Source of the DNA: Sphingomonas sp. ERG5
GTDB lineage: Bacteria; Pseudomonadota; Alphaproteobacteria; Sphingomonadales; Sphingomonadaceae
Assembly: GCF_000803065.1 (NCBI RefSeq)
Contig: NZ_JSXI01000024.1
Location: 124,001 to 188,000 of the forward strand
DNA: 64,000 bases
Direction: 5' to 3'
Positions 1 through 64,000 of this stretch are shown here, piece by piece. How positions within the stretch are numbered: position 1 is the stretch's first letter; every line of letters starts with the position of its first letter. The notes under the pieces were generated by a model that saw nothing but the letters and a program-made list of their open reading frames with translations, ran no database searches and was not told where the DNA came from. Both the position numbers and the translations under genes were made by a program.

Positions 1-81
1 AAGAATGTTCGCCCAGGCCGTTTCGACATCGGCGCCAAGTGGGGTGACGAGTCCAAGTCCGGTTACGACAACGCGGCGCAT
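1..81 (-). CDS. fabF: 3-oxoacyl-ACP synthase II, N-terminal fragment
   Basis: Only the first 27 codons lie in the window; the gene continues past base 1. The reading begins [19 protein letters not shown], the typical opening of KAS II, the condensing enzyme that extends acyl-ACP with malonyl-ACP. It lies 165 bp downstream of acpP on the same strand and ends the usual fabD-fabG-acpP-fabF order. The active-site Cys-His-His residues fall outside the window, so the call rests on the N-terminus and the context. Confidence 0.85.
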
Positions 82-246
82 GGCGAATCTCCGTAATTCA
101 TCTGCAAAAGAGAACGGCCCCCCGCCCCCTGTGCGACACTAGGATGTGCGACACGCTGGGACGGGGAGCCGGTCATGTGGATGGCCAAAGGAATTGGGCA
201 AACGATGGGCACGGGCGACGCAATTGCATCGGCCCAAGCCCGCCGA

Positions 247-483
247 TCAGTCCTTATGCTCGTCGATGAAGGTGATCGCGTCCTTGACGGTCGTGATCTT
301 CTCGGCGGCGTCATCAGGAATTTCGACGCCGAATTCTTCTTCGAACGCCATCACCAGCTCGACGATGTCGAGGCTGTCCGCGCCAAGATCGTCGATGAAG
401 CTCGCGTCCTCGGTCACCTTGTCGGCCTCGACGCCGAGATGCTCGACGACAATCTTCTTAACGCGGTCTGCGGTCTCGCTCAT
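247..483 (-). CDS. acpP: acyl carrier protein
   Basis: A 78-residue acidic protein, the usual ACP length. The phosphopantetheine attachment motif GADSLD places the modified serine near residue 36. The carrier holds growing acyl chains as thioesters in the cytoplasm for the FAS II enzymes encoded beside it. It is flanked by fabG upstream and fabF downstream on the same strand, which fits an operon or closely linked transcription. The identification is essentially certain. Confidence 0.97.
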
Positions 484-567
484 GGTATCGTCCCTCTATT
501 GCTGGGGGTTTTGGTAATTCCCGAACGCACGTAGAACGCGTCCGGTGCCCGCGCAAGGGGGCGTCCT

Positions 568-1305
568 TCAGATCATGGCCATCCCGCCGTTCACATGCAA
601 CGTCTGCCCTGTAACATATCCCGCCTCCTTGCTGGCGAGATAGACCACTGCCGCGCCGATATCCGCGCCCTCACCCATCTTGCCCGCCGGAATGCGCGCG
701 TTGAGCGCTTCCTTCTGCGCGTCGGGCAGTTCGTCGGTCATCGGCGAGGTGATGAAACCCGGCGCGACGCAATTGACGGTGATGCCGCGCGACGCGAGTT
801 CCTGCGCCAGCGCCTTCGACATGGCGGTCAGCCCGCCCTTGGACGCGGCGTAATTGGCCTGACCCGGATTGCCAGTCGTACCCACAACGGATGTAATCGA
901 GATGATCCGGCCGAAACGCGCCTTCATCATCGGGCGCGCGGCGGCGCGGGCGAGGCGGAATGCGGCCTCCAGATTGACGCGGATCACCTGATCCCATTCC
1001 TCGTCCTTCATGCGCATGACGAGATTGTCGCGCGTGACGCCGGCATTGTTGATCAGGATATCGAGCTTGCCGAGCGCTTCGACCGCCGAGGGCACGAGCG
1101 CATCGACCGCCGCGCCATCGGACAGATTGCACGGCAATGCGGCATGATCACCACCTAGGCTGGCCCTGAACGCTTCCAGCTTTTCGCCATTCGATCCGGA
1201 TACGGCGAGGCGTGCGCCCTGCGCCGCCAGCGCCTGCGCGACGGCCGAGCCGATTCCGCCTGAAGCGCCGGTTACGAGTGCGGTCATGCCTGTCAGGTCG
1301 AACAT
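568..1305 (-). CDS. fabG: 3-oxoacyl-[acyl-carrier-protein] reductase
   Basis: A 245-residue classical short-chain dehydrogenase that reduces 3-oxoacyl-ACP with NADPH. Visible motifs are the cofactor loop TGASGGIG (12-19), NNAG (86-89), the catalytic Ser139, Tyr152 and Lys156 in YAASK, and the C-terminal GGMAMI typical of FabG. It lies between fabD and acpP on the same strand, which separates it from the many other SDRs. The gap to fabD (1306-1357) contains a small inverted repeat but no obvious terminator. Confidence 0.96.
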   Translation of the reverse strand: MFDLTGMTALVTGASGGIGSAVAQALAAQGARLAVSGSNGEKLEAFRASLGGDHAALPCNLSDGAAVDALVPSAVEALGKLDILINNAGVTRDNLVMRMKDEEWDQVIRVNLEAAFRLARAAARPMMKARFGRIISITSVVGTTGNPGQANYAASKGGLTAMSKALAQELASRGITVNCVAPGFITSPMTDELPDAQKEALNARIPAGKMGEGADIGAAVVYLASKEAGYVTGQTLHVNGGMAMI

Positions 1306-1329
1306 TTCTTATTCTCCACTCAAAACCCC

Positions 1330-1350
1330 CTCCCTTCGAAGAAGAGGGAG
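1330..1350. repeat. short inverted repeat between fabD and fabG
   Basis: CTCCCT at 1330-1335 pairs with AGGGAG at 1345-1350 around a 9-nt loop. No T-run follows on either strand, so it is not a standard terminator. It resembles the small dispersed intergenic hairpins of sphingomonads, but that link is from memory and was not tested. Confidence 0.35.
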
Positions 1351-1357
1351 AACTACA

Positions 1358-2293
1358 TTACAAACTCTTCGCCAGCGTCTCGATATCGTCCATCGTCACG
1401 GCGCTGGTCACCTCGACATCGGCGACGCTGCGCTTGACCATCGGGCCCAGCACCTTGCCGCCAAACTCGACGAAATGCTCGACCCCGGTCGCGGCCATCG
1501 CGATTACCGATTCGCGCCAGCGCACCATGCCGGTGACCTGTTCGACCAGCAGGCGGCGGATCGTGTCGGCATCGCCGACCGGCGACGCCGTGACATTGGC
1601 GAAGACCGGGACCAGCGGGGAATCAATTCGCGCCTCGGCCAGCGCCTTTTCCATCGCGTCGGCGGCGGGCTGCATCAGCGGACAATGGAACGGCGCGGAA
1701 ACCGGCAACAGCACGGCACGCTTGGCGCCCATATCCTTGGCCAGCGCGATCGCACGCTCGACCGCCGCGCGGGCGCCGGAAATCACCACCTGACCGGGAT
1801 CATTGTCATTCGCGACAGTGCACACCTCGCCCTCGGCCGCCGCTGCGGCGATTGCACGCGCCTTGTCGAGATCGGTGCCGAGCAGGGCAGCCATCGCGCC
1901 CTTGCCGACCGGCACCGCCGCCTGCATCGCCTGGCCGCGATGCTTGAGAAGCAGGGCCGTGGTCGCCAGGTCGATCGCGCCGGCTGCGCACAAGGCGCTA
2001 TATTCGCCAAGCGAATGACCCGCGACATAATCGGCCTTGTCGGCGAGACGGATGCCCCCCTCCTGCTCGAGCACGCGCAATGTCGCGATCGCGTTGGCCA
2101 TGATTGCGGGCTGGGCATTTTCGGTCAGCACGAGCTGATCCTCGGGCCCTTCGGTCATGAGACGGAAAAGATGCTGGCCAAGCGCCTCGTCGACCTCCTG
2201 GAATACCGCACGGGCGGCGGGGCTCGCCTCGGCGAGCGCCTTGCCCATGCCGACGGCCTGGCTGCCCTGCCCGGGGAAGATGAATGCGCGCAT
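1358..2293 (-). CDS. fabD: malonyl-CoA:ACP transacylase
   Basis: A 311-residue protein that loads malonyl groups from CoA onto ACP. The N-terminus has FPGQGSQ, the nucleophile elbow is GHSLG (92-96, Ser94), Arg119 lies in KHRG, and the catalytic His203 is in APFHCPL. The start at 2293 was chosen because it gives the family N-terminus MRAFIFPGQGSQ and has an AGGAGG ribosome-binding site just upstream. The frame stays open for 63 more codons upstream, but those lack family similarity. It is the first gene of the fab cluster. Confidence 0.96.
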   Translation of the reverse strand: MRAFIFPGQGSQAVGMGKALAEASPAARAVFQEVDEALGQHLFRLMTEGPEDQLVLTENAQPAIMANAIATLRVLEQEGGIRLADKADYVAGHSLGEYSALCAAGAIDLATTALLLKHRGQAMQAAVPVGKGAMAALLGTDLDKARAIAAAAAEGEVCTVANDNDPGQVVISGARAAVERAIALAKDMGAKRAVLLPVSAPFHCPLMQPAADAMEKALAEARIDSPLVPVFANVTASPVGDADTIRRLLVEQVTGMVRWRESVIAMAATGVEHFVEFGGKVLGPMVKRSVADVEVTSAVTMDDIETLAKSL

Positions 2294-2430
2294 GATATGC
2301 CTCCTGAAACTCAGGCGCGTCGGACTAGAAACATGAACGAGCGATAGCAAGCCGGGACACTTTTCCAGGGATTGGCGGACCGATCCCCGCTCTGCCATAA
2401 GCCGCCCAAAGATCAGCTGGAGGCCCGTTA

Positions 2431-3213
2431 ATGAGCATTCGTCCGTGGATACTGGCTTCAGCCGTCGTTGTTGCTGCGGCAACTCCCTACATCGCCATCA
2501 GCCAGATTCGCGGCGGCTACCTGCCCTCGGGCACACTCGACATTGTGCAGGTCCTGCCGCCCGCACCGCTCAAGGGCGACCAGCGTTACAAGGCGGACCG
2601 CAAGATCTTCAAGGCGACCCGGCCATTGCTGACCACGCCGCGCGGTGACCTCGCCACGCACGATGTCGCGACCGGCATTCCCTATATGGCGAGCGCGTTC
2701 AGCTGCGCGGTCGGCGTGGTGATCACGCCCGAGAACGCGCCGCTGACGATCAAACTGATCGGCAAATCGGGTATCGACACCGGTACCCAGTCGGGCACCG
2801 CGAAGAATGCGTTCAAGCGTCTGCGCCCCTTCCAGATCGACAAACGCAAGATCTGCCAGCCGGCCGCGCAGCTGAAGGGCAGCTTCGACTATCCCTCGGG
2901 CCATACGACCTGGGGCTGGACCTGGGCGCTGATCCTGGCCGAGCTCGCCCCCGATCGGGCAACGCCGATCCTTGCGCGCGGCCGCGCTTATGGCGAGAGC
3001 CGGATCGTGTGTGGTGCGCATAACGCCAGCGCGGTCCAAACCGGATTCATGACCGCGTCGGCGACACTCGCCGCGGACCATGCCCAGCCAGGCTTCCAGG
3101 CCGATGTCGCGGCCGCCAGGGCCGAGCTGGCCGCGTTGCGGGCGAATCCCGCGACGGCGAAGCCGGAAGGGTGCGACGCGCAGGCAAAGCTGGTGGCTCA
3201 ACCGATCCTCTGA
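2431..3213 (+). CDS. exported PAP2-type (class A-like) acid phosphatase with altered active site
   Basis: A 260-residue protein with an N-terminal hydrophobic signal segment (about 5-25), so probably periplasmic. It has the class A non-specific acid phosphatase motifs: K125-x6-R132-P133, PSGH (155-158) and SR (190-191) followed by His197. In the usual final motif the catalytic histidine is followed four residues later by Asp; here that residue is Ala201 (HNASA). The nucleophilic His and phosphate-binding residues are kept, so the fold call is firm but activity may be reduced or changed. It is transcribed away from fabD. A GGAGG site precedes the start. Confidence 0.85.
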   Translation: MSIRPWILASAVVVAAATPYIAISQIRGGYLPSGTLDIVQVLPPAPLKGDQRYKADRKIFKATRPLLTTPRGDLATHDVATGIPYMASAFSCAVGVVITPENAPLTIKLIGKSGIDTGTQSGTAKNAFKRLRPFQIDKRKICQPAAQLKGSFDYPSGHTTWGWTWALILAELAPDRATPILARGRAYGESRIVCGAHNASAVQTGFMTASATLAADHAQPGFQADVAAARAELAALRANPATAKPEGCDAQAKLVAQPIL

Positions 3214-3377
3214 CACTTGCCTTCCGCCTGAAAATCGCTAAGGACGCCGCATCCGGGGTGGAGAGCTTGGCTCTTCGCCCCTGATTGCTTTGCGAGAAGC
3301 AGATCTACGAGACGATAGCCGGAGGGGCGGTGCGCATGGTGCGTCCGTCAGCGATCGGCCAAGACGAAGGACAAGAC

Positions 3378-3803
3378 ATGGCTCTTTACGAGCATGTGTT
3401 CCTTGCGCGCCAGGATCTGGCACAGGCGCAGGTGGACGCACTGGCTGAAAATGCCACCAAGATCATCACCGACAACAAGGGCAAGGTCGTGAAGACCGAA
3501 TCCTGGGGCCTGCGCAGCCTGGCGTACAAGATCGCCAAGAACCGCAAGGCGCATTATGTGATGCTCGAAATCGACGCCCCCGGCGATGTCGTCGCCGAGC
3601 TGGAGCGTCAGACTCAGATCAACGAAGACGTGATCCGCTACATGACCGTCAAGGTCGAAGGCCATGAAGAAGGCCCCAGCGTGATGATGCGCAAGAGCGA
3701 TCGCGACCGTGAACGCCGTGGCGACCGCGAAGGCGGCCGTGGCGATCGCCCCGACCGTGGTGACCGGGCCGACCGCCCCCGTCGCGACTTCGACGGCGAA
3801 TAA
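3378..3803 (+). CDS. rpsF: 30S ribosomal protein S6
   Basis: A 141-residue S6 protein; it binds S18 and 16S rRNA in the small-subunit platform. The start at 3378 gives the family N-terminus [13 protein letters not shown] and has AAGGA upstream. The frame extends 31 codons further up but without similarity. The C-terminal 30 or so residues form an Arg/Asp/Gly-rich tail, as in many alphaproteobacterial S6 proteins. It is the first gene of rpsF-rpsR-rplI with gaps of 14 and 11 bp. A 160-nt leader precedes it. Confidence 0.96.
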
Positions 3804-3817
3804 GGAGCATATAGACA

Positions 3818-4042
3818 ATGGCACGCCCATTTTTCCGCCGCCGCAAGAGCTGCCCCTTTTCCGCCAAGGATGCTCCCCGGATCGACTATAAGGACGTCCG
3901 GTTGTTGCAGGGCTTCGTGTCCGAGCGTGGCAAGATCGTCCCGAGCCGCATCACTTCGGTGAGCGGCAAGAAGCAGCGCGAACTCGCTCAGGCGATCAAG
4001 CGCGCGCGTCACCTGGGCTTGCTGCCCTACATCGTTAAGTAA
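3818..4042 (+). CDS. rpsR: 30S ribosomal protein S18
   Basis: A 74-residue basic protein with the S18 signature ([31 protein letters not shown]). It forms a heterodimer with S6 on the 30S platform. It lies 14 bp after rpsF and 11 bp before rplI with a GGAG-type site before its start, consistent with one transcript. Confidence 0.97.
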
Positions 4043-4053
4043 GGAGCGGACCC

Positions 4054-4659
4054 ATGGATGTTATCCTGCTGGAACGCGTCGAAAAGCTCGGCCAGATCGG
4101 CGACGTGGTCAAGGTGAAGGACGGGTTCGCCCGCAACTTCCTCCTGCCCAACAAGAAGGCGCTGCGCGCCAACGAAGCCAACAAGAAGGTCTTCGAAGCC
4201 AATCGCGAGAAGATCGTCGCAGACAATGCGTCGCGTCGTGGCGAAGCCGAGGTCGAAGCCAAGTCGATCGACGGCATCACCCTGACCCTGATCCGTCAGG
4301 CGTCGAACACCGGCCAGCTGTACGGCTCGGTCGCGGTGCGCGACTTGCTCGAACTGCTTGAGACCGAAGGCCACAAGGTGCCGAAGTCGGCGATCGTGCT
4401 CAACAAGCCGATCAAGGCGATCGGCGTGCATGACGTGAAGGTTTCGCTCCACGCCGAAGTCGCGGTGATGATCAAGGTCAATGTCGCACGCTCGCCCGAA
4501 GAGGCCGAGATGCAGGCACAGGGCGTCGATGTCATGTCCGCGATGTTCGAGAAGGACGAAGCGGGCTTTGTCGAAGCTTATGATCCCAACGCCGAGCCGG
4601 GTGCCACTGCCGAGGTATCGGCTGAGGCTCCTGCCGACGAAGAGACGACCGAAGGCTGA
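4054..4659 (+). CDS. rplI: 50S ribosomal protein L9
   Basis: A 201-residue L9, longer than the roughly 150 residues of E. coli L9. The N-terminal domain MDVILLERVEKLGQIGDVV-KVKDGFARNFLLP carries the classic L9 pattern, followed by a long helix and a C-terminal RNA-binding domain. About 30 extra acidic residues form the tail (AEPGATAEVSAEAPADEETTEG region), common in sphingomonads. It is the last gene of the operon and is followed by a strong intrinsic terminator. Confidence 0.96.
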   Translation: MDVILLERVEKLGQIGDVVKVKDGFARNFLLPNKKALRANEANKKVFEANREKIVADNASRRGEAEVEAKSIDGITLTLIRQASNTGQLYGSVAVRDLLELLETEGHKVPKSAIVLNKPIKAIGVHDVKVSLHAEVAVMIKVNVARSPEEAEMQAQGVDVMSAMFEKDEAGFVEAYDPNAEPGATAEVSAEAPADEETTEG

Positions 4660-4681
4660 ACCTTTCGGTACGATACATAGA

Positions 4682-4722
4682 GAAAGGGCCGTCCGGAGCG
4701 ATCCGGGCGGCCCTTTCTTTTT
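4682..4722 (+). terminator. rho-independent terminator of rpsF-rpsR-rplI
   Basis: A 15-bp stem (GAAAGGGCCGTCCGG paired with its near-perfect complement, one G-T pair) with a 5-6-nt loop is followed directly by TTTTT. It lies 22 bp after the rplI stop. Confidence 0.93.
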
Positions 4723-4756
4723 GCCGCGAGCAGATCGCGGCAACGTCACATCACGG

Positions 4757-5014
4757 TCATCCGATCAGGCCGAAGGTCCGTGCCAGGAAAATCAGGACGA
4801 TGGCGCCCAGGATCGAATAGACGAAGCCGGCCGGATGGAAGGGCTGGTCCTTGGTTGCGGGATGAAGCAATCGCCCCACAAAGCCGGCCAGGAACGATCC
4901 TGCGATGCCGAGAACGGCACTCATGATCAGTCCCATATGAACTGCGCCGGGATAGAAGAACCGCGCCAGAATGCCGACGATCAGGCCGACGATAATCATG
5001 CTCACATATTGCAT
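4757..5014 (-). CDS. GlsB/YeaQ/YmgE family small membrane protein
   Basis: An 85-residue protein with three predicted membrane segments rich in Gly and Ala (GLIVGILARFFYPG, GLIMSAVLGIAGSFLAG, GAIVLIFLARTFGL), the pattern of the YeaQ/transglycosylase-associated family. The biochemical role is unknown; members are often stress-induced. The start at 5014 was preferred over an ATG nine codons upstream because a GGAGAGGTG site sits at the right distance and the protein then begins at the family N-terminus MQYVSM. It converges on the rplI terminator. Confidence 0.85.
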   Translation of the reverse strand: MQYVSMIIVGLIVGILARFFYPGAVHMGLIMSAVLGIAGSFLAGFVGRLLHPATKDQPFHPAGFVYSILGAIVLIFLARTFGLIG

Positions 5015-5192
5015 AAGCACCTCTCCATGGGTCGCGGCCATGATCCGACGACGACAGTCCGCGCCACCCCCATCAACGGATGATCGGCACAGCGTGTCAA
5101 GTGCTGGTTAATCGCACCCGGTAGAGGCTTGGGCTAAAGCCAGGAAACTCCTGCGGAGATTGTGCCGTTCCTGCGCTGGCAGGTGGCCCGCA

Positions 5193-5270
5193 TCACGGCA
5201 CCACGACCCAAACGCTCACCACCGCTGCCAGCGGAAGCAAAGCGAGAAACAAGGGTATGATGGTTTTCAT
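5193..5270 (-). CDS. possible 25-residue single-span membrane peptide
   Basis: The frame from the ATG at 5270 encodes MKTIIPLFLALLPLAAVVSV followed by WVVVP: a basic residue and then one continuous hydrophobic helix. No strong ribosome-binding site is seen. The shape fits a small membrane peptide, but a chance hydrophobic frame cannot be excluded. The rest of the gap 5015-5549 holds no other coding sequence that can be supported. Confidence 0.25.
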   Translation of the reverse strand: MKTIIPLFLALLPLAAVVSVWVVVP

Positions 5271-5549
5271 GATGCTTCGATTCTGGTTCGACGACTTGAC
5301 CTGAAAATGCGCGCTGGGCGCAAAGGTTGCCCTTAGCTGAACAAGAATATTTCTGCGGCTTCCCGGAACTTTATCGCGGCGAACGGATATGGCGCACATG
5401 CTCGGAATGCCTCTGGATTCGAGTTCGCTGACACCCTCGTCGTCCAGGGACTACCGGAATGGTTTCGGCTCGCGTCGATCTAACGTCGAAGCAATAAAAT
5501 AGTCAATGCTATCCTTTATGCCGCAAGTTGATCGATCGAGCTGTCGGCC

Positions 5550-6329
5550 TCACCAGCCGAGATAGAGACGCAATGGGTTCGCCGGGTCGGACAGGAGCTT
5601 GATCGTCAGCGCGAACGACATGAGCACCAGCAGGGGGCGAACGCCCCGGCCGCCAAAGCGCATCGCCAGATGCGCGCCGACCTGATTGCCGATTATGCTC
5701 GCTGCGGCCATCGAGAATCCCAGCACCCAGATCACCTTGCCGCCGACGATCATCACCGTCAGCCCGGCAAGATTGGTGCAGAAGTTCAGGAACTTGGCGT
5801 GAGCAATCGCGCGAACCAGGCCAAGCCCGCCCAGCGCGACGAGCGCGGTGGTCAGGAACGACCCGGTGCCGGGACCGAAAAAGCCGTCATACAGCCCGAT
5901 CACTCCGGCGATGATCGTCAGTCCGGCGATGCCGAGACGGCTATGGCGGTCCATGTCGCTCATCTTCGGCGCGACGAGAAAATAGATTCCCATCGCGATC
6001 AGCAATACGGGCACGAAACCGGCCAGAAAGGACGGATTGACCTGCTGCACCGCGAACGCGCCAAGCCCTGCCCCGATCAGCGCCGCCAGTGCCGGCCAGG
6101 CAAAGCGGCGAAAGTCGATATGCCCCTTACGCGCAAAGGCGATGAACGCACCGCCCGTACCGAAAGTGCTCTGCAGCTTGTTGGTCGCCAGCGCCGACAC
6201 CGGCGGAATGCCCGCCGCCATCAGCGCCGGGATGGTCAGCAATCCCCCGCCCCCGGCCAGCGCATCGATCAGCCCGGCCAGAAAGGCGACCGCGCAGAGC
6301 AGTCCGATGATTTCGATCGTGAGATGCAT
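5550..6329 (-). CDS. TSUP (TauE/SafE, DUF81) family permease
   Basis: A 259-residue, multi-span membrane protein. The N-terminal GLIDALAGGGGLLTIPAL and the later GLYDGFFGPGTGSF are the duplicated TSUP signatures. The family exports or imports sulfur-containing or organic anions such as sulfite, sulfoacetate or taurine products; the substrate here cannot be told. The ATG at 6329 starts just before the first membrane helix; a TTG eleven codons upstream is possible. No sulfur-metabolism genes adjoin it. Confidence 0.88.
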   Translation of the reverse strand: MHLTIEIIGLLCAVAFLAGLIDALAGGGGLLTIPALMAAGIPPVSALATNKLQSTFGTGGAFIAFARKGHIDFRRFAWPALAALIGAGLGAFAVQQVNPSFLAGFVPVLLIAMGIYFLVAPKMSDMDRHSRLGIAGLTIIAGVIGLYDGFFGPGTGSFLTTALVALGGLGLVRAIAHAKFLNFCTNLAGLTVMIVGGKVIWVLGFSMAAASIIGNQVGAHLAMRFGGRGVRPLLVLMSFALTIKLLSDPANPLRLYLGW

Positions 6330-6456
6330 GCGGCGCTTTAACAGGGAGGTTTGGCGCTGCAACCATGGTGGTCGGCATTCCCGCTATGCGTGTCGTTTTC
6401 CGATTAACAACGGCATGGGCCATGCCAATACGGCTCCGGACAAGGCGCCACCAGGT

Positions 6457-6834
6457 TCAGTTACGAGATGCCAACCCGATGTCGGCTGATAATGGCGCGG
6501 GGGCGTTCGTGCTACAGAACCGAACAGCATCATAAAAAGCCACCTTGAAGGCTTTCAAATTTGCGGAATATGCGGCGGTTGCGGACCATCGGATGGAACT
6601 ACGTTCGCAGACATCCGTAATATCCTCAACGTTGTGGCTATCGATGACCGTAATCCATTCCACATTTGGAAGCTCGCCGTTGGAAAGGCGCATGGTGTAA
6701 CCGCGCAAATCCGACTCTAAATCGTACGCCCGGATCACCGCGTGAAGGAGATCTTGATCGACGCCCTCCACCGAACACGACAGGGCGCCTATTTCGGGTC
6801 GAGCAGCTTGATATGATTGAGCAGCCAACTCCAT
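6457..6834 (-). CDS. hypothetical protein in less GC-rich patch
   Basis: An open frame of 125 codons from the ATG at 6834; a GTG 35 codons further up would also work. No family is recognised. The protein looks soluble and mildly acidic, with stretches such as DLLHAVIRAYDLESDLRGYT and WITVIDSHNVEDITD, and has no signal peptide or membrane span. Base composition is visibly less GC-rich than in the flanking TSUP and mutL genes, suggesting acquired DNA. No clear ribosome-binding site is seen, so the call is tentative. Confidence 0.4.
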   Translation of the reverse strand: MELAAQSYQAARPEIGALSCSVEGVDQDLLHAVIRAYDLESDLRGYTMRLSNGELPNVEWITVIDSHNVEDITDVCERSSIRWSATAAYSANLKAFKVAFYDAVRFCSTNAPAPLSADIGLASRN

Positions 6835-6980
6835 TGCGGCGAGCTGAATCTGCAGTTGGCTGTGGCTCACACAATGGCAGGCATTACGCCGATGGTCGCA
6901 AATCGGCTGGTCAAATCCAGCTGGTTCAATCGCAATCACCCATGCGGTTTGCCATCATTATCAACTGTTCGCAACTGGGT

Positions 6981-7045
6981 CGAAAGCCGTTACTTCCCCC
7001 CGAACGATTTCTCGATATCGGCGTGCGTCGGCGTCATGAAGGTGG
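6981..7045 (-). repeat. diverged second copy of the mutL 3' end
   Basis: This stretch aligns with 7361-7428, the end of mutL and its 3' flank. It shares a 12-base identity (TTCTCGATATCG), a CCCGAAC match and scattered matches; by eye about 70% over 65 bp. On the minus strand it encodes ...ADIEKSFGGK-stop against mutL's ...GDIEKLFGRK-stop, so even the stop position is kept. It lies about 380 bp from the real mutL end, with one small gene between the two copies. Confidence 0.6.
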
Positions 7046-7065
7046 AAGCACAAATTGCATACGGC

Positions 7066-7302
7066 CTATTGCTCAAAATCATCGCCAACTCCGAGTGCCC
7101 GCAGTCGACTTTCTGCAGCGTCAGCGAGGCCGGGATGGTCGATTATTAGATCATAAACCTGCCCGTGCGCCTTGAAGCTAATCACGCCGTTCGAAAGGCA
7201 ATAGTCGGAGAAAGAAAGACCATCACCAAACAGGTATGCGTCTACGTCCGGAAGCGGTTCGGACTCTTCTCGAAATCGCTCCCGCTTACCACTCTTTGCC
7301 AT
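7066..7302 (-). CDS. hypothetical 78-residue protein downstream of mutL
   Basis: A charged, soluble small protein with no family recognised; its central stretch reads DYCLSNGVISFKAHGQVYDL. A GAGAGG site 9 nt before the ATG supports it as a real gene. It lies 69 bp after the mutL stop on the same strand, between two copies of the mutL 3' end, which suggests it arrived as an insert at that site. The last bases overlap a short frame that runs into the duplicated mutL tail. Confidence 0.6.
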   Translation of the reverse strand: MAKSGKRERFREESEPLPDVDAYLFGDGLSFSDYCLSNGVISFKAHGQVYDLIIDHPGLADAAESRLRALGVGDDFEQ

Positions 7303-7360
7303 ACCGGTTCGCCTCTCAATCGGAGGGACGTAACATGCTGTCGGAATGTGCGCTATTGAC

Positions 7361-7428
7361 CGAAAACGGTTTCACTTCCGCCCGAACAGCTTCTCGATAT
7401 CGCCATGCGCCAGCTTCACCCAGGTCGG
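7361..7428 (-). repeat. mutL 3' end, reference copy of the direct repeat
   Basis: This is the partner of 6981-7045. It covers the last 19 codons of mutL, its stop and about 10 bp of flank. The two copies are in direct orientation. Confidence 0.6.
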
Positions 7429-9156
7429 CCGTCCATGGTTGCACTGGCCCGAATGCGGCGTGACCTCCATTTCGCGGAGCAGCGCATTCATTTCCGTCAC
7501 CGACAGGATGCGTCCCGCTCGTACCGAGCCATGGCAAGCCATGGTCGCCGCGACATGGTCGAGGCGCTCCTTCAGGCTCAGCGCTTCGTCGAACGCGGCG
7601 AGTTCGTCGGCCAGGTCGGTGACCAGACCGACGACATCGCCCTGCCCCAGCATCGCCGGGACGGCGCGGACCAGCATCGCGCGCGGTCCGAAGCGTTCGA
7701 GATCGAGGCCGAACTCGCTCAGTTCTTCCGCACGCGCCTCCAGCCGGTCGCAAGCGGGTTCGTCCAGTTCGATCACTTCGGGAAGCAGCAGCGCCTGGCT
7801 CGCCACGCCGCCAGTCGCCATCGCCTTGCGCATGCGTTCGAGCACCAGGCGCTCATGCGCGGCGTGCTGGTCGACCAGCACCAGGCCATCCTCTGCCTCG
7901 GCAACGATATAGGTCTTGGCCACCTGCCCGCGCGCGACGCCAAGCGGGAAACTGGTCGTTTCGGGCGGCGACGCATAGGCCGGCTCGGCCCGCGCCATTG
8001 GCGGCGGGATGAAGCTCGGGCGGCGCTCCTGAACGGCATAACGCGTTGGCGGCGATGACGGCGCTTCCCAGCGTCCAGTATCCTGGTGGTCCCAGAGTTG
8101 CGGCGCGGGCGGCGCAACCGGCTCGCTTTGCCACGCCGCCATCGCGTCGCTGCTCGGGCGCTGCGCGCTGCGATGCCCGGCTTCGTCGAGCGCACGGCGC
8201 AACCCGCTGACGATCAGGCCACGCACCATCGCCGGTTCGCGGAAACGTACTTCGGTCTTGGCCGGGTGGACATTCACATCGACCGCGTCGCTCGGCACGT
8301 CGAGGAACAAGGCGACCACGGCGTGACGGTCGCGCGCGAGCAATTCGGCATAAGCGCCGCGCACCGCACCGACCAGCAGCCGGTCCTTCACCGGCCGGCC
8401 ATTGACGAAAAGATACTGGTGATCGGCAATGCCGCGATTGAAGGTCGGCAGGCCGGCAATGCCGCCAAGCTTTAGGCCTTCGCGTTCCAGCTCGATGACG
8501 ATGCCGTTTTCGACCAGCCCGCGATCGGTCAGCGCGGCGACACGGTCGGGCAAACTCTCCCCGCCCATCACCGACAGGACGCGACGGCCATCATGTTCGA
8601 CCGAGAAACCGATGCCGGGGTTCGCCATGGCAAGGCGCTTCACCACGTCGAGACAGGCGGCGTATTCCGACCGGGCCGAGCGCAGGAACTTGCGCCGCGC
8701 CGGCACGCGCTCGAACAATCCGTCGACGCGCACCCGCGTGCCGGGCGGGATTCCGACCGGTCCCTCGGAGTCGAGCACGCCATTGTCGACCACGCGCGAC
8801 CATCCTTCCGCGCCGCGCACCCGGCTTTCGAGCTCCATGCGTGCGACGCTGGCGATCGACGGCAACGCTTCACCGCGAAAACCGAGCGTCGTGACCGCTT
8901 CGATCGCCTCATCAGGCAGTTTGGAGGTCGCATGACGCTCCAGCGCGAGCGCCATATCGGGAGGAGTCATGCCGCAACCGTCGTCGATCACCTCGATTCC
9001 GTCCACGCCACCGCCGCGCAGGCGTATATCGATGCGAATCGCCCCCGCATCGACCGCATTTTCCACCAGTTCCTTCAACGCACTGGCGGGTCGTTCGACC
9101 ACTTCACCGGCAGCGATACGATTGACGAGATGTTCGGGGAGGCGCCGTATTGACAT
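7372..9156 (-). CDS. mutL: DNA mismatch repair protein MutL (endonuclease type)
   Basis: A 594-residue GHKL ATPase that couples mismatch recognition by MutS to strand cleavage. The N-terminal motifs are ELVENAVDAGA with Glu29 and Asn33, DDGCGM (58-63) and GFRGEAL (92-98). After a Pro-rich linker (about 335-400) the C-terminal dimerisation domain carries the metal-binding endonuclease motif DQHAAHE (429-435) with Glu440, plus ACHGSVRAG and CNHGRP. MutL of this type nicks DNA itself and is found where MutH is absent. The start at 9156 gives the normal N-terminus MSIRRLPEHLVNRIAAGEVV; the frame is open for 55 further codons without similarity. It is divergent from mreB. Confidence 0.96.
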   Translation of the reverse strand: MSIRRLPEHLVNRIAAGEVVERPASALKELVENAVDAGAIRIDIRLRGGGVDGIEVIDDGCGMTPPDMALALERHATSKLPDEAIEAVTTLGFRGEALPSIASVARMELESRVRGAEGWSRVVDNGVLDSEGPVGIPPGTRVRVDGLFERVPARRKFLRSARSEYAACLDVVKRLAMANPGIGFSVEHDGRRVLSVMGGESLPDRVAALTDRGLVENGIVIELEREGLKLGGIAGLPTFNRGIADHQYLFVNGRPVKDRLLVGAVRGAYAELLARDRHAVVALFLDVPSDAVDVNVHPAKTEVRFREPAMVRGLIVSGLRRALDEAGHRSAQRPSSDAMAAWQSEPVAPPAPQLWDHQDTGRWEAPSSPPTRYAVQERRPSFIPPPMARAEPAYASPPETTSFPLGVARGQVAKTYIVAEAEDGLVLVDQHAAHERLVLERMRKAMATGGVASQALLLPEVIELDEPACDRLEARAEELSEFGLDLERFGPRAMLVRAVPAMLGQGDVVGLVTDLADELAAFDEALSLKERLDHVAATMACHGSVRAGRILSVTEMNALLREMEVTPHSGQCNHGRPTWVKLAHGDIEKLFGRK

Positions 9157-9232
9157 GGATGATGCTGTAGCCCAAGCGACGGCATCCCGCGACCCGCATC
9201 TACAGGCATCCAGAGCGTGGAATTTCCGCACT

Positions 9233-9266
9233 GGATCCTTCGGATATAATCGTTTCGCGAAGGATC
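9233..9266 (+). promoter_or_regulatory. putative mreB promoter inside an inverted repeat
   Basis: A perfect TATAAT hexamer at 9245-9250 lies 70 bp before the mreB start. A weak -35 candidate (TTTCCG, 9223-9228) lies 16 bp upstream. The hexamer sits in the 15-nt centre of a perfect 9-bp inverted repeat, GATCCTTCG at 9234-9242 and CGAAGGATC at 9258-9266, which could be an operator. Confidence 0.45.
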
Positions 9267-9290
9267 GGTGCGAACTGCTGGTTCCCGTAA

Positions 9291-10367
<1,077 letters not shown>

Positions 10368-10401
10368 TCGGGTGCGACCGTACGGCGTGATGCTTTTTTA
10401 T

Positions 10402-10428
10402 CCCCGTGTCCCTGAACCGGGCACGGGG
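10402..10428 (+). repeat. GC-rich hairpin between mreB and mreC
   Basis: CCCCGTG (10402-10408) pairs with CACGGGG (10422-10428) around a 13-nt loop. No T-run follows. It may stabilise the mreB 3' end or damp read-through so that MreB is made in excess of MreC. Confidence 0.4.
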
Positions 10429-10444
10429 CATTTAAGGGGGTAAA

Positions 10445-11338
10445 ATGGCGCCGTCTCGCAACCGGCGCCCGGGTTTTTCGCGGCGGGCGCAATATGGTTT
10501 GTTCCTGGGTTATGTCATCGCGGTCGCCGGGGCGATCGTCGCGGCGATCCTGCTTGTCCTTGCGACATTGAACCCGCCTGCCTTTGCCGCCCTGCGCGCA
10601 ACGGTGGCGGAAATCACCACGCCGGTTTCCTCGGGCATGGCCGGACTTGGCCGTGGTCTCGCGTCGATCCCGACATCGATCGGCAATCATTTCACGGTCA
10701 TGCAGAAAAACGCCGCACTGCATAAGGAGCTGGAGGCCAATCGCGCGCTCCTGCTGCGCGCGCGCACCCTTTCCTATGACAATCGTCGCCTGAGGGCACT
10801 GCTCAACGTGCGCGAACGTACCGTGGATCCGGTGGTCGCGGCGCGCCTGGTCAGCTCGTCCGCCACCAGCACCCGGCGTTACGCCGTCCTGAACGCCGGT
10901 GCCTGGCAAGGCGTGCGCGTGGGGCAGCCAGTGCGCGGCCCCGAGGGGCTGATCGGGCGAATCCTGGAGACCGGGCCGAATACCGCGCGCGTCCTGCTGC
11001 TCACCGATCCGGAGAGCATCGTGCCGGTGCGGCGCACGCGTGACGGACTGCCGGCACTGGCCGCGGGGCGCGGTGACGGCATGCTCGATGTGCGCTCGGC
11101 CAGCCTGTCCGATATCGCGTTCGAACCCGGCGATGTCTTCGTCACATCGGGTACCGGCGGCATCTATTCCCCCAACATCCCGGTTGCGCGCATCGTGTAC
11201 CGGTCGCACGACACCGCACTCGCGCGGAGCTTTGCGCAGCCCGATACGCTCGATTTCGCCTTGGTGCAGCAAGGCTTCATGCCGGTCCAGCCGCCTGCCC
11301 CCACCCCACAGGCCACCAGCGCAGCCGCGAAGCCATGA
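10445..11338 (+). CDS. mreC: rod shape-determining protein MreC
   Basis: A 297-residue bitopic protein: one membrane span (about 18-38), a periplasmic coiled coil (about 80-120, with ALHKELEANRALLLRARTL), then the beta-barrel MreC core. It links MreB filaments to PBP2 and RodA. The C-terminus is Pro/Ala-rich (VQPPAPTPQATSAAAKP). A GGGGG stretch lies 4-8 nt before the ATG. The stop overlaps the mreD start by 4 bp. Confidence 0.94.
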   Translation: MAPSRNRRPGFSRRAQYGLFLGYVIAVAGAIVAAILLVLATLNPPAFAALRATVAEITTPVSSGMAGLGRGLASIPTSIGNHFTVMQKNAALHKELEANRALLLRARTLSYDNRRLRALLNVRERTVDPVVAARLVSSSATSTRRYAVLNAGAWQGVRVGQPVRGPEGLIGRILETGPNTARVLLLTDPESIVPVRRTRDGLPALAAGRGDGMLDVRSASLSDIAFEPGDVFVTSGTGGIYSPNIPVARIVYRSHDTALARSFAQPDTLDFALVQQGFMPVQPPAPTPQATSAAAKP

Positions 11339-11847
11339 GAGCGCCGGCCCGTAACCCCTTCGACGCGGCGCCCGCACCGATCTGGCAGCGGATCATTCCC
11401 GCCGCATCGGTGATGATCGCTTCGCTGATCACGATCTGGCCCTATGTGGCCAGCTTCCCGCTGCTCCCGCCGCTCGGTCTGCTCGTGCTGCTTGGCTGGC
11501 GGCTGATGCGGCCCGACGCTTTCGCGATCTGGGGAGCCTTGCCGCTCGGTTTCTTCGACGACCTGGTATCGGGTCAGCCGCTGGGCAGCGCAATGCTGCT
11601 GTGGATGATCTGCTTCTTCGTCATCGACACGATCGATCAGCGCCTGGTGTTCCGCGATTTCTGGCAAAACTGGCTGATTGCGGCGGGCGCGACCGGCTTT
11701 TGCCTGATCGCGGGCCGGCTGCTCGCTTCTCCGCTCGGCGCACATGTCGACACGGTACTCTTGATGCAGGCGATCATCTCGATCATGCTGTTCCCACTGG
11801 TCGCACGGTTCTGCGCGTGGCTGGATGGTAAACGCGAAGGCGCATGA
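11335..11847 (+). CDS. mreD: rod shape-determining protein MreD
   Basis: A 170-residue protein with five to six predicted membrane helices. Sequence conservation in MreD is low; the call rests on the topology, size and position between mreC (4-bp overlap) and mrdA. It is part of the MreBCD-PBP2-RodA wall-elongation complex. The possible early starts of mrdA overlap its 3' end. Confidence 0.9.
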   Translation: MRAPARNPFDAAPAPIWQRIIPAASVMIASLITIWPYVASFPLLPPLGLLVLLGWRLMRPDAFAIWGALPLGFFDDLVSGQPLGSAMLLWMICFFVIDTIDQRLVFRDFWQNWLIAAGATGFCLIAGRLLASPLGAHVDTVLLMQAIISIMLFPLVARFCAWLDGKREGA

Positions 11848-11866
11848 AAAGGCGCATATCCTGACC

Positions 11867-13942
11867 ATGCGGAACGTTACGCAAGCGTCCCAGACCTATA
11901 GCTTCAGCCGCCGGGCAATGATGCTCGGGGTCGGGCAAGGCCTTGTCGCGGTGGCTCTCGCCGCGCGCATGACCTGGCTCGCGGTGGCCGAGAATGAACG
12001 CTATCGCATCCTGTCCGAAAGCAACCGCGTCAACATGACGCTGGTGCCGCCGCGGCGCGGCTGGATCGTCGATCGCCACGGCGCGCCACTGGCCAATAAC
12101 CGCACCGATTTCCGCGTCGACATCATCCCCGACCGGCTCGAGGACAAGGATCGCGTCCTTGCCCTGCTGCGTACTATCCTCAATTTGCCGGAGGAGGAAA
12201 TGGACCGCATCGCCACCGACCTGAAGGGCGCGGCGGGATTTCAGCCGGTACAGGTGGCGGAAAATCTCAACTGGGAACAATTCGCCGCGGTCAGCGTGCG
12301 CTTGCCCGAGCTGATCGGCGTGGCACCGACGCGCGGTTTCGCGCGCAGCTATCCCGCAGGACCGGCGGTCGCGCATCTGACCGGCTATGTCGGCGCAGCG
12401 TCGGCCGAGCAGTATCAGAAGACCAAGGACCCGCTGATGGTCACACCCGGTTTCAAACTGGGCAAGGATGGTCTTGAAAAAACGCTAGAAAAATCGCTGC
12501 GTGGTGAAGCCGGCGCCAAACGGGTTGAGGTCACGGCGCGCGGCAAGGTCGTGCGCGAGCTGGAAACCCGCGGCGACAAGCCGGGCCAGACCGCGCGGCT
12601 GACGATTGATGCCGGGTTACAGGAATATGCCGCGCGACGGCTTGGCACCAATAGCGGCTCGGCGGTGGTGATCGATTGCGACAGCGGCGACATCCTCGCC
12701 ATGGTGTCGATGCCGGCCTATGATCCGAACAGCTTTTCCGACGGGATCAGCCATCTCGAATGGAAGATGCTGTCCGACGACGACCATGTTCCGCTGATGA
12801 ACAAGACGCTGCAGGGCCTTTATCCGCCCGGATCCACGGTCAAGCCGATGAACGCGCTCGCGTTGCTGATGGCCGGTGTGGATCCGCATGCGCGAGTCAG
12901 TTGTTCGGGCGCGATGCGGGTCGGCAATGGCGTATTCCATTGCCACAAGCGCCGCGGGCATGGGCCGCTCGACATGAAGAACGCGGTCATGCAGAGCTGC
13001 GACATCTATTTCTACGAAATGATCCGCCGGGTCGGTTATGACGCGATCGCCCCGGTCGCGCGCATGTGCGGCCTGGGCGAGAAATATCATCTCCCGTTCG
13101 ACACGCAGCGTTACGGCACCGTCCCTGACAGCGCCTGGAAGCTGAAGAAATACAAGGACGCCTGGACCGTCGCGGATTCGCTCAATGCGTCGATCGGCCA
13201 GGGTTATGTGCTTGCAAACCCGCTGCAGCTGGCGGTGATGGCGGCGCGGATCGGCTCGGGCCGGCATCTCCAGCCGCGCTTGCTTATGAACGGTCCCGCG
13301 CCGCTCGCCGCTCCGCTTCAGGCCTCGCCGGAGTATCTTGCGATCGTGCGCGATGCGATGTTCGGCGTGGTCAATCAGGGTGGTACCGCCGGCTCCGCGC
13401 GGCTGCAGGTTCCCGGCGTCGCACTCGCGGCCAAGACGGGTACCGCGCAGGTCCGCCGCATCACCATGGCCGAACGCGGCAGCGGCGTGCTCAACAACCG
13501 GCAATTACCGTTCAAACTGCGCGATCACGCGCTGTTCGTGTGTTTCGCCCCCGCCGACAAACCCAAATATGCCGCCGGGATCGTGCTGGAGCATAACGGC
13601 CATTTGATCCGCAATCTCGACACGCCGCTGATCGCACGCGATATCATGACCTATATGTTCGACCGCGAAGCCGCGCTGAAGTCGCTCGCAGAGGGTGAGC
13701 CGACCTGGGGCGGCGACATCGCGACGCGCGGCGCGGCACAGGCCGCGGCGTTCCGTGCCGCCGCCAATGCCCCAGCGCCAGGCGTCGGCGCGGCGACCGA
13801 GACCAGCGCGACTCAGCCGACGGCTGCGCCCGCGGTGGAGGCCGCAACCGCCGCGCAGAATGCGACCGCCGAAGCGCTGGGCGCGGCAACCGCGTCGGGC
13901 AACGGCATCGCCCAGGTCGGATCGACGGAGTCGCAGGAATGA
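11867..13942 (+). CDS. mrdA: penicillin-binding protein 2, elongasome transpeptidase
   Basis: A 691-residue class B PBP that cross-links peptidoglycan during elongation. A cytoplasmic tail and one membrane span (about 15-40) precede the dimerisation domain (VPPRRGWIVDRHGAPLANN). The transpeptidase domain has STVK (Ser323, Lys326), SLN (438-440) and KTG (523-525). The last 75 residues or so are a low-complexity Ala/Pro/Thr tail. The start at 11867 was chosen because MRNVTQASQTYSFSRRAM looks like the normal N-terminus; an ATG at 11825 inside mreD is an alternative, and neither has a clear ribosome-binding site. The stop overlaps rodA by 4 bp. Confidence 0.94.
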   Translation: MRNVTQASQTYSFSRRAMMLGVGQGLVAVALAARMTWLAVAENERYRILSESNRVNMTLVPPRRGWIVDRHGAPLANNRTDFRVDIIPDRLEDKDRVLALLRTILNLPEEEMDRIATDLKGAAGFQPVQVAENLNWEQFAAVSVRLPELIGVAPTRGFARSYPAGPAVAHLTGYVGAASAEQYQKTKDPLMVTPGFKLGKDGLEKTLEKSLRGEAGAKRVEVTARGKVVRELETRGDKPGQTARLTIDAGLQEYAARRLGTNSGSAVVIDCDSGDILAMVSMPAYDPNSFSDGISHLEWKMLSDDDHVPLMNKTLQGLYPPGSTVKPMNALALLMAGVDPHARVSCSGAMRVGNGVFHCHKRRGHGPLDMKNAVMQSCDIYFYEMIRRVGYDAIAPVARMCGLGEKYHLPFDTQRYGTVPDSAWKLKKYKDAWTVADSLNASIGQGYVLANPLQLAVMAARIGSGRHLQPRLLMNGPAPLAAPLQASPEYLAIVRDAMFGVVNQGGTAGSARLQVPGVALAAKTGTAQVRRITMAERGSGVLNNRQLPFKLRDHALFVCFAPADKPKYAAGIVLEHNGHLIRNLDTPLIARDIMTYMFDREAALKSLAEGEPTWGGDIATRGAAQAAAFRAAANAPAPGVGAATETSATQPTAAPAVEAATAAQNATAEALGAATASGNGIAQVGSTESQE

Positions 13943-15054
13943 ACCCCGGTCTCAACTTCGTCCCCGCACCGCTCGCGCAACTGCCATGGCGGATCATCCT
14001 GCTGGTCGTGCTGATCGGCTGTTTCGGGCTGGTCGTGCTCTATTCGGCCGCCGGCGGGTCGCTCCGGCCCTGGGCGCTGAACCAAGGCATCCGCTTCTTC
14101 ATCCTGCTTGCCGGTGCGATCGCACTGTCGCGGGTCAGGGAATCGGTATGGGGCAATATCGCGCTGCCGGTCTATGCCGGGCTTGTGGTCGCGCTGGTGC
14201 TGGTCGAATTGCTCGGTGCGGTGCGTGGTGGCAGCCAGCGCTGGCTCGACCTCGGTATCATTCGCCTGCAGCCCTCCGAGTTCATGAAGCCGTTCATCGT
14301 GCTGGCCTGCGCCAAATTCTACGACTTGCTGCCACCCAACGAAACGCGGCGTTTCGGCGCGATCTGGCCTGCCGCACTGCTGATCGGCATTCCCGGCGCG
14401 CTCGTCATGCTCCAACCCGATCTTGGCACTGCATTGATGATCTGTGCCGGCGGGGTGGTGGTGATGTTCCTGGCCGGCGTACCGCTGCGCCTGTTCCTTG
14501 GTGGTGCGCTGGCGCTGGGCGCGGCGATCCCGCTCGCCGTCAACTTCGTGCTGCACGATTATCAACGGCACCGTATCCTGGTGTTCCTCAATCCGGAGAG
14601 CGACCCGCTCGGCACCGGCTATCATATCAGCCAGTCCAAGATTGCGATCGGATCGGGCGGTATCTTCGGCAAGGGCTTCCTCAACGGGACGCAAAGCCAT
14701 CTCGATTATTTGCCGGAGGGACATACCGATTTCGCGCTGGCGACGATGATGGAGGAATGGGGATTGATCGGCGGCGTGCTGCTGATCATCGCTTTCTTCG
14801 CCGTGATCTTCTGGGGCGTGAATGTCGCCTTGCAGGCGCAGACGCGCTTCGGCCGATTGACAGCGGCGGGCCTAGCCACGACGATTTTCCTCTACGTCGC
14901 GATCAATATGTCGATGGTGATGGGCATCGCACCGGTGGTCGGCATTCCCCTGCCCTTCATCAGTTTCGGCAGCTCGGCACAGCTCACTGTGTTGACCTGT
15001 CTCGGCATCCTGATGTCGATCGACCGGCAAAATCGCCAGAAAACGCGCTGGTAA
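13939..15054 (+). CDS. rodA: SEDS peptidoglycan glycosyltransferase RodA
   Basis: A 371-residue polytopic membrane protein of the SEDS family, which polymerises lipid II glycan strands together with PBP2. Family features include RWLDLGIIRLQPSEFMKPF, LQPDLGTALM and the C-terminal GIPLPFISFGSSAQLT. The ATG overlaps the mrdA stop by 4 bp, so translation is probably coupled. It is the last gene of the shape operon; no clear terminator is visible before the tRNA gene. Confidence 0.96.
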   Translation: MNPGLNFVPAPLAQLPWRIILLVVLIGCFGLVVLYSAAGGSLRPWALNQGIRFFILLAGAIALSRVRESVWGNIALPVYAGLVVALVLVELLGAVRGGSQRWLDLGIIRLQPSEFMKPFIVLACAKFYDLLPPNETRRFGAIWPAALLIGIPGALVMLQPDLGTALMICAGGVVVMFLAGVPLRLFLGGALALGAAIPLAVNFVLHDYQRHRILVFLNPESDPLGTGYHISQSKIAIGSGGIFGKGFLNGTQSHLDYLPEGHTDFALATMMEEWGLIGGVLLIIAFFAVIFWGVNVALQAQTRFGRLTAAGLATTIFLYVAINMSMVMGIAPVVGIPLPFISFGSSAQLTVLTCLGILMSIDRQNRQKTRW

Positions 15055-15159
15055 GAAAAAAAGCCATTTTCGGGTTTGCATTTCGCAACGGCAATGGTAA
15101 CGCGCGCCCTCCCCGGAAACGGCGGTGCCCTCCAACGCACCGATCCAGCCGCCCGGTAT

Positions 15160-15235
<76 letters not shown>

Positions 15236-15525
15236 TCCTTTCAAAAACATACGCCATTGTTTGAAACCAGTCTGAGCAGACATGGCAGCGCGATCCACGC
15301 ATCGTCGATCAGGACGGCTGATCGTCTGCAGTGAACCTGACATAGGCCGTGGCTCCGAACCCCTCTCTGCCTTGTGCGGCTGAGGCAACGCCGCCAAATC
15401 ATTACCGACGATGGCGGCCAGGATTTCGCTATCCCGGTTCATGTCTGCAACGCGCCGTCGCCGCTTGTATCTGCCCCCTCCGCAGGCCGCCTGTCGGCGT
15501 TTTTTAATTGCGCCAATCCGGATTG
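15236..15525. other. non-coding gap between tRNA-Lys and the TonB receptor leader
   Basis: No coding sequence can be supported in this stretch. The minus-strand frame running across it into the tRNA is the usual false ORF of a tRNA locus. A short stem followed by six T lies near 15490-15506 but is too weak to call a terminator with confidence. Confidence 0.5.
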
Positions 15526-15561
15526 ATCATAAACTGGCTGTACGGCCAGCAAATTTATGAT
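15526..15561. promoter_or_regulatory. nested inverted repeat upstream of the TonB receptor
   Basis: Outer arms ATCATAAA (15526-15533) and TTTATGAT (15554-15561) are perfect complements. Inside them CTGGC (15534-15538) pairs with GCCAG (15545-15549). It lies 77 bp before the receptor start. It could be an operator for the receptor gene or an mRNA hairpin. Confidence 0.4.
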
Positions 15562-15637
15562 AGGTGACCGCGATGACCCGCCAAGCGGTCGTCGAGGTGC
15601 GTAACGGTGCGCCGATAAAGAGGGAGAGGCGTTTGCG

Positions 15638-17920
15638 ATGCTGAAATTTTCGATCATGAGTTCGACACTTGCCATCGGCACGGCACTATTGGCGGTACCC
15701 GCCATCGCGCAGACAGCAAGCCCGGACGAAACCGAATCCGGCAGAGAACAGGTTGCCGATACCGGCCTGGGCGACATCATCGTCACCTCCCAGCGCCGGA
15801 AGGAGACGCTGATCAAGGTGCCGGCATCAGTCGAGGTATTGAGCGGCGACCGGCTCCAGGCCGCGCACATCAACAATCTCGCCAATGTCCAGGAGGTATC
15901 CCCCAGCCTGACCGTGTCCCAGACCTCGAACCCCAGTAACGCCATTTTCACCGTGCGCGGGATCGGGACGGCTGTCCGCGGTTCGGAGCAATCGGTCGGC
16001 GTCTATATCGACGGCGTGTTCCGTGGCCGGCCTGGTGCCGCATTGCAGGACTTGCTGGACATCGAGCGCGTCGAGGTGCTGCGCGGACCGCAAAGCACGC
16101 TGTTCGGCCGCAACAACTCGGCCGGCGCGATCAATATCTCGACCTCGCTTCCCAACGCAAATGCCTTCGGCGTGTACGCCGAGGGCACTTATGGCAATTT
16201 CGAGACGATCCAGGCACGTCTTTCGGTCAATGTCCCGCTGGTCACCGACAAGCTCGCGTTGAGCGTCGCGGTTGCGGAGAATTACAGCCACGGTTTCCTT
16301 GACGCCCCCAATCTGCCGCGAGGCCGAAGCAACGCTCGCGACCGGCAAAGCATCCGCGCCCAGCTCTACTGGACCCCGACCGACGAAACCCGCGTGCGGC
16401 TGATCGGCGACTATTCGCAGATGAATGACCGTTGCTGTTCCTATGTGCCGCTGTTCGTTTCCGACGCCGCCGTTGCAACACCTTTTTCATTCAACGTGCG
16501 CGGCGGATTTATCGGCTACACCCCTCCGACACCGGGCACGCGCGGCGTGTCGCCGAGCAACCCCGCGAGCAACGGAACATTCTATCGACCGTTCGATCGC
16601 CGGACGACGCAGGATTCGCCGTCGGGAGAGAAGGCGCAGGACAAGGGTGTGTCGCTTCAGATCGACCAGGATTTCGGCAACCTCACCCTGACGGCGATCG
16701 GCGCGCATCGGCGTTTCCAGGGCGATTCCAGCCTCGACATCGACGGGGTCGATTCGGCGATGATGAACGTCCGGTCGAGCCCGTCCAGCGCCATCAAGGA
16801 GACGTCAGCCGAAGTCCGTCTTCAGAATGCAGCGGGCAGCCCGGTCGAATTCGTCGTCGGCGGCTATTATTTCAATCAGAAGACCGTCGACACCAACCTG
16901 CTGCAGATCCGGATCAAGCCCGCGGCCGCGACGATCACCTTCTACAATTCGGTCGGCGCCGGAACGGCAAAGAGTGGCGCGCTGTTCGGTCAGGCGACCT
17001 ATAATCTCACCGATACGCTGCGCGTCACCGGCGGGCTGCGCTATCTCAGCGAGACGAAGACCGGGCATGTCACGGTTGCACCCGGTTCCTTTTCATTCCC
17101 TGGCGACACGAAGCGGAAGGACGACGCGCTGATGGGATCGGCGACGATCGCCTATCAGCCGAGTCCCGCGGCCAATTTCTATCTTCGTTATGCGCGGGGC
17201 TATAAATCGGGTGCGATCAACCTTCTTCTGACGAGTGCGACCGAACCGCCGGTCGCCCCCGAAACGACCGATGCGTTCGAGGCGGGCGCGAAGTTCCGTC
17301 TGTTCGGCGATCGGCTGAGCACCAATATCGCGGTCTATACCCAGACCGTGAACGACCAGCAGGTTCAGGCGTTCAACAGCCAGACATCTTCGTTCCTCAC
17401 CCTGAACGCCGCCAAGGTCCGCTCGCGCGGGGTCGAAGCGGAAATCCTCTATCGCCCGGTCAAGCCGCTCGCGTTCAGCGCCAGCGTGAATTATCTCGAT
17501 GCGAAATATCTGAGTTTCCCGGGCGCCCCGCCACCTGCCGGCAGCGTTGTCCCCAGCCAGGACCTCACCGGCCGACCGCCGCCCAATGCACCGCGCTGGA
17601 CGCTCGTCGGCGGCGTCAGCCTCGATCAGCCGCTCAATGACAAGGTTCGCTTGCTCGGCAACGTCAATCTGCGCCACGCGACGAGCTATTACACCGATCT
17701 GCCGCTGACCGAGGCCTTCCGGAACGGAAGCACGGATTTTCTGAGTGCCAGCGTCGAGCTTGCGCTGCGGAACGGCTTCGGGATCCAGGTCTGGGGGCGT
17801 AACCTGACCAAGGAAAATGCTTATCTGGGCGGCATTGGCACGCCAGGCGGCAGTGGCAGCCTCGCCGTATTCGTGAACGAGCCCCGGACTTATGGCGTGA
17901 CGTTACGGTTCCGCCATTGA
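15638..17920 (+). CDS. TonB-dependent outer-membrane receptor of the rhamnoside locus
   Basis: A 760-residue protein with a signal peptide (cleavage after AIAQ, about residue 25), then a TonB-box-like GDIIVTSQRRKE, a plug domain (GVYIDGVFRGRPG, VLRGPQSTLFGRNNSAGAI) and a 22-strand-type barrel ending in TYGVTLRFRH. It imports a ligand across the outer membrane with TonB energy. The ligand is inferred from the converging rhamnosidase operon, 22 bp downstream on the other strand, to be a rhamnose-containing glycan or glycoside. GGGAGAGG precedes the start. Confidence 0.92.
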   Translation: MLKFSIMSSTLAIGTALLAVPAIAQTASPDETESGREQVADTGLGDIIVTSQRRKETLIKVPASVEVLSGDRLQAAHINNLANVQEVSPSLTVSQTSNPSNAIFTVRGIGTAVRGSEQSVGVYIDGVFRGRPGAALQDLLDIERVEVLRGPQSTLFGRNNSAGAINISTSLPNANAFGVYAEGTYGNFETIQARLSVNVPLVTDKLALSVAVAENYSHGFLDAPNLPRGRSNARDRQSIRAQLYWTPTDETRVRLIGDYSQMNDRCCSYVPLFVSDAAVATPFSFNVRGGFIGYTPPTPGTRGVSPSNPASNGTFYRPFDRRTTQDSPSGEKAQDKGVSLQIDQDFGNLTLTAIGAHRRFQGDSSLDIDGVDSAMMNVRSSPSSAIKETSAEVRLQNAAGSPVEFVVGGYYFNQKTVDTNLLQIRIKPAAATITFYNSVGAGTAKSGALFGQATYNLTDTLRVTGGLRYLSETKTGHVTVAPGSFSFPGDTKRKDDALMGSATIAYQPSPAANFYLRYARGYKSGAINLLLTSATEPPVAPETTDAFEAGAKFRLFGDRLSTNIAVYTQTVNDQQVQAFNSQTSSFLTLNAAKVRSRGVEAEILYRPVKPLAFSASVNYLDAKYLSFPGAPPPAGSVVPSQDLTGRPPPNAPRWTLVGGVSLDQPLNDKVRLLGNVNLRHATSYYTDLPLTEAFRNGSTDFLSASVELALRNGFGIQVWGRNLTKENAYLGGIGTPGGSGSLAVFVNEPRTYGVTLRFRH

Positions 17921-17942
17921 CCGGGGCGCCCCGGCCGCGACC

Positions 17943-20282
17943 TCATGGTCGTGGCCGGGTTTCCCCGGCGACATGCGCCGCGGGAGCCTGAGCGTTCTCA
18001 CAAGGAACGACACGCTCATGCGAGCCGGCGCCGAGCAGTTCGGCCTCATGCCCAGGAAGGGCAAGCTCAACCGACGCCCCTTCCGGCACGCTGACCTGGA
18101 CTCGCAGGTCGCCGGCCTCGAGATCCCAGCGCACGCGAAGCAGCCCCTGCCGCGTCTCCCACGCCGTTTCCGCCCAGCTCACGCCCCCGCCCGGCCGCGG
18201 CGCGACGCGATAACGACCATCGACCGCCGATAGCGGCGCGATACCGCCGATCGTGCCGTGCATCCAGTTTGCGACGGCGCCGAGCGCATAATGGTTGAAG
18301 CTCGTCATTTCGCCGGGGTTGATCGAACCATCGGCAAGCATCGAGTCCCAGCGTTCCCATATCGTCGTCGCCCCCATCTTCACCGGGTAGAGCCATGACG
18401 GGCATTCGGTCTCGAGCAGCATCGCATAGGCATCATCGAGATGCCCCGTCCGGGCGAGCGCGTCACAGATATAGGGCGTACCGGCAAATCCGGTGCTGAT
18501 CCGGTAGCCCGAGGCGCGCGCGAGTTCGGCGAGCCGTTCTCCGGCAATCGGGATGTCGGCGTCGTCGAGAATGCCGAAAACGATGGCCATCGCATAAACG
18601 GTCGTGCAGTCGCTCTCGATACGCCCATCCTCGACATAAGCAGCGTAAAAGGAGCGACGCAGAATCGCCGCCCTCTCCGCAAACGCGGCCTCATCGTCCC
18701 GGTCCAGAATGGCAGCCGCCTCGGCAACGAGCCGCAACGAACGATAGAGGCTGATCGTGGCAACGACACCCGCATCGGCCTTCGCCGCCAAGGGATTCTG
18801 TGGCGGAGCCTCCGGATCCAGCCAATCCCCGAACTGGAAGCGACCTTCCCAGACACCGCGATCCGAAAGCTGCGACCAGGCACGGTTCACATGCGCGACC
18901 TGCGCATCGAATGTCTCGGCGAGCACGCGCTTGTCGCCATACGCATCCCAGATGGCGCGTGGCACCCATGCCACGGCATCCGACCAGATCGCGGTCGTAT
19001 CGATCATCTTGAACAAAGGCCTGGCGTCGAAATATTTGAGAATATCCGGCACGACCCAGGGCACGAGGCCATCGCGCTGCGCCTGCTCGAGTTCCAGGTC
19101 GCGGAGCCATTCGCGCAGAAAATCCTCGATGTCGAAGAGAAAAGCCGCGGTCGGCGCGAACACTGCCAGGTCGCCGGTCCAGCCCAGCCGCTCGTCGCGC
19201 TGCGGACAGTCGGTCGGCACCCCCACGAAATTGCCCCTGGTGCTCCAGACGACATTGCTGTGGAGCTGGTTGAGATCATCGTTCGAGCAGCGGAACCAGC
19301 CTGTGCGCTTTATGTCGGATCCGATGACGACGGCTTCCACGCCGCCATCGCGCGCCAGCGCTTCGATCCCGCCCGGCCAGCCGTCGATCTGGGCATAGCG
19401 AAGGCCGTGAAAGACCAAAGTCGGTTCGAACAGATCCTCGCCGCCGCTGAGCGTGTATATGTCGGTCGCCCTGGCCGAGCGGAGCGGTCTCACGCCAAGC
19501 TCCTCATGCTCGATAACCTCGGCGTGGCGGATCGTCAGCGTGTCGCCCGCAGCGCCTTTGACCTTGATGCTGAGCCAGCCGACAAAATTCTGGCCGAAGT
19601 CGACGAGAAGCCTGCCGGAAGGCGATGTCCACAGACGCCTGGGCGCGAGAGTTTCGATGCGCCGTATCGAGGGACCGAACTGACGGTCGAATTTACCCGC
19701 GTCAAACTCGACCATTTCGGCGGGCAGCCAACCCTCCGCCGCAAAACCCGGTTGCAGCCAGTCGGCGCTCCTCAATCGGGCGTCGATCGATTGCCCGTCA
19801 TAGATGCTCGACCGGGTGATCGGGCTCGCACCGGCCCGCCAGTCTTCATCCGTCGCAACGACCTGCCTGTGCCCATCGGCAAAACGGAGATGAAGCTCGG
19901 CAAAACCGGCCGGTCGCTCGCCATAGGTCACATGCGGCGGAATGAAGAGCGGTGTCGCGTACCAGCCATCGCCGAGTTGAAGCGCGAGCGCATTCGCACC
20001 CTCCGACACGAACCCGGTCACGTCGCTTACCGTATAGCGCACCCGCCATTCATAGGATGTCCAGCCCGGCGCAAGAAGGTCGTCATTGACCGGCGCGCCG
20101 TTCACCCATGCCTCGACCACCCCCAAAGCCGAAAGCAGCAGCGTCGCCTGGGCTAACTCGCCGTGCCCCTCATCCAGCTCGAACTCGACTCTCAGGCGCG
20201 GCGCTGTCTCAATCGCGACCGGCGCGGCGAGCATGTTGCCGATACGGGGTGCCGGGGCGTCGATGTCGAATTGTCCGCTCAT
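17943..20282 (-). CDS. GH78 family alpha-L-rhamnosidase
   Basis: A 779-residue glycoside hydrolase that releases terminal L-rhamnose from glycosides or polysaccharides. N-terminal beta-sandwich domains (about 1-330) precede the (alpha/alpha)6 catalytic domain with the GH78 signature PTDCPQRDERLGWTGD; MGATTIWERWDS and SFNHYALGAVANWM follow, and a C-terminal beta domain ends the protein. No signal peptide is seen, so it probably acts in the cytoplasm on imported substrate. The start at 20282 overlaps the stop of the upstream esterase by 4 bp; longer frames upstream are the esterase in another frame. Confidence 0.93.
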   Translation of the reverse strand: MSGQFDIDAPAPRIGNMLAAPVAIETAPRLRVEFELDEGHGELAQATLLLSALGVVEAWVNGAPVNDDLLAPGWTSYEWRVRYTVSDVTGFVSEGANALALQLGDGWYATPLFIPPHVTYGERPAGFAELHLRFADGHRQVVATDEDWRAGASPITRSSIYDGQSIDARLRSADWLQPGFAAEGWLPAEMVEFDAGKFDRQFGPSIRRIETLAPRRLWTSPSGRLLVDFGQNFVGWLSIKVKGAAGDTLTIRHAEVIEHEELGVRPLRSARATDIYTLSGGEDLFEPTLVFHGLRYAQIDGWPGGIEALARDGGVEAVVIGSDIKRTGWFRCSNDDLNQLHSNVVWSTRGNFVGVPTDCPQRDERLGWTGDLAVFAPTAAFLFDIEDFLREWLRDLELEQAQRDGLVPWVVPDILKYFDARPLFKMIDTTAIWSDAVAWVPRAIWDAYGDKRVLAETFDAQVAHVNRAWSQLSDRGVWEGRFQFGDWLDPEAPPQNPLAAKADAGVVATISLYRSLRLVAEAAAILDRDDEAAFAERAAILRRSFYAAYVEDGRIESDCTTVYAMAIVFGILDDADIPIAGERLAELARASGYRISTGFAGTPYICDALARTGHLDDAYAMLLETECPSWLYPVKMGATTIWERWDSMLADGSINPGEMTSFNHYALGAVANWMHGTIGGIAPLSAVDGRYRVAPRPGGGVSWAETAWETRQGLLRVRWDLEAGDLRVQVSVPEGASVELALPGHEAELLGAGSHERVVPCENAQAPAAHVAGETRPRP

Positions 20283-21211
20283 TGGAATCCTTCGAATATC
20301 TTGACGATGCGGGGAAGCGCAGCCCGCGCCTCCGGCAGGAAGGTGAAGACGGGCCAGCCGTGAACGAGGCCCGGCATGGTGATGAACGCCATTGTCAGTC
20401 CCTCGTCGCGGCTCCGCTGCTCGAGACGGGCGGTGTCGGGATACAGGATATCGCGCGTACCCGCGAAGACGGTGACCGGTGGAAGCCCCTCCATACTGGC
20501 GAATAGCGGGCTGACCCTCCCCTCCGCCGGATCGAGCTCGCCGGCCCATTGCCGGCCGGACCATCGGAGCGAGTCCACCGTCATCAACGGATCATCGATC
20601 GACAATGATCGCGGATCGGACAGGGTCGCATCGAGCCAGGGAGCGATCAGGAGCAGGTGCGCGGGCTGCGCGCCGCCGCGGCGGACTAGTTCCTGCGTCA
20701 CGGCAAGAGCGAGTCCCCCGCCGGCCGAATCCCCGATGACCGAAACGGGCGCGCCCGGCGCCAAGGCCTGCGCGACGAGGTCGGCCGCCTCTGGAATAAC
20801 CAGCGCTGCGGTCCCGCGCGGCGCGAGCGGGTAGAGCGGAACGAGCGCGCAGCAACCAAGCTCCCGCACAAGCGTCGCGATCCAGGTCCACTGGAAACTC
20901 GCCATCTGGGCAATATAGGCGCCGCCATGAAAATAGATGAGCGTCTGCGCGCGCGATGCGCCGCCTTGGGGCTCGAGACGCCAGACCGGCCATTCGCCGA
21001 AATGGCCAAGCGACGCCGTGACGCCGTCCAGACTGGCCGCCGGCGGTTCGGGAGCCGGGAGCGGCGTGCCTGCCGAGGCCGCCGTTGCCTCGGCAAGCTT
21101 GACGAGCTTGCCGGCGGATCTGTCCCTGATGCGCGCCACATACGCCAGCGCGACAATCAGCTTGTGCCGCCAACTCGTCCGGCCATTCCCCCTGTCAGGT
21201 CGCGGCGTCAT
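20279..21211 (-). CDS. alpha/beta hydrolase (fold-3, HSL-type esterase)
   Basis: A 310-residue hydrolase with the oxyanion motif HGGAY (95-99), the nucleophile elbow GDSAG (160-164, Ser162), an Asp in AGTRDILYPD and a His in LVHGWPVF. It is probably a cytoplasmic carboxylesterase. Gene overlaps of 4 bp with both the MFS gene and the rhamnosidase gene tie it to the same transcript, so it may remove acyl groups (acetyl or feruloyl, for example) from a rhamnose-containing substrate; that role is inference. Confidence 0.9.
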   Translation of the reverse strand: MTPRPDRGNGRTSWRHKLIVALAYVARIRDRSAGKLVKLAEATAASAGTPLPAPEPPAASLDGVTASLGHFGEWPVWRLEPQGGASRAQTLIYFHGGAYIAQMASFQWTWIATLVRELGCCALVPLYPLAPRGTAALVIPEAADLVAQALAPGAPVSVIGDSAGGGLALAVTQELVRRGGAQPAHLLLIAPWLDATLSDPRSLSIDDPLMTVDSLRWSGRQWAGELDPAEGRVSPLFASMEGLPPVTVFAGTRDILYPDTARLEQRSRDEGLTMAFITMPGLVHGWPVFTFLPEARAALPRIVKIFEGFQ

Positions 21212-22512
21212 GGATGAAACTGCGCCTCTTCGACCTCGAACTCGCTATGCTGGTCGCGCGAGCGAAAAACGACCCAGGCGGCGGCAACGCCGATGAACGT
21301 CGTCACCGCGAGGATGCCGTAGAGCGCCCGGACGCCGATCTCCTGAAGCAGAAGCGGCGTCACCGACGCCGCGGCCGCGGCAACCAGGCGCGCGATCGCG
21401 ATGATCGTTCCCTGGGCGGTCGTGCGCACCAGCGTCGGGAAGGATTGCTGCGACCAGACACGGTACATCCCCTCAAAGGCGAAGGAGGCGCCGATCGCGT
21501 TCAGGAAGAAGGCGAAGACCAACGTTGTCGCGGAAAAGCCGAAGATGGCGATGACGAGCGGCATCAGCACGAAACACACCGCGCCGAACTGGAAATAGCG
21601 GAAGCGCACGGGCTTGTCGGCGATCCTCATGAACCAGAGGAAACCGATGAGCACCAGGGGGAGCGCAAGGAACGAGAACTTCGCCGCCGACGAGACGGTA
21701 AAACCCGCCTCCTTCACCATCATATAGCTCAAATACTGGCCGTTGGTGTTCCCGAGGATACTCGTGCCGACATAGAAGATCGACAAGCCAATGAAAGGGA
21801 CGAGATAGGGCGCGCGAAACAGGATCGATACCTTGATCGTTTCGCCCTTCGGCGCGCCATTATCCGCTTTCCGCGCCGCGCGGGCATCAAGCCAGAGCCG
21901 CGATTCCGGGATGGTCAATCGTGCGAGCAGCACGATCACGGAAACAACAACGACATGGCCGAAGATGAAATAGATCGCGTTGCGGCCGAGATCGCCGAAA
22001 AGCGCCACGCAAATACCGTTTGCGGCAATGCCGATAAGCCAAAGCAGGTTCGAAAAACCAAGTAGTCGGCCGCGATTCTCCTCGTCCGCAGCCTCCGAAA
22101 TCGTCGCGAGCGACACCGGAAGATCGGCACCAATCGCGAAACCCATGACGGCGACGCCGAGAATGATCGCGGTAAAATCCTGCGCCGTCATGAGCGCGAG
22201 CGCTCCAGCGATAATGAAGAACATCGTGATCACGAACACCGGCCGGCGGCCGAACCGGTCACCGAGGCGACCGCCGACAGCGGCGCCGATCGCCATCGTA
22301 AGCGTCAAGGCGCTCGCGGCGATGCCGACCTGGCCGGCCGAAAGGCCGAGATGCTTTTCGAAGATGACGAGACTGGCGCTAAAGGCGGTGATCGCGGCGG
22401 CATCGATATAGGATGCCATGCCCGCTACCGTTCCGGACCACCAGGGGTTGGCCGCGAGACCCGGCCGGACGGACGACGACATCGCCCCCCCATGTGCAGT
22501 TTCCAAAGTCAT
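21208..22512 (-). CDS. major facilitator superfamily transporter, rhamnoside locus
   Basis: A 434-residue protein with about 12 membrane helices and the MFS loop-2/3 signature GGRLGDRFGRRPVF. The loop between helices 6 and 7 is charged. It resembles sugar or organic-acid symporters; the substrate is inferred to be rhamnose or a rhamnoside because the esterase and GH78 genes follow with 4-bp overlaps. GGGAGAG lies before the ATG. The gap upstream (22513-22765) should hold the operon promoter; no regulator gene adjoins it. Confidence 0.9.
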   Translation of the reverse strand: MTLETAHGGAMSSSVRPGLAANPWWSGTVAGMASYIDAAAITAFSASLVIFEKHLGLSAGQVGIAASALTLTMAIGAAVGGRLGDRFGRRPVFVITMFFIIAGALALMTAQDFTAIILGVAVMGFAIGADLPVSLATISEAADEENRGRLLGFSNLLWLIGIAANGICVALFGDLGRNAIYFIFGHVVVVSVIVLLARLTIPESRLWLDARAARKADNGAPKGETIKVSILFRAPYLVPFIGLSIFYVGTSILGNTNGQYLSYMMVKEAGFTVSSAAKFSFLALPLVLIGFLWFMRIADKPVRFRYFQFGAVCFVLMPLVIAIFGFSATTLVFAFFLNAIGASFAFEGMYRVWSQQSFPTLVRTTAQGTIIAIARLVAAAAASVTPLLLQEIGVRALYGILAVTTFIGVAAAWVVFRSRDQHSEFEVEEAQFHP

Positions 22513-22765
22513 TTGCTCTCCCTCGCATGGCGCGTGCCTCCTCTCACCTTCTGCGGTGAGTAGTCTTGCAGGGACATTTGCTCACTTATCGATCAATAGC
22601 AATCAATATAGATCACAAACGAGTCATTGCATGCCACGCACGGATCGCCCAGCCTGGCGCGCAACATTGGATGGGCGATAGGGGCGATCGCGCCTTTGCC
22701 GCCGCTTCGGGCGGTACGCCTGCAACAGGCGCTCAAGTCGCACGCGATGCGGGCCCGCTTTGAAC

Positions 22766-24527
22766 TCACGACCCGGGAAAGAGTCTTTGCAAACGTTTCT
22801 CGAGCACAGGGAACGGGACGATCCCGCCGGACAGCACGGTGTCGTGATACCGGCGAATGTCAAAGGCTTGCCCCGCGGCCACCTCGGTTTGGCGCCTCAG
22901 GCGCCGAAACTCTTCACCGCCCGCCCAATAACAGGCGGAAAGCCCGGGGAAATCCGACGCGTCGGCAAGCACCATGCGCCGCCGCATCTTTGGCCGCGTA
23001 ATCGCGTCACCCGCGGCATATTGCTCGGCCTGATCGAGCGTCCAGCGTTTCACGTGCATACCGGTATCGCCCACCGTGCCCATCGCCATGCGCCGGTCCA
23101 TCAGCCGATTGGCATATCGTCCCAGAAGATCATCGTCATACACGCCGGACTCGACAGCGATGCTCCGCGCATATTTCGCCCCAGCCTTCCGCAAAGCCCG
23201 ATGAGATGAAACTGCGCCGATACGGCGAGAGCGATGCGTTGGCCTCGATCCGGTCGAGATGGTAATGATGGCCAGGGCTGAGTTCATGATAGATCAGCGG
23301 CGCCGCCCAGAACCATGAGGCGTCCGCCAGGTCGCCACCATTGAAGACATAGATTCCGCGTGGATCGTCCTTGGTCGGGCGTTGATAATAGCCGTTGGTC
23401 AGCAAGCTTTCCAGTTCGGGCGCCTGTGGTGCAACATCGAACGGTTTTGCTGGTGGGCTGGAAAAGAAGCGCGGCAGGCGGGGTTGCAGCTTGGTAAGCG
23501 CGCCACGAAACCGCTTGGCCACGTCATCGACACTGGCGGCTTTCCAGCGCGCACCGTGCAACACCTCTTCGTGAAACGCTTCGGCCGACCCGGCAAATCC
23601 AATCTCGCGGCGAAGCCCGGTCAGATCGCGGTCCGCTTCCGCGACGGTCTGCAGCGCTGCCTCATGAGTCTCCACGGGGTCGATCTCACGTGAAAGCCGT
23701 GCGCCAAGCAGGAAGCGATAATAATCGGGCCCATCGCGAAAGCGCCAGAGGCCGACATCATCGCCGGCCCTGGGCAGATAAGACTGGTCCAGAAAGCCCG
23801 AGAGGCGGTGCAGCGCCGGCACGATGGCCTCGGCCAGGATTTTTTGGGATCGCACGACAAAGACAGCGGCACTGGGCGGAGATACATGGGACAGACGTTT
23901 GCCGCATGGCAGGAACTGGGTTGCCGGATCGGCGAGAACGGCCTTCAGATAGCCCGATACAGCGACGATCTCTTCGCGTGGATACAGGATGTTCCGCTCG
24001 ATTTGTCCACGGAGTTTCGCCGTAATCTGATCGATGTAGCGGGGAGATGCGTCGAGCAGCCGAAGATAGCTGTCGAGATCTTGCGACGACGCCAGGCTCG
24101 CGGCGCCGAGGCGCCGCGTCAACGCCGACAAGACCGAGCTGTAAGGGCCGAGCGGAAAGTCGAGCCAGTAATGACGATGCCAGCCGAGGCTCTGCTCCAG
24201 ATCCCAAAGCAGGACTTCTCGCGTTTCGTGCCCGTCCTCGGTCAGCGGCGCGGTTTTGAGGCGAGTGAGTTGTGCGATCCATTGATGGGTTCGCTCCGCG
24301 GATGCCTGCGAATAGTCGAACGACAAATCATGCAATGCGCTGCCGTCACCATAGGGTTCCCAATAGGACCCGATCGGCCGAGGATGACGCGCCGTCTCTG
24401 CTATGATCGCATCGAGCGCCCTGTCTGCTGAACCGCTTGATGCCGCCAACGCCACTCCGCCGCGCGCGACGAGTGTCGTCGCAGCGACAGCGCCCAGAAC
24501 AAATTGACGTCGACTTGCTCCGGGCAT
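22766..24527 (-). pseudogene. Tat-exported DUF885 family protein, frameshifted
   Basis: Two overlapping frames make one DUF885 protein. The first part (from 24527) starts MPGASRRQFVLGAVAATT, a twin-arginine signal, and runs through HELSPGHHYHL to SSGFAEGWGE. It then leaves the family pattern and stops at 23136. The continuation, YARSIAVESGVYDDDLLGRY to the end at 22766, is in the next frame. Removing one base from the three-T run (AAA on the coding strand) at 23175-23177 rejoins them as FAEGWGEYARS. The restored protein would be about 586 residues, normal for DUF885, which are putative metal-dependent peptidase-like proteins. This is either a true mutation or a sequencing error. Confidence 0.85.
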
Positions 24528-24729
24528 GATGTCTCCATTTTCCTTGGCGCGAAACGAACCTGCGCGGCGCGTGCGCAGGTCGCCGCATCGGGCTCGATTG
24601 ATCCGCCCGGATAGGACCGGCCAGACGGGATGGCGCCCCGCCTGCTTGTTGCGGCGAGAGTATAGAGGGTTCAGGCCCTTGCCAGACAGAATATCGCTAC
24701 TCTGAACTGCGTTTTCGCAGGCCTTGCGA

Positions 24730-25644
24730 CTATCCGAGCCACCAAAGACGGTCCTGTACGAAACGCGCCTTCAGGAAATCGCCAACCGCACGCACCCGGG
24801 CACTGCGGTTTGTTTCCTCATGCGTGACCATCCATAATTCTGTTTCGAACGGGAGGTCGATTTCCAGCCGCACCAGATCGAAAACGGTCTTCCGATAGAA
24901 TGAGGGCCCTAGGGCAATGCCGAAGCCGGCATGAGTCGCCGCCACGGCGAAATTCGCGGAGTTGGTTCTGAATGCCGGGCCGTCATTGGCGTCGACGATG
25001 CACTTCCACCAATTGAGCAGCGGATCGGTGTGATGGATCGCCTGATAGATCAGCTTGTGGTCCGTGAGTTCGTCGATCGTGCCGGGTGCGCCATGCAATC
25101 GCAGATAGTCGCGCGACGCGAACAAGGAGAACCCCAGCGCTCCGAGGCGAAAGGCAACGAGGCGCGGATCTTCGGGTTTTACGATGGTGATGGAAATATC
25201 GGTTTCCTCCGTCAAAAGGTCACCTGCTTGGGGTCCTGTAACGACATCGAGCGAAATATCGGGATATTGCCGGTGAAAATCGCCCAGGATCGGCGTCACC
25301 CAATAGGTGCCGATCCCTTCCGAGACATACAGCCGCACCACGCCGGCCAATTGTCCGTCCATTCCGGCGATATTGTTTGTGACGGCGGATACGACCGCCT
25401 CCATCTCGCTCGCCTTGGCGACGAGTGCCTTTCCCGCCGAGGTCAATGTCATGCCATGGGCGCGGCGGACGAACAGCTTCGCGTTGAGCTCGCGCTCGAG
25501 CTCCTGCACACGCCGTGAAACGGTCGTCGCATGGGCGCCCATCTTCTCGGCGGCATGATGAAAGCTGCCGGTCCGGGCAACGGCCAGGACAAATTGAAGG
25601 CCATTCCAGTCGCGTAAATGACGCGACGTGTGCGCTTTGGTCAT
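24730..25644 (-). CDS. LysR family transcriptional regulator
   Basis: A 304-residue LTTR: a winged-helix N-terminus (about 14-75, GLQFVLAVARTGSFHHAAEKMGAHATTVSRRVQELE) followed by a periplasmic-binding-protein-like effector domain. The start at 25644 has a GAGG-type site. It lies upstream of the DUF885 gene on the same strand, with 202 bp between them. It may control genes across the 25645-26006 gap or the rhamnoside operon; nothing in the sequence decides this. Confidence 0.9.
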   Translation of the reverse strand: MTKAHTSRHLRDWNGLQFVLAVARTGSFHHAAEKMGAHATTVSRRVQELERELNAKLFVRRAHGMTLTSAGKALVAKASEMEAVVSAVTNNIAGMDGQLAGVVRLYVSEGIGTYWVTPILGDFHRQYPDISLDVVTGPQAGDLLTEETDISITIVKPEDPRLVAFRLGALGFSLFASRDYLRLHGAPGTIDELTDHKLIYQAIHHTDPLLNWWKCIVDANDGPAFRTNSANFAVAATHAGFGIALGPSFYRKTVFDLVRLEIDLPFETELWMVTHEETNRSARVRAVGDFLKARFVQDRLWWLG

Positions 25645-26006
25645 TGCCTCATCTTCTCCCGTGGCGACGGTCGTCGATGAGCCTTGATCTGCACAGGCGC
25701 AACTGTCGTGAATGTTGGCAAGGCGGTAGCTCAAACGCCGCTCACGGGGCGCACTCTCCTGGCGGCAGGGAGCCGCATCGCACCCTTCACACTAACCGCA
25801 GCCTGAAGGCCGCCTTCTGGGCTGGCCCATCATGGGTCCCACCGCGGGAAAGCTGCCCGTCGGCAGGCGACCCACTTGCGGACGTTCGGGTCGCGCAGTC
25901 GCTTCTCGATAGCGGACATCCGTATGAACCAAAAAATGATTGCAAATTTCTGAGCGATCAAGGAGCACCGAAAGCGTCGGATTGCCGACTTGAGACCGGG
26001 GGGCAT
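25645..26006. other. intergenic region between lysR-type gene and secreted pair
   Basis: A plus-strand frame crosses this stretch, but it has no ribosome-binding site and no family similarity before the signal peptide at 26007. The last 120 bp are less GC-rich and probably hold the promoter of the secreted pair. No clear operator or hairpin was found. Confidence 0.45.
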
Positions 26007-26576
26007 ATGCGACGCCGACTTAATCGGCATAGCGTTTTTAGCTATGGAATATCTGCAGCGTTGCTGCTGTCGGCGACGGGTGCGTTAGCACAGACCCCAC
26101 CTCCTGATGCAAATTTGGTGGCGGCTCCTTCGGTGCCCGATGGTCGCGATCCAAAAGTCGTAGCAGACGGTTGGAAGTTCTTCTACTTCTGGCGCGCGAA
26201 TACATCATTTGCGCAAGCTTATGCCGATTTGACCGAATGCTATCGCTTCCTGCCTGTATCCAATGCCGAGGTGGGATTACCGGCCTTTGTGCCCTGGACA
26301 AGTGTAACTGGTGTTAGAATCCATGAACCAAATTACCTCGCCGGTAGCCTCGTCAGCGATATAATAGGCGCAATGGTCGCCGGCCCCCTGGACCGGCGCA
26401 TGAAGCAGTCACGCATGCGGCGCTGCATGGAACCGAGGGGCTATCAGCGCTTCCCCGCGCCCGAAAAGGTCTGGGTCACCATCATAGACAATTACTCGCA
26501 CGGATCGATCGCGGTGCAAGCGAAGCTCGCCAGCCGTGAAAAACCCGATGCCGAACCGGTGCCGGTGACACGATGA
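26007..26576 (+). CDS. exported protein of unknown function, first of a coupled pair
   Basis: A 189-residue protein with a Sec signal peptide (basic start MRRRLNRHSVFSYG, hydrophobic core, cleavage near GALAQ) and a GGGGGG stretch just before the ATG. No family is recognised. The mature part has two cysteines (ECYRF and RRCMEPRGYQRFP) and a hydrophobic glycine-containing stretch SLVSDIIGAMVAGPL. Its final part, CMEPRGYQRF, resembles the tail of small bacterial lipoproteins that describe an 'x-protein Cys' motif, but this is weak. The stop overlaps the next start by 4 bp. Confidence 0.7.
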   Translation: MRRRLNRHSVFSYGISAALLLSATGALAQTPPPDANLVAAPSVPDGRDPKVVADGWKFFYFWRANTSFAQAYADLTECYRFLPVSNAEVGLPAFVPWTSVTGVRIHEPNYLAGSLVSDIIGAMVAGPLDRRMKQSRMRRCMEPRGYQRFPAPEKVWVTIIDNYSHGSIAVQAKLASREKPDAEPVPVTR

Positions 26577-27472
26577 AATACCGAATGTTCTTTCTTGCTG
26601 TGTTGTCCGCATCGCCCGTGATCGCCAAGGGTCCGCCGCGTGACATGGTCGAGATGAAAGCGGGCACGCCCGTCAGTATTCAGAAGGACAGGAGCTACTT
26701 GCTGTTCCGGGTACCCAAGCATCATGGCGTGCCTAATTTCGAGCCTGTCTTTTTGCGCATTCCGAACGCTGAAGAAATGAAATTGTACGAAGCGGACCGC
26801 GAGGCGTCGTTTGCGCTGGCGGCTCCGAAATTGATCGCAGAACGCGACAAGCAACTTTCCAAACAGGCCGCCGTGCGCGCTGCGGGCGGTACCTATTCCG
26901 GCATCGTTCCGCCTGCGCCAACCACACAGAATTTCAACTATACTTGGACCCGCATCGGCAATCTTCAGAACATCGACGCTGCGGCGGCCTTCGCAAAAAG
27001 CGCGGAGGAAGCCACCTATCTCGTGGAGGTGAAACCCGGGGATTACGTCTTATTCGGAGCGTCATGGCCTTCGGGCTTGGCCAGTGTGCACGTGTGTTTT
27101 TGTCTGGGGACTGTGGGATTTGCCGCCGAGCCCGGCAAGGTCGTCGATCTCGGCTATTTCATGGCTGACAGGGCGAAGGAAAAGTCCGTCATCCCCGAGC
27201 TGGCCTCGGAAACCGGCTATGGTCCTAGCAGCGATCCAGGTGGGACTTACTTGCTAGCAGGAACTGTACGAGCGGTAGGACCCGAGAGTTCACGAGCGAC
27301 GGGTGTCCCGCGGGATGCTGTTGAGCCGGCGCGCTACAGGGCCGTTGGGAAATACCTATACCCCGGCGCCGTCGGCATCAACCGGTTGGTGCCTGTTCCT
27401 GGCATCCTCGATTATGACGGCGGCGCTGTGATCGATGTGCAGAGTGGTAAGCAAGTGCCAGATAATTTTTGA
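26573..27472 (+). CDS. exported protein of unknown function, second of a coupled pair
   Basis: A 299-residue protein beginning MKYRMFFLAVLSASPVIAKG, a clear signal peptide. No family is recognised. The first mature part looks beta-rich (VSIQKDRSYLLFRV, YLVEVKPGDYVLFG), with a charged helix at about 75-105 and a CFCLG segment. Codon use is less GC-biased than in the core genes. ATGA coupling to the preceding exported protein suggests the two act together in the envelope. Confidence 0.7.
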   Translation: MKYRMFFLAVLSASPVIAKGPPRDMVEMKAGTPVSIQKDRSYLLFRVPKHHGVPNFEPVFLRIPNAEEMKLYEADREASFALAAPKLIAERDKQLSKQAAVRAAGGTYSGIVPPAPTTQNFNYTWTRIGNLQNIDAAAAFAKSAEEATYLVEVKPGDYVLFGASWPSGLASVHVCFCLGTVGFAAEPGKVVDLGYFMADRAKEKSVIPELASETGYGPSSDPGGTYLLAGTVRAVGPESSRATGVPRDAVEPARYRAVGKYLYPGAVGINRLVPVPGILDYDGGAVIDVQSGKQVPDNF

Positions 27473-27546
27473 AAGGCGACGGCTCGGCATATGGAGCGAG
27501 ACGGCGCGTGAAAAACCGGCGCAGGATTAAGGTTGATCGAACTCAC

Positions 27547-27873
27547 ATGGAAAGCGCCAAGCGCCTATTGGCTACCTTGACGGCGGTATTTCCTGATCTT
27601 CCGGGCTTCCCCGATGTGGATCTGGTTGTTGATCTCGAAAGCGGGGAAGCCAATCACCACACTGTTTTGCGGGATTTCAGATCCGCCTTTAAGGAGGAAA
27701 CTGCTCACCCTTCCCAAATGGGGGTATTAGCTGAGCTAATTCGAATTTCACTGAGCGAGCCGGATACCATCGAAAATGCGTGGATGACCGTCTTCCTGGA
27801 GCGCTGGCCTCGATCTGGACCTCTCTGGTCAAGCCTGTCACCGGAGACAAAGAGGCATATCAAGAGCAGCTAA
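27547..27873 (+). CDS. hypothetical protein
   Basis: A 108-residue frame from the ATG at 27547; the frame is open back to a TTG at 27469 but without good start signals. The protein is soluble and mostly helical, with VDLVVDLESGEANHHTVLRD in its first half and ENAWMTVFLERWPRSGPLWS near the end. No family is firmly recognised. It follows the secreted pair on the same strand. Confidence 0.5.
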   Translation: MESAKRLLATLTAVFPDLPGFPDVDLVVDLESGEANHHTVLRDFRSAFKEETAHPSQMGVLAELIRISLSEPDTIENAWMTVFLERWPRSGPLWSSLSPETKRHIKSS

Positions 27874-28012
27874 GGGCGACGTCCGCTTTTCATCCCTCTT
27901 AGGAATCCCAATAAAGCAAGGCGGCCGCCAGACCACGCTTACATTCGCGATGGAAAGCGGGCGTCGAGCGATATAGGATTATTTGAGGGCCTGACGACGA
28001 TGGGGAAGAACC

Positions 28013-28456
28013 GTGGGCGGGCGTGAGATAAAGGCCTTTGCGCTGGCCCCGCTACCTGTTTTGGTTCCGCTGCTCGTTGCGATCGGAATTAACGCAGTTG
28101 TCGGGGGTACCGGAGACGCGGGGGGCGCAGACATTTTACTTGCGATGTTGGCATTCGTTCTGTTCGGCTATGGTACCACTTTTTTGATCGGGATTCCCAT
28201 CCACCTGGTGTTGCGACGTTTCCGAAAAACTGGCTTGATCTATTACCTGAGCCTCACTGTCCTGCCCTTCGTTCTTCTCGCTGGTGCGATTGCTGTTTGG
28301 CTCCAGCTTGCCCCGGCTCCGGCTCCACCCGTCAACCCGTTCAGCCTATACGCGCAGGGCGGTGGCGCCATAAAATGGACGTTGGCGTTTGGAGCTATTG
28401 CGTCGCTGTCGGCTACGACCTTTTGGTACGCGGGAGTAAGGCAGCCAAAATCCTGA
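28013..28456 (+). CDS. small four-helix membrane protein of unknown function
   Basis: A 147-residue protein from a GTG start, with GGGGAAG about 6 nt upstream. Four predicted membrane helices (about 10-27, 40-60, 75-98, 118-138) alternate with short polar loops. No family is recognised. An ATG 13 bp upstream is out of frame. It lies in the less GC-rich accessory patch, 140 bp after the preceding gene. Confidence 0.6.
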   Translation: MGGREIKAFALAPLPVLVPLLVAIGINAVVGGTGDAGGADILLAMLAFVLFGYGTTFLIGIPIHLVLRRFRKTGLIYYLSLTVLPFVLLAGAIAVWLQLAPAPAPPVNPFSLYAQGGGAIKWTLAFGAIASLSATTFWYAGVRQPKS

Positions 28457-29409
28457 ACATCGGCTTTTAGGCGAATTCGACATTCGCCAAGAGCCGCCGC
28501 CAACGCCCAATGATCATCGTGGTTCTTGGTGGCTTGATCGGCGTCGCCGCGAGCGCACCGGATGTTGTGCAAGCCGGCATGCCCATCGACGTCCAGTCTC
28601 CCTCTTGTGAAGCGAGATTCAGCGCGATCAAGCTTTTTGCACAGCGCTTTGACATCCTTCGTCAGGCGGGTTCTATCAATCGTAAATCCCCCAATCCCGG
28701 CGGTATGATCAGCGCATAATGCCATGACCAGTCAGGGCGCAAACCGCGTTCCCCGTCGCCACACGCTCACTCGATTCACACAGCTCGCTGGCGTCGCCAT
28801 TCATGGTCTCCGTCGCGCATGATGTGCGCCACGGGCAATGGCTCATGCGACAAACCATTTGAATCAAATGACGACCGTTTCAATCAACGAACACTGGATC
28901 CGATCAAACCATGCCCCACCCCACGACATTTCCCGATATTCCCGTAAGCGCGCTGGAAAAGTCCCGTCCCGCGCCATCAAATTCCCGCAGGAATTCCCGC
29001 AGATTCCCGCAGAACGCCGGAAAAAGCGTTTTCCCGCAAAACTTCCCGCAGTGACGGGAATCCGGGATCGAAATGGCGGCGCATCCCGGCCCCCTTTCCT
29101 GGATGGAAGCTCGAGCTGGCCTGACATTTAGCGCAGGTAAGCTAAGCCAGCGATTCAACCCCGGCCCAGCTCATGACAATGTTGCGCATAACGAGTCGCC
29201 ATCAGGCACCCGACCGCTCTTTGACATGACGAATATCACAACAGCCTCGCTCACCATGGCGGAGAGCGGATATTCTCCCTGCCCTCTCCCTCCCGACGCC
29301 TGCCGACCCTGTTCCGAGAGGTAACAAGCGGTTATTGCACCGGTCACCGCGATAGCCGATCATCGAGCATCGCAGCCTCTGCTCGAACTCAACGGAACGA
29401 CGACGTCAA
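28457..29409. other. 950-bp stretch without a convincing gene
   Basis: Several frames of 60-100 codons exist on both strands, but none has a plausible start site, domain or codon bias. The notable content is the TTCCCGCA repeat cluster at 28930-29060. The stretch may be decayed accessory DNA. Confidence 0.5.
28930..29060. repeat. cluster of TTCCCG(CAG) repeats with a terminal hairpin
   Basis: TTCCCG occurs at 28930, 28939, 28982, 28994, 29004, 29031 and 29043; the last five are TTCCCGCAG or TTCCCGCAA. Spacing of the close copies is 10-12 bp, near one helical turn. The last copy faces an inverted CGGGAA at 29055-29060, giving a 6-bp stem with a 6-nt loop. Confidence 0.75.
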
Positions 29410-30336
29410 GTGAACGCCTCCCCAGCCAGCGCCGACCATGTCGCGGAAACCGCCGAACCGATCGGCTTTATCGGCATCGGTGTCATGGGCACGCCAATGG
29501 CGCTGAACCTGCTCAAGGCGGGAATACCGATCATCGTCTGGAACCGCTCGTCCGAAAAATGCGAGCCGCTTCGCAAGGCCGGCGCCGAAGTCGCCGCAAC
29601 GCCCGACGCGCTGTTCGCCCGGGCCAGCACAGTGTTGATGATGCTGATCGACGAGGCGGCCACCAATGCCGTGCTGGATCGCGGCACGCCGGAATTCGCT
29701 GCCAAAGTCGCAGGCCGCCTGCTGGTCAATATGGGATCGGTGCCGCCCGCATGGTCGCGCGCTCTCGCACAGGATGTCCGGACCGCGGGTGGCCGCTTTG
29801 TCGAGGCGCCGGTCTCCGGCTCACGCAAGCCGGCCGAGGCGGGACAGCTTGTCGGTCTGGTCGCGGGTGAGCGCGAGGACATGACCCGCGTCACCGATCT
29901 GCTGAAACCACTCTGTCGCGAGACGATCCAGTGCGGCGCGATCGGCAAGGCGCTGTTGATGAAGCTTGCCCTCAACCAGTTCCTGCTCGCGATGACGGTC
30001 GGGCTCGCCGAGGCGGTTCATTTTGCCGAACGCAACGACCTTGACCTTGCCGCCTTCAAGACTGCCGTCGATGCGGGACCAATGGCCAGCAACGTCTCGC
30101 GCCTCCGTTCGGCCAAGCTCATCGAACGCGACTTCGAACGGCAGACGTCGGTGGACGATGCCTGGAACAGCGCGCGCCTCGTCACCAATGCCGCACGCGA
30201 TACCGCGACCGCGTCACCGCTGGCCGATGCCTGCCGAACGCTGCTGGGAGAGGCATCGGAACTCGGCCACGGGCAATTGGATATGGCAGCCGTGCTTTGC
30301 GCACTTGAAGCCCGATCCGGATCGGGCAAAAATTAA
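29410..30336 (+). CDS. NAD(P)-dependent beta-hydroxyacid dehydrogenase family protein
   Basis: A 308-residue member of the 3-hydroxyisobutyrate dehydrogenase group. The Rossmann signature GFIGIGVMGTPMA follows a 16-residue leader. VEAPVSGSRKPAEAGQL is the substrate-binding motif, and the catalytic Lys lies in GKALLMKLALNQF. The substrate is uncertain; relatives reduce hydroxyisobutyrate, tartronate semialdehyde or succinate semialdehyde. It starts at a GTG with no strong ribosome-binding site. It converges on msrB. Confidence 0.85.
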   Translation: MNASPASADHVAETAEPIGFIGIGVMGTPMALNLLKAGIPIIVWNRSSEKCEPLRKAGAEVAATPDALFARASTVLMMLIDEAATNAVLDRGTPEFAAKVAGRLLVNMGSVPPAWSRALAQDVRTAGGRFVEAPVSGSRKPAEAGQLVGLVAGEREDMTRVTDLLKPLCRETIQCGAIGKALLMKLALNQFLLAMTVGLAEAVHFAERNDLDLAAFKTAVDAGPMASNVSRLRSAKLIERDFERQTSVDDAWNSARLVTNAARDTATASPLADACRTLLGEASELGHGQLDMAAVLCALEARSGSGKN

Positions 30337-30399
30337 CAAGGCGGGGACGGGCAACCGGACGCTCAAAGTCGAGCGCCCGATCGCCGATCAATTACCGCA

Positions 30400-30849
30400 T
30401 CACGCCACTTCTTCGACCTGGTCGAGATAGGCGCCATATCCTTGCGCGACCATGTCATCGCGGTGCACGAAGCGCAGCGACGCGGAATTGATGCAGTAGC
30501 GCAGGCCACCACGATCCCGCGGCCCGTCGGGGAAGACATGGCCAAGATGGCTGTCGCCATGCGCCGAGCGAACCTCGGTGCGGACCATGCCATGCGTATC
30601 GTCGCTCAGTTCGCTCACATTGGCCGGCTCGATCGGCTTGGTGAAGCTGGGCCAGCCGCAGCCGGATTCATATTTGTCGGACGAGGCGAACAGCGGCTCG
30701 CCCGACACGATATCGACATAGATGCCGGGTTCCTTGTTATCGAGCAGCGGGCCGGTACCGGGACGCTCGGTGCCGCTTTGCTGCGTCACGCGATATTGCT
30801 CCGGGGTCAGTGCCGCAACGGCTTCGGCGGTCTTGCGATAATCTGCCAT
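30400..30849 (-). CDS. msrB: peptide-methionine (R)-S-oxide reductase, zinc-less form
   Basis: A 149-residue cytoplasmic repair enzyme that reduces the R epimer of methionine sulfoxide in proteins. It shows GCGWPSF (Cys64), [10 protein letters not shown] and [11 protein letters not shown] with the catalytic Cys119. The two CxxC pairs that bind structural zinc in E. coli MsrB are absent; the positions read YVDIVSG and RSAHGDSH. Cys64 could be the resolving residue. GGAG lies before the start. Confidence 0.94.
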
Positions 30850-30888
30850 GATGGGTCTCCAATCCCGCGCTAGATGGGAAGCCGCGCG

Positions 30889-31743
30889 CTATTTGTCGAG
30901 GAAACCGGCGATGGCCGCCGCGATCTCGCCCGCATGGGTTTCGAGTGCGAAATGGCCGGTGTCGAGGAAGCGGATCTCGGCATCGGGCAAGTCGCGACGA
31001 TAGGCCTCAGCGCCTGGTGGGAGAAAAAACGGATCGTTCTTCCCCCAGATTGCCAGCAGCCTTGGCTGATGCTCGCGGAAATAAGCCTGGAAGGCAGGAT
31101 AGAGCGCGACGTTGCTGGCATAGTCGAGCATCAGGTCGAGCTGGACCTCATCGGCCTCGGGCCGTTCCAGATAATGCACATCGAGCGCGATGCCGTCGGG
31201 CGATACCGCCGCGACATCGGCGACCCCGTGCTCATATTGCCAGCGGATTGAATGCTCCGTCAGCATTTTGCGCAGTGCCTGGCGGTTGGCGTCGGTCGGT
31301 TCGCGCCAGTAGCGCTCGATCGGATTCCAGCCATCGCTGAGCCCTTCCACATAGGCATTGCCATTCTGCGAAATAATGGCGCTCACCCGCTCCGGATGCG
31401 CCATCGCGATACGCAGGCCGGTCGGCGCGCCATAATCGAAGATGTAGATTGCGAACCGGTCGAGCCCGATCACTTCGGTGAAACGGCCAATCACGTCGGC
31501 AAGCTTGTCGAAGCTATAGGTGAAGACATCGCGCGACGGCATGGCGGAGCGGCCAAAACCCGGCAGGTCAGGCGCCACGAGGTGGAAGCGATCGGCGAGC
31601 AGCGGGATCAGCTCGCGGAACATATGACCCGACGTCGGAAAGCCATGCAGCAACAACAATGTGGGGTTCGCCGGGTCACCGGCTTCGCGGTAGAAAATCT
31701 CCAAGCCATCGACATCGGCGGTGCGGTAGGTGGTATTGGTCAT
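30889..31743 (-). CDS. alpha/beta hydrolase with Asp nucleophile (epoxide hydrolase/haloalkane dehalogenase-like)
   Basis: A 284-residue hydrolase. HGFP (33-36) is the oxyanion motif. The nucleophile elbow reads FDYGAP with Asp103 where esterases have Ser, as in epoxide hydrolases and haloalkane dehalogenases. The acid is probably the Asp in GKNDPFFLP and the base the His in DTGHFALETH. The start at 31743 has GAGGA at the right distance; an ATG five codons upstream is less well placed. It is the last gene of a four-gene run behind a divergent LysR gene. Confidence 0.85.
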   Translation of the reverse strand: MTNTTYRTADVDGLEIFYREAGDPANPTLLLLHGFPTSGHMFRELIPLLADRFHLVAPDLPGFGRSAMPSRDVFTYSFDKLADVIGRFTEVIGLDRFAIYIFDYGAPTGLRIAMAHPERVSAIISQNGNAYVEGLSDGWNPIERYWREPTDANRQALRKMLTEHSIRWQYEHGVADVAAVSPDGIALDVHYLERPEADEVQLDLMLDYASNVALYPAFQAYFREHQPRLLAIWGKNDPFFLPPGAEAYRRDLPDAEIRFLDTGHFALETHAGEIAAAIAGFLDK

Positions 31744-31824
31744 GACATGATTCCTCATTCCCGAAAACGGCAGGCGCCGCCGGGCGATTGTTGGTGGTTG
31801 GGTCGGTCGAAATACTGGAAGTAG

Positions 31825-32298
31825 CTAGAAGCCCAGGTCGCTGAGCCCCGGATGATCGTCGGGTCGCCGGCCTGGCGGCCAGTGATAACAGCGATCGCAC
31901 TCACGGATCGGGGCATCATTGATGCTGGCGATGCGCAGGCGCATCAGGCCGTCCGCCTCGAACGCCCAATTTTCATTGCCATAGGAACGGAACCACTGCC
32001 CGCTATCGTCGCGCCATTCATAAGCGAAGCGGACCGCGATCCGGTCTTCCCGAAACGCCCATAATTCCTTGATCAGCCGATAATCGAGTTCGCGTTCCCA
32101 TTTGCGCATGAGGAACGCGGTGATGGCGCCGCGACCCTCGAGAAACTCGGCGCGGTTCCGCCACCGGCTGTCCGGCGTGTAAGCGAGCGCCACGCGCGCC
32201 GGATCGCGGCTGTTCCAGCCATCCTCGGCAAGCCGGACCTTTTCGGTCGCGGACTCCAGTGTGAAGGGCGGCACGGGCGGGCGGTGGGCATTCATCAT
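31825..32298 (-). CDS. DUF1348 (SnoaL/NTF2-like) family protein
   Basis: A 157-residue protein with the DUF1348 pattern: [51 protein letters not shown] and a C-terminal [19 protein letters not shown]. The fold is an NTF2-like cone; the function of the family is unknown. The ATG at 32298 shares its A with the stop of the upstream PNPOx-like gene, so the two are translationally coupled. Confidence 0.88.
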
Positions 32299-32924
32299 CA
32301 ATCTCCCTGGGCAGCGAGGCGGGCACGCAATTCTGCCGTCTCGGCTTCGAGTTGGGCAAGCCGTTCCCGCAGCGGCCTGACCGCCTCGGCAATTTCCTGC
32401 TCGGTGAAACGCGGGGTGATGTGCTGCGGGCAATTCCAGTCGAACGCCTCGAGCCGCAGCAGCAAGATGCGTTCGAGCTTGGCCTTGTACTCCGGAACCG
32501 TGACCAACTCGGTCAGGCCTGGATCGGCATCAAGCGCGACCACCTCGACATGCGCATAGATTTTCAGCCGCGCGCGCCGGGTATAGTCCATCAGGATCAG
32601 CGCCGCCCGGTCACCGGCGGCAAGATTGCCGACGCTGATATATTGCCGGTTGCCGCGATAATCCGGAATGGCGAGCGTACGGTCGTCGACCAGCTTCACG
32701 AACCCGCGCGGACCACCGCGATGCTGGACATAGGGCCAGCCGGTCTCCGACACCGTCGCCATGTAGAAACTGTCGCGGTCGGCAATGAACGCCGCCTCAT
32801 TGTCGGTGAAGCGGTCGAAAGCGCGATGGCCCTTGAAGTCGGTCCAAAGTCCGTCGCTGCCCATCGCCGCCTGCGCCGCACGGACGCTGGGCGTGATGGC
32901 GATGTCGAGAAAACCATAGGTCAT
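32298..32924 (-). CDS. pyridoxamine 5'-phosphate oxidase-like FMN-binding protein
   Basis: A 208-residue protein of the split-barrel flavin-binding superfamily. The core includes [27 protein letters not shown] and a [14 protein letters not shown] segment, typical of PNPOx-like proteins that bind FMN or F420. A C-terminal coiled helix ([21 protein letters not shown]) is an addition to the basic fold. It probably performs a flavin-dependent reduction; the substrate is unknown. It is in the middle of a four-gene operon. Confidence 0.87.
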
Positions 32925-32952
32925 GCTCGGTCTCCGATGAAAGGAACGCCGG

Positions 32953-33495
32953 TCAGGCCGCAGCGCTGCGCACGACAGGAAAGTCGATATCGGTCGCGGC
33001 GACTTCGTTGAGGAAATTGGTGAAGACATTTTCGGCAACCAGCGCGACGATCTCCACGATCTCGGCATCGGTGAAGCCGGCAAGACGTACCGCAGCGATG
33101 TCTGCATCGCTGACATGCCCCCGCTCCCGCGCCACGCTGGCGGCAAAGCGTACCGCGACATCGGCGCGAGCGTCCGACGAGGCGCCGCTGCGGTTGAGCG
33201 CAATCTCCTCCGGGCCGATCTTCGCAAGGTTGAGCGCGAGATAGCTATGTGCCGAAAGGCAATAATCGCAGCCATTGACCTGTGCGACCGCCAGCGCGAT
33301 CCGCTCGCGCGTCTTGACGTCCAGAACCCTCTTGAGCGCGCCGGAGAGGCCCATATAGCCGGCAAGCGCCGCCGGGCTGTTGGCCATCAGCCGAAACAGG
33401 TTCGGCACGACGCCGAGCTGTTGATGGACAACATCAAGCGTCGCCCGGGAAGCTTCGGGAACATCGTCGCGGGTCGGGATGGCGATACGAGACAT
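32953..33495 (-). CDS. carboxymuconolactone decarboxylase (AhpD-like) family protein
   Basis: A 180-residue protein with CDYC-x3-H (Cys76, Cys79, His83), the redox/proton-relay motif of AhpD and related peroxidase-like CMD proteins. It more probably acts in peroxide or electrophile detoxification than in protocatechuate degradation, because no pathway genes adjoin it. The start at 33495 has AGAGG upstream. It is the first gene of the minus-strand run and is divergent from a LysR gene with 104 bp between. Confidence 0.88.
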   Translation of the reverse strand: MSRIAIPTRDDVPEASRATLDVVHQQLGVVPNLFRLMANSPAALAGYMGLSGALKRVLDVKTRERIALAVAQVNGCDYCLSAHSYLALNLAKIGPEEIALNRSGASSDARADVAVRFAASVARERGHVSDADIAAVRLAGFTDAEIVEIVALVAENVFTNFLNEVAATDIDFPVVRSAAA

Positions 33496-33599
33496 GGCAA
33501 CCTCTTTGCGGCGCGGACCGGACCGGCCCGCTGCGAAGGAGATGACCCTTTTCATCCTTCCGTATAATCCGATAAGACTGGAACTCACCTTACCGAAAA

Positions 33600-34523
33600 A
33601 TGGAAAGATCGATGGATCGCTTCGAAGCCATGTCGATGCTGCTGATCGTCGTCGAACAGGGCAGCCTTTCCGCCGCCGGACGGGCGCTGCGCGTTCCCGT
33701 CGCGACGCTCAGTCGCAAGATATCCGACCTCGAAGCGCTGCTCGGCACCCGATTGCTGATCCGCACCACCCGCAAGCTGACCCTGACCGATGCCGGCATT
33801 GCCTATGTGACGGCGGCGCGGCGCATCCTGGAGCAGGTCGAGGAAGCGGAGCGCGAGGCGGCCGGCGAATTCACCACCCCCAAGGGCGAGTTAGTCATCA
33901 CCGCGCCGATCCTGTTCGGCCGCCTGCACGTCTTGCCGGTGGTGGTCGATTTCCTGGCGCTTTTCGCCGAGATCAACGTCCGGCTGATCCTGTCGGACCG
34001 CAATGTCGATCTGATCGACGACCATATCGATATGGCGGTACGGATCGGCCGGCTCCCGGACAGTTCGATGATCGCGACACGGGTCGGGTCGATGCGCACC
34101 GTGATTTGCGCCAGCCCTGCCCTGCTTGCCGGCCATGGCATGCCGCACGTCCCACAGGATCTCACCCGGCTGCCGTGTATCAGGCTCGGCGCACCGCTAC
34201 CGGTGCCGGACTGGCGATTTCGATCTGCCGGATCAGACACGCTCATCGAGATTCCAATCGTGCCCCGGCTCTCCGTTTCGACCGCCGAGGCGGCGGCGGA
34301 CGCGGCGATCCGCCATGTCGGGGTCGCACGCCTGCTCCACTACCAGGTGGCGGATTCCATCGCCGCGGGCGCGCTCCAGATCATCCTGGAAGCGTTCGAG
34401 CCGGAGCCGGCCCCCATCAACCTGGTTCATACCGCGCGCGGGCAGATGCCACTCAAAATGCGCCGCTTCCTCGACTTCGCGGCACCACGGCTGCGGCAGG
34501 CGTTCGGCATCGCACCGGACTGA
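33600..34523 (+). CDS. LysR family transcriptional regulator, divergent to the CMD operon
   Basis: A 307-residue LTTR with a winged helix at about 5-65 (MDRFEAMSMLLIVVEQGSLSAAGRALRV then a recognition helix) and an effector domain. The sequence matches the group that often represses oxidoreductase genes. Divergent placement to the CMD-PNPOx-DUF1348-hydrolase run makes that run its likely target. A TATAAT hexamer lies at 33563-33568. The start could also be the ATG four codons downstream. Confidence 0.9.
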   Translation: MERSMDRFEAMSMLLIVVEQGSLSAAGRALRVPVATLSRKISDLEALLGTRLLIRTTRKLTLTDAGIAYVTAARRILEQVEEAEREAAGEFTTPKGELVITAPILFGRLHVLPVVVDFLALFAEINVRLILSDRNVDLIDDHIDMAVRIGRLPDSSMIATRVGSMRTVICASPALLAGHGMPHVPQDLTRLPCIRLGAPLPVPDWRFRSAGSDTLIEIPIVPRLSVSTAEAAADAAIRHVGVARLLHYQVADSIAAGALQIILEAFEPEPAPINLVHTARGQMPLKMRRFLDFAAPRLRQAFGIAPD

Positions 34524-34571
34524 TCGCCTTACGCAATTGCCGTGCTCCGGCACTGCGGTTAGAAATGGCCA

Positions 34572-35321
34572 ATGGAGCCGTTCACGTCGATCCGCCTGCG
34601 CCGTTACGCGCCGCGCGCCGCGATGGCCGAGCATCGCCATGATCAGCCCAGCCTGTGCGTCGTGCTGACCGGCGGTTATCAGGAAACCATCCGCGCGCGA
34701 ACCGTCGATCAGGGATCGGGCGCCTTGCTTTTCTGCCCCGCCGACGAGCCCCATTCCCAGTTGTTCGGCGGTACTGGCGCCTCCAAACTCATCCTCGATC
34801 CAAACCCGGGCGCCCTTGGCTATCTCTCCGATCATATCCGGCTCGAAGACGCCCCTGCCATTCGCAGCGCCGAGGTCGGCCGGCTCGGTCGACGCATGGC
34901 GGCCGAACTGGCGATCGGAGATATGTTCTCGCGCATCGCTCTCGACGGCCTGTCATGCGAACTGCTTGCCTTGTTCGGACGCGCCGCCCGCGCTGCGTCC
35001 GATACGCCATCGCGCTGGGTGCAGGCGGCATGCGACTATATGGCGGCGCATCAGGAGGGTCCGGCGACTGTCCGTGATGTTGCCGCGGCGGTGGGATGCC
35101 ACCCCATCCGCCTTTCCCGCGCCTTTCGCCGTACCTTCGGGAGCACCATCGGCGAGTATCAGCGCAGACTGCGCGTCGCCCGTGCATCGGAACTGCTGCG
35201 GCAGACCCATATGCCACTCGCCGAAATCGCCGCTGCCTGCGGCTTTTGCGATCAGTCGCATCTTACCCGCGCGTTCAAGGCGGAACTCGGCTGCACGCCG
35301 GGTAGCTATCGGCGTACCTAA
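34572..35321 (+). CDS. AraC family transcriptional regulator
   Basis: A 249-residue protein with a cupin-like N-terminal sensing domain (about 1-120, AEHRHDQPSLCVVLTGGYQE) and a C-terminal double helix-turn-helix (about 150-248, VRDVAAAVGCHPIRLSRAF and IAAACGFCDQSHLTRAFK). It follows the LysR gene by 48 bp on the same strand. The effector and targets are unknown. Confidence 0.9.
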   Translation: MEPFTSIRLRRYAPRAAMAEHRHDQPSLCVVLTGGYQETIRARTVDQGSGALLFCPADEPHSQLFGGTGASKLILDPNPGALGYLSDHIRLEDAPAIRSAEVGRLGRRMAAELAIGDMFSRIALDGLSCELLALFGRAARAASDTPSRWVQAACDYMAAHQEGPATVRDVAAAVGCHPIRLSRAFRRTFGSTIGEYQRRLRVARASELLRQTHMPLAEIAAACGFCDQSHLTRAFKAELGCTPGSYRRT

Positions 35322-35403
35322 CGTCCAATCGTGCCGCAGATCCAAGACGGCCTGGCGATCATATCGTTAAGCGCGGGTGGTTATCGATCGGAGTCTTTCG
35401 CCC

Positions 35404-36942
35404 ATGTCCGTAAATCGCGCCCTGCGCTCGCTTGGTCCCGTTCTGGCGTTGCTCGCCGCGATACCGTGTGCGCCGGCCCATGGCGCCGAACCGGATGCCG
35501 GCTATGACGCGGCAGCGTGGCGAAGCGATTTCGACCAGATCAAGGCTGAGCTCGAGCGTTCTTATGTCAACCTCGCCTGGATGGGCTCCCCGCAAAGCGG
35601 GATCGATGTTCCACGGCTGGAACGCCGCACCCAGGCCGCACTCGCCACCGCGACAACCGATGCCGAAGCGCGGCGTGCGTTGCAGGATTTCGTCAAAGGC
35701 TTTCGCGACGGCCATCTGTCGGAACAGACCTATCTCGTGAAGCCGGCAACGCCGGTCTGGCCGGAACCGCCGGCCGCGGTGATCGATCCACGGGATTCCG
35801 CCAGCGGTTGTGCTGCGCTGGGCTATGCATCGACCAGTTCGATCCGCTTTTCGCTGCCGTTCGAAACCCTGCCGGGGTTCACATTGCTGGCGGACGGCAT
35901 CACCCGGCCATTCCGCACCGGGCTGGTCGCCGCGCCAAATGCCACGCGCATCGGGGTCATCCGGATCCACAGCTTCGAACAAACCGCGTTCCCGGCAGTG
36001 TGCCTTGCCGCCTGGGCGAAGATCGCGAGTTCGGGCCAGCCAGTCACGGCAGCGGCGATAGAGGGCATTACCGACGACATCTGGTACGGCACATTGGCGG
36101 CGGCATTGGCCGAACTTCGCGCACAGGGTGCCAAGGCAGTCATTGTCGATGTCGGCATGAACAGCGGCGGCAATGACAGCGGCGACTGGTCGGTGCGGTT
36201 GTTCACCGATCGTCCGGTCGATTCCTCCCGGATGATGATGGTCGCCGCCCCGGTGTCGGGTGGTTATTTCGACGAACAGATTGGCGAGATGACCAAAGGC
36301 CTGGCCAAGGCGCCAAAGCCCGAAGGCCGTAGCGCACTGGAGCAGGCGCAACAATTCTTCATGCGGCAAAAGGCCTCGATTCCGCCGAAGCGTTGCGACT
36401 TGTCCTGGGTGTGGCGCGAACAGCGTCCCTGGCGGCTCGACGCCTGCAATGGCCTGATCGACGCCGGTTTCGCCGATGGGTTCAAAAGTCGATTGCCGCG
36501 CAATGCCTATGGCGATGCCGATGTCGCGCAGCGCCTGTCCTGGGCGGCCAGTGTCGATGGTTTTGCCGGCGCGTGGCGCGGGCCGGCCTATGTCCTGACC
36601 GACGCGCAAACCTATTCCTCGGCGGAGATGTTCGCCGCGACGATGCGCGACAATCAGGTCGCCCGCACGATCGGCGTTCGCACCGGTGGCGATGGCTGCG
36701 GTTTCATGACCAAAGGGGCGCCGCTGGTTCTGGCGCACGCCCGGCTGCGCTTCCGCATCCCGAACTGCATCCGGCTTCGCGCTGACGGCACTGACGAGGT
36801 CGCTGGTATCGCACCGGATTTCCCGCTGCCACCGACCGAAGGCGAGAGCCCCCGCGCCCGCGCGGCCAGAGTGATCGGGACGCTCGAACAGGACCTGATT
36901 CGCGCCGCACCCCCGGCCCAGATCACATCATCGGCGCATTGA
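35404..36942 (+). CDS. exported S41 family peptidase
   Basis: A 512-residue protein with a signal peptide (MSVNRALRSLGPVLALLAAI, cleavage near AHGAE) and a C-terminal S41 protease domain. The serine lies in TDAQTYSSAEMFAATMRDN, followed by RTGGDGCGFM, the usual Gly-rich strand. No PDZ domain is evident. It is likely a periplasmic processing protease or a secreted hydrolase. The start at 35404 was preferred over a GTG nine codons up because it begins the signal peptide. It is followed, 120 bp later, by an exported esterase. Confidence 0.85.
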   Translation: MSVNRALRSLGPVLALLAAIPCAPAHGAEPDAGYDAAAWRSDFDQIKAELERSYVNLAWMGSPQSGIDVPRLERRTQAALATATTDAEARRALQDFVKGFRDGHLSEQTYLVKPATPVWPEPPAAVIDPRDSASGCAALGYASTSSIRFSLPFETLPGFTLLADGITRPFRTGLVAAPNATRIGVIRIHSFEQTAFPAVCLAAWAKIASSGQPVTAAAIEGITDDIWYGTLAAALAELRAQGAKAVIVDVGMNSGGNDSGDWSVRLFTDRPVDSSRMMMVAAPVSGGYFDEQIGEMTKGLAKAPKPEGRSALEQAQQFFMRQKASIPPKRCDLSWVWREQRPWRLDACNGLIDAGFADGFKSRLPRNAYGDADVAQRLSWAASVDGFAGAWRGPAYVLTDAQTYSSAEMFAATMRDNQVARTIGVRTGGDGCGFMTKGAPLVLAHARLRFRIPNCIRLRADGTDEVAGIAPDFPLPPTEGESPRARAARVIGTLEQDLIRAAPPAQITSSAH

Positions 36943-37062
36943 ACGGCATCAGCGATACGCGGACCATCTGCGGCCGGGAGTCAACATGCCGCCATATTCC
37001 CGCTATAGGCCCGACGCGGCTCCTCCGGGGCACGCCGCGCGCTCCTATCGGGACGATGGTCA

Positions 37063-38586
37063 ATGAAGCTGCCTTGGCGCGCCCTGACCCTTGCCACTCT
37101 GATCCTGTTGACGGACCCGATTGCGGCAACGCCTCCCGACATGGCCGTGGTCATAACCGGTGGCGGGCGGATCCGGGGCGAGCGCCTTGCCGATCGCATA
37201 GCCTTTCGCGGCATACCCTTCGCAGCCCCACCGGTCGGCCCGCTGCGCTGGCGCCCACCGGCTCCGGTCAGATCCTGGGCGGGGGTGCGCGACGCGACGC
37301 GTTCGGCACCAGCCTGTGCGCAGCTCAGCGAAGGCTGGAACAAGGGCAATGCCGATTATAGCGCCGAGGATTGCCTGTATCTGGAAATCGCCACGCCCAG
37401 CCTGACGCCAGCGCGGCGCTTGCCGGTGCTGGTATGGATCCATGGCGGTTCGAACACGGCCGGTGGCGGCGCGGGCACGATCGCCTCGTCGATGGTTCGG
37501 CGCGGCATTGTGCTGGTATCGATCCAGTATCGGCTGGGCGCGCTCGGCTTCATGGCGCATCCCGCGCTGACCGCGGAATCGCCACACCATGCCTCGGGCA
37601 ATTACGGGCTGATGGACCAGCAGGCGGCACTTGTTTGGGTCCAGCGCAACATCGCCCGCTTCGGCGGCGACCCGACCCGGGTCACGCTCGGCGGCCAGTC
37701 CGCGGGCGCGATGGATGTCGGGCTGCAGCAGGTCTCGCCACGTGCGCGCGGCCTGTTCCATGCCGCCATCGAGGAAAGCGGCACGGCGGGCTTCGGCTTT
37801 CCACCCCGCAACCTGCGCGCGAGCGAAGCGATCGGAGAGCGGATCATCGCACAGGCCGGCCGGCCGCATGCCAGTGCCACCGCATTGCGCGCACTCCCCG
37901 TCGCCACCTTGCTGGAGGCCATGCGCGGCATCACCCTCCCCGGCCTGCCCGAAGCCGGCAGCCCCTGGGTTCAGACCACGATCGACGGCCATGTCATTAC
38001 CGAGCCGCCGGCAGCCACGCTGGCCCGCGGCGCAGGCCAGCGCGTGCCGCTGCTGATCGGCACCAATGCGCAGGAGATCGATTTCTATCCCGATCTGGCC
38101 GCCGCCCGCCGGCGTCTGCCACACGCATTCGGCGCGAAGGCGGATGCGGCAGCGCGCTTCTATGGCCTGGAGCGGCCGGATGCCCCGCCCGCCGATCCCA
38201 TACGCGGCACGGCGCGGATGCAGATCGGCACCGATATCGTCTTCAATTGCCCGACCGGATTCGTCGCCGGGGCGCGGCGGCGGTCGGGCGTTTCGGTTTG
38301 GCGTTACGACTTCAACTATCAGCCGTCGGGCGGGCCGGCGCCGGGTCATTCGAGCGAGTTGCGCCATGTCTTCGGTAACCCCGGCGAGGATGGCATCGCC
38401 ACCGATGCGCCACCACTTCAGGCCTATTGGGCGAACTTCATTCGTAGCGGCACCCCGAACGGTGCCGGCCTGGTGCCTTGGCCGGTCTATGGTGCCGAGC
38501 AGCATTATCTCGGCTTTGGTACGGGTAAGCCAGCGGCCGCCACGGGGCTGCGCGCAGCCCTGTGCGCGAACTGGTCGCCACCCTGA
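37063..38586 (+). CDS. exported type-B carboxylesterase
   Basis: A 507-residue protein with a signal peptide (about 1-22). The carboxylesterase motifs are EDCLYL (102-107), HGGS (127-130), the nucleophile GGQSAGAM (Ser213), a Glu in TNAQEIDF and a His in PGHSSELRHVFG. It hydrolyses carboxylic esters in the periplasm or outside the cell. It converges with the TonB receptor gene, whose stop is directly adjacent at 38587; the shared exported location suggests ester uptake and cleavage. Confidence 0.9.
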   Translation: MKLPWRALTLATLILLTDPIAATPPDMAVVITGGGRIRGERLADRIAFRGIPFAAPPVGPLRWRPPAPVRSWAGVRDATRSAPACAQLSEGWNKGNADYSAEDCLYLEIATPSLTPARRLPVLVWIHGGSNTAGGGAGTIASSMVRRGIVLVSIQYRLGALGFMAHPALTAESPHHASGNYGLMDQQAALVWVQRNIARFGGDPTRVTLGGQSAGAMDVGLQQVSPRARGLFHAAIEESGTAGFGFPPRNLRASEAIGERIIAQAGRPHASATALRALPVATLLEAMRGITLPGLPEAGSPWVQTTIDGHVITEPPAATLARGAGQRVPLLIGTNAQEIDFYPDLAAARRRLPHAFGAKADAAARFYGLERPDAPPADPIRGTARMQIGTDIVFNCPTGFVAGARRRSGVSVWRYDFNYQPSGGPAPGHSSELRHVFGNPGEDGIATDAPPLQAYWANFIRSGTPNGAGLVPWPVYGAEQHYLGFGTGKPAAATGLRAALCANWSPP

Positions 38587-40662
38587 TCAGTTCAGGCGGA
38601 TACCGATCCAGAAGGTCTGCGGCGTGCCATAGTCCATCGATCCCCCGGCATTTCGGGTGACCACGGTCTCGTCGAACAGATTCTCCACCCGGCCGATGAT
38701 CGAAACATGCTTCATGATCGGCACACGCGCGGTCGCGTCGACGGTCAGCGCGCCGCGCAGCACATCGGTTTCGAGATCGTCTTCGAACTGTGCACCGACG
38801 TAACGCAACGTCGCCGACAGCGCCGGGCCGTTGATCGGCGCCCAGGCCAATGTGGCGCTCACCGAATGACGCGGGCTCTGCGCCGGGGTGAAGCCATCCA
38901 GCCTGGCCGACACGCCGGATGCATGCACCGTGGAATCGCTAAAGGCGTAGGAGGCGTCGAAACGCACCGCGCCGAAGCGCATGTTCGCCGTGATCTCGAC
39001 GCCCTTGGCGACGATCGCATCGACGTTACGGCGCTGCCGCAAATTGGTACCGATGGTGACATTGGCGATCGCATCGTCGAGGCGATTGTAGAAAGCGGTG
39101 ACGCCCAGGGTGACGCCGGGCAGCGGATGAACATCGACTCCGGCCTCAAGCCCCTTGAGCTTTTCGAGACCAAGCGCGGCGTTGGCCTGGGTAGTGATCG
39201 GTACCACGACAAAGGGCCGATACAGCTCATTGAGCGTCGGCAGGCGAAAACCGGTATAGCCCGCCGCGCGAAACGCCACGGCTTCACTCGCATTGAACAG
39301 CACGCCAACCCGTCCGGTGCCCACCAACCCGTCACGGTCCGCATAGTCGCTGCTGTTCGCGGTCAGCAGGCGGGCCGGATTGCGTTCGTGGAAAAAACCG
39401 TCGCTGATCGTCCAACGATCGCCGCGCACACCGCCGGTCAGGATCAGCTTGCCGATCGTCCAATCGTCCTCAATGAATACGCCAGTCGCACTGGTCTTGC
39501 CGCCAGCGTTGCGGCGGAAGGTCAACGCACCCGTGCCGCCATTATAGGCATCCTCGAACAATTCACCCTCGGCCAACCGCGCATCGACCCCAATGCGCAG
39601 CACATGATCGGGACCGACCGGCGGACGAATCTCGATCTTGCCGCCAAGCCCGGTCGATGGCGTGTTGCGTTGATCGAGCGTCAGGCGGAAACTGGTCGCG
39701 CTGATCACCCTGTTGGAGAAGTTGCGCGCCTGGACATAGGCGAGCACATCGATCTGCCAGTCGCCGCGATGGACCAGGCGAATGCTTGCGTCCTGGCCTT
39801 CCGACGCGCTGTCAGCACCGACAAAACGCAACGTACGGTTGTCGCCGAACAATGCGCCGCGAAATTGCAGGTCGGTCTCGGCATCGAGCGGCGCGACCGC
39901 GCGCAAGCCCGCCGACCAGTCCCGATACCGCGCCCGCGCCGTCGCCGGCACGCGTTGCGACGGGGGCGTGGTGAAAAAGCCATCGCCGCGCTCGAATTTG
40001 CCCGACAACGTCGCGAAGCCGCCGCCATCACCCAGATCGGGCGAAACCGCTCCCGACACGCTCACCGCATTGTTGGTTCCGTAGAACCCTTCGCCCGAGA
40101 CGATCGGCAAATCGCTGCGCCCCGCACTGACCAGCTCGACCGTTCCTGCGACGGCGCCCGAACCGAACGGCCCCGATCCACCGCCGCGCGTGATGCGCGC
40201 CGCGCCGAGCCGGTCGCCGGCCAACGCGGTGAAAGGGATATAGCCGAAGAACGGATCGGCGATCGGTACACCATCGAGCAGCACCAGAGTCCGGCTCGAA
40301 GCGTTGCCGCCAAGCGAGCGCAAGGTGATCCCCTGTGCCGACGGATTGGCCGACCGGCTGTCCGAGCGGCGGAATTGCTGGAAGCCGGCGACGTCCTTCA
40401 GAACATTTTCGACTCGACCCGACGCTTCGTCGGTCAACCGGGCCCGGTCGATCACGATCGAACCATAAGCCGGCGTGCCCGGCGGTAATGGCAGCCCGGT
40501 GCCGATCACCACGATATCCTCCGCGTCTTCAGAAGACGCGGAGGATCCTTGCTGCGCAAGCACAGGCAAAGGCAGCATCAGGGCGATGAGCGGCAGGCAG
40601 AACAAGCGGGATATGGCGACACAACTCCATCGATATGGACATGCGGCGGACCCGCCGGGCAA
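38587..40662 (-). CDS. BtuB-like TonB-dependent outer-membrane receptor
   Basis: A 691-residue receptor: signal peptide (core LFCLPLIALMLPLPVLA), TonB-box-like AEDIVVIGTG, plug with TLVLLDGVPIADPFFGYIPF and a barrel ending TPQTFWIGIRLN. The short plug and total length are BtuB-like, so cobalamin or another chelate is possible, but no cobalamin riboswitch was recognised upstream. The start is uncertain: the frame opens at a TTG (40662) and no ATG precedes the signal peptide in frame. Confidence 0.88.
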   Translation of the reverse strand: MPGGSAACPYRWSCVAISRLFCLPLIALMLPLPVLAQQGSSASSEDAEDIVVIGTGLPLPPGTPAYGSIVIDRARLTDEASGRVENVLKDVAGFQQFRRSDSRSANPSAQGITLRSLGGNASSRTLVLLDGVPIADPFFGYIPFTALAGDRLGAARITRGGGSGPFGSGAVAGTVELVSAGRSDLPIVSGEGFYGTNNAVSVSGAVSPDLGDGGGFATLSGKFERGDGFFTTPPSQRVPATARARYRDWSAGLRAVAPLDAETDLQFRGALFGDNRTLRFVGADSASEGQDASIRLVHRGDWQIDVLAYVQARNFSNRVISATSFRLTLDQRNTPSTGLGGKIEIRPPVGPDHVLRIGVDARLAEGELFEDAYNGGTGALTFRRNAGGKTSATGVFIEDDWTIGKLILTGGVRGDRWTISDGFFHERNPARLLTANSSDYADRDGLVGTGRVGVLFNASEAVAFRAAGYTGFRLPTLNELYRPFVVVPITTQANAALGLEKLKGLEAGVDVHPLPGVTLGVTAFYNRLDDAIANVTIGTNLRQRRNVDAIVAKGVEITANMRFGAVRFDASYAFSDSTVHASGVSARLDGFTPAQSPRHSVSATLAWAPINGPALSATLRYVGAQFEDDLETDVLRGALTVDATARVPIMKHVSIIGRVENLFDETVVTRNAGGSMDYGTPQTFWIGIRLN

Positions 40663-40725
40663 TCATTAGTCAATAATTTCAAGCACGCTCCACAAAACCG
40701 GCCAATTCCCACCGCGGGAGTAGAC

Positions 40726-40865
40726 GATTGCAGAAAACGCAATCAAGCACGCATCTTTCGCACTTGCGATCATTCACGCTGCAGTGCACAAAGATCGGGC
40801 CTTTCAGGCATCCTCTCCTAAAAACTTTCAAGGCCGGTCCCTTTCGGGGGCTGGCCCTTTTTTTT
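40726..40865 (+). ncRNA. candidate small RNA with CU-rich anti-Shine-Dalgarno segment
   Basis: In a 360-bp gap with no gene on the plus strand there is a strong plus-strand terminator. Upstream of it are a hairpin GATTGC/GCAATC (40726-40744), a small GCCT/AGGC hairpin (40799-40809) and an unpaired ATCCTCTCCT (40810-40819) complementary to ribosome-binding sites. This layout is like alphaproteobacterial trans-acting sRNAs. The 5' end and promoter are not determined. The terminator might instead serve tetR on the other strand. Confidence 0.4.
40832..40865 (+). terminator. rho-independent terminator in the receptor/tetR gap
   Basis: A 10-bp stem GGCCGGTCCC/GGGGCTGGCC (two wobble pairs) with a 5-nt loop is followed by C and eight T. 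No plus-strand protein gene precedes it. On the minus strand the same stem is followed by a weaker T-run, so it could also end the tetR transcript. Confidence 0.85.
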
Positions 40866-41022
40866 GCCCGCGCTTTACGCTACGAGCGACTCGCTGTCGT
40901 CACGCCGAACAATAAAAATGTTCGAGGAGTGGAGCCTGCCGGGGAGACCGGCAACGGCGCGATTGCAGTGTGGGGGATCGAGCTGCCCAGGGCGCTCTCC
41001 CCCGTTTCTTTCTCCGCTATCC

Positions 41023-41640
41023 TCAGGAACTGACCAGCAGCTTCGCTTCGGCGCCCGCGATAAGCAGGTCAAGGCCAGCTTCGAACAGCTCCTCGTGACC
41101 GCCATCGCGATAAGCCGCGATCGCTATCGAGAGCAGCGGATGACCTTTCACTGCCCGATCGAGCGAGTCCTTGTCGGGCGGGCTGGCGAGTTCGGCCTGC
41201 TGCTCCATCACACAGCCGACGATATAGCGGCCGATCGCGATCTGGAGCTTGAGCGCACTTTCCACCTTCATGCCCGCCGCAACGAGAAAGGTGAGTTGCG
41301 CCTCGAAATGATCGACATCCTCGGGGTCGCCCTCGGTGCCGGCATGGACCCGGGCGGCGTCACGGTACGCAAGCAGTGCAGAACGGAAGCTGTGCGCATT
41401 GCGGCGGATGAACGTCTGCCATGGTTCGCCCGAACGGGGTGTCCGGTCACGATGCCCGCGCGTGAGGATCTCGCCGTTCATCGCGTCGAGCAACATGCGC
41501 TTGTTCTTGAAATGCCAATAAAGCGCCGGCTGCTGTACGCCGAGGCGATCCGCGATCAGGCGCGTGGTCAGGCGGTCGATCCCGACATCGTTGAGCACGT
41601 CGAGCGCGGTGGCGACAATTTGTTGGCGGTCGATCTTCAT
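41023..41640 (-). CDS. TetR family repressor with tetracycline-repressor-like C-terminal domain
   Basis: A 205-residue protein with an N-terminal helix-turn-helix (about 5-50; IADRLGVQQPALYWHFKNKRMLLDAM matches the TetR class proper) and a C-terminal domain (about 70-200) like that of the Tn10-type TetR. It is divergent from an efflux MFS gene, and the 95-bp gap holds two 13-bp operator-like palindromes. It most likely represses both genes until an inducer, perhaps a tetracycline-like compound, binds. Confidence 0.92.
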   Translation of the reverse strand: MKIDRQQIVATALDVLNDVGIDRLTTRLIADRLGVQQPALYWHFKNKRMLLDAMNGEILTRGHRDRTPRSGEPWQTFIRRNAHSFRSALLAYRDAARVHAGTEGDPEDVDHFEAQLTFLVAAGMKVESALKLQIAIGRYIVGCVMEQQAELASPPDKDSLDRAVKGHPLLSIAIAAYRDGGHEELFEAGLDLLIAGAEAKLLVSS

Positions 41641-41694
41641 GCGGCTCCGGTCTTGGACGTGACTCCCGGGCTTGACTAGCAGGGCGCCCGAACC

Positions 41695-41725
41695 TTATCG
41701 CCGATAAATAGCTTATCAGTGATAA
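41695..41725. promoter_or_regulatory. two TetR-type operators
   Basis: TTATC-GCC-GATAA (41695-41707) and TTATC-AGT-GATAA (41713-41725) share identical 5-bp arms and 3-nt centres, with centres 18 bp apart. The second extends to a nearly perfect CTTATCAGTGATAAAG. Both resemble the TATCANTGATA core of known tet operators and lie between the divergent tetR and MFS genes. Confidence 0.75.
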
Positions 41726-41735
41726 AGAATCGCTC

Positions 41736-42932
41736 ATGACCAAATCTCTTGCCGTCATCCTATCGATCGTGATTCTCGATGCCATGGGCATTGGCCTGGT
41801 CATGCCGATCCTGCCCGCCATGCTCCGCGCGCTGTTGCATAGCGATGATCTCGGCTGGCGGTTCGGCGCTTTCCTGTCGCTCTATGCGCTACTCCAGCTC
41901 CTCTGTGCGCCGATCCTCGGCAGCCTGAGCGACCGTTTCGGCCGTCGGCCGGTTCTGCTCATCTCGATGGCCGGGGCCGTGATCGATTACATCTTCATGA
42001 CCCTTGCCCCGTCTTTCTGGTGGCTGTTTCTCGGCCGGGCGATTGCCGGGGTTACCGCAGCGAATGGATCAATGGCGGCGGCTTATCTGACTGATATCGT
42101 GCCGGAGGATCGACGCGCCCGGGCGTTCGGCTATCTCAGCGCCTGTTTCGGGCTCGGCTTCATCATCGGACCGGCGCTGGGCGGTGTGCTCGGCGCCTAT
42201 TGGCTGCGCGCGCCCTTTGTCGCCGCCGCGCTGCTCAATGCGCTCAACCTGCTCGTCACACTGTTCGTGCTGCCCGAATCGCACACAGCGCGAACCGGGA
42301 AGCTCGACCGCCAGGCGTTCCATCCCTTTGCACCGATGCGCTGGGCGGCGAGCTTCCCGGCCCTGCTCCCACTGCTTGCCATGTTCATCATCCTCGCACT
42401 CGTCGGTGAAGTCGGTGGCACCGTCTGGGTGCTTTATGGCCAGGATAAATTCGCCTGGGACAGCATCATGGTCGGGCTCTCGCTCGCCGGCTTCGGCCTG
42501 TTCCATGCGCTTGCGCAAGCATTGGTGGCGGGACCGGTCAGCGAACGCTGGGGCGAACAGCGCGCGGTGATCATCGGCATCGTCGCCGACACGATTGCCT
42601 ATTTCGCCATCGCCTTCACGACCAGGGGTTGGTTTGCTTTCCTGCTCTTCCCGCTGTTCTGCATCGGCGGAATCGGCGCGCCGGCACTGCAGTCCCTGCT
42701 GTCGAAGCAAGTCGACGACGCCGATCAGGGACGGCTGCAGGGTGTGCTGACCAGCATGAGCAGCCTAGTGTCGATCGTCGGCCCGCTGATCATCAGCGAG
42801 GGCTATTTCGCCTCACGCGGGTTCTTTCCGGGGCTGGTCTGGGTCGCAGGCGCGATGCTGTACCTGCTTTGCCTGCCGATCCTGTTCAGGCGCACGCCGG
42901 GAATGAAGGTCGACGCGGCGACAAATGCCTAG
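41736..42932 (+). CDS. TetA-like MFS efflux transporter
   Basis: A 398-residue, 12-helix drug:H+ antiporter of the TetA/DHA1 group. It starts with SLAVILSIVILDAMGIGLVMPILP, and carries the loop-2/3 motif GSLSDRFGRRPVLL and the antiporter motif C-like GLGFIIGPALGG. With the divergent tetR and paired operators it has the layout of a tetracycline-efflux module, but as a chromosomal sphingomonad gene it may export another compound. Its start is 10 bp after operator 2, so bound repressor would block its leader. Confidence 0.88.
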   Translation: MTKSLAVILSIVILDAMGIGLVMPILPAMLRALLHSDDLGWRFGAFLSLYALLQLLCAPILGSLSDRFGRRPVLLISMAGAVIDYIFMTLAPSFWWLFLGRAIAGVTAANGSMAAAYLTDIVPEDRRARAFGYLSACFGLGFIIGPALGGVLGAYWLRAPFVAAALLNALNLLVTLFVLPESHTARTGKLDRQAFHPFAPMRWAASFPALLPLLAMFIILALVGEVGGTVWVLYGQDKFAWDSIMVGLSLAGFGLFHALAQALVAGPVSERWGEQRAVIIGIVADTIAYFAIAFTTRGWFAFLLFPLFCIGGIGAPALQSLLSKQVDDADQGRLQGVLTSMSSLVSIVGPLIISEGYFASRGFFPGLVWVAGAMLYLLCLPILFRRTPGMKVDAATNA

Positions 42933-42956
42933 CTGCTCCCTTCATGCTCGCTCCCC

Positions 42957-44393
42957 TTATGCGATGTGCACCGCTTTGGTGATCATATGCGCGGCGATGC
43001 CTTCAGGGCCGTCCTCCGACCCATAACCGCTTTCCTTCATCCCGCCGAACGGGCTGTCGGGCCAGGTCAACCGCACGCTGTTGATCGCGACCATTCCGGC
43101 CTCGATCGCATCACCGAGGAGATTCTGCCGCCGGCCATTCTCGGTGAAACAATAAGCGGCAAGGCCGAACGGCAGGCGATTGGCCTGTTCGATCGCCTCC
43201 TCGACGGTGACGAACGGGGCAATCAGCGCGATCGGGCCGAACGGCTCCTCATTCATCGCCCGCGCGGTCAGCGGCACATCGGCGATGACGGTCGGATTGT
43301 AGAAGAAACCCGCCCCGTCAGCCCGGTCGCCACCGGCCAGCACGCGCGCGCCGATGCTGCGCGCATCCTCGACCATCGCTGCGATCGCATCGGGGCGACG
43401 CGGATTGGCCATCGGGCCCATCTGCGTGCCGGCGTCCAGGCCGTCGCCGACCTTCAGTCGCTTGGTGCGCTCGGCAAAGCCGCTGGCGAAACGATCGTAA
43501 ATGCCCTGCTGCACATAGAAGCGCGTCGGCGACACACACACCTGCCCCGCATTGCGGAACTTGTGCGCGACCAATGTGTCGAGCGTCTTGTCCAGATCGC
43601 AATCGTCGAACACCAGCACCGGCCCGTGCCCGCCCAGTTCCATCGTCGTCTTCATCACCGTATCGGCGGCGAGCTTGAGCAAATGCTTGCCGACCGGCAC
43701 CGATCCGGTGAAGCTCAATTTCCGCGTGATCGGCGAAGTCAGCAGCTGGCGCGAGATCAGATCCGGCACGCCGAACACGCATTGCGCGACATCGCCGGGC
43801 AGCCCGGCATCCTGAAAACAGCGCACCGTTTCGACCGCGCTGCCCGGCGTTTCCTCGCTGGGCTTGAGAATGATCGAGCAGCCCGCGGCGAGCGCGGGCG
43901 CGATCTTGCGTACCACATTCAGGATTGGAAAATTCCACGCGCAGAATGCGGCGACCGGTCCAACCGGCTGCTGCAGCACCAGCGAGCGGGTGCCCGACGG
44001 ACGCGGCAGGACGCGACCATAGATGCGCACCGCTTCCCCGGCATGGAAGTCGAGCATTGCGGCGGCGGCCAGCGCCTCGCCGCGCGCTTCGGCAAAGGGC
44101 TTGCCCTGTTCGAGCGTCGCCAGCCGGGCGAGCCGATCGGCCCGCTCGCGAATCAGCGCGGCAGTCCTGACCAATACTGCAGCCCGCGCTTCAGGTGCGG
44201 TGGCGCGCCAGGCGAGAAAGCCGCGCTGCGCTACCTCCAGCGCGCGATCCAGATCGTCGGCGGTCGCCAATGGCAGCGCCGCCAGCACCGCGCCGGTTGC
44301 CGGGTTGAGTACATCCTGCGTATCCCGCCCCACGCTATCGAGCCATTCCCCGCCGATATACAGGCCAAGGCGGGGATCATAATCGTGCGTCAT
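42957..44393 (-). CDS. NAD(P)+-dependent aldehyde dehydrogenase (succinate-semialdehyde dehydrogenase-like)
   Basis: A 478-residue ALDH. Family motifs are CAWNFPILNVVRKIAPALAAGC, the general base Glu in MELGGHGPV, the nucleophile Cys in NAGQVCVSPTR and a C-terminal SPFGGMKESGYGSEDG. It resembles the succinate-semialdehyde / alpha-ketoglutarate-semialdehyde dehydrogenase branch; the exact substrate is not provable. The start at 44393 gives MTHDYDPRLGLYIGGEW and has GAGAGG upstream. It converges on the MFS gene. Confidence 0.9.
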   Translation of the reverse strand: MTHDYDPRLGLYIGGEWLDSVGRDTQDVLNPATGAVLAALPLATADDLDRALEVAQRGFLAWRATAPEARAAVLVRTAALIRERADRLARLATLEQGKPFAEARGEALAAAAMLDFHAGEAVRIYGRVLPRPSGTRSLVLQQPVGPVAAFCAWNFPILNVVRKIAPALAAGCSIILKPSEETPGSAVETVRCFQDAGLPGDVAQCVFGVPDLISRQLLTSPITRKLSFTGSVPVGKHLLKLAADTVMKTTMELGGHGPVLVFDDCDLDKTLDTLVAHKFRNAGQVCVSPTRFYVQQGIYDRFASGFAERTKRLKVGDGLDAGTQMGPMANPRRPDAIAAMVEDARSIGARVLAGGDRADGAGFFYNPTVIADVPLTARAMNEEPFGPIALIAPFVTVEEAIEQANRLPFGLAAYCFTENGRRQNLLGDAIEAGMVAINSVRLTWPDSPFGGMKESGYGSEDGPEGIAAHMITKAVHIA

Positions 44394-44535
44394 GGGGAAC
44401 CTCTCAACGGGATATGAAAGCGCCCCGCCGGCATAGCGCGGCGAGGCGGCTTCATGAGACTGGCGTTGGAGGACATTAGGGCGGATCGCCGCCGGTGCCA
44501 ATCGCGAGATCGGCGGTGGCGGTCAGATCCTGTCG

Positions 44536-45114
44536 TCAGGCGGCAAGCGTGATGATCTGGCGCTCGGCCGCGTCGATCGCGCTGACCTTATGCTCGGGGC
44601 TGAGCTTCACGCCCTCGGCGATGACGAATTCGGGTGCGATGCCGAAAAACCCGAAAATGGTGCGCAGATAGGTTTCGGTGTGTTCCGCCGCCGCCGCGGG
44701 GCCTTCCGCACCGTAAATGCCGCCGCGCGACAAAGCGATGATCACACGCTTGCCACCGACCAGTCCTTCGGGACCGGCCGCGCCATAGCTGAACGTCTTG
44801 CCTGCAACCGCAAGGCGATCGATCCATGCCTTGAGCTGGCTGGGAATGGCGAAATTATACATCGCCACGCCAATCACCACCGTGTCGGCGGCGAGAAATT
44901 CCTCGAGAACCGCGGCGCTTTCAGCCGCCGGACCCGGCGTATCGCCAGCCATCGCCGCGAGATCGTAATGCACCAGCGGATCAGCCGCCAGGTCGCGCCG
45001 CACGAGCTGGAGCGAGGAATCCGCCGCGCTCAGTCGAGCAACGACCGATGACGACAAGGCACGGCTCACCGAGTTTTCGCCGAGAATGCTGGAGTCGATA
45101 TGGAGAAGCTTCAT
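44536..45114 (-). CDS. azoR: FMN-dependent NADH-azoreductase / quinone reductase
   Basis: A 192-residue flavodoxin-fold protein with the AzoR N-terminus [18 protein letters not shown], the phosphate-binding region [18 protein letters not shown] and a SRGGIYG loop. It reduces quinones and azo compounds by two electrons, protecting against thiol-reactive electrophiles. The start at 45114 has AAGGA upstream. It is divergent from a HxlR regulator that carries a lone N-terminal cysteine, with 80 bp between. Confidence 0.93.
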
Positions 45115-45138
45115 GTTTGCGAGTCCTTGTGGTATCAA

Positions 45139-45149
45139 TCAGTAACTGA
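45139..45149. promoter_or_regulatory. inverted repeat between azoR and the HxlR gene
   Basis: TCAGT-A-ACTGA is a perfect 5-1-5 palindrome in the 80-bp divergent gap. It is a candidate HxlR operator; it contains AGTAACT, similar in form to sites of quinone-sensing relatives. Confidence 0.4.
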
Positions 45150-45194
45150 GGCAGGATATGTGACTGCCCACGACACGCACAAGGAGGCACTATT

Positions 45195-45584
45195 TTGTTA
45201 CCCGGGCACACGAATGTGACCAAGGTCAAGCTACCGGTGACTCAGGAAAGTTGCCGGCCGGTCGCGCCGATCCTGGCGCGCGTTGGCGACAAATGGAGCA
45301 TCCTGGTGGTGATGATCCTCTCGCAGGGACCGCGCCGCTTCAACGATCTGAAACGCAATATCGACGGCATCTCACAACGCATGCTGACGCTGACATTACG
45401 TGGGCTGGAGCGGGATGGGCTAGTCACTCGCACCGTCTTCCCGACGATCCCGCCACGCGTGGATTATGCGCTGACCGATCTTGGGCATTCGCTGTGCGTA
45501 CCGGTCACCGGGCTGGGCAATTGGGCGATGGCCAATATCGACGCGATCGAGCGCAGCCGGGCTGAGTTTGACGCGCGGGACTAG
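45195..45584 (+). CDS. HxlR family transcriptional regulator
   Basis: A 129-residue winged-helix regulator (QESCRPVAPILARVGDKWS, GPRRFNDLKRNIDGISQRML, DGLVTRTVFPTIPPRVDYALT). Cys20 just before the first helix is the position used by redox-sensing HxlR proteins such as YodB and QorR. The TTG at 45195 was chosen as start because AAGGAGG lies at 45181-45187, 7 nt upstream; a GTG at 45216 is the alternative. It probably controls the divergent azoR. Confidence 0.9.
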   Translation: MLPGHTNVTKVKLPVTQESCRPVAPILARVGDKWSILVVMILSQGPRRFNDLKRNIDGISQRMLTLTLRGLERDGLVTRTVFPTIPPRVDYALTDLGHSLCVPVTGLGNWAMANIDAIERSRAEFDARD

Positions 45585-45613
45585 GATTAAAACGGGAGGG
45601 GATCACCCTATCC

Positions 45614-45685
45614 GTTCGTTTCGAGCGAAGTCGAAAACACTGCGCAGTTTTTGTGGCCTGTTTCTCGACTTCGTTCGAGACGAAC
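45614..45685. repeat. dispersed-type inverted repeat with 21-nt arms
   Basis: The left arm (45614-45634) and right arm (45665-45685) are reverse complements at 19 of 21 positions; both contain the core CGAAGTCGA or its complement. It lies between the convergent HxlR and HAD genes. I recall this TTTCGAGCGAAGTCGA element as common in sphingomonad genomes, where it sits between convergent genes; not checked here. Confidence 0.7.
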
Positions 45686-45729
45686 AGGGGTGGTGAATCA
45701 GCGCAATTCAAAAAGACTCTCGCGGCCGC

Positions 45730-46551
45730 TCAAACCGCAACGCCCAGAATCATCTCACGGATCGCCCGCGCCACGCCATCGGCGTCATTCCCGCTGGTCA
45801 CCAGATCCGCTTTGGCGCGAACCTCGGCCGGCCCCTGCCCCATGGCGATCGACAGGCCGGCGCGTTCGAACATCGGCACGTCGTTGGCTTGATCGCCGAT
45901 TGCCGCGACCGCAGCGAGTGGCGTGTTCATCGCCCCGGCAAGCAACGCGATCCCGTCACCCTTGTTGGCGGCGAGCGCGGTGACATCGAGATAATAGGTC
46001 TGCGACTGGACGATCGTGGCGCGTCCGGCAAGCCCCGCCGCCCGGTCACGAAGGCCGGCAAGCAAGACAGGATCGTCACTGACGAAAGTCAGCTTGTCGG
46101 CGCGATCATAGAGCGCGGAGAAATCACTGGTAATGACCGGCGCCTGGTTCGAGGCGATGCGCTCACTGGCGACATGCGCACCCTGGTCGGTGCTGGCGTA
46201 CCAGACGTCATCGGCGAACACCCAGCGATCCACTGCGGCATCGCCGACCAGGTCGAAGATCGTCCGCACCACGTCCGGATCGATGCGATGCTGGCACAGG
46301 ATCGTGCCGTCGCGGCGAAACACGGTGCCGCCATTGAACGCGCCCATCGGGTCATCGATTTCCAGCGCGTCGGCGATCGGCATCATCCCCGACCGGGGCC
46401 GCGCACTGATGATCGTGAAGCCGACCTCCGCCCCGCGCAACCGCGCGACCGCCTCGATCACTGCCGGGGTCAGTTGCTTGTGCTTGTCGACCAACGTGCC
46501 GTCGAGGTCGGAGACGACGAGCCTGATCGGCTCACGCCCGGCTGAACTCAT
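45730..46551 (-). CDS. Cof-type HAD-IIB sugar-phosphatase-like hydrolase
   Basis: A 273-residue HAD phosphatase with motif I DLDGTLVD, motif II SARP and motif [16 protein letters not shown]. The large cap between motifs II and III marks subclass IIB (Cof/YidA type), which dephosphorylates sugar phosphates and other small metabolites. The ATG overlaps the gnd stop by 4 bp, so it ends the rpiA-tkt-tal-gnd operon and could act on a pentose-phosphate intermediate. Confidence 0.88.
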
Positions 46552-47534
46552 TGCGGGATCTCGACATGGCCGCCAAAGCCGTAGCGCATCGCCGAAAGCA
46601 ATTTGTCGCCGAACGTGTGATCGACCCGACTGCGATAGCGCGCGAACAAGGCGGCGGAGAGGACATTGACCGGCACCGCCTCTTCCATCGCCGCATCGAT
46701 CGTCCATTGCCCCTCGCCCGAATCCGCGACGTTGCCGGAAAACTGGTCGAGCTTCATGTCCTTGGCCAGCGCCGCCGCCGACAGGTCGAGCAGCCAGGAG
46801 GAGATCACACTCCCGCGTCGCCAGACTTCGGCGATATCGGTCAGGTTGAGGTCGAAGCGCTGATCCTCGGGCAGTCGTTCCGATGCCTTGGATTTGAGGA
46901 TGTCGAAGCCCTCGGCATAGGCCTGCATCAAGCCGTATTCGATGCCATTATGGACCATCTTCACGAAATGCCCGGCACCCGCCGGACCGGCATGGATATA
47001 GCCCTGTTCGGCGCGCGCATCCTCCCCCTCATTGGCCATGCGATTGGGCGTGCGCGGGATGGTGCCGATGCCGGGCGCGAGCGCGGCGAGGATCGGGTCG
47101 ATATGGTCGACCGCATCCTTGTCGCCGCCAACCATCATGCAGAAGCCACGTTCCAGGCCCCACACGCCACCCGACGTGCCAACGTCGATATAGCGTGTAT
47201 TCTTTTCGGCCAGTTCCTTCGCGCGGCGAATGTCATCCTTGTAGAAGCTGTTGCCGCCATCGATGACGATGTCGCCATCGCCACAGAAGCCGGCGATGGT
47301 CGCGATGGTCTGTTCGGTCGGTTCGCCCGCCGGCAGCATGACCCAGAAGATCGCCGGGCTGTCGAGCCTGGCCTTCATATCCTCAAGCGAGTCAGCCGCG
47401 ATTGCGCCATCTCCCGCCAGCGCCGCGATGGCGTCGGGATTGCGATCATAGACCACCGTTTCATGGCCCGCCCGCATCAGCCGACGTGAGATATTGCCGC
47501 CCATCCGGCCCAGGCCGATGATACCGATCTTCAT
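46548..47534 (-). CDS. gnd: 6-phosphogluconate dehydrogenase (decarboxylating), short NAD-type
   Basis: A 328-residue enzyme, the short form of 6PGDH rather than the 470-residue E. coli type. It has the Rossmann motif [42 protein letters not shown] and the catalytic segment [16 protein letters not shown]. It converts 6-phosphogluconate to ribulose-5-phosphate; the short form usually prefers NAD+. It follows tal by 73 bp, with a GC hairpin in the gap. Confidence 0.95.
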
Positions 47535-47575
47535 TACTGCTTACACCTTTCGAGCGAGGTCCAGTTAAAAACTGT

Positions 47576-47597
47576 CCCCCGGGCACAGGCCCGGGGG
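47576..47597. repeat. perfect GC hairpin between tal and gnd
   Basis: CCCCCGGGC (47576-47584) and GCCCGGGGG (47589-47597) form a perfect 9-bp stem with loop ACAG. No T-run follows. It may set a processing or stability boundary inside the operon. It resembles other dispersed sphingomonad hairpins. Confidence 0.6.
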
Positions 47598-47607
47598 CTC
47601 ATCAGGA

Positions 47608-48735
47608 TCAGCCTACCGCTTCGGGATGCTTGGCGGCGATCGCGCCGAGCAAGTCGTCAAACGCCTTGGCGAAGCTGTGTACGCCTTCCTCGACCAGCGT
47701 GTCGGTCACGCCGTTCAGGTCGAGACCAAGCCGCTCGGTTTCCGCCAGTGTATGGCGCGCGCCATCGACATCGGCAGTCAGCGTCTCGGCGGCGGTGCCG
47801 TGATCGCGGAACGCATCGAGCGTCTTGGGCGGAACGGTGTTGACCGTGTCCTTGCCGATCAGCGTGTCGAGATAAAGCGTATCCGGATAATCCGGGTTCT
47901 TGGTGCCGGTGGATGCCCAAAGCAACCGCTGCGGCATCGCGCCTTTCGCCGCGAGCGCCTGCCAGCGATCGGAAGCGATGAACGCCTCATACCAGGCATA
48001 AGCGAGCTTGGCATTGGCGATGGCGACCTTGCCCCGCACCGCCTTCAGCGCGTCGCTTTCGGCATCGTCCGCTGCGACCCGCGCGTCGATCGTATCGTCG
48101 ATCCTGGTGTCGATACGGCTGACGAAGAAGCTTGCGACGCTGGCAATGCGATCAATCGGTTCGCCGCGCCCGGCGCGCTTTTCGAGGCCCGAAACATAGG
48201 CCAGCGCGACCGCCTTGTACGCGTCGAGCGAGAAGAGCAGCGTGACGTTGACGTTGATCCCGGCGTCGATCGTCGCGGCGATCGCGGGAACGCCCTGCGG
48301 CGTACCGGGAATCTTGATCATCAGATTCGCCCGGTCGACTTCCGCCCACAGCTTGGCGGCCTCGGCGATGGTCGCATCGGTATCGGCAGCAAGATAGGGT
48401 GATACCTCCAGGCTGACATAGCCGTCCTTCGCCTCGAGCCGGTCATAGACCGGGCGCAACGTGTCGGCTGCGGCCTGGATATCCTGGATCGCAAGATGTT
48501 CATAACGCGCCATGGTCGAGGCGTCGGGGTGGGCCTTGTCGAATTCTGCGAGCTCGGCGTCATAGGCGTCGCCATGCCCCATCGCCTTTTCGAAGATCGA
48601 CGGATTGGACGTGACGCCAGTCAGCCCGTCCTCATCGACCAGCTTCTGCAAGCCGCCGGCTGCAAGGAATTTGCGATCGACGAAATCCAGCCATACCGCC
48701 TGGCCCTGTGCCGCGAGATCGTTCAGCCGTCCCAT
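47608..48735 (-). CDS. tal: transaldolase
   Basis: A 375-residue class I aldolase of the long bacterial transaldolase type. It has GVTSNPSIFEKAM, ANLMIKIPGTPQGV with the Schiff-base Lys, and LLWASTGTKNPDY. It moves dihydroxyacetone units between sedoheptulose-7-phosphate and glyceraldehyde-3-phosphate. The ATG (MGRLNDLAAQGQ) shares its A with the tkt stop (TAATG), so translation is coupled. A longer upstream frame lies inside tkt and is not coding. Confidence 0.95.
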   Translation of the reverse strand: MGRLNDLAAQGQAVWLDFVDRKFLAAGGLQKLVDEDGLTGVTSNPSIFEKAMGHGDAYDAELAEFDKAHPDASTMARYEHLAIQDIQAAADTLRPVYDRLEAKDGYVSLEVSPYLAADTDATIAEAAKLWAEVDRANLMIKIPGTPQGVPAIAATIDAGINVNVTLLFSLDAYKAVALAYVSGLEKRAGRGEPIDRIASVASFFVSRIDTRIDDTIDARVAADDAESDALKAVRGKVAIANAKLAYAWYEAFIASDRWQALAAKGAMPQRLLWASTGTKNPDYPDTLYLDTLIGKDTVNTVPPKTLDAFRDHGTAAETLTADVDGARHTLAETERLGLDLNGVTDTLVEEGVHSFAKAFDDLLGAIAAKHPEAVG

Positions 48736-50831
48736 TATTTCTTCTCCAACATGCTCTGGGCCACCGCGACGATATTCTCGACGGTGAAGCCGTATTTGTC
48801 CTGCAATTTCGCCAACGGCGCGGAGGCGCCGAAGGTCGACATGGTGATCGTCCGTCCCTCGAGCCCGACATAGCGGTCCCAACCCAGCTCCCCGCCTTGC
48901 TCGACCGCGAGCCGCGCGGTGACCGAACGGGGAAAGACGGAGTCGCGATAGGCGCGATCCTGCTGTTCGAACAGATACCAACTTGGCATCGATACGACCC
49001 GCGAGCGTACGCCTGACGCGGTCAGTTGCTCATGCGCCGCGACGACCATCGGCACTTCGCTGCCGGTGCCGATCAGGATGATCTCCGGGTCGCCTCCCTC
49101 GGCGTCGGCGAGAACATAGGCGCCTTTGGTCAATCCCGATGCGGGCGCATATTTGCCGCGGTCGAGCGTCGAAATCGCCTGACGCGAGAAGATCAGCACA
49201 GTCGGTTCATGTGTATGAGTCAGCGCGACCTTCCATGCCTCGACCGCTTCGTTCGCATCGCCGGGCCGGATCGTGTCGAGCCCCGGGATCGCGCGCAAGG
49301 TGGCGAGATGTTCGATCGGCTGATGCGTCGGGCCATCCTCACCCACGCCGATCGAATCATGCGTGAAGACGAAGATGACCGGCAACTCCATGATCGCGGC
49401 AAGCCGGATCGGCGCGCGCATATAATCGGCGAAGACCAGGAAGGTGCCGGTGTAGGACCGCATATAGGACAGCGCCATGCCGTTGGCGATCGCGCCCATG
49501 GCATGTTCACGCACGCCAAAATGCATGTTGCGCCCGCCATAGCTGCCCGCCTCGAACGATCCCGCGCCGTCAAAGGTGAGGTTGGTCTTGGTCGACGGCG
49601 ACAGGTCGGCCGCACCGCCCATCAACAGCGGCAAATGCGCGGCGATCGCGTTGAGCGCCTTGCCGTTCGCTTCGCGCGAAGCAATGCCCTTGGCGTCGGC
49701 TGGAAAGACCGGCACGTCGGCGTCCCAACCCTTTGGCAACTCTCCCTTGCGGGCACGATCGAGTTCGGCGGCCAGGTCGGGATATTCGGCACGGTAACGC
49801 CCGAACATCGCCTCCCAATTCGTACGCAGCGGTTCGCCCCGCGCGGCAATGGCATCGTGGAAATGATCCGCAACACCGTCGGGGACGAGGAACTGCGCGT
49901 CCTCCGGCCAGCCATAGGCTTTCTTGGTGGCACGAACATTATCCTCGCCCAGCGGCTCACCATGCGCCTTCTCGCTATTGGCCCGCGGGCTGCCCCAGCC
50001 GATGACCGAGCGCACGACGATGAAGGTCGGCTTGTCGCTGGTGGTGCGGAATGTCGCCAGCGCCTGCGCCATCGCATCGCAGTCATTGGCGTCATCGACA
50101 TGGATCACGTTCCAGCCATAGGCCTCGAACCGCTTGCCCGTATCCTCGATAAAGGCGAGGTCGGTATGCCCCTCGATGCTGATCGTGTTGCTGTCATAGA
50201 TCCAGCACAGGTTGGACAGCTTGAGATGCCCGGCGAGCGAAGCCGCCTCACCCGAGACGCCTTCCATCATGTCGCCATCGCCGCACAGCACATAGACGTC
50301 ATGGTCGAACACCGGGAAACCGTCACGATTGAAATATGCCGCCAGATGCCGCTCGGCGATCGCCATGCCGACCGAATTGCCACAACCCTGGCCCAGCGGG
50401 CCCGTGGTCGTCTCGACCCCGGTCGTCATGCGATATTCGGGATGGCCGGGGGTTTTGGAATCGAGCTGGCGGAAATCCTTGATGTCGTCGAGGCTGATCG
50501 CCGGCTTGCCGGTCGGTTTCCCATCGGCATCGATCTCGCGGACCTTGGCGAGATGAAGCAGTGCGTAGAGCAGCATCGAGGCATGGCCGACCGACAGCAC
50601 GAAACGGTCGCGATTGGGCCAGTCGGGCGCCGCCGGATCGGTGCGCAGAAACTGCGACCACAAGGTATACCCCACTGGCGCCAGCGCCATGGGCGTGCCG
50701 GGATGCCCCGAATTGGCCTTTTGCACCGCATCCATCGCCAATGTGCGAATCGTGTCGATGGTCAGCCGGGCGAGCGAACCGTCCTCATGCGTATCGTCGG
50801 CTGAACGTGCGGGGGCGTCGATGTCGCTCAT
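48735..50831 (-). CDS. tkt: transketolase
   Basis: A 698-residue thiamine-diphosphate enzyme. It begins with the TK pattern LTIDTIRTLAMDAVQKANSG and continues GHPGTPMALAP. Cofactor-binding GDGDMMEG and the second-domain signature THDSIGVGEDGPTHQPIEHL are present, and the C-terminal domain ends with the usual YGFTVENIV. It transfers two-carbon ketol units in the pentose phosphate pathway. The start at 50831 is 64 bp after rpiA and 1 bp overlaps tal at the other end. Confidence 0.97.
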   Translation of the reverse strand: MSDIDAPARSADDTHEDGSLARLTIDTIRTLAMDAVQKANSGHPGTPMALAPVGYTLWSQFLRTDPAAPDWPNRDRFVLSVGHASMLLYALLHLAKVREIDADGKPTGKPAISLDDIKDFRQLDSKTPGHPEYRMTTGVETTTGPLGQGCGNSVGMAIAERHLAAYFNRDGFPVFDHDVYVLCGDGDMMEGVSGEAASLAGHLKLSNLCWIYDSNTISIEGHTDLAFIEDTGKRFEAYGWNVIHVDDANDCDAMAQALATFRTTSDKPTFIVVRSVIGWGSPRANSEKAHGEPLGEDNVRATKKAYGWPEDAQFLVPDGVADHFHDAIAARGEPLRTNWEAMFGRYRAEYPDLAAELDRARKGELPKGWDADVPVFPADAKGIASREANGKALNAIAAHLPLLMGGAADLSPSTKTNLTFDGAGSFEAGSYGGRNMHFGVREHAMGAIANGMALSYMRSYTGTFLVFADYMRAPIRLAAIMELPVIFVFTHDSIGVGEDGPTHQPIEHLATLRAIPGLDTIRPGDANEAVEAWKVALTHTHEPTVLIFSRQAISTLDRGKYAPASGLTKGAYVLADAEGGDPEIILIGTGSEVPMVVAAHEQLTASGVRSRVVSMPSWYLFEQQDRAYRDSVFPRSVTARLAVEQGGELGWDRYVGLEGRTITMSTFGASAPLAKLQDKYGFTVENIVAVAQSMLEKK

Positions 50832-50895
50832 GCGTACGGTTTCCTTGTGATGTCGCCCCAACGCGACGGACGAGCCTCGGTTGCCGCGACGGGCG

Positions 50896-51510
50896 TCATG
50901 GACGCAGCATTCGGACGACCTGGCCATTTTCAGCGATATAGGCGGTGTCGATCTCGCTCAGGAACAGGCCGTGGCCAAGCACGCCGGGGATTGCGGCGAG
51001 TTGCGTCGCCATGGCGGCGGGATCAGGCAGAGCGGAAAAGCTGCAATCGATCACCAGATTGTCCTGATCCGTGACGAACGGCCGATCATTCGCCATGCGC
51101 AATGTCGGGATCGCGCCCAGCGCCTTCAACCGGTCGAGCGCGAATGTCCGGGCAAAGGGCAATATCTCCACCGGCACCGACGCACGCCCGATCGCGGCAC
51201 ATCGCTTCGACCCGTCGGCAATGGCGATCATGCGGCGCGCAGCGGTCGCGACGATCTTCTCGCGCAGCATCGCCCCGCCCGCCCCTTTGATCGCCCAAAG
51301 CTGATCGTCGATCTCGTCCACCCCATCGATGGCGAGATCGATCGCGGCGAGATCATCGAACGCGAGAATCGCGATACCGGCACCGCGTGCGGCGCGCTCG
51401 GTGGCGTGGGAGGTGACGACCGCGGTGATCGACAGGCCATCCCGGACGCGTTCTGCAAGATGATAGATCAGCCACGCAGCGGTCGATCCGGTGCCGAGCC
51501 CGACGACCAT
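50896..51510 (-). CDS. rpiA: ribose-5-phosphate isomerase A (start uncertain)
   Basis: This enzyme interconverts ribulose- and ribose-5-phosphate. Seen are VVGLGTGSTAAW (phosphate loop), FDDLAAIDLAIDGVDEIDDQ with the catalytic Asp residues, and KGAGGAMLREKIVA. The first ATG gives 204 residues and begins inside the usual first helix. The frame is open upstream to 51576 and encodes the missing helix (ARDEDKRLAALAAAAEVLPG), but contains no ATG, GTG or TTG. AGGAGG lies 8 nt before an ATC codon at 51573-51571, which would give 225 residues. It is the first gene of the operon. Confidence 0.92.
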   Translation of the reverse strand: MVVGLGTGSTAAWLIYHLAERVRDGLSITAVVTSHATERAARGAGIAILAFDDLAAIDLAIDGVDEIDDQLWAIKGAGGAMLREKIVATAARRMIAIADGSKRCAAIGRASVPVEILPFARTFALDRLKALGAIPTLRMANDRPFVTDQDNLVIDCSFSALPDPAAMATQLAAIPGVLGHGLFLSEIDTAYIAENGQVVRMLRP

Positions 51511-51639
51511 GCCGGGCAGGACCTCCGCCGCGGCAGCGAGGGCCGCAAGCCGCTTATCCTCGTCGCGTGCGATGAGTCGGTCCTCCTGCTACGGTTCCCG
51601 ACCCTCGCACCGCCACGCCGCGGCCGCAAGCTGCGCCGC

Positions 51640-52530
51640 TCATAGGGCAGCGCTGACTGGCTCCAACCCACGCAACCGTTCCGAATCCCGCGACGGCGGC
51701 GCCCCGAACATGCGCGCATATTCACGGCTGAATTGCGATGTGCTTTCATAGCCGACGCGATAGGCGGCGCGAGTTGCATCGGCATTGGCGATCATCAGGC
51801 GTCGCGCCTCCTGCAGACGCAACGTCTTCTGATATTGCAGCGGGCTCATTGCCGTCGCCGCCTTGAAATGGCGGTGGAATGATGCCGGACTCATCCCGGC
51901 AAGATCGGCAAGAGCATCGACCCGCAACGGCTGGTCGAAATGCGTGCGGATCCAGCCGACGGCCTGGCGGATCTGCGACACGCGGCTATCGGCCCGTGCG
52001 ATCTGGCGCAGCACCCCGCCCTGCGGCCCCTGCAGCAAACGATACAGCATCTCGCGTTCGAGCATCGGCGCGATGACCGGGATATCGCCGGGCGTGTCGA
52101 GCAAGGTCAGCAACCGCGCCCAGGGATCGAGTATTTGCGGCGTGACCGGGCTGACCGCAAAGCCGGCGGTCTGCCCCTCTGGCCTGGCCGGCACATCGGG
52201 AATCAGTCCTGCGATCACATCGGGATCGAGCGCGAGGCTGACGCAGATATAGGGGCTTTCGTCGCTCGCCTCGATGATGCGGCCCGAGACCGGCAGTTCA
52301 AGCGAGGCGATAAAATAGCTTGCCGGGTCGAAGCGCAGCACGCGGTCGCCGACCATCACTTGCTTTGCGCCCTGCAGGACGAGGCACAGCATGGGCTGAT
52401 AGAGCGACGCTGTCGGGCTGGTCTTTGCCCGGGTCACGAACAATGACATGCGCTGCAGCACCGTGGCCCGCCCGGACGGGCCGGCGTGGCGCTCGGTAAG
52501 CCGGCACATCTCTGTCAATTGTTCGCGCAT
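51640..52530 (-). CDS. AraC family transcriptional regulator, divergent to SDR gene
   Basis: A 296-residue regulator with a cupin-like AraC_N domain (about 20-165, YQPMLCLVLQGAKQVMVGDRVLRF) and a C-terminal AraC HTH domain (about 185-285, LADLAGMSPASFHRHFKAAT and RVGYESTSQFSREYARMFG). It is transcribed away from an SDR gene 174 bp away; this arrangement is typical of regulators of SDR/aldo-keto reductases, so that gene is its likely target. Confidence 0.92.
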   Translation of the reverse strand: MREQLTEMCRLTERHAGPSGRATVLQRMSLFVTRAKTSPTASLYQPMLCLVLQGAKQVMVGDRVLRFDPASYFIASLELPVSGRIIEASDESPYICVSLALDPDVIAGLIPDVPARPEGQTAGFAVSPVTPQILDPWARLLTLLDTPGDIPVIAPMLEREMLYRLLQGPQGGVLRQIARADSRVSQIRQAVGWIRTHFDQPLRVDALADLAGMSPASFHRHFKAATAMSPLQYQKTLRLQEARRLMIANADATRAAYRVGYESTSQFSREYARMFGAPPSRDSERLRGLEPVSAAL

Positions 52531-52704
52531 GCCGCAAAGATTGGCGCAACACTGTTGGCAAACAAGTCCAGATGACCGGCGCGACCGGGCCTTTGATAGG
52601 AATAGGCAAGAGATCGACGCGATCGGGCGTCGGTCCTGCCTGCCGTCGCCCCAGATAGAGGTGGCCGCACCGGTCGCGTACGGCCCCCCTTCAGGAGATG
52701 AGAA

Positions 52705-53667
52705 ATGACCAGCGTATTTGGAGCGGAATCAACCACCGATGAGGTGCTGGACGGCGTGGACTTGTCGGGCAAGCGCATCCTGGTGACGGGTGCCTCGGCC
52801 GGTCTCGGCGTCGAAACGGCGCGGGTGCTGGCCGCACGTGGCGCTCAGGTCGTCGGCGCGGTGCGCGATCTCGCCAAGGCGCAGCGCGCCACCGCTGAGG
52901 TGCGCGATCAGGCGGCGCATGGCGGCGGTATCGAACTGGTCGAGCTCGATCTGGCATCGCTGGTCAGCGTGCGTGCCTGCGCCGACGCGCTCAATGCCGA
53001 TGGCCGCCCGTTCGATGTGATTATCGCCAATGCTGGCGTGATGGCCTGCCCGCAGGGCAAGACGGTCGATGGGTTCGAAACTCAGTTCGGCACCAATCAT
53101 CTCGGCCATTTCGTGCTGATCAACCGCATTGCGTCGCTGCTGAGACCGGGCGGCCGCCTGGTGAACCTGTCCTCGGCCGGGCACCGCTACGCCGATGTCG
53201 ATCTCGACGACCCGAATTTCGACCATGTGCCTTATGCCGAATTCACCGCCTATGGCCGTTCCAAGACCGCGAACATCCTGTTCGCCGTCGAGTTCGACCG
53301 CCGTCACAAGGACCGAGGTGTCCGCGCCACTGCGCTTCATCCCGGCGGGATCAGGACCGAGCTCGCCCGTCATATGACGGAAGAGGCGACCGATGCGCTG
53401 ATCGCATCGATCAACGCGGGGCAACAAGCGGCCGGCCTGCCGCCATTCACCTACAAGTCGATTCCGCAGGGCGCGGCGACGTCGGTTTGGGCTGCCATGG
53501 TCGCCCCGGCGGAGGAAATTGGCGGGCATTATTGCGAGGACTGCCAAGTCGCGGCAATCACTCATGGCCAAGGCCTTCGCGGTGGCGTGCAATCTTATGC
53601 CGTCGATCCTGACAACGCCAAGGCGCTATGGGCAAAGAGCGAGGAAATGGTCGGCGAGCGTTTCTGA
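52705..53667 (+). CDS. short-chain dehydrogenase/reductase (retinol dehydrogenase-like)
   Basis: A 320-residue SDR with cofactor loop TGASAGLG (28-35), DLASLVSVR, IIANAGVMACP, NLSSAGHRY and the active-site YGRSK. The long C-terminal part and the substitution NAG for NNAG place it with the RDH/WWOX-like SDRs. The substrate is unknown; an NADP(H)-dependent carbonyl reduction is likely. AGGAG precedes the start. The divergent AraC gene probably controls it. Confidence 0.9.
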   Translation: MTSVFGAESTTDEVLDGVDLSGKRILVTGASAGLGVETARVLAARGAQVVGAVRDLAKAQRATAEVRDQAAHGGGIELVELDLASLVSVRACADALNADGRPFDVIIANAGVMACPQGKTVDGFETQFGTNHLGHFVLINRIASLLRPGGRLVNLSSAGHRYADVDLDDPNFDHVPYAEFTAYGRSKTANILFAVEFDRRHKDRGVRATALHPGGIRTELARHMTEEATDALIASINAGQQAAGLPPFTYKSIPQGAATSVWAAMVAPAEEIGGHYCEDCQVAAITHGQGLRGGVQSYAVDPDNAKALWAKSEEMVGERF

Positions 53668-53818
53668 CCGCGATCGGGCCGTCCTTTCCTGCACCGCTTG
53701 AAAGGGCGGCCCTGTGAGCCTATTATCTTGAAAACCGGCCTTAAAAGGACATGCAAGACGATGGATTTCATCCCGACAGCAACGCTCATCCGTTCTGCCA
53801 TCCGGGAAATCCATCACC

Positions 53819-55396
53819 ATGTCCGCCATCACAATTTCCAATCTCGCCTGGTCAACACCTGATTCTCGCCCGGTCTTCTCCGGCCTGGATCTGAGCTTCG
53901 GCGCCGAACGCGCCGGGCTGGTCGGCCGCAATGGCGTGGGCAAGACCACGCTGCTCAAACTGATCTCGGGCCAGCTGCCGCTCCAGTCCGGCGCACTGAC
54001 TGTCTCCGGTAAACTCGGCATGCTGCGCCAGACCCTGCAGGTCGATGAACGGGAAACCGTGGCCGCCCTGTTCGGCGCGACCGACGGGCTCGCCCTGCTC
54101 ACGCGCGCCGAACAGGGCGATGCCGGCGTCGAGGAACTGGGTGAAGCGGATTGGACGCTCGAGGAACGGATCCGCTCCGCGCTTGCCCGGGTGGGCCTCG
54201 ACGTGCGGCCCGACACGCCCTTGAGCGAATTGTCGGGCGGCCAACGGACGCGCGCGGGCGTGGCCGGCGTGGTTTTCGCGGAACCCGATTTCCTGCTGCT
54301 CGACGAACCGACCAACAACCTCGATCAGGCGGGGCGCAAGGCGGTGATCGACCTGCTTGCCGGCTGGCGCGCCGGCGCAATTGTCGTCAGCCATGATCGT
54401 GCCTTGCTCGAAACGATGGACGCGATCGTCGAAATGACCACGCTCGGCGCCACGCGCTATGGCGGCAACTGGAGCCATTATCGTGAGCGCAAGGTGATCG
54501 AACTGGCGACGGCGGAGCGCGATCTGGCGGACGCCGAGAAGCAGATTGCCGAAGTCGACCGGCGCACGCAGGAAACCGCCGAACGCAAGGCGCGCAAAGA
54601 CTCCGCCGGCCGGCGTAAGGCCGCAAAGGGAGACATGCCACGCATCCTGATCGGTGCGCGCAAGAACCGCGCCGAGAGTACGAGCGGGGAACATGCTCGC
54701 CTGGCCGATCGCCTTCGCGCGGATGCCGCGGAAACCGCCGCCGCCGCCCGGGCACAGGTTGAGGTCCTCCGCACCATGTCGGTGATATTGTCATCGACCG
54801 GCCTTGCCGCCAATCGGACCGTGCTGGAGATCGACCGGGTGACGGCGGGCTATGCGCCGGACCAACCGGTTCTGCGCGACCTGTCCCTGACGATAAGCGG
54901 CCCCGAGCGCATCGCCGTCACGGGGCGGAACGGTTCGGGCAAGACCACGCTCCTGTCGCTCATCACTGGCGCGCTACACCCCTGGACGGGCACCGTTCGG
55001 GTCGGAACCCGCTTCGCGCTGCTCGACCAGCGCGCCAGCCTGCTCGATCCGGCAAGGTCGATCCGCGGCAATTTCGTGCGTCTCAATGACCTGGCCGACG
55101 ACAATGCCTGTCGAGCCGCGCTCGCCCGTTTCATGTTCCGGGCAAGTGCCGCGGACCAGATCGTCTCGACTCTCAGCGGTGGCCAGATGCTCCGCGCCGG
55201 CCTCGCCTGCATCCTGGGCGGAGTGAAACCCCCGGCGCTGCTGATTCTCGATGAACCGACCAACCATCTCGACCTCGATTCGATCGAGGCGGTGGAAACC
55301 GGCTTGCGCGCTTATGACGGTGCATTGCTCGTCGTCAGCCATGATGAGGCATTTCTCGAAGCGATCGGAACGACGCGGCGCGTCACGCTGCCGTGA
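53819..55396 (+). CDS. ABC-F family ATP-binding protein
   Basis: A 525-residue soluble protein with two ABC ATPase domains and no membrane span. The first has Walker A GRNGVGKTT (36-44), LSGGQ (137-141) and DEPTNNLD (161-168). The second has GRNGSGKTT, LSGGQ and DEPTNHLD. A charged linker (about 215-300, ATAERDLADAEKQIAEVDRRTQETAERKARKD) separates them. ABC-F proteins act on the ribosome (translation factors or antibiotic resistance). The start is the ATG at 53819. It converges on the PepSY gene. Confidence 0.92.
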   Translation: MSAITISNLAWSTPDSRPVFSGLDLSFGAERAGLVGRNGVGKTTLLKLISGQLPLQSGALTVSGKLGMLRQTLQVDERETVAALFGATDGLALLTRAEQGDAGVEELGEADWTLEERIRSALARVGLDVRPDTPLSELSGGQRTRAGVAGVVFAEPDFLLLDEPTNNLDQAGRKAVIDLLAGWRAGAIVVSHDRALLETMDAIVEMTTLGATRYGGNWSHYRERKVIELATAERDLADAEKQIAEVDRRTQETAERKARKDSAGRRKAAKGDMPRILIGARKNRAESTSGEHARLADRLRADAAETAAAARAQVEVLRTMSVILSSTGLAANRTVLEIDRVTAGYAPDQPVLRDLSLTISGPERIAVTGRNGSGKTTLLSLITGALHPWTGTVRVGTRFALLDQRASLLDPARSIRGNFVRLNDLADDNACRAALARFMFRASAADQIVSTLSGGQMLRAGLACILGGVKPPALLILDEPTNHLDLDSIEAVETGLRAYDGALLVVSHDEAFLEAIGTTRRVTLP

Positions 55397-55402
55397 CTCC
55401 CG

Positions 55403-56479
55403 TCACGCCACGGCCGCGGGGGCTCGTTTCTTCCGCTTCGGTCGCCTGAACCAGAAGGACCATATCGCAAGACTGCCGAGCATCGCCATGGCCAGTCCCG
55501 ACGCCGTCATTACCAGCCGCCAGACCAGCCCACCGACCTTCCCGGCATGAACCGGATAGGCGGCATTGAACAGCTTTGCGCCCGTCGGCATCGCCAGCGC
55601 ATCGCGCACATCCATCAGACGCCCATCGCTGGCATCGAACCACAGGGAGGTGCGTCCATTGGGCAGCCATTCACCGGCACGTTTCATGCGCAGGCCGATC
55701 GGGGCGCCGGGCTTGCGCGGCAGGCTGAGGATGCGGAACTCGGCATCGGGGAAACGCTGTCGCGCGCGCTCCAGCATCGCGCGCCAATCGGGTCGTGCCG
55801 CCAACGGCCCGCTCTTCAGCTTGGGCTGAGCCAGCGCCGCCACCACATCGCTCGGAGCGGAAAAGGGTGCGACGACGATCGCGGCCACGGGCTTGAAGAT
55901 CATCATCGCGCCAGTCAGCGCCGATAGGAACAACAATGGCGCCGCGACGATACCAAGATCGCGGTGCTGCATCACGATCGCCGGCCGGCTCATCCGCTTG
56001 GGCCAAAGCCGGAACGCGAAAGTGCGGCGCGTGCGCCACCACAGGATCACCCCGGTGATGACGAACAGCAAGGCGCACAGCCCCGCCACCCCGATCACCG
56101 TTTCGCCGATATCGCCCGCGAACAAATGATGGTGTAGATCGAACAGCCAGAGTTCAGGCCGCGCCCACTGGCTCGACCAGTGCGTGACGACCATTCCGGT
56201 CTGATCGGCATAGGCGCCCACGCCATCGGCGCCACGCACCTGGTGCAACCCGAACCGCTCACTCGCATAGACGATCCCGTTCGCGCTCGGATAGGCCCCC
56301 AGCAACCGGTCAGTCGCCGCCGCGACCGCCGCCGGATCACGCACCAGCGTATCCGACGCGTGCGGCAGCATGACCCAGCTATCCTTATGGACCAGGATCG
56401 CGCCGGTCAGTCCCAGGATGGCCAGCACCAGCCCGATCAGGCCGCCGGTCCAGCGATGGACCAGATCGAGCAGCTTCAT
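55403..56479 (-). CDS. PepSY-domain membrane protein (iron-uptake reductase-like)
   Basis: A 358-residue inner-membrane protein with four predicted spans (about 10-30, 128-150, 175-195, 325-345) and PepSY-like extracytoplasmic parts. It matches the PepSY_TM proteins encoded beside siderophore receptors, some of which reduce Fe(III)-siderophores. Its ATG shares a base with the stop of the upstream receptor (TGATG), so the two are coupled and probably work on the same iron chelate. Confidence 0.87.
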   Translation of the reverse strand: MKLLDLVHRWTGGLIGLVLAILGLTGAILVHKDSWVMLPHASDTLVRDPAAVAAATDRLLGAYPSANGIVYASERFGLHQVRGADGVGAYADQTGMVVTHWSSQWARPELWLFDLHHHLFAGDIGETVIGVAGLCALLFVITGVILWWRTRRTFAFRLWPKRMSRPAIVMQHRDLGIVAAPLLFLSALTGAMMIFKPVAAIVVAPFSAPSDVVAALAQPKLKSGPLAARPDWRAMLERARQRFPDAEFRILSLPRKPGAPIGLRMKRAGEWLPNGRTSLWFDASDGRLMDVRDALAMPTGAKLFNAAYPVHAGKVGGLVWRLVMTASGLAMAMLGSLAIWSFWFRRPKRKKRAPAAVA

Positions 56480-58716
56480 CAGAATCTGTAATCCCAGCCG
56501 AGAGTTAACGTCCGCCCGCGACCGGCAAAGTAGGAAAGATTGTCGGTCGGCAAGCGTGTATCGCTGTTATAGTCGATATATTGCCTGTCGAAGAGATTCT
56601 GAACGCTGAGGCTCAGGCCGCCAAGACCGGTTTGATAACGAACACTGGCGTCAGTCAGCGCATAGCCGCCGAAATCATTGTCTCCGAGTTTCTTCGGATG
56701 AGTTGGATCGGCGTCGTCCAGCGCACGCGCCTTGCCGTCGAACCGTCGCGCAAGGTAGAATTGCGTCTGCAGCCGTGCCGACAGACGTCCCTTGACGTAG
56801 CTCGCCGCGAGGTTGAGCCGGTCGGGCGAGATATTGGTGCCGTCCAGATCGCTGTCGACCTTGCCATCGGGCACGGTATCGCTGTCGAACCGCCCCTTCA
56901 GATGGGCATAACCGACGCTCAGGCGCGCGCCATCGATCGGCAGCTTCACGCCCAGATTGATCTCGAGCCCCTGAATCTCGACGCGCAGCCGCTGCACATC
57001 GAAATTGCCGCCGGTCTGGGCGATCAGCAACTGGCCCTTGTCGCTCGATGACCAGAAATAGGTCGCAGACGCGTCGAGTGGACCGCGTTTGACCTCCAGG
57101 CCGACCTCACGATTGGTCGACACGATCGGGCTGATATCGAGGAAATTATCGATGTCGACGCCGGTTTTGCCGACTGCTCGCGTGATGCGACCAATGTCGG
57201 GCACCGTGAAACCCTCCGCATAACTGGCATAGGCGCGGATTCCCGGCACCGGTTCCAGGATCACGCCGCCATTGATCAGCGCATCCTTGAATTTGGGCTT
57301 GCCGCCCGAGACGGACACACCCCCAGCCGGCTTCGTGGTGCTGGCAAGTGTGTGATAATCGTCGATCTTGATCTCGACATTCTCATAGCGAATCCCACCG
57401 GCAAGACGCAGCGTCTTGTCGAACAATGCGAGATTGGCCTGTGCGAACGGGGCGAGGCTGCGGAAATCGGTCGGCGGCACCCAGACGCGATTGGTCGCGA
57501 TCAGGCGTTGCTCGGTCGAATCCCAGATCGCATCGAAGCCGATCGTCGCGGTCAACGCTTCGAAACCGGGTACGGCGCGTTCATAGCTGACCTTGCCGCC
57601 ATATTTACGCGATCGATTCTGCGACTGGTCGAACAAGGTGCCGATGGGCGCGATCCGAACGTCCTGAAAACTATCCTGTATCGTGGTCTCGCCGCCGAAC
57701 GTATCCCGGCTGCGGTTGAAGAAGATCTGGCTGACGAAATTGCCGCCACCCAGATCGGTATCGGTCAGCGACAAGGCCGCGCTTTCGGTACGGCTGGCCG
57801 CCGGAACGCCTGGAGGATTGCCGCGCATCGCACTGGTCGGCAGGCCCGTCCTGCGGTTGCCCGCGACCGCGACATAATCGCCGTCGCCCTTCATTTCGAA
57901 CCGACTGACGATCAGGTCGAGCCTTGCCGTCTCGCTCAGCTCATAGCCGAAACGCCCGAATAGCGAGAGAGTCCGCGTATCCTGGGTCTCGCCCTGAGTG
58001 AGATTGAGACCGACGCGGCGCCCGGCTCCATCATAGAAGACGCCGCGCTTCTCATAGGCGGCGCCGACCGTCGCGTCGAAGCGACCGGCCTTGTACTGGA
58101 TGAGCCCCGCGGCCTTCCCGCCCATAGCGTCCTTGGTGAAATCGCTGTCGGTCGTGCCCTGGAGCAGAACGCGCCCGCTCACACCCTCCTTGCGTGGTAC
58201 GCCGACCGTGACCTGGTTGACGATGCCGCCGGTGCCGCCAATCCCCTGCAGCGCGTTGGAGCCATAGATCAGTTCGACCCGGTCGATGAAAAAGCCGTCG
58301 ATGGTGAAGCCGTCGCGGCTGCCGTCGCGCAATGGTGTCGACTGCGGAATGCCGTTGATCGCATAAAGCGGCGAACGCCCGCGCAGTGACTCTCCGGCAC
58401 CCGACAGCTTCTGCCGCGTCGGCGAGAAGGACGGGGTCAGGGTCGATACCGCGTCGGTAACCGATCCGGAGATGGCGATCTGCTGGTCAAGCATCTCTTT
58501 GTCGATGATGTCGATGGTCAGCGGTAGCGCATTGGGCGGTAGGATCGTGCGTGCCGCTGTCACGATGATATCGCGCGGCACGGCATCGTCCGACGTCTCG
58601 CTGCTTTCGTCACGCGCGGCGGTATCGCCTTGCGCCTGCGCCAGGGCGGATGACGGCAGTGCGCCCAGCAGAAAAAGCGCCGCCAGCGGCAGCGGACGTG
58701 AAATTCGACGGATCAT
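56479..58716 (-). CDS. TonB-dependent siderophore-type receptor
   Basis: A 745-residue receptor with a signal peptide (cleavage near ALAQAQG), TonB-box-like DIIVTAAR, a plug (SLRGRSPLYAINGIPQ and IELIYGSNALQGIGGTGGIVNQ-type segment, from about 75 to 190) and a barrel ending TLTLGWDYRF with the usual terminal Phe. The plug motif and the coupled PepSY gene point to Fe(III)-siderophore uptake. No Fur box was identified with confidence in the 58717-58902 gap. Confidence 0.92.
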   Translation of the reverse strand: MIRRISRPLPLAALFLLGALPSSALAQAQGDTAARDESSETSDDAVPRDIIVTAARTILPPNALPLTIDIIDKEMLDQQIAISGSVTDAVSTLTPSFSPTRQKLSGAGESLRGRSPLYAINGIPQSTPLRDGSRDGFTIDGFFIDRVELIYGSNALQGIGGTGGIVNQVTVGVPRKEGVSGRVLLQGTTDSDFTKDAMGGKAAGLIQYKAGRFDATVGAAYEKRGVFYDGAGRRVGLNLTQGETQDTRTLSLFGRFGYELSETARLDLIVSRFEMKGDGDYVAVAGNRRTGLPTSAMRGNPPGVPAASRTESAALSLTDTDLGGGNFVSQIFFNRSRDTFGGETTIQDSFQDVRIAPIGTLFDQSQNRSRKYGGKVSYERAVPGFEALTATIGFDAIWDSTEQRLIATNRVWVPPTDFRSLAPFAQANLALFDKTLRLAGGIRYENVEIKIDDYHTLASTTKPAGGVSVSGGKPKFKDALINGGVILEPVPGIRAYASYAEGFTVPDIGRITRAVGKTGVDIDNFLDISPIVSTNREVGLEVKRGPLDASATYFWSSSDKGQLLIAQTGGNFDVQRLRVEIQGLEINLGVKLPIDGARLSVGYAHLKGRFDSDTVPDGKVDSDLDGTNISPDRLNLAASYVKGRLSARLQTQFYLARRFDGKARALDDADPTHPKKLGDNDFGGYALTDASVRYQTGLGGLSLSVQNLFDRQYIDYNSDTRLPTDNLSYFAGRGRTLTLGWDYRF

Positions 58717-58822
58717 GGAGTCCTCCCGGCCGCGCCGCTATCAAAAGCGCTTCGGAAGTGCAACTCATTCGCAATAGCGCACCGCGCCTTCAAGACGATC
58801 CGTTCAGCAGCCCTTTCCCTCA

Positions 58823-58841
58823 CCCCGGACTTGTTCCGGGG
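58823..58841. repeat. dispersed-type CCCCGGA/TCCGGGG hairpin
   Basis: CCCCGGA (58823-58829) and TCCGGGG (58835-58841) form a perfect 7-bp stem with loop CTTGT. I recall this ACCCCGGACTTG-TCCGGGGT-type element as widespread between genes in sphingomonads and other alphaproteobacteria. Confidence 0.6.
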
Positions 58842-58847
58842 TCCACC

Positions 58848-58874
58848 GTGCCGCTACCATGATGGTAGCGGCAC
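58848..58874. repeat. 27-bp near-perfect palindrome
   Basis: Arms of 13 nt (58848-58860 and 58862-58874) are exact reverse complements around a single G. It lies 28 bp upstream of the carbonic-anhydrase-like gene and 7 bp from the previous hairpin. It could be an operator or an mRNA leader hairpin. Confidence 0.85.
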
Positions 58875-58902
58875 GTGCGGGCCGGTGGATAAAGGTGACG
58901 AC

Positions 58903-59427
58903 ATGCCCCAATATGAAATCGACGGAAAACGTCCGCAACTCGCCCCCGGCGCCTGGGTTGCGCCAAGCGCCGACTTGATCGGCAATGTGCTGCTCGGCGA
59001 AGATGCCAGCGTCTGGTTCGGCGCGGTCATTCGCGGCGACAACACGCCGATGATCGTCGGGCCGCGCAGCAATATCCAGGAAGGGGCGATGTGCCATTCT
59101 GATCCCGGCGCGCCCCTCACCATCGGCGCTGACTGCACGATCGGGCATCACGCCATCCTGCACGGCTGCACGATCGGCGACCGCGTGCTGATCGGCATGG
59201 GTGCGATCGTCCTCAACCGCGCAGTGATTGCCGAAGGCTGCATCGTCGGCGCGGGTGCGTTGGTGACCGAAGGCAAGACGTTTCCCGCAGGCAGCCTGAT
59301 CGTCGGCAGCCCGGCCCGCGCGATCCGCGAGCTTGATGACAACGCACAGGCGATGCTGCTCATTTCCGCCGCACACTATGTCGACAAGGCGCATGGTTGC
59401 GCGGCGGGATTGAAACGAGTTGATTAG
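58903..59427 (+). CDS. gamma-carbonic anhydrase family protein
   Basis: A 174-residue left-handed beta-helix protein with hexapeptide repeats. The three expected metal ligands are present: His65 in EGAMCHSDPG, and His82 and His87 in IGHHAILHGC, with the 5-residue spacing of the Cam family. Such YrdA/PaaY-type proteins bind metal; many lack measurable anhydrase activity or act as thioesterase-like enzymes. The start at 58903 has AAAGGTGA upstream. Its stop overlaps the convergent esterase gene by 4 bp. Confidence 0.93.
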   Translation: MPQYEIDGKRPQLAPGAWVAPSADLIGNVLLGEDASVWFGAVIRGDNTPMIVGPRSNIQEGAMCHSDPGAPLTIGADCTIGHHAILHGCTIGDRVLIGMGAIVLNRAVIAEGCIVGAGALVTEGKTFPAGSLIVGSPARAIRELDDNAQAMLLISAAHYVDKAHGCAAGLKRVD

Positions 59428-60377
59428 GGTCGCGGCGACGACAGCGTAACGCGAAGCGCCTCAAGGGCTTCCGTCACGTCGCCGGCTGACGACGGAATCG
59501 CGGCGCGGAGGCCGAAGCATCCATGGATGTTGCCCTTTGCTTCGCGGAATATGACCGGCACGCCGGCCGCGATCAGTGCTGCGGCATAGGCACGGCCTTC
59601 ATCGCGCAGCGGATCCAGGCCTGCCGTCACCAGAACCGTCGGCGGCATGTCGTCGAGGTCGCCGGCGAGCAAGTCGTAGCGAGAATTGCCCGGTGCCGCA
59701 GCATAACATCCATTGAACCAGTCGATCGCCTTTTTCGTCAGGAAGAAACCCTCAGCGAAATCCTGTTTCGAACGGGTCGCACGATCATCGCCCATGGTCG
59801 GATAGATCAGGAACTGGCTTACGACCGGCACCGCGGCCGGCACATCGCGCAGCGCCTTTGCCGTTACCGCGGCGAGGTTGGCGCCGGAGCTGTCACCCGC
59901 AAGCACCAGACACGCGACGCTGCGGCCAAAAGCTTCCTCGGAAAAGGTCGCAATCCACCGCGCCGTCGCTTCAGCATCGTCGGGCGCGGCCGGCCATGGA
60001 TGCTCGGGTGCCAATCGATAAGCCACCGATATCACTGGCAAATCGACCATGCGCGCGATCTCCAGGCACAGATCATGATGCGACTCCAGATCGCCCAGCA
60101 CGAACCCGCCGCCATGGAAGTAAATGATCACCGGCCCTGCGCCGCGGGTTTCGCGCGCGTCGTAGAAACGGAGCGGAATAGAGCCGCCGGGGCCCGGGCA
60201 TTCATGATCCCGCACGATCGCCAATCCATGCGGCGCAGCGGCCGGACGGGCGGCACGGATCTGTGCCGTCAACGCCCGCGCCCGTTCGACGCCCAATGCT
60301 TCCAGATGCGCCATCGGTGTCGTGTTGAGGATGTCGAGAAAGGCCCGCACGTCGGGGCGCACATAGTGCTGGGTCAT
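59424..60377 (-). CDS. alpha/beta hydrolase (HSL-type esterase) of receptor-ligase operon
   Basis: A 317-residue hydrolase with HGGGF (88-92), nucleophile elbow GDSSG (161-165, Ser163), an Asp in VTAGLDPLRDEG and a His in NIHGCFGLR. No signal peptide is seen, so it is cytoplasmic. It follows the acyl-CoA ligase by 4 bp on the same strand, so it probably frees an acid that the ligase then activates. The start at 60377 gives the usual HSL N-terminus. Confidence 0.92.
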   Translation of the reverse strand: MTQHYVRPDVRAFLDILNTTPMAHLEALGVERARALTAQIRAARPAAAPHGLAIVRDHECPGPGGSIPLRFYDARETRGAGPVIIYFHGGGFVLGDLESHHDLCLEIARMVDLPVISVAYRLAPEHPWPAAPDDAEATARWIATFSEEAFGRSVACLVLAGDSSGANLAAVTAKALRDVPAAVPVVSQFLIYPTMGDDRATRSKQDFAEGFFLTKKAIDWFNGCYAAAPGNSRYDLLAGDLDDMPPTVLVTAGLDPLRDEGRAYAAALIAAGVPVIFREAKGNIHGCFGLRAAIPSSAGDVTEALEALRVTLSSPRP

Positions 60378-60381
60378 TGGG

Positions 60382-61899
60382 TCAACCTTTCCGGGCCTGA
60401 TCGGCGTCGGTGGCGGCAATGCGTCGGTCGCGCAATTGCGACCGGCGCGCCTTGCCCGCATCGTCACGCAGCGGCGTGTCGACGAACTCGATCGTCCTGG
60501 GGATCTTGTAGTGAGTCAGGCGCGCCTGGAGAAACTCCCTGAGTTCGCCCTCGGCCAACCGCGCCCCGGCTGCCGGCTGCACGATCGCATGCACCACATG
60601 GCCCAGATCCTCGTCGGGCAAGCCGATCACGATCGACGACGCGACCGACGGATGCGCGTCAAGCGCGGCTTCGATCTCGGCGGGGTAGATATTGGCCCCG
60701 CCCCGAATGATCAGGTCGGCCCGACGGTCACTGAGATAAAGAAACCCTTCGGCGTCCCAATGACCCAGATCGCCAAGGCTTTCCCATTCGCCGTGCGCGC
60801 GGGCTTCCGCGCCAAGATAATGATAAGTGGTGTTTCGTCCGCTGTCCGGGCGCAGGAATATCTCACCGACGTCGCCCGGCACCACATCATTGCCGAACTG
60901 GTCGAGAATACGGATTTCGGCACCGGGCTGAACGCGCCCGACCGATCCCGGGTGCGCCAACCATTCCGCGCCGGTGATCGTCACCAGGGCCTGGCGCTCG
61001 GTTCCGGTATAGACTTCGAGAACGCGCTCCGGGCCGAGCCATTCGATCCAGAAGCGCTTGAGCCAGGGCGCACAGGCTGCGGCCGAATGAAGCATCATGC
61101 GCAGGCTCGACAGGTCATGAGCGGCCCGCTCGGCATCGGACAGCCGCGCAATTCGATGCATCAACGTTGGAACGAGAAGCACCCAGTTGATCCGGTGCCG
61201 CTCGATAAGGTCCAGCAGCCGCAGGGGATCGAATTTGAGCATCTCCACCACGTGCCCACCGCCGAACAGCCCGAGCATGGTCCCGAGAAAGGGCCCATTA
61301 TGATATAAGGGCCCCGGATTGAGCACGGTCTCGCCCGGCTGCTGCGCAATGCCGCCCTCCGCCGGATCCCATTTTCCTGACATATGATCGACGATCAGTT
61401 TCGGCCGTCCGGTCGATCCGCCGCTGGTCATGGCTTTCCAGTAACGCGGGATAAGTGACGGGACGTAATCGGCGGAAAGATCATTCGCCAGTTCGGGGCA
61501 GGACGATAGCGTCGCGAACCCCGGTGCGCGGGACGGCTCCATGCCGACGATGACGCGCGGCTGGGCGACCGCGACAATGGCTCCCAATTCCATATCCGAA
61601 AGCGATGATGAAATCGGATTGGGTGTCGCGCCCAGCTTCCACGCCGCGAATGCCGTTTCGTAGAACTCCAGTCCGTTGGGCAGCGCAATGGTGACGAGGT
61701 CATCGCGCTTGACGCCGTGCCGCTCAAGCAAACGCGCGCGGCGATTGCACCGCGCTTCGAATTCCTCGCGCCCGATCACCTGGTCGCCAATGGTGATTGC
61801 GGGTTTGTCGGGGCCGCTCGCCGCATGATGGCGCATGAGGTCGCCAAGTGGAACTCGACGAGCGCTGGCGCCGGCGAGGGTGAGGTTCGATCCAGGCAT
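60382..61899 (-). CDS. AMP-dependent acyl-CoA synthetase/ligase
   Basis: A 505-residue ANL enzyme that activates a carboxylic acid with ATP and CoA. It has the P-loop TSGGSTGRPK, the A5 motif YTGTE, the A7-A8 segment LGDLGHWDAEGFLYLSDR and the late lysine in DDAGKARRSQ. It resembles medium- or branched-chain / aromatic acid ligases, but the substrate is unknown. It starts 5 bp after the TonB receptor stop and ends 4 bp before the esterase start, a tight operon. Confidence 0.93.
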   Translation of the reverse strand: MPGSNLTLAGASARRVPLGDLMRHHAASGPDKPAITIGDQVIGREEFEARCNRRARLLERHGVKRDDLVTIALPNGLEFYETAFAAWKLGATPNPISSSLSDMELGAIVAVAQPRVIVGMEPSRAPGFATLSSCPELANDLSADYVPSLIPRYWKAMTSGGSTGRPKLIVDHMSGKWDPAEGGIAQQPGETVLNPGPLYHNGPFLGTMLGLFGGGHVVEMLKFDPLRLLDLIERHRINWVLLVPTLMHRIARLSDAERAAHDLSSLRMMLHSAAACAPWLKRFWIEWLGPERVLEVYTGTERQALVTITGAEWLAHPGSVGRVQPGAEIRILDQFGNDVVPGDVGEIFLRPDSGRNTTYHYLGAEARAHGEWESLGDLGHWDAEGFLYLSDRRADLIIRGGANIYPAEIEAALDAHPSVASSIVIGLPDEDLGHVVHAIVQPAAGARLAEGELREFLQARLTHYKIPRTIEFVDTPLRDDAGKARRSQLRDRRIAATDADQARKG

Positions 61900-61904
61900 A
61901 TCGT

Positions 61905-64000
61905 TCAGAAGCTTCGGCCAAGGGTCAGGCCGATGGTCCGCGGCAGTGACAAGGTAACCGGCACGGGTGCGGCCGGAACATAGACGTTGGCGGTGGTCGA
62001 TGCCGAGACCTCCCCGCGCACATCGAACAGATTCTTCACATAAGGCCCGACTTCCCAGCCCTTGCCCATTTGCAGATTGAGGCTGAGATCGACAACATTA
62101 TAGCTGGCGAGCTTGTAGAGCGGCGCCGAACTGCTGCCCGGATAGCCGGCATTTCGCTGGCCGATATGACGAAAGGCGAGGTTGAGATCGCCGGTGACGC
62201 CACTCCCCAGGTCGAAGCTGTAGTCGCCCGCCATGGCCAGGCTGAAGCGTGGCGAAAGCGGCAATCTCGCGCCAACATAAGCGATGCCCAGCAACGGCGC
62301 GACCGTGGTCAACTTGGCGTCGGTATAGGATCCCGAAGCGATCAGCTTGAATTCAGGGATCAGGCGATAGGATAGCGACATTTCCGCGCCATTGACGCGG
62401 GCATCGCCGCCATTGACCAGTTGGTTGACCCCTTTGCGGTTGACCGAAAGCTGAATCGACGACCAGTCGATGTGATAAAGGCTGGTGTTGAGAAAGCCCC
62501 GGCCGCCGGCGAAGCTCGTCTTCATGCCGATTTCATAGTTCCACAGCCGATCCGCATCGAAGGTTGCGTTCCCGGTACCACCTCCGGTGATGAGGTTAGG
62601 GCCGCCGGGGCGATAGCCGCTGGCGATACGCCCATAGATCATCGTTGCGGGTGAGACGTGATAGCGAAGGTTGAACAGGTAAGTGGCGACGCCCTCATCC
62701 GACCCGGAACTGTTGAAAACAGTGCCGAAGGGATTGGCGGAATTCGGCACCAGCCCCGAACCATATTGGCTGAAGACCTGATGGTTCCAGCTATAGCGTA
62801 CCCCAAAGGTCGCATCGAGCTTTGAGGTGACATACAGCGTCGCGTCGCCGAACAGCGCGAATTCGCGCGATGTGCTCGGCAGGTCGAAGCTGCCCAGCGG
62901 AATGCCCAGCAGGCGCCCCGACGGATCGGCGGCATTGATCAGATTCACTTGCTGCCCGGTCTTCTCGCGCGAGTAGAAGGCGCCGACCACCCATTCGAAC
63001 GAGCGATTGTCGGGCGATGCCAGGCGAAGCTCCTGGGTGAAGCGCCTGGTCTGGGCGGCAGTGGTCACAAGATAGGGTTTGACCGCTGCCGGCCCGAGTA
63101 CCGCGCCGAGAATTGCGCTATACGGTACGCTGAAGTCACCTTCGGTGCGTCCGCTATTATATTGATATGCCGTGACCGATGTCAGCTTCGCCCAATGCCA
63201 GTCCCAATCGACGACGCCCGAGAATAGTCCGAGCGAAGAGCGCGACGGCTGCTCGAGCTGATAGGATTGATCATAAGGGCCTTGAGTGGGGTGATGCGTG
63301 ACGGGATCGCGCATCGACACTGCCAGGCCGTTGCTCGTGATACGCTGCCCAAAAGCGTTCAGGCGAATGGTCAAATCGGGTGTCGGCTTGGCCAGCAACG
63401 TCACGCGTCCGCCAAGCGTGCGCGCATTGCCGAGGTTGTCCCGGCCATGGCTGGGATCATCGGCAAAGCCCGAATCCCATTGCGCGACCCCGACGGCGCG
63501 CAGCGCGACACGATCATCGGCGAGTGGCACGTTGATCATCGCACGCAAGGCACCGTTACCGGCACCATGCGCGGTATAACCTCCTTCGCCCTCGATCCGC
63601 CCGGTCGTTTCGGCAAGGTCGGGCACGTTGGTCATATATTTGAGTGTGCCGCCAAGCGCGTTCGCACCATAAAGCGTCCCTTGCGGCCCGTTCAGCACCT
63701 CGATCCGCTGCAAATCGAAAAGACCAATGTTCAGGGCCTGGGCGCCAAGGCCAAAGGGCGTGCTCGACCCCACCGGGACATCGTCGAGATAGAGCCCGAT
63801 TGCGCTGTTGAGCTGGGTACCCCCCGTCGTGATGCCACGGATGGCGACACGACTCGTGCTGGGCGTGCTGGTCTGGAAACTGACCCCGGGGGTGAACGCG
63901 GCGAAATCCGCCAGCGTCTTCGCCTTCAGCTTTCCGAGATCCTCACCGCTCACCGTCCCGACCTGACCCGGAACGTCCTGAAGCTTTTCGCGGCGACGGC
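61905..64000 (-). CDS. TonB-dependent receptor, 5' part outside window
   Basis: The reading frame is open to the right edge, so the signal peptide and the start are missing. The window holds 697 codons: plug from EKLQDVPGQVGTVSGEDLGK through RGITTGGTQLNSAIGLYLDDV and VLNGPQGTLYGANALGGTLKY, then the barrel ending LPRTIGLTLGRSF with terminal Phe. It resembles sphingomonad receptors for organic compounds rather than the siderophore type. The ligase and esterase genes follow with gaps of 5 and 4 bp, so its ligand may be an ester. Confidence 0.93.
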   Translation of the reverse strand, partial: RRREKLQDVPGQVGTVSGEDLGKLKAKTLADFAAFTPGVSFQTSTPSTSRVAIRGITTGGTQLNSAIGLYLDDVPVGSSTPFGLGAQALNIGLFDLQRIEVLNGPQGTLYGANALGGTLKYMTNVPDLAETTGRIEGEGGYTAHGAGNGALRAMINVPLADDRVALRAVGVAQWDSGFADDPSHGRDNLGNARTLGGRVTLLAKPTPDLTIRLNAFGQRITSNGLAVSMRDPVTHHPTQGPYDQSYQLEQPSRSSLGLFSGVVDWDWHWAKLTSVTAYQYNSGRTEGDFSVPYSAILGAVLGPAAVKPYLVTTAAQTRRFTQELRLASPDNRSFEWVVGAFYSREKTGQQVNLINAADPSGRLLGIPLGSFDLPSTSREFALFGDATLYVTSKLDATFGVRYSWNHQVFSQYGSGLVPNSANPFGTVFNSSGSDEGVATYLFNLRYHVSPATMIYGRIASGYRPGGPNLITGGGTGNATFDADRLWNYEIGMKTSFAGGRGFLNTSLYHIDWSSIQLSVNRKGVNQLVNGGDARVNGAEMSLSYRLIPEFKLIASGSYTDAKLTTVAPLLGIAYVGARLPLSPRFSLAMAGDYSFDLGSGVTGDLNLAFRHIGQRNAGYPGSSSAPLYKLASYNVVDLSLNLQMGKGWEVGPYVKNLFDVRGEVSASTTANVYVPAAPVPVTLSLPRTIGLTLGRSF

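What the first reader, a model, noticed from the sequence alone, without database searches (positions are those of the whole stretch)
40726..40865. Orphan plus-strand terminator with CU-rich upstream segment: candidate small RNA
A 10-bp stem plus T8 terminator has no protein gene before it on its strand. Upstream are two hairpins and an exposed ATCCTCTCCT, complementary to ribosome-binding sites, the design of trans-acting alphaproteobacterial sRNAs. It sits upstream of a TonB receptor and downstream of tetR.
Basis: partly seen in the sequence, partly recalled or inferred. Interest (0 to 1): 0.5.

Follow-up and report, generated by a model that had tools for sequence, protein, structure and literature searches.

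The report
Sphingomonad SuhB-type small regulatory RNA
The stretch is very probably a gene for a short regulatory RNA of a known alphaproteobacterial family, in a variant form found across sphingomonads, and its conserved promoter suggests that it is switched by a LysR-type regulator and by the cell's carbon-storage sensor.

Summary
Window 40792-40871 (+) matches Rfam RF00519 (suhB/mmgR) at 47.3 bits, gathering score 41. The own genome has four matches, three over the cut-off.
The span 40726-40865 is not all RNA. 40726-40744 is a conserved promoter inverted repeat. The RNA probably runs from about 40798 to 40865: a 4-bp hairpin, the CU-rich AUCCUCUCCU, and an 11-bp terminator.
It belongs to a sphingomonad variant ("type A") with a changed core, distinct from the canonical copy beside N-formylglutamate amidohydrolase. 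Type-A copies share a promoter: TTGC-N7-GCA near -64 (74 of 101 copies) and often a PhaR-type dyad over the presumed -10 (41 of 101, window copy included). In the own genus a GcvA-like LysR gene lies divergent from a family member in 36 of 36 cases.
Proposed mechanism: LysR activation, PhaR repression relieved by PHB granules, Hfq-assisted blocking of ribosome-binding sites. Transcription, regulators and targets are inferred; a TonB-receptor target test was negative. Novelty lies in the variant and its promoter, not in the sRNA's existence.

The parts
40726..40744 (+). Inverted repeat GATTGCAGAAAACGCAATC (TTGC-N7-GCAA; LysR-type T-N11-A form), centre about -64 from the presumed start: putative activator box
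   Evidence: TTGC-N7-GCA at -90..-70 from the anchor (40806 in the window) in 74 of 101 type-A copies, against 9 copies in the 200 nt from -300 to -100; coordinates printed. That T-N11-A is a LysR-type form is recalled
40755..40769 (+). Conserved element CTTTCGCACTTGCGA including the presumed -35 hexamer TTGCGA (40764-40769)
   Evidence: Most conserved ten-base block upstream of the RNA (1.07 bits per base); GCACTTGC in 77 of 101 copies at -56..-36; in the own genome this element (up to 2 mismatches) has a box upstream at 3 of 11 places, the three type-A sRNA genes
40780..40788 (+). TGCAGTGCA, PhaR-type dyad (YGCRNYGCR) overlapping the presumed -10
   Evidence: Same offset in 31 of 50 genus type-A copies, 0 of 14 other copies (one of these re-read in the right orientation), about 0.04 expected per copy; motif from S. 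meliloti PhaR (PMC12542648, passages)
40787..40792 (+). Presumed -10 hexamer CACAAA (weak), 17 nt after TTGCGA
   Evidence: Inferred from spacing; not found by the sigma-70 scan
40798..40865 (+). Small RNA of the RF00519 (suhB/mmgR, alpha-r8) family, sphingomonad type-A variant; start inferred, end from the terminator
   Evidence: RF00519 match 40792-40871, 47.3 bits, gathering score 41, E 9e-9 in a 451-base search
40799..40809 (+). 5' hairpin GCCUUUCAGGC (4 pairs, 3-base loop), invariant in sequence
   Evidence: Invariant in 41 of 41 aligned copies, so no covariation
40810..40819 (+). Unpaired CU-rich seed AUCCUCUCCU (anti-Shine-Dalgarno)
   Evidence: First nine bases invariant in 41 of 41, the tenth in at least 90%; unpaired in the fold
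40832..40865 (+). Rho-independent terminator, 11-bp stem and T8

Best explanation
The locus is a small RNA gene of the Rfam RF00519 (suhB/mmgR, alpha-r8) family, in a sphingomonad-specific variant, one of three sibling copies in this genome plus one canonical copy. An RNA of about 68 nt starts near 40798 and ends at the terminator at 40865. It most likely binds Hfq through its 3' end and uses the exposed AUCCUCUCCU to cover Shine-Dalgarno sequences of target mRNAs, lowering their translation while good carbon is plentiful. Its weak core promoter is probably switched on by a LysR-type regulator bound at 40726-40744 and held down by PhaR at 40780-40788; PHB granules would sequester PhaR and release the RNA. 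Shown here: family membership by model score, predicted fold, conservation, the shared promoter elements, and linkage of a sibling copy to a LysR gene. Inferred: transcription, start site, Hfq, identity of both regulators, targets.
For: RF00519 match over the gathering score; 59 of 61 genomes searched have a match. In 41 aligned type-A copies 20 consecutive core bases are invariant, while 37 of 41 keep a hairpin plus T-run with 29 distinct stems. Promoter elements stand at nearly fixed places. A GcvA-like LysR gene lies divergent from an RF00519 hit, 43-169 nt away, in 36 of 36 cases in the genus; the 25 of these hits that I read are all type A. In a draw of 298 family genomes, type A and the LysR gene occur together (232 both, 45 neither, 7 type A only, 14 LysR only; hand tally, noted). 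The own genome has PhaR (153.8 bits, cut-off 109.45) and two phasins, and one phasin gene has two dyads just upstream of its likely start. Published: Sphingopyxis SuhB is a 61-nt Hfq-dependent repressor of thnR, raised by fast growth and PHB granules (PMC6563040, passages); Caulobacter SisA-D act through a similar CU core (PMC12559287, sections 7, 9, first part of 12); S. meliloti PhaR binds the mmgR promoter (PMC12542648, passages).
Against: No transcript data. No sigma-70 consensus was found; the assumed hexamers match 4 and 3 of 6 bases. G152 has two boxed type-A copies and no LysR relative at E 1e-25 (94% complete). In nine genomes noted by eye (both listings are capped) the LysR gene is not next to a listed type-A copy, and in 6 of 6 fetched LysR upstream regions of such genomes no box was found, although 5 of 7 of their sRNA copies keep one. 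Two of the three own type-A copies lack the PhaR dyad, as do 60 of 101 copies overall. TonB receptors as targets: no significant excess of pairing (31 against 38 genes, p = 0.13; 71 of 200 shuffled seeds did as well). The alpha-r8 10-mer UUUCCUCCCU is not exactly present. Co-occurrence within one family is not corrected for shared descent.
Confidence: 0.8

Rival explanations
1. An antisense or cis-acting RNA for the neighbouring TonB receptor: if that mRNA has a long leader reaching past 40865, the plus-strand RNA would pair with it along its whole length.
For: The receptor is the divergent neighbour here and in the closest relative G033 (80.6% identity).
Against: The RNA is a dispersed multi-copy family: the receptor was found beside 1 of 20 unlinked copies. 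The conserved core is shared by the copies, not tuned to this neighbour. The best duplex of the seed with the receptor's guessed start region was only -7.8 kcal/mol.
Confidence: 0.05
2. A silent or decaying paralogue: sequence similarity to the family remains but the gene is not transcribed.
For: The core promoter is weak; sibling copies have the same core and may be redundant.
Against: Box, -35 block, dyad, core and terminator are all present here at the usual spacing; the G033 copy beside the same receptor keeps them too.
Confidence: 0.1
3. Only a transcription terminator, for tetR on the minus strand or for read-through on the plus strand.
For: It lies beyond the 3' end of tetR.
Against: The T-run directly follows the stem on the plus strand only; RF00519 match over the gathering score; strong conservation upstream of the stem.
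Confidence: 0.03
4. A short protein-coding mRNA.
For: A 101-aa TTG-start open frame overlaps (40728-41033).
Against: Copies differ by single-base indels inside the conserved stretch (CTAAAAC against CTAAAAAC), which a reading frame would not tolerate; the terminator lies inside that frame.
Confidence: 0.02

Closest known systems
SuhB sRNA of Sphingopyxis granuli TFA
   Same: Same Rfam name and a related sphingomonad; [quoted passage not shown] higher at fast growth and with PHB granules (PMC6563040, passages)
SisA-D (alphaR8) of Caulobacter crescentus
   Same: Multi-copy siblings, weak 5' hairpin, unpaired CU core, Rho-independent terminator; SisA represses mRNAs incl. TonB receptors (PMC12559287, sections 7, 9, first part of 12, and passages)
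   Different: Core UUUCCUCCCU there, AUCCUCUCCU here. That paper reports no shared promoter motif among SisA-D, whereas the type-A siblings share one. No candidate sponge like CrfA was found here by the one pattern tried
MmgR of Sinorhizobium meliloti (RF00519 / alpha-r8)
   Same: Same Rfam family; promoter bound by PhaR (AniA), with a YGCRNYGCR-type site (PMC12542648, passages)
   Different: Sole member in S. meliloti (PMC12559287, section 12); the box and the LysR gene were not looked for there
gcvA-gcvB of E. coli; VtlR-AbcR of Rhizobiales
   Same: A LysR-type regulator controlling a trans sRNA; gcvA-gcvB also divergent (gcvA-gcvB recalled; VtlR-AbcR from PMC7486931, passages)
   Different: The RNA families differ; the LysR protein scores below the GcvA cut-off (184 of 288 bits); the VtlR box GCAT-N3-TG-N3-T differs from TTGC-N7-GCAA

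Membership tests
Rfam RF00519 (suhB/mmgR) | Covariance-model score at or above the gathering score (41 bits) | tested here: met
   47.3 bits, positions 1-77 of 77
alpha-r8 sRNA family (as described in PMC12559287, section 7) | Rho-independent terminator | tested here: met
alpha-r8 sRNA family (as described in PMC12559287, section 7) | Weak 5' hairpin followed by an unpaired CU-rich stretch | tested here: met
   (predicted fold)
alpha-r8 sRNA family (as described in PMC12559287, section 7) | Exact core 10-mer UUUCCUCCCU | tested here: not met
   Window has AUCCUCUCCU; 49 of 64 genus copies read have TCCTCTCC. The fourth own copy, L004, has ATCTCCTCCCT, closer to the canonical core. Hence filed as a variant
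alpha-r8 sRNA family (as described in PMC12559287, section 7) | Copy beside an N-formylglutamate amidohydrolase gene (said to hold for most species' single copy) | tested here: not met
   Not so for the window copy; met by the fourth own copy L004 (PF05013, 192 bits)
alpha-r8 sRNA family (as described in PMC12559287, section 7) | Hfq-dependent pairing with target RNAs | not testable with these tools
   Sequence is compatible; the target computation gave no support
PhaR regulon | YGCRNYGCR dyad in the promoter and PhaR in the genome | tested here: met
PhaR regulon | PhaR binds and represses the promoter | not testable with these tools
   needs EMSA or a phaR mutant
AbcR (alpha-r15) | Two anti-SD motifs and three stem-loops in 114-120 nt (PMC7143759, passages) | tested here: not met
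   One CU stretch and two stem-loops in about 68 nt

The most novel reading that the evidence does not exclude
Sphingomonadaceae carry a co-regulated set of sibling sRNAs that form a branch of the alpha-r8 family with its own seed. The set is driven by a dedicated GcvA-like LysR regulator encoded divergently from one sibling, through a shared box near -64. Some siblings, this one included, also carry a PhaR operator over the -10 element, so that PHB granules set the level of the RNA; this would explain the reported effects of growth rate and PHB on SuhB in Sphingopyxis.
Probability: 0.45. Interest if true: 0.6.

Novelty: new variant of a known kind. Interest (0 to 1): 0.42.

Why it matters
An sRNA of this family controls catabolite repression in Sphingopyxis granuli, but the passages that I read name no transcription factor for it there. 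A shared box, a linked LysR gene and a PhaR dyad make that question directly testable by two deletions and two gel shifts. If right, it also shows that siblings of this family can be co-regulated, unlike what is reported for Caulobacter SisA-D.

Tried and rejected
Extended target or sponge search: AGGAGAGGATGCC with one mismatch gave 15 places in the own genome (2 for the pattern read backwards). Three are the sRNA genes themselves; the other 12 lie in open frames of 114-872 aa, without a terminator within 150 nt and without a convincing start codon. Rejected as a sponge or a high-complementarity target, although the excess over the control is not explained.

TonB receptors as targets, tempting because of Caulobacter SisA and the neighbouring receptor: 30 of the 122 plug-domain matches plus the window receptor against 38 window genes gave p = 0.13, and shuffled seeds did as well in 71 of 200 cases. 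Start codons were guessed by a simple rule, so this is a weak test, but it gives no support.

Covariation of the 5' hairpin: none, it is invariant. MAFFT misaligned the terminators, so RNAalifold did not pair them; the hairpins were counted sequence by sequence instead, where four of 41 failed the strict rule.

The first fold with 18 extra upstream bases gave z = -1.2 (25 of 200 shuffles as good); with the inferred start it is -2.47. Weak Rfam matches sbrA, L20_leader and Vault are below their gathering scores.

The other block-2 matches of the own genome (8 of 11) carry no box and were dropped. In some searches one of the 14 non-type-A copies (L059) was read in the wrong orientation; re-read it has the canonical core and no dyad, so the count 0 of 14 stands.

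Literature: Garcia-Romero 2018 and a second paper tried by a recalled DOI (10.4161/rna.18643) are not held. The listings showed no title or abstract start that describes the sphingomonad promoter elements or the LysR link; this covers open-licence papers only, and most listed papers were not opened.

Full report
What is there. The plus-strand terminator at 40832-40865 is real and has the most pairs of 15 such sites in 38000-44000. Rfam places it at the end of a full-length match to RF00519 (suhB, also mmgR) at 40792-40871, 47.3 bits against a gathering score of 41, E 1.3e-6 for the whole window and 9e-9 for 451 bases. The own genome has four matches, three over the cut-off. Of 61 genomes searched (own plus 60 relatives) 59 have a match at E 0.001 and 57 one over the cut-off; the two misses are G019 and G044 (run with stricter filters).

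Anatomy. Predicted fold of 40798-40865: hairpin within 40799-40809, an open stretch that begins with AUCCUCUCCU (40810-40819), and an 11-bp terminator stem; -25.6 kcal/mol, z -2.47, 4 of 200 shuffles as good. In 41 aligned copies of the same type, the 20 consecutive bases 40799-40818 are invariant. The terminator stem is not conserved in sequence (29 distinct stems among 37 copies) but 37 of 41 still form an uninterrupted hairpin with a T-run. One-base length differences inside the conserved stretch speak against coding.

Two types. I read 64 copies: the four of the own genome and 60 fetched from same-genus hits listed (not all of them). 49 have TCCTCTCC ('type A', a label of mine); a 50th (L098) has a variant core; of the 14 others, 12 have the canonical-like TCCTCCCTGAACC and two (L066, L081) do not. 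The canonical copy of the own genome, L004, scores 34.9 bits, below the cut-off, and lies beside an N-formylglutamate amidohydrolase gene, the locus reported as typical for alpha-r8 (PMC12559287, section 7). The window copy is type A. The type-A core occurs with at most 2 mismatches in 239 of 298 genomes drawn from the family, in 79 of 96 genera.

Promoter. Upstream of the RNA, 108 distinct type-A copies from these genomes have three conserved blocks at nearly fixed spacing and almost nothing from -125 to -86 (positions from the anchor AGGCATCC, 40806 in the window). (1) TTGC-N7-GCA: 74 of 101 copies with 300 nt upstream have it at -90..-70, against 9 copies in the 200 nt from -300 to -100. 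(2) GCACTTGC: 77 of 101 at -56..-36, against 4 in the far region. (3) YGCRNYGCR: 41 of 101 at -36..-16, against 57 matches in the far 200 nt, i.e. about 6 expected in 20 nt. In the window these are 40726-40744, 40755-40769 and 40780-40788. If TTGCGA and CACAAA are -35 and -10, the start is near 40798 and block 1 is centred near -64, where LysR-type activators usually bind (recalled). The hexamers are weak and the sigma-70 scan found nothing, as for a promoter that needs an activator. In the own genome block 2 with up to two mismatches occurs 11 times (1 for the backward control); 3 of 11, the three sRNA genes, also have block 1.

LysR link. The sibling copy L001 lies divergent from a LysR-type gene (PF00126, PF03466; best NCBIfam model GcvA, 184 bits, below its cut-off of 288). 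Of 37 genomes of the genus, 36 have this gene at E below 1e-100 (in G013 split over two contigs), and for all 36 an RF00519 hit lies divergent from the match at 43-169 nt. I read 25 of these 36 hits (23, two more): all 25 are type A; the other 11 were not read. The one genome without the gene, G019 (86% complete), also has no RF00519 match. In 298 family genomes the hand tally is 232 with both, 45 with neither, 7 type A only, 14 LysR only, with E 1e-80 as the limit for the LysR gene (from; one search does not name 21 of the 41 negatives, which follow by subtraction). Of the 7, one search finds LysR fragments of 68% and 59% identity in G202 and G235; nothing at 1e-25 in G152, G194, G271 and G315; only a 31% relative in G222. 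The one G222 copy that I could read lacks the box, as expected. G152, with two boxed copies, is a true exception unless its assembly (94% complete) misses the gene. Of the 14 with LysR but no type-A pattern, one search examined 9: all 9 have an RF00519 match at E 0.001, and 6 of the 9 carry GGCATCCTCTCC with an altered 5' hairpin that the pattern missed, so the true overlap is larger than the tally. In some genera the LysR gene is not next to a listed sRNA (nine genomes noted by eye, listings capped); there 5 of 7 sRNA copies read keep the box but none was found near the LysR gene in 6 of 6 regions. So linkage is strong in the genus, and regulation by this protein is a good hypothesis but not shown. 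Shared descent is not corrected for.

PhaR link. PMC12542648 (passages) gives the S. meliloti PhaR motif with the centre YGCRNYGCR, lists under phaP2 a site that contains TGCAGTGCA, the same nine bases as in the window, and reports PhaR binding to the mmgR promoter. The dyad stands at the same offset in 10 of 23 LysR-linked and 21 of 27 unlinked type-A copies of the genus, and in 0 of 14 others, with about 0.04 expected per copy. In the own genome only the window copy among the three type-A copies has it. The genome encodes PhaR and two phasins; one phasin gene has two such dyads within 80 nt of a likely start with AAGGAGG before it, the second phasin locus shows none close to the gene. PMC6563040 (passages) reports that PHB granules and fast growth raise suhB in Sphingopyxis, which fits a PhaR repressor removed by PHB.

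Mechanism. By analogy with Caulobacter SisA (PMC12559287, sections 7, 9 and the first part of 12) and Sphingopyxis SuhB, the RNA should pair with ribosome-binding regions with help from Hfq; I did not search the genome for hfq. A test on TonB receptors gave no support, the neighbouring receptor pairs poorly (-7.8 kcal/mol), and no sponge was found by the one pattern tried. Targets stay open.

Surroundings. The nearest relative G033 has the same kind of sRNA beside an 80.6% identical TonB receptor but not tetR; among 20 neighbourhoods (about 10 kb each) of unlinked type-A copies the window receptor was found in 1 and tetR in 0. The tetR-side neighbour is thus not part of a conserved unit in these.

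Verdict. My confidence: sRNA of this family about 0.95; PhaR control about 0.6; control by the linked LysR about 0.5.

Noticed in passing
41023-42932: A divergent tetR / efflux pair: the MFS protein passes the Tet(A)/Tet(B)/Tet(C) family cut-off (496.8 of 475 bits) and the repressor is just under the TetR cut-off (253.8 of 265); tetR was found beside none of 20 related sRNA loci (one weak MFS match).
   Followed up: partly
L004 (G000:C80:19292-19372): Canonical alpha-r8 copy with a distinct upstream region (TTGAAC...CCTATAT-like hexamers and GTGTCCCCCCTTTCGCG-like stretch) seen in most of the canonical copies read in the genus but in none of the type-A copies read.
   Followed up: partly
L152 / L164 (G202:C50): Two type-A copies about 360 nt apart in tandem; the second lacks the box but keeps a TGCAGTGCA dyad. 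G095, G236, G177 and G234 also have copies 220-280 nt apart.
   Followed up: no
own genome G000: 122 matches to the TonB plug domain, a large receptor set.
   Followed up: no
window 48132: A second TTGC-N7-GCAA in the window; its context was not examined.
   Followed up: no
G222, G271 (genus g116): Genomes with type-A-like cores but no close relative of the LysR gene; the copy read in G222 has block 2 but no box.
   Followed up: partly
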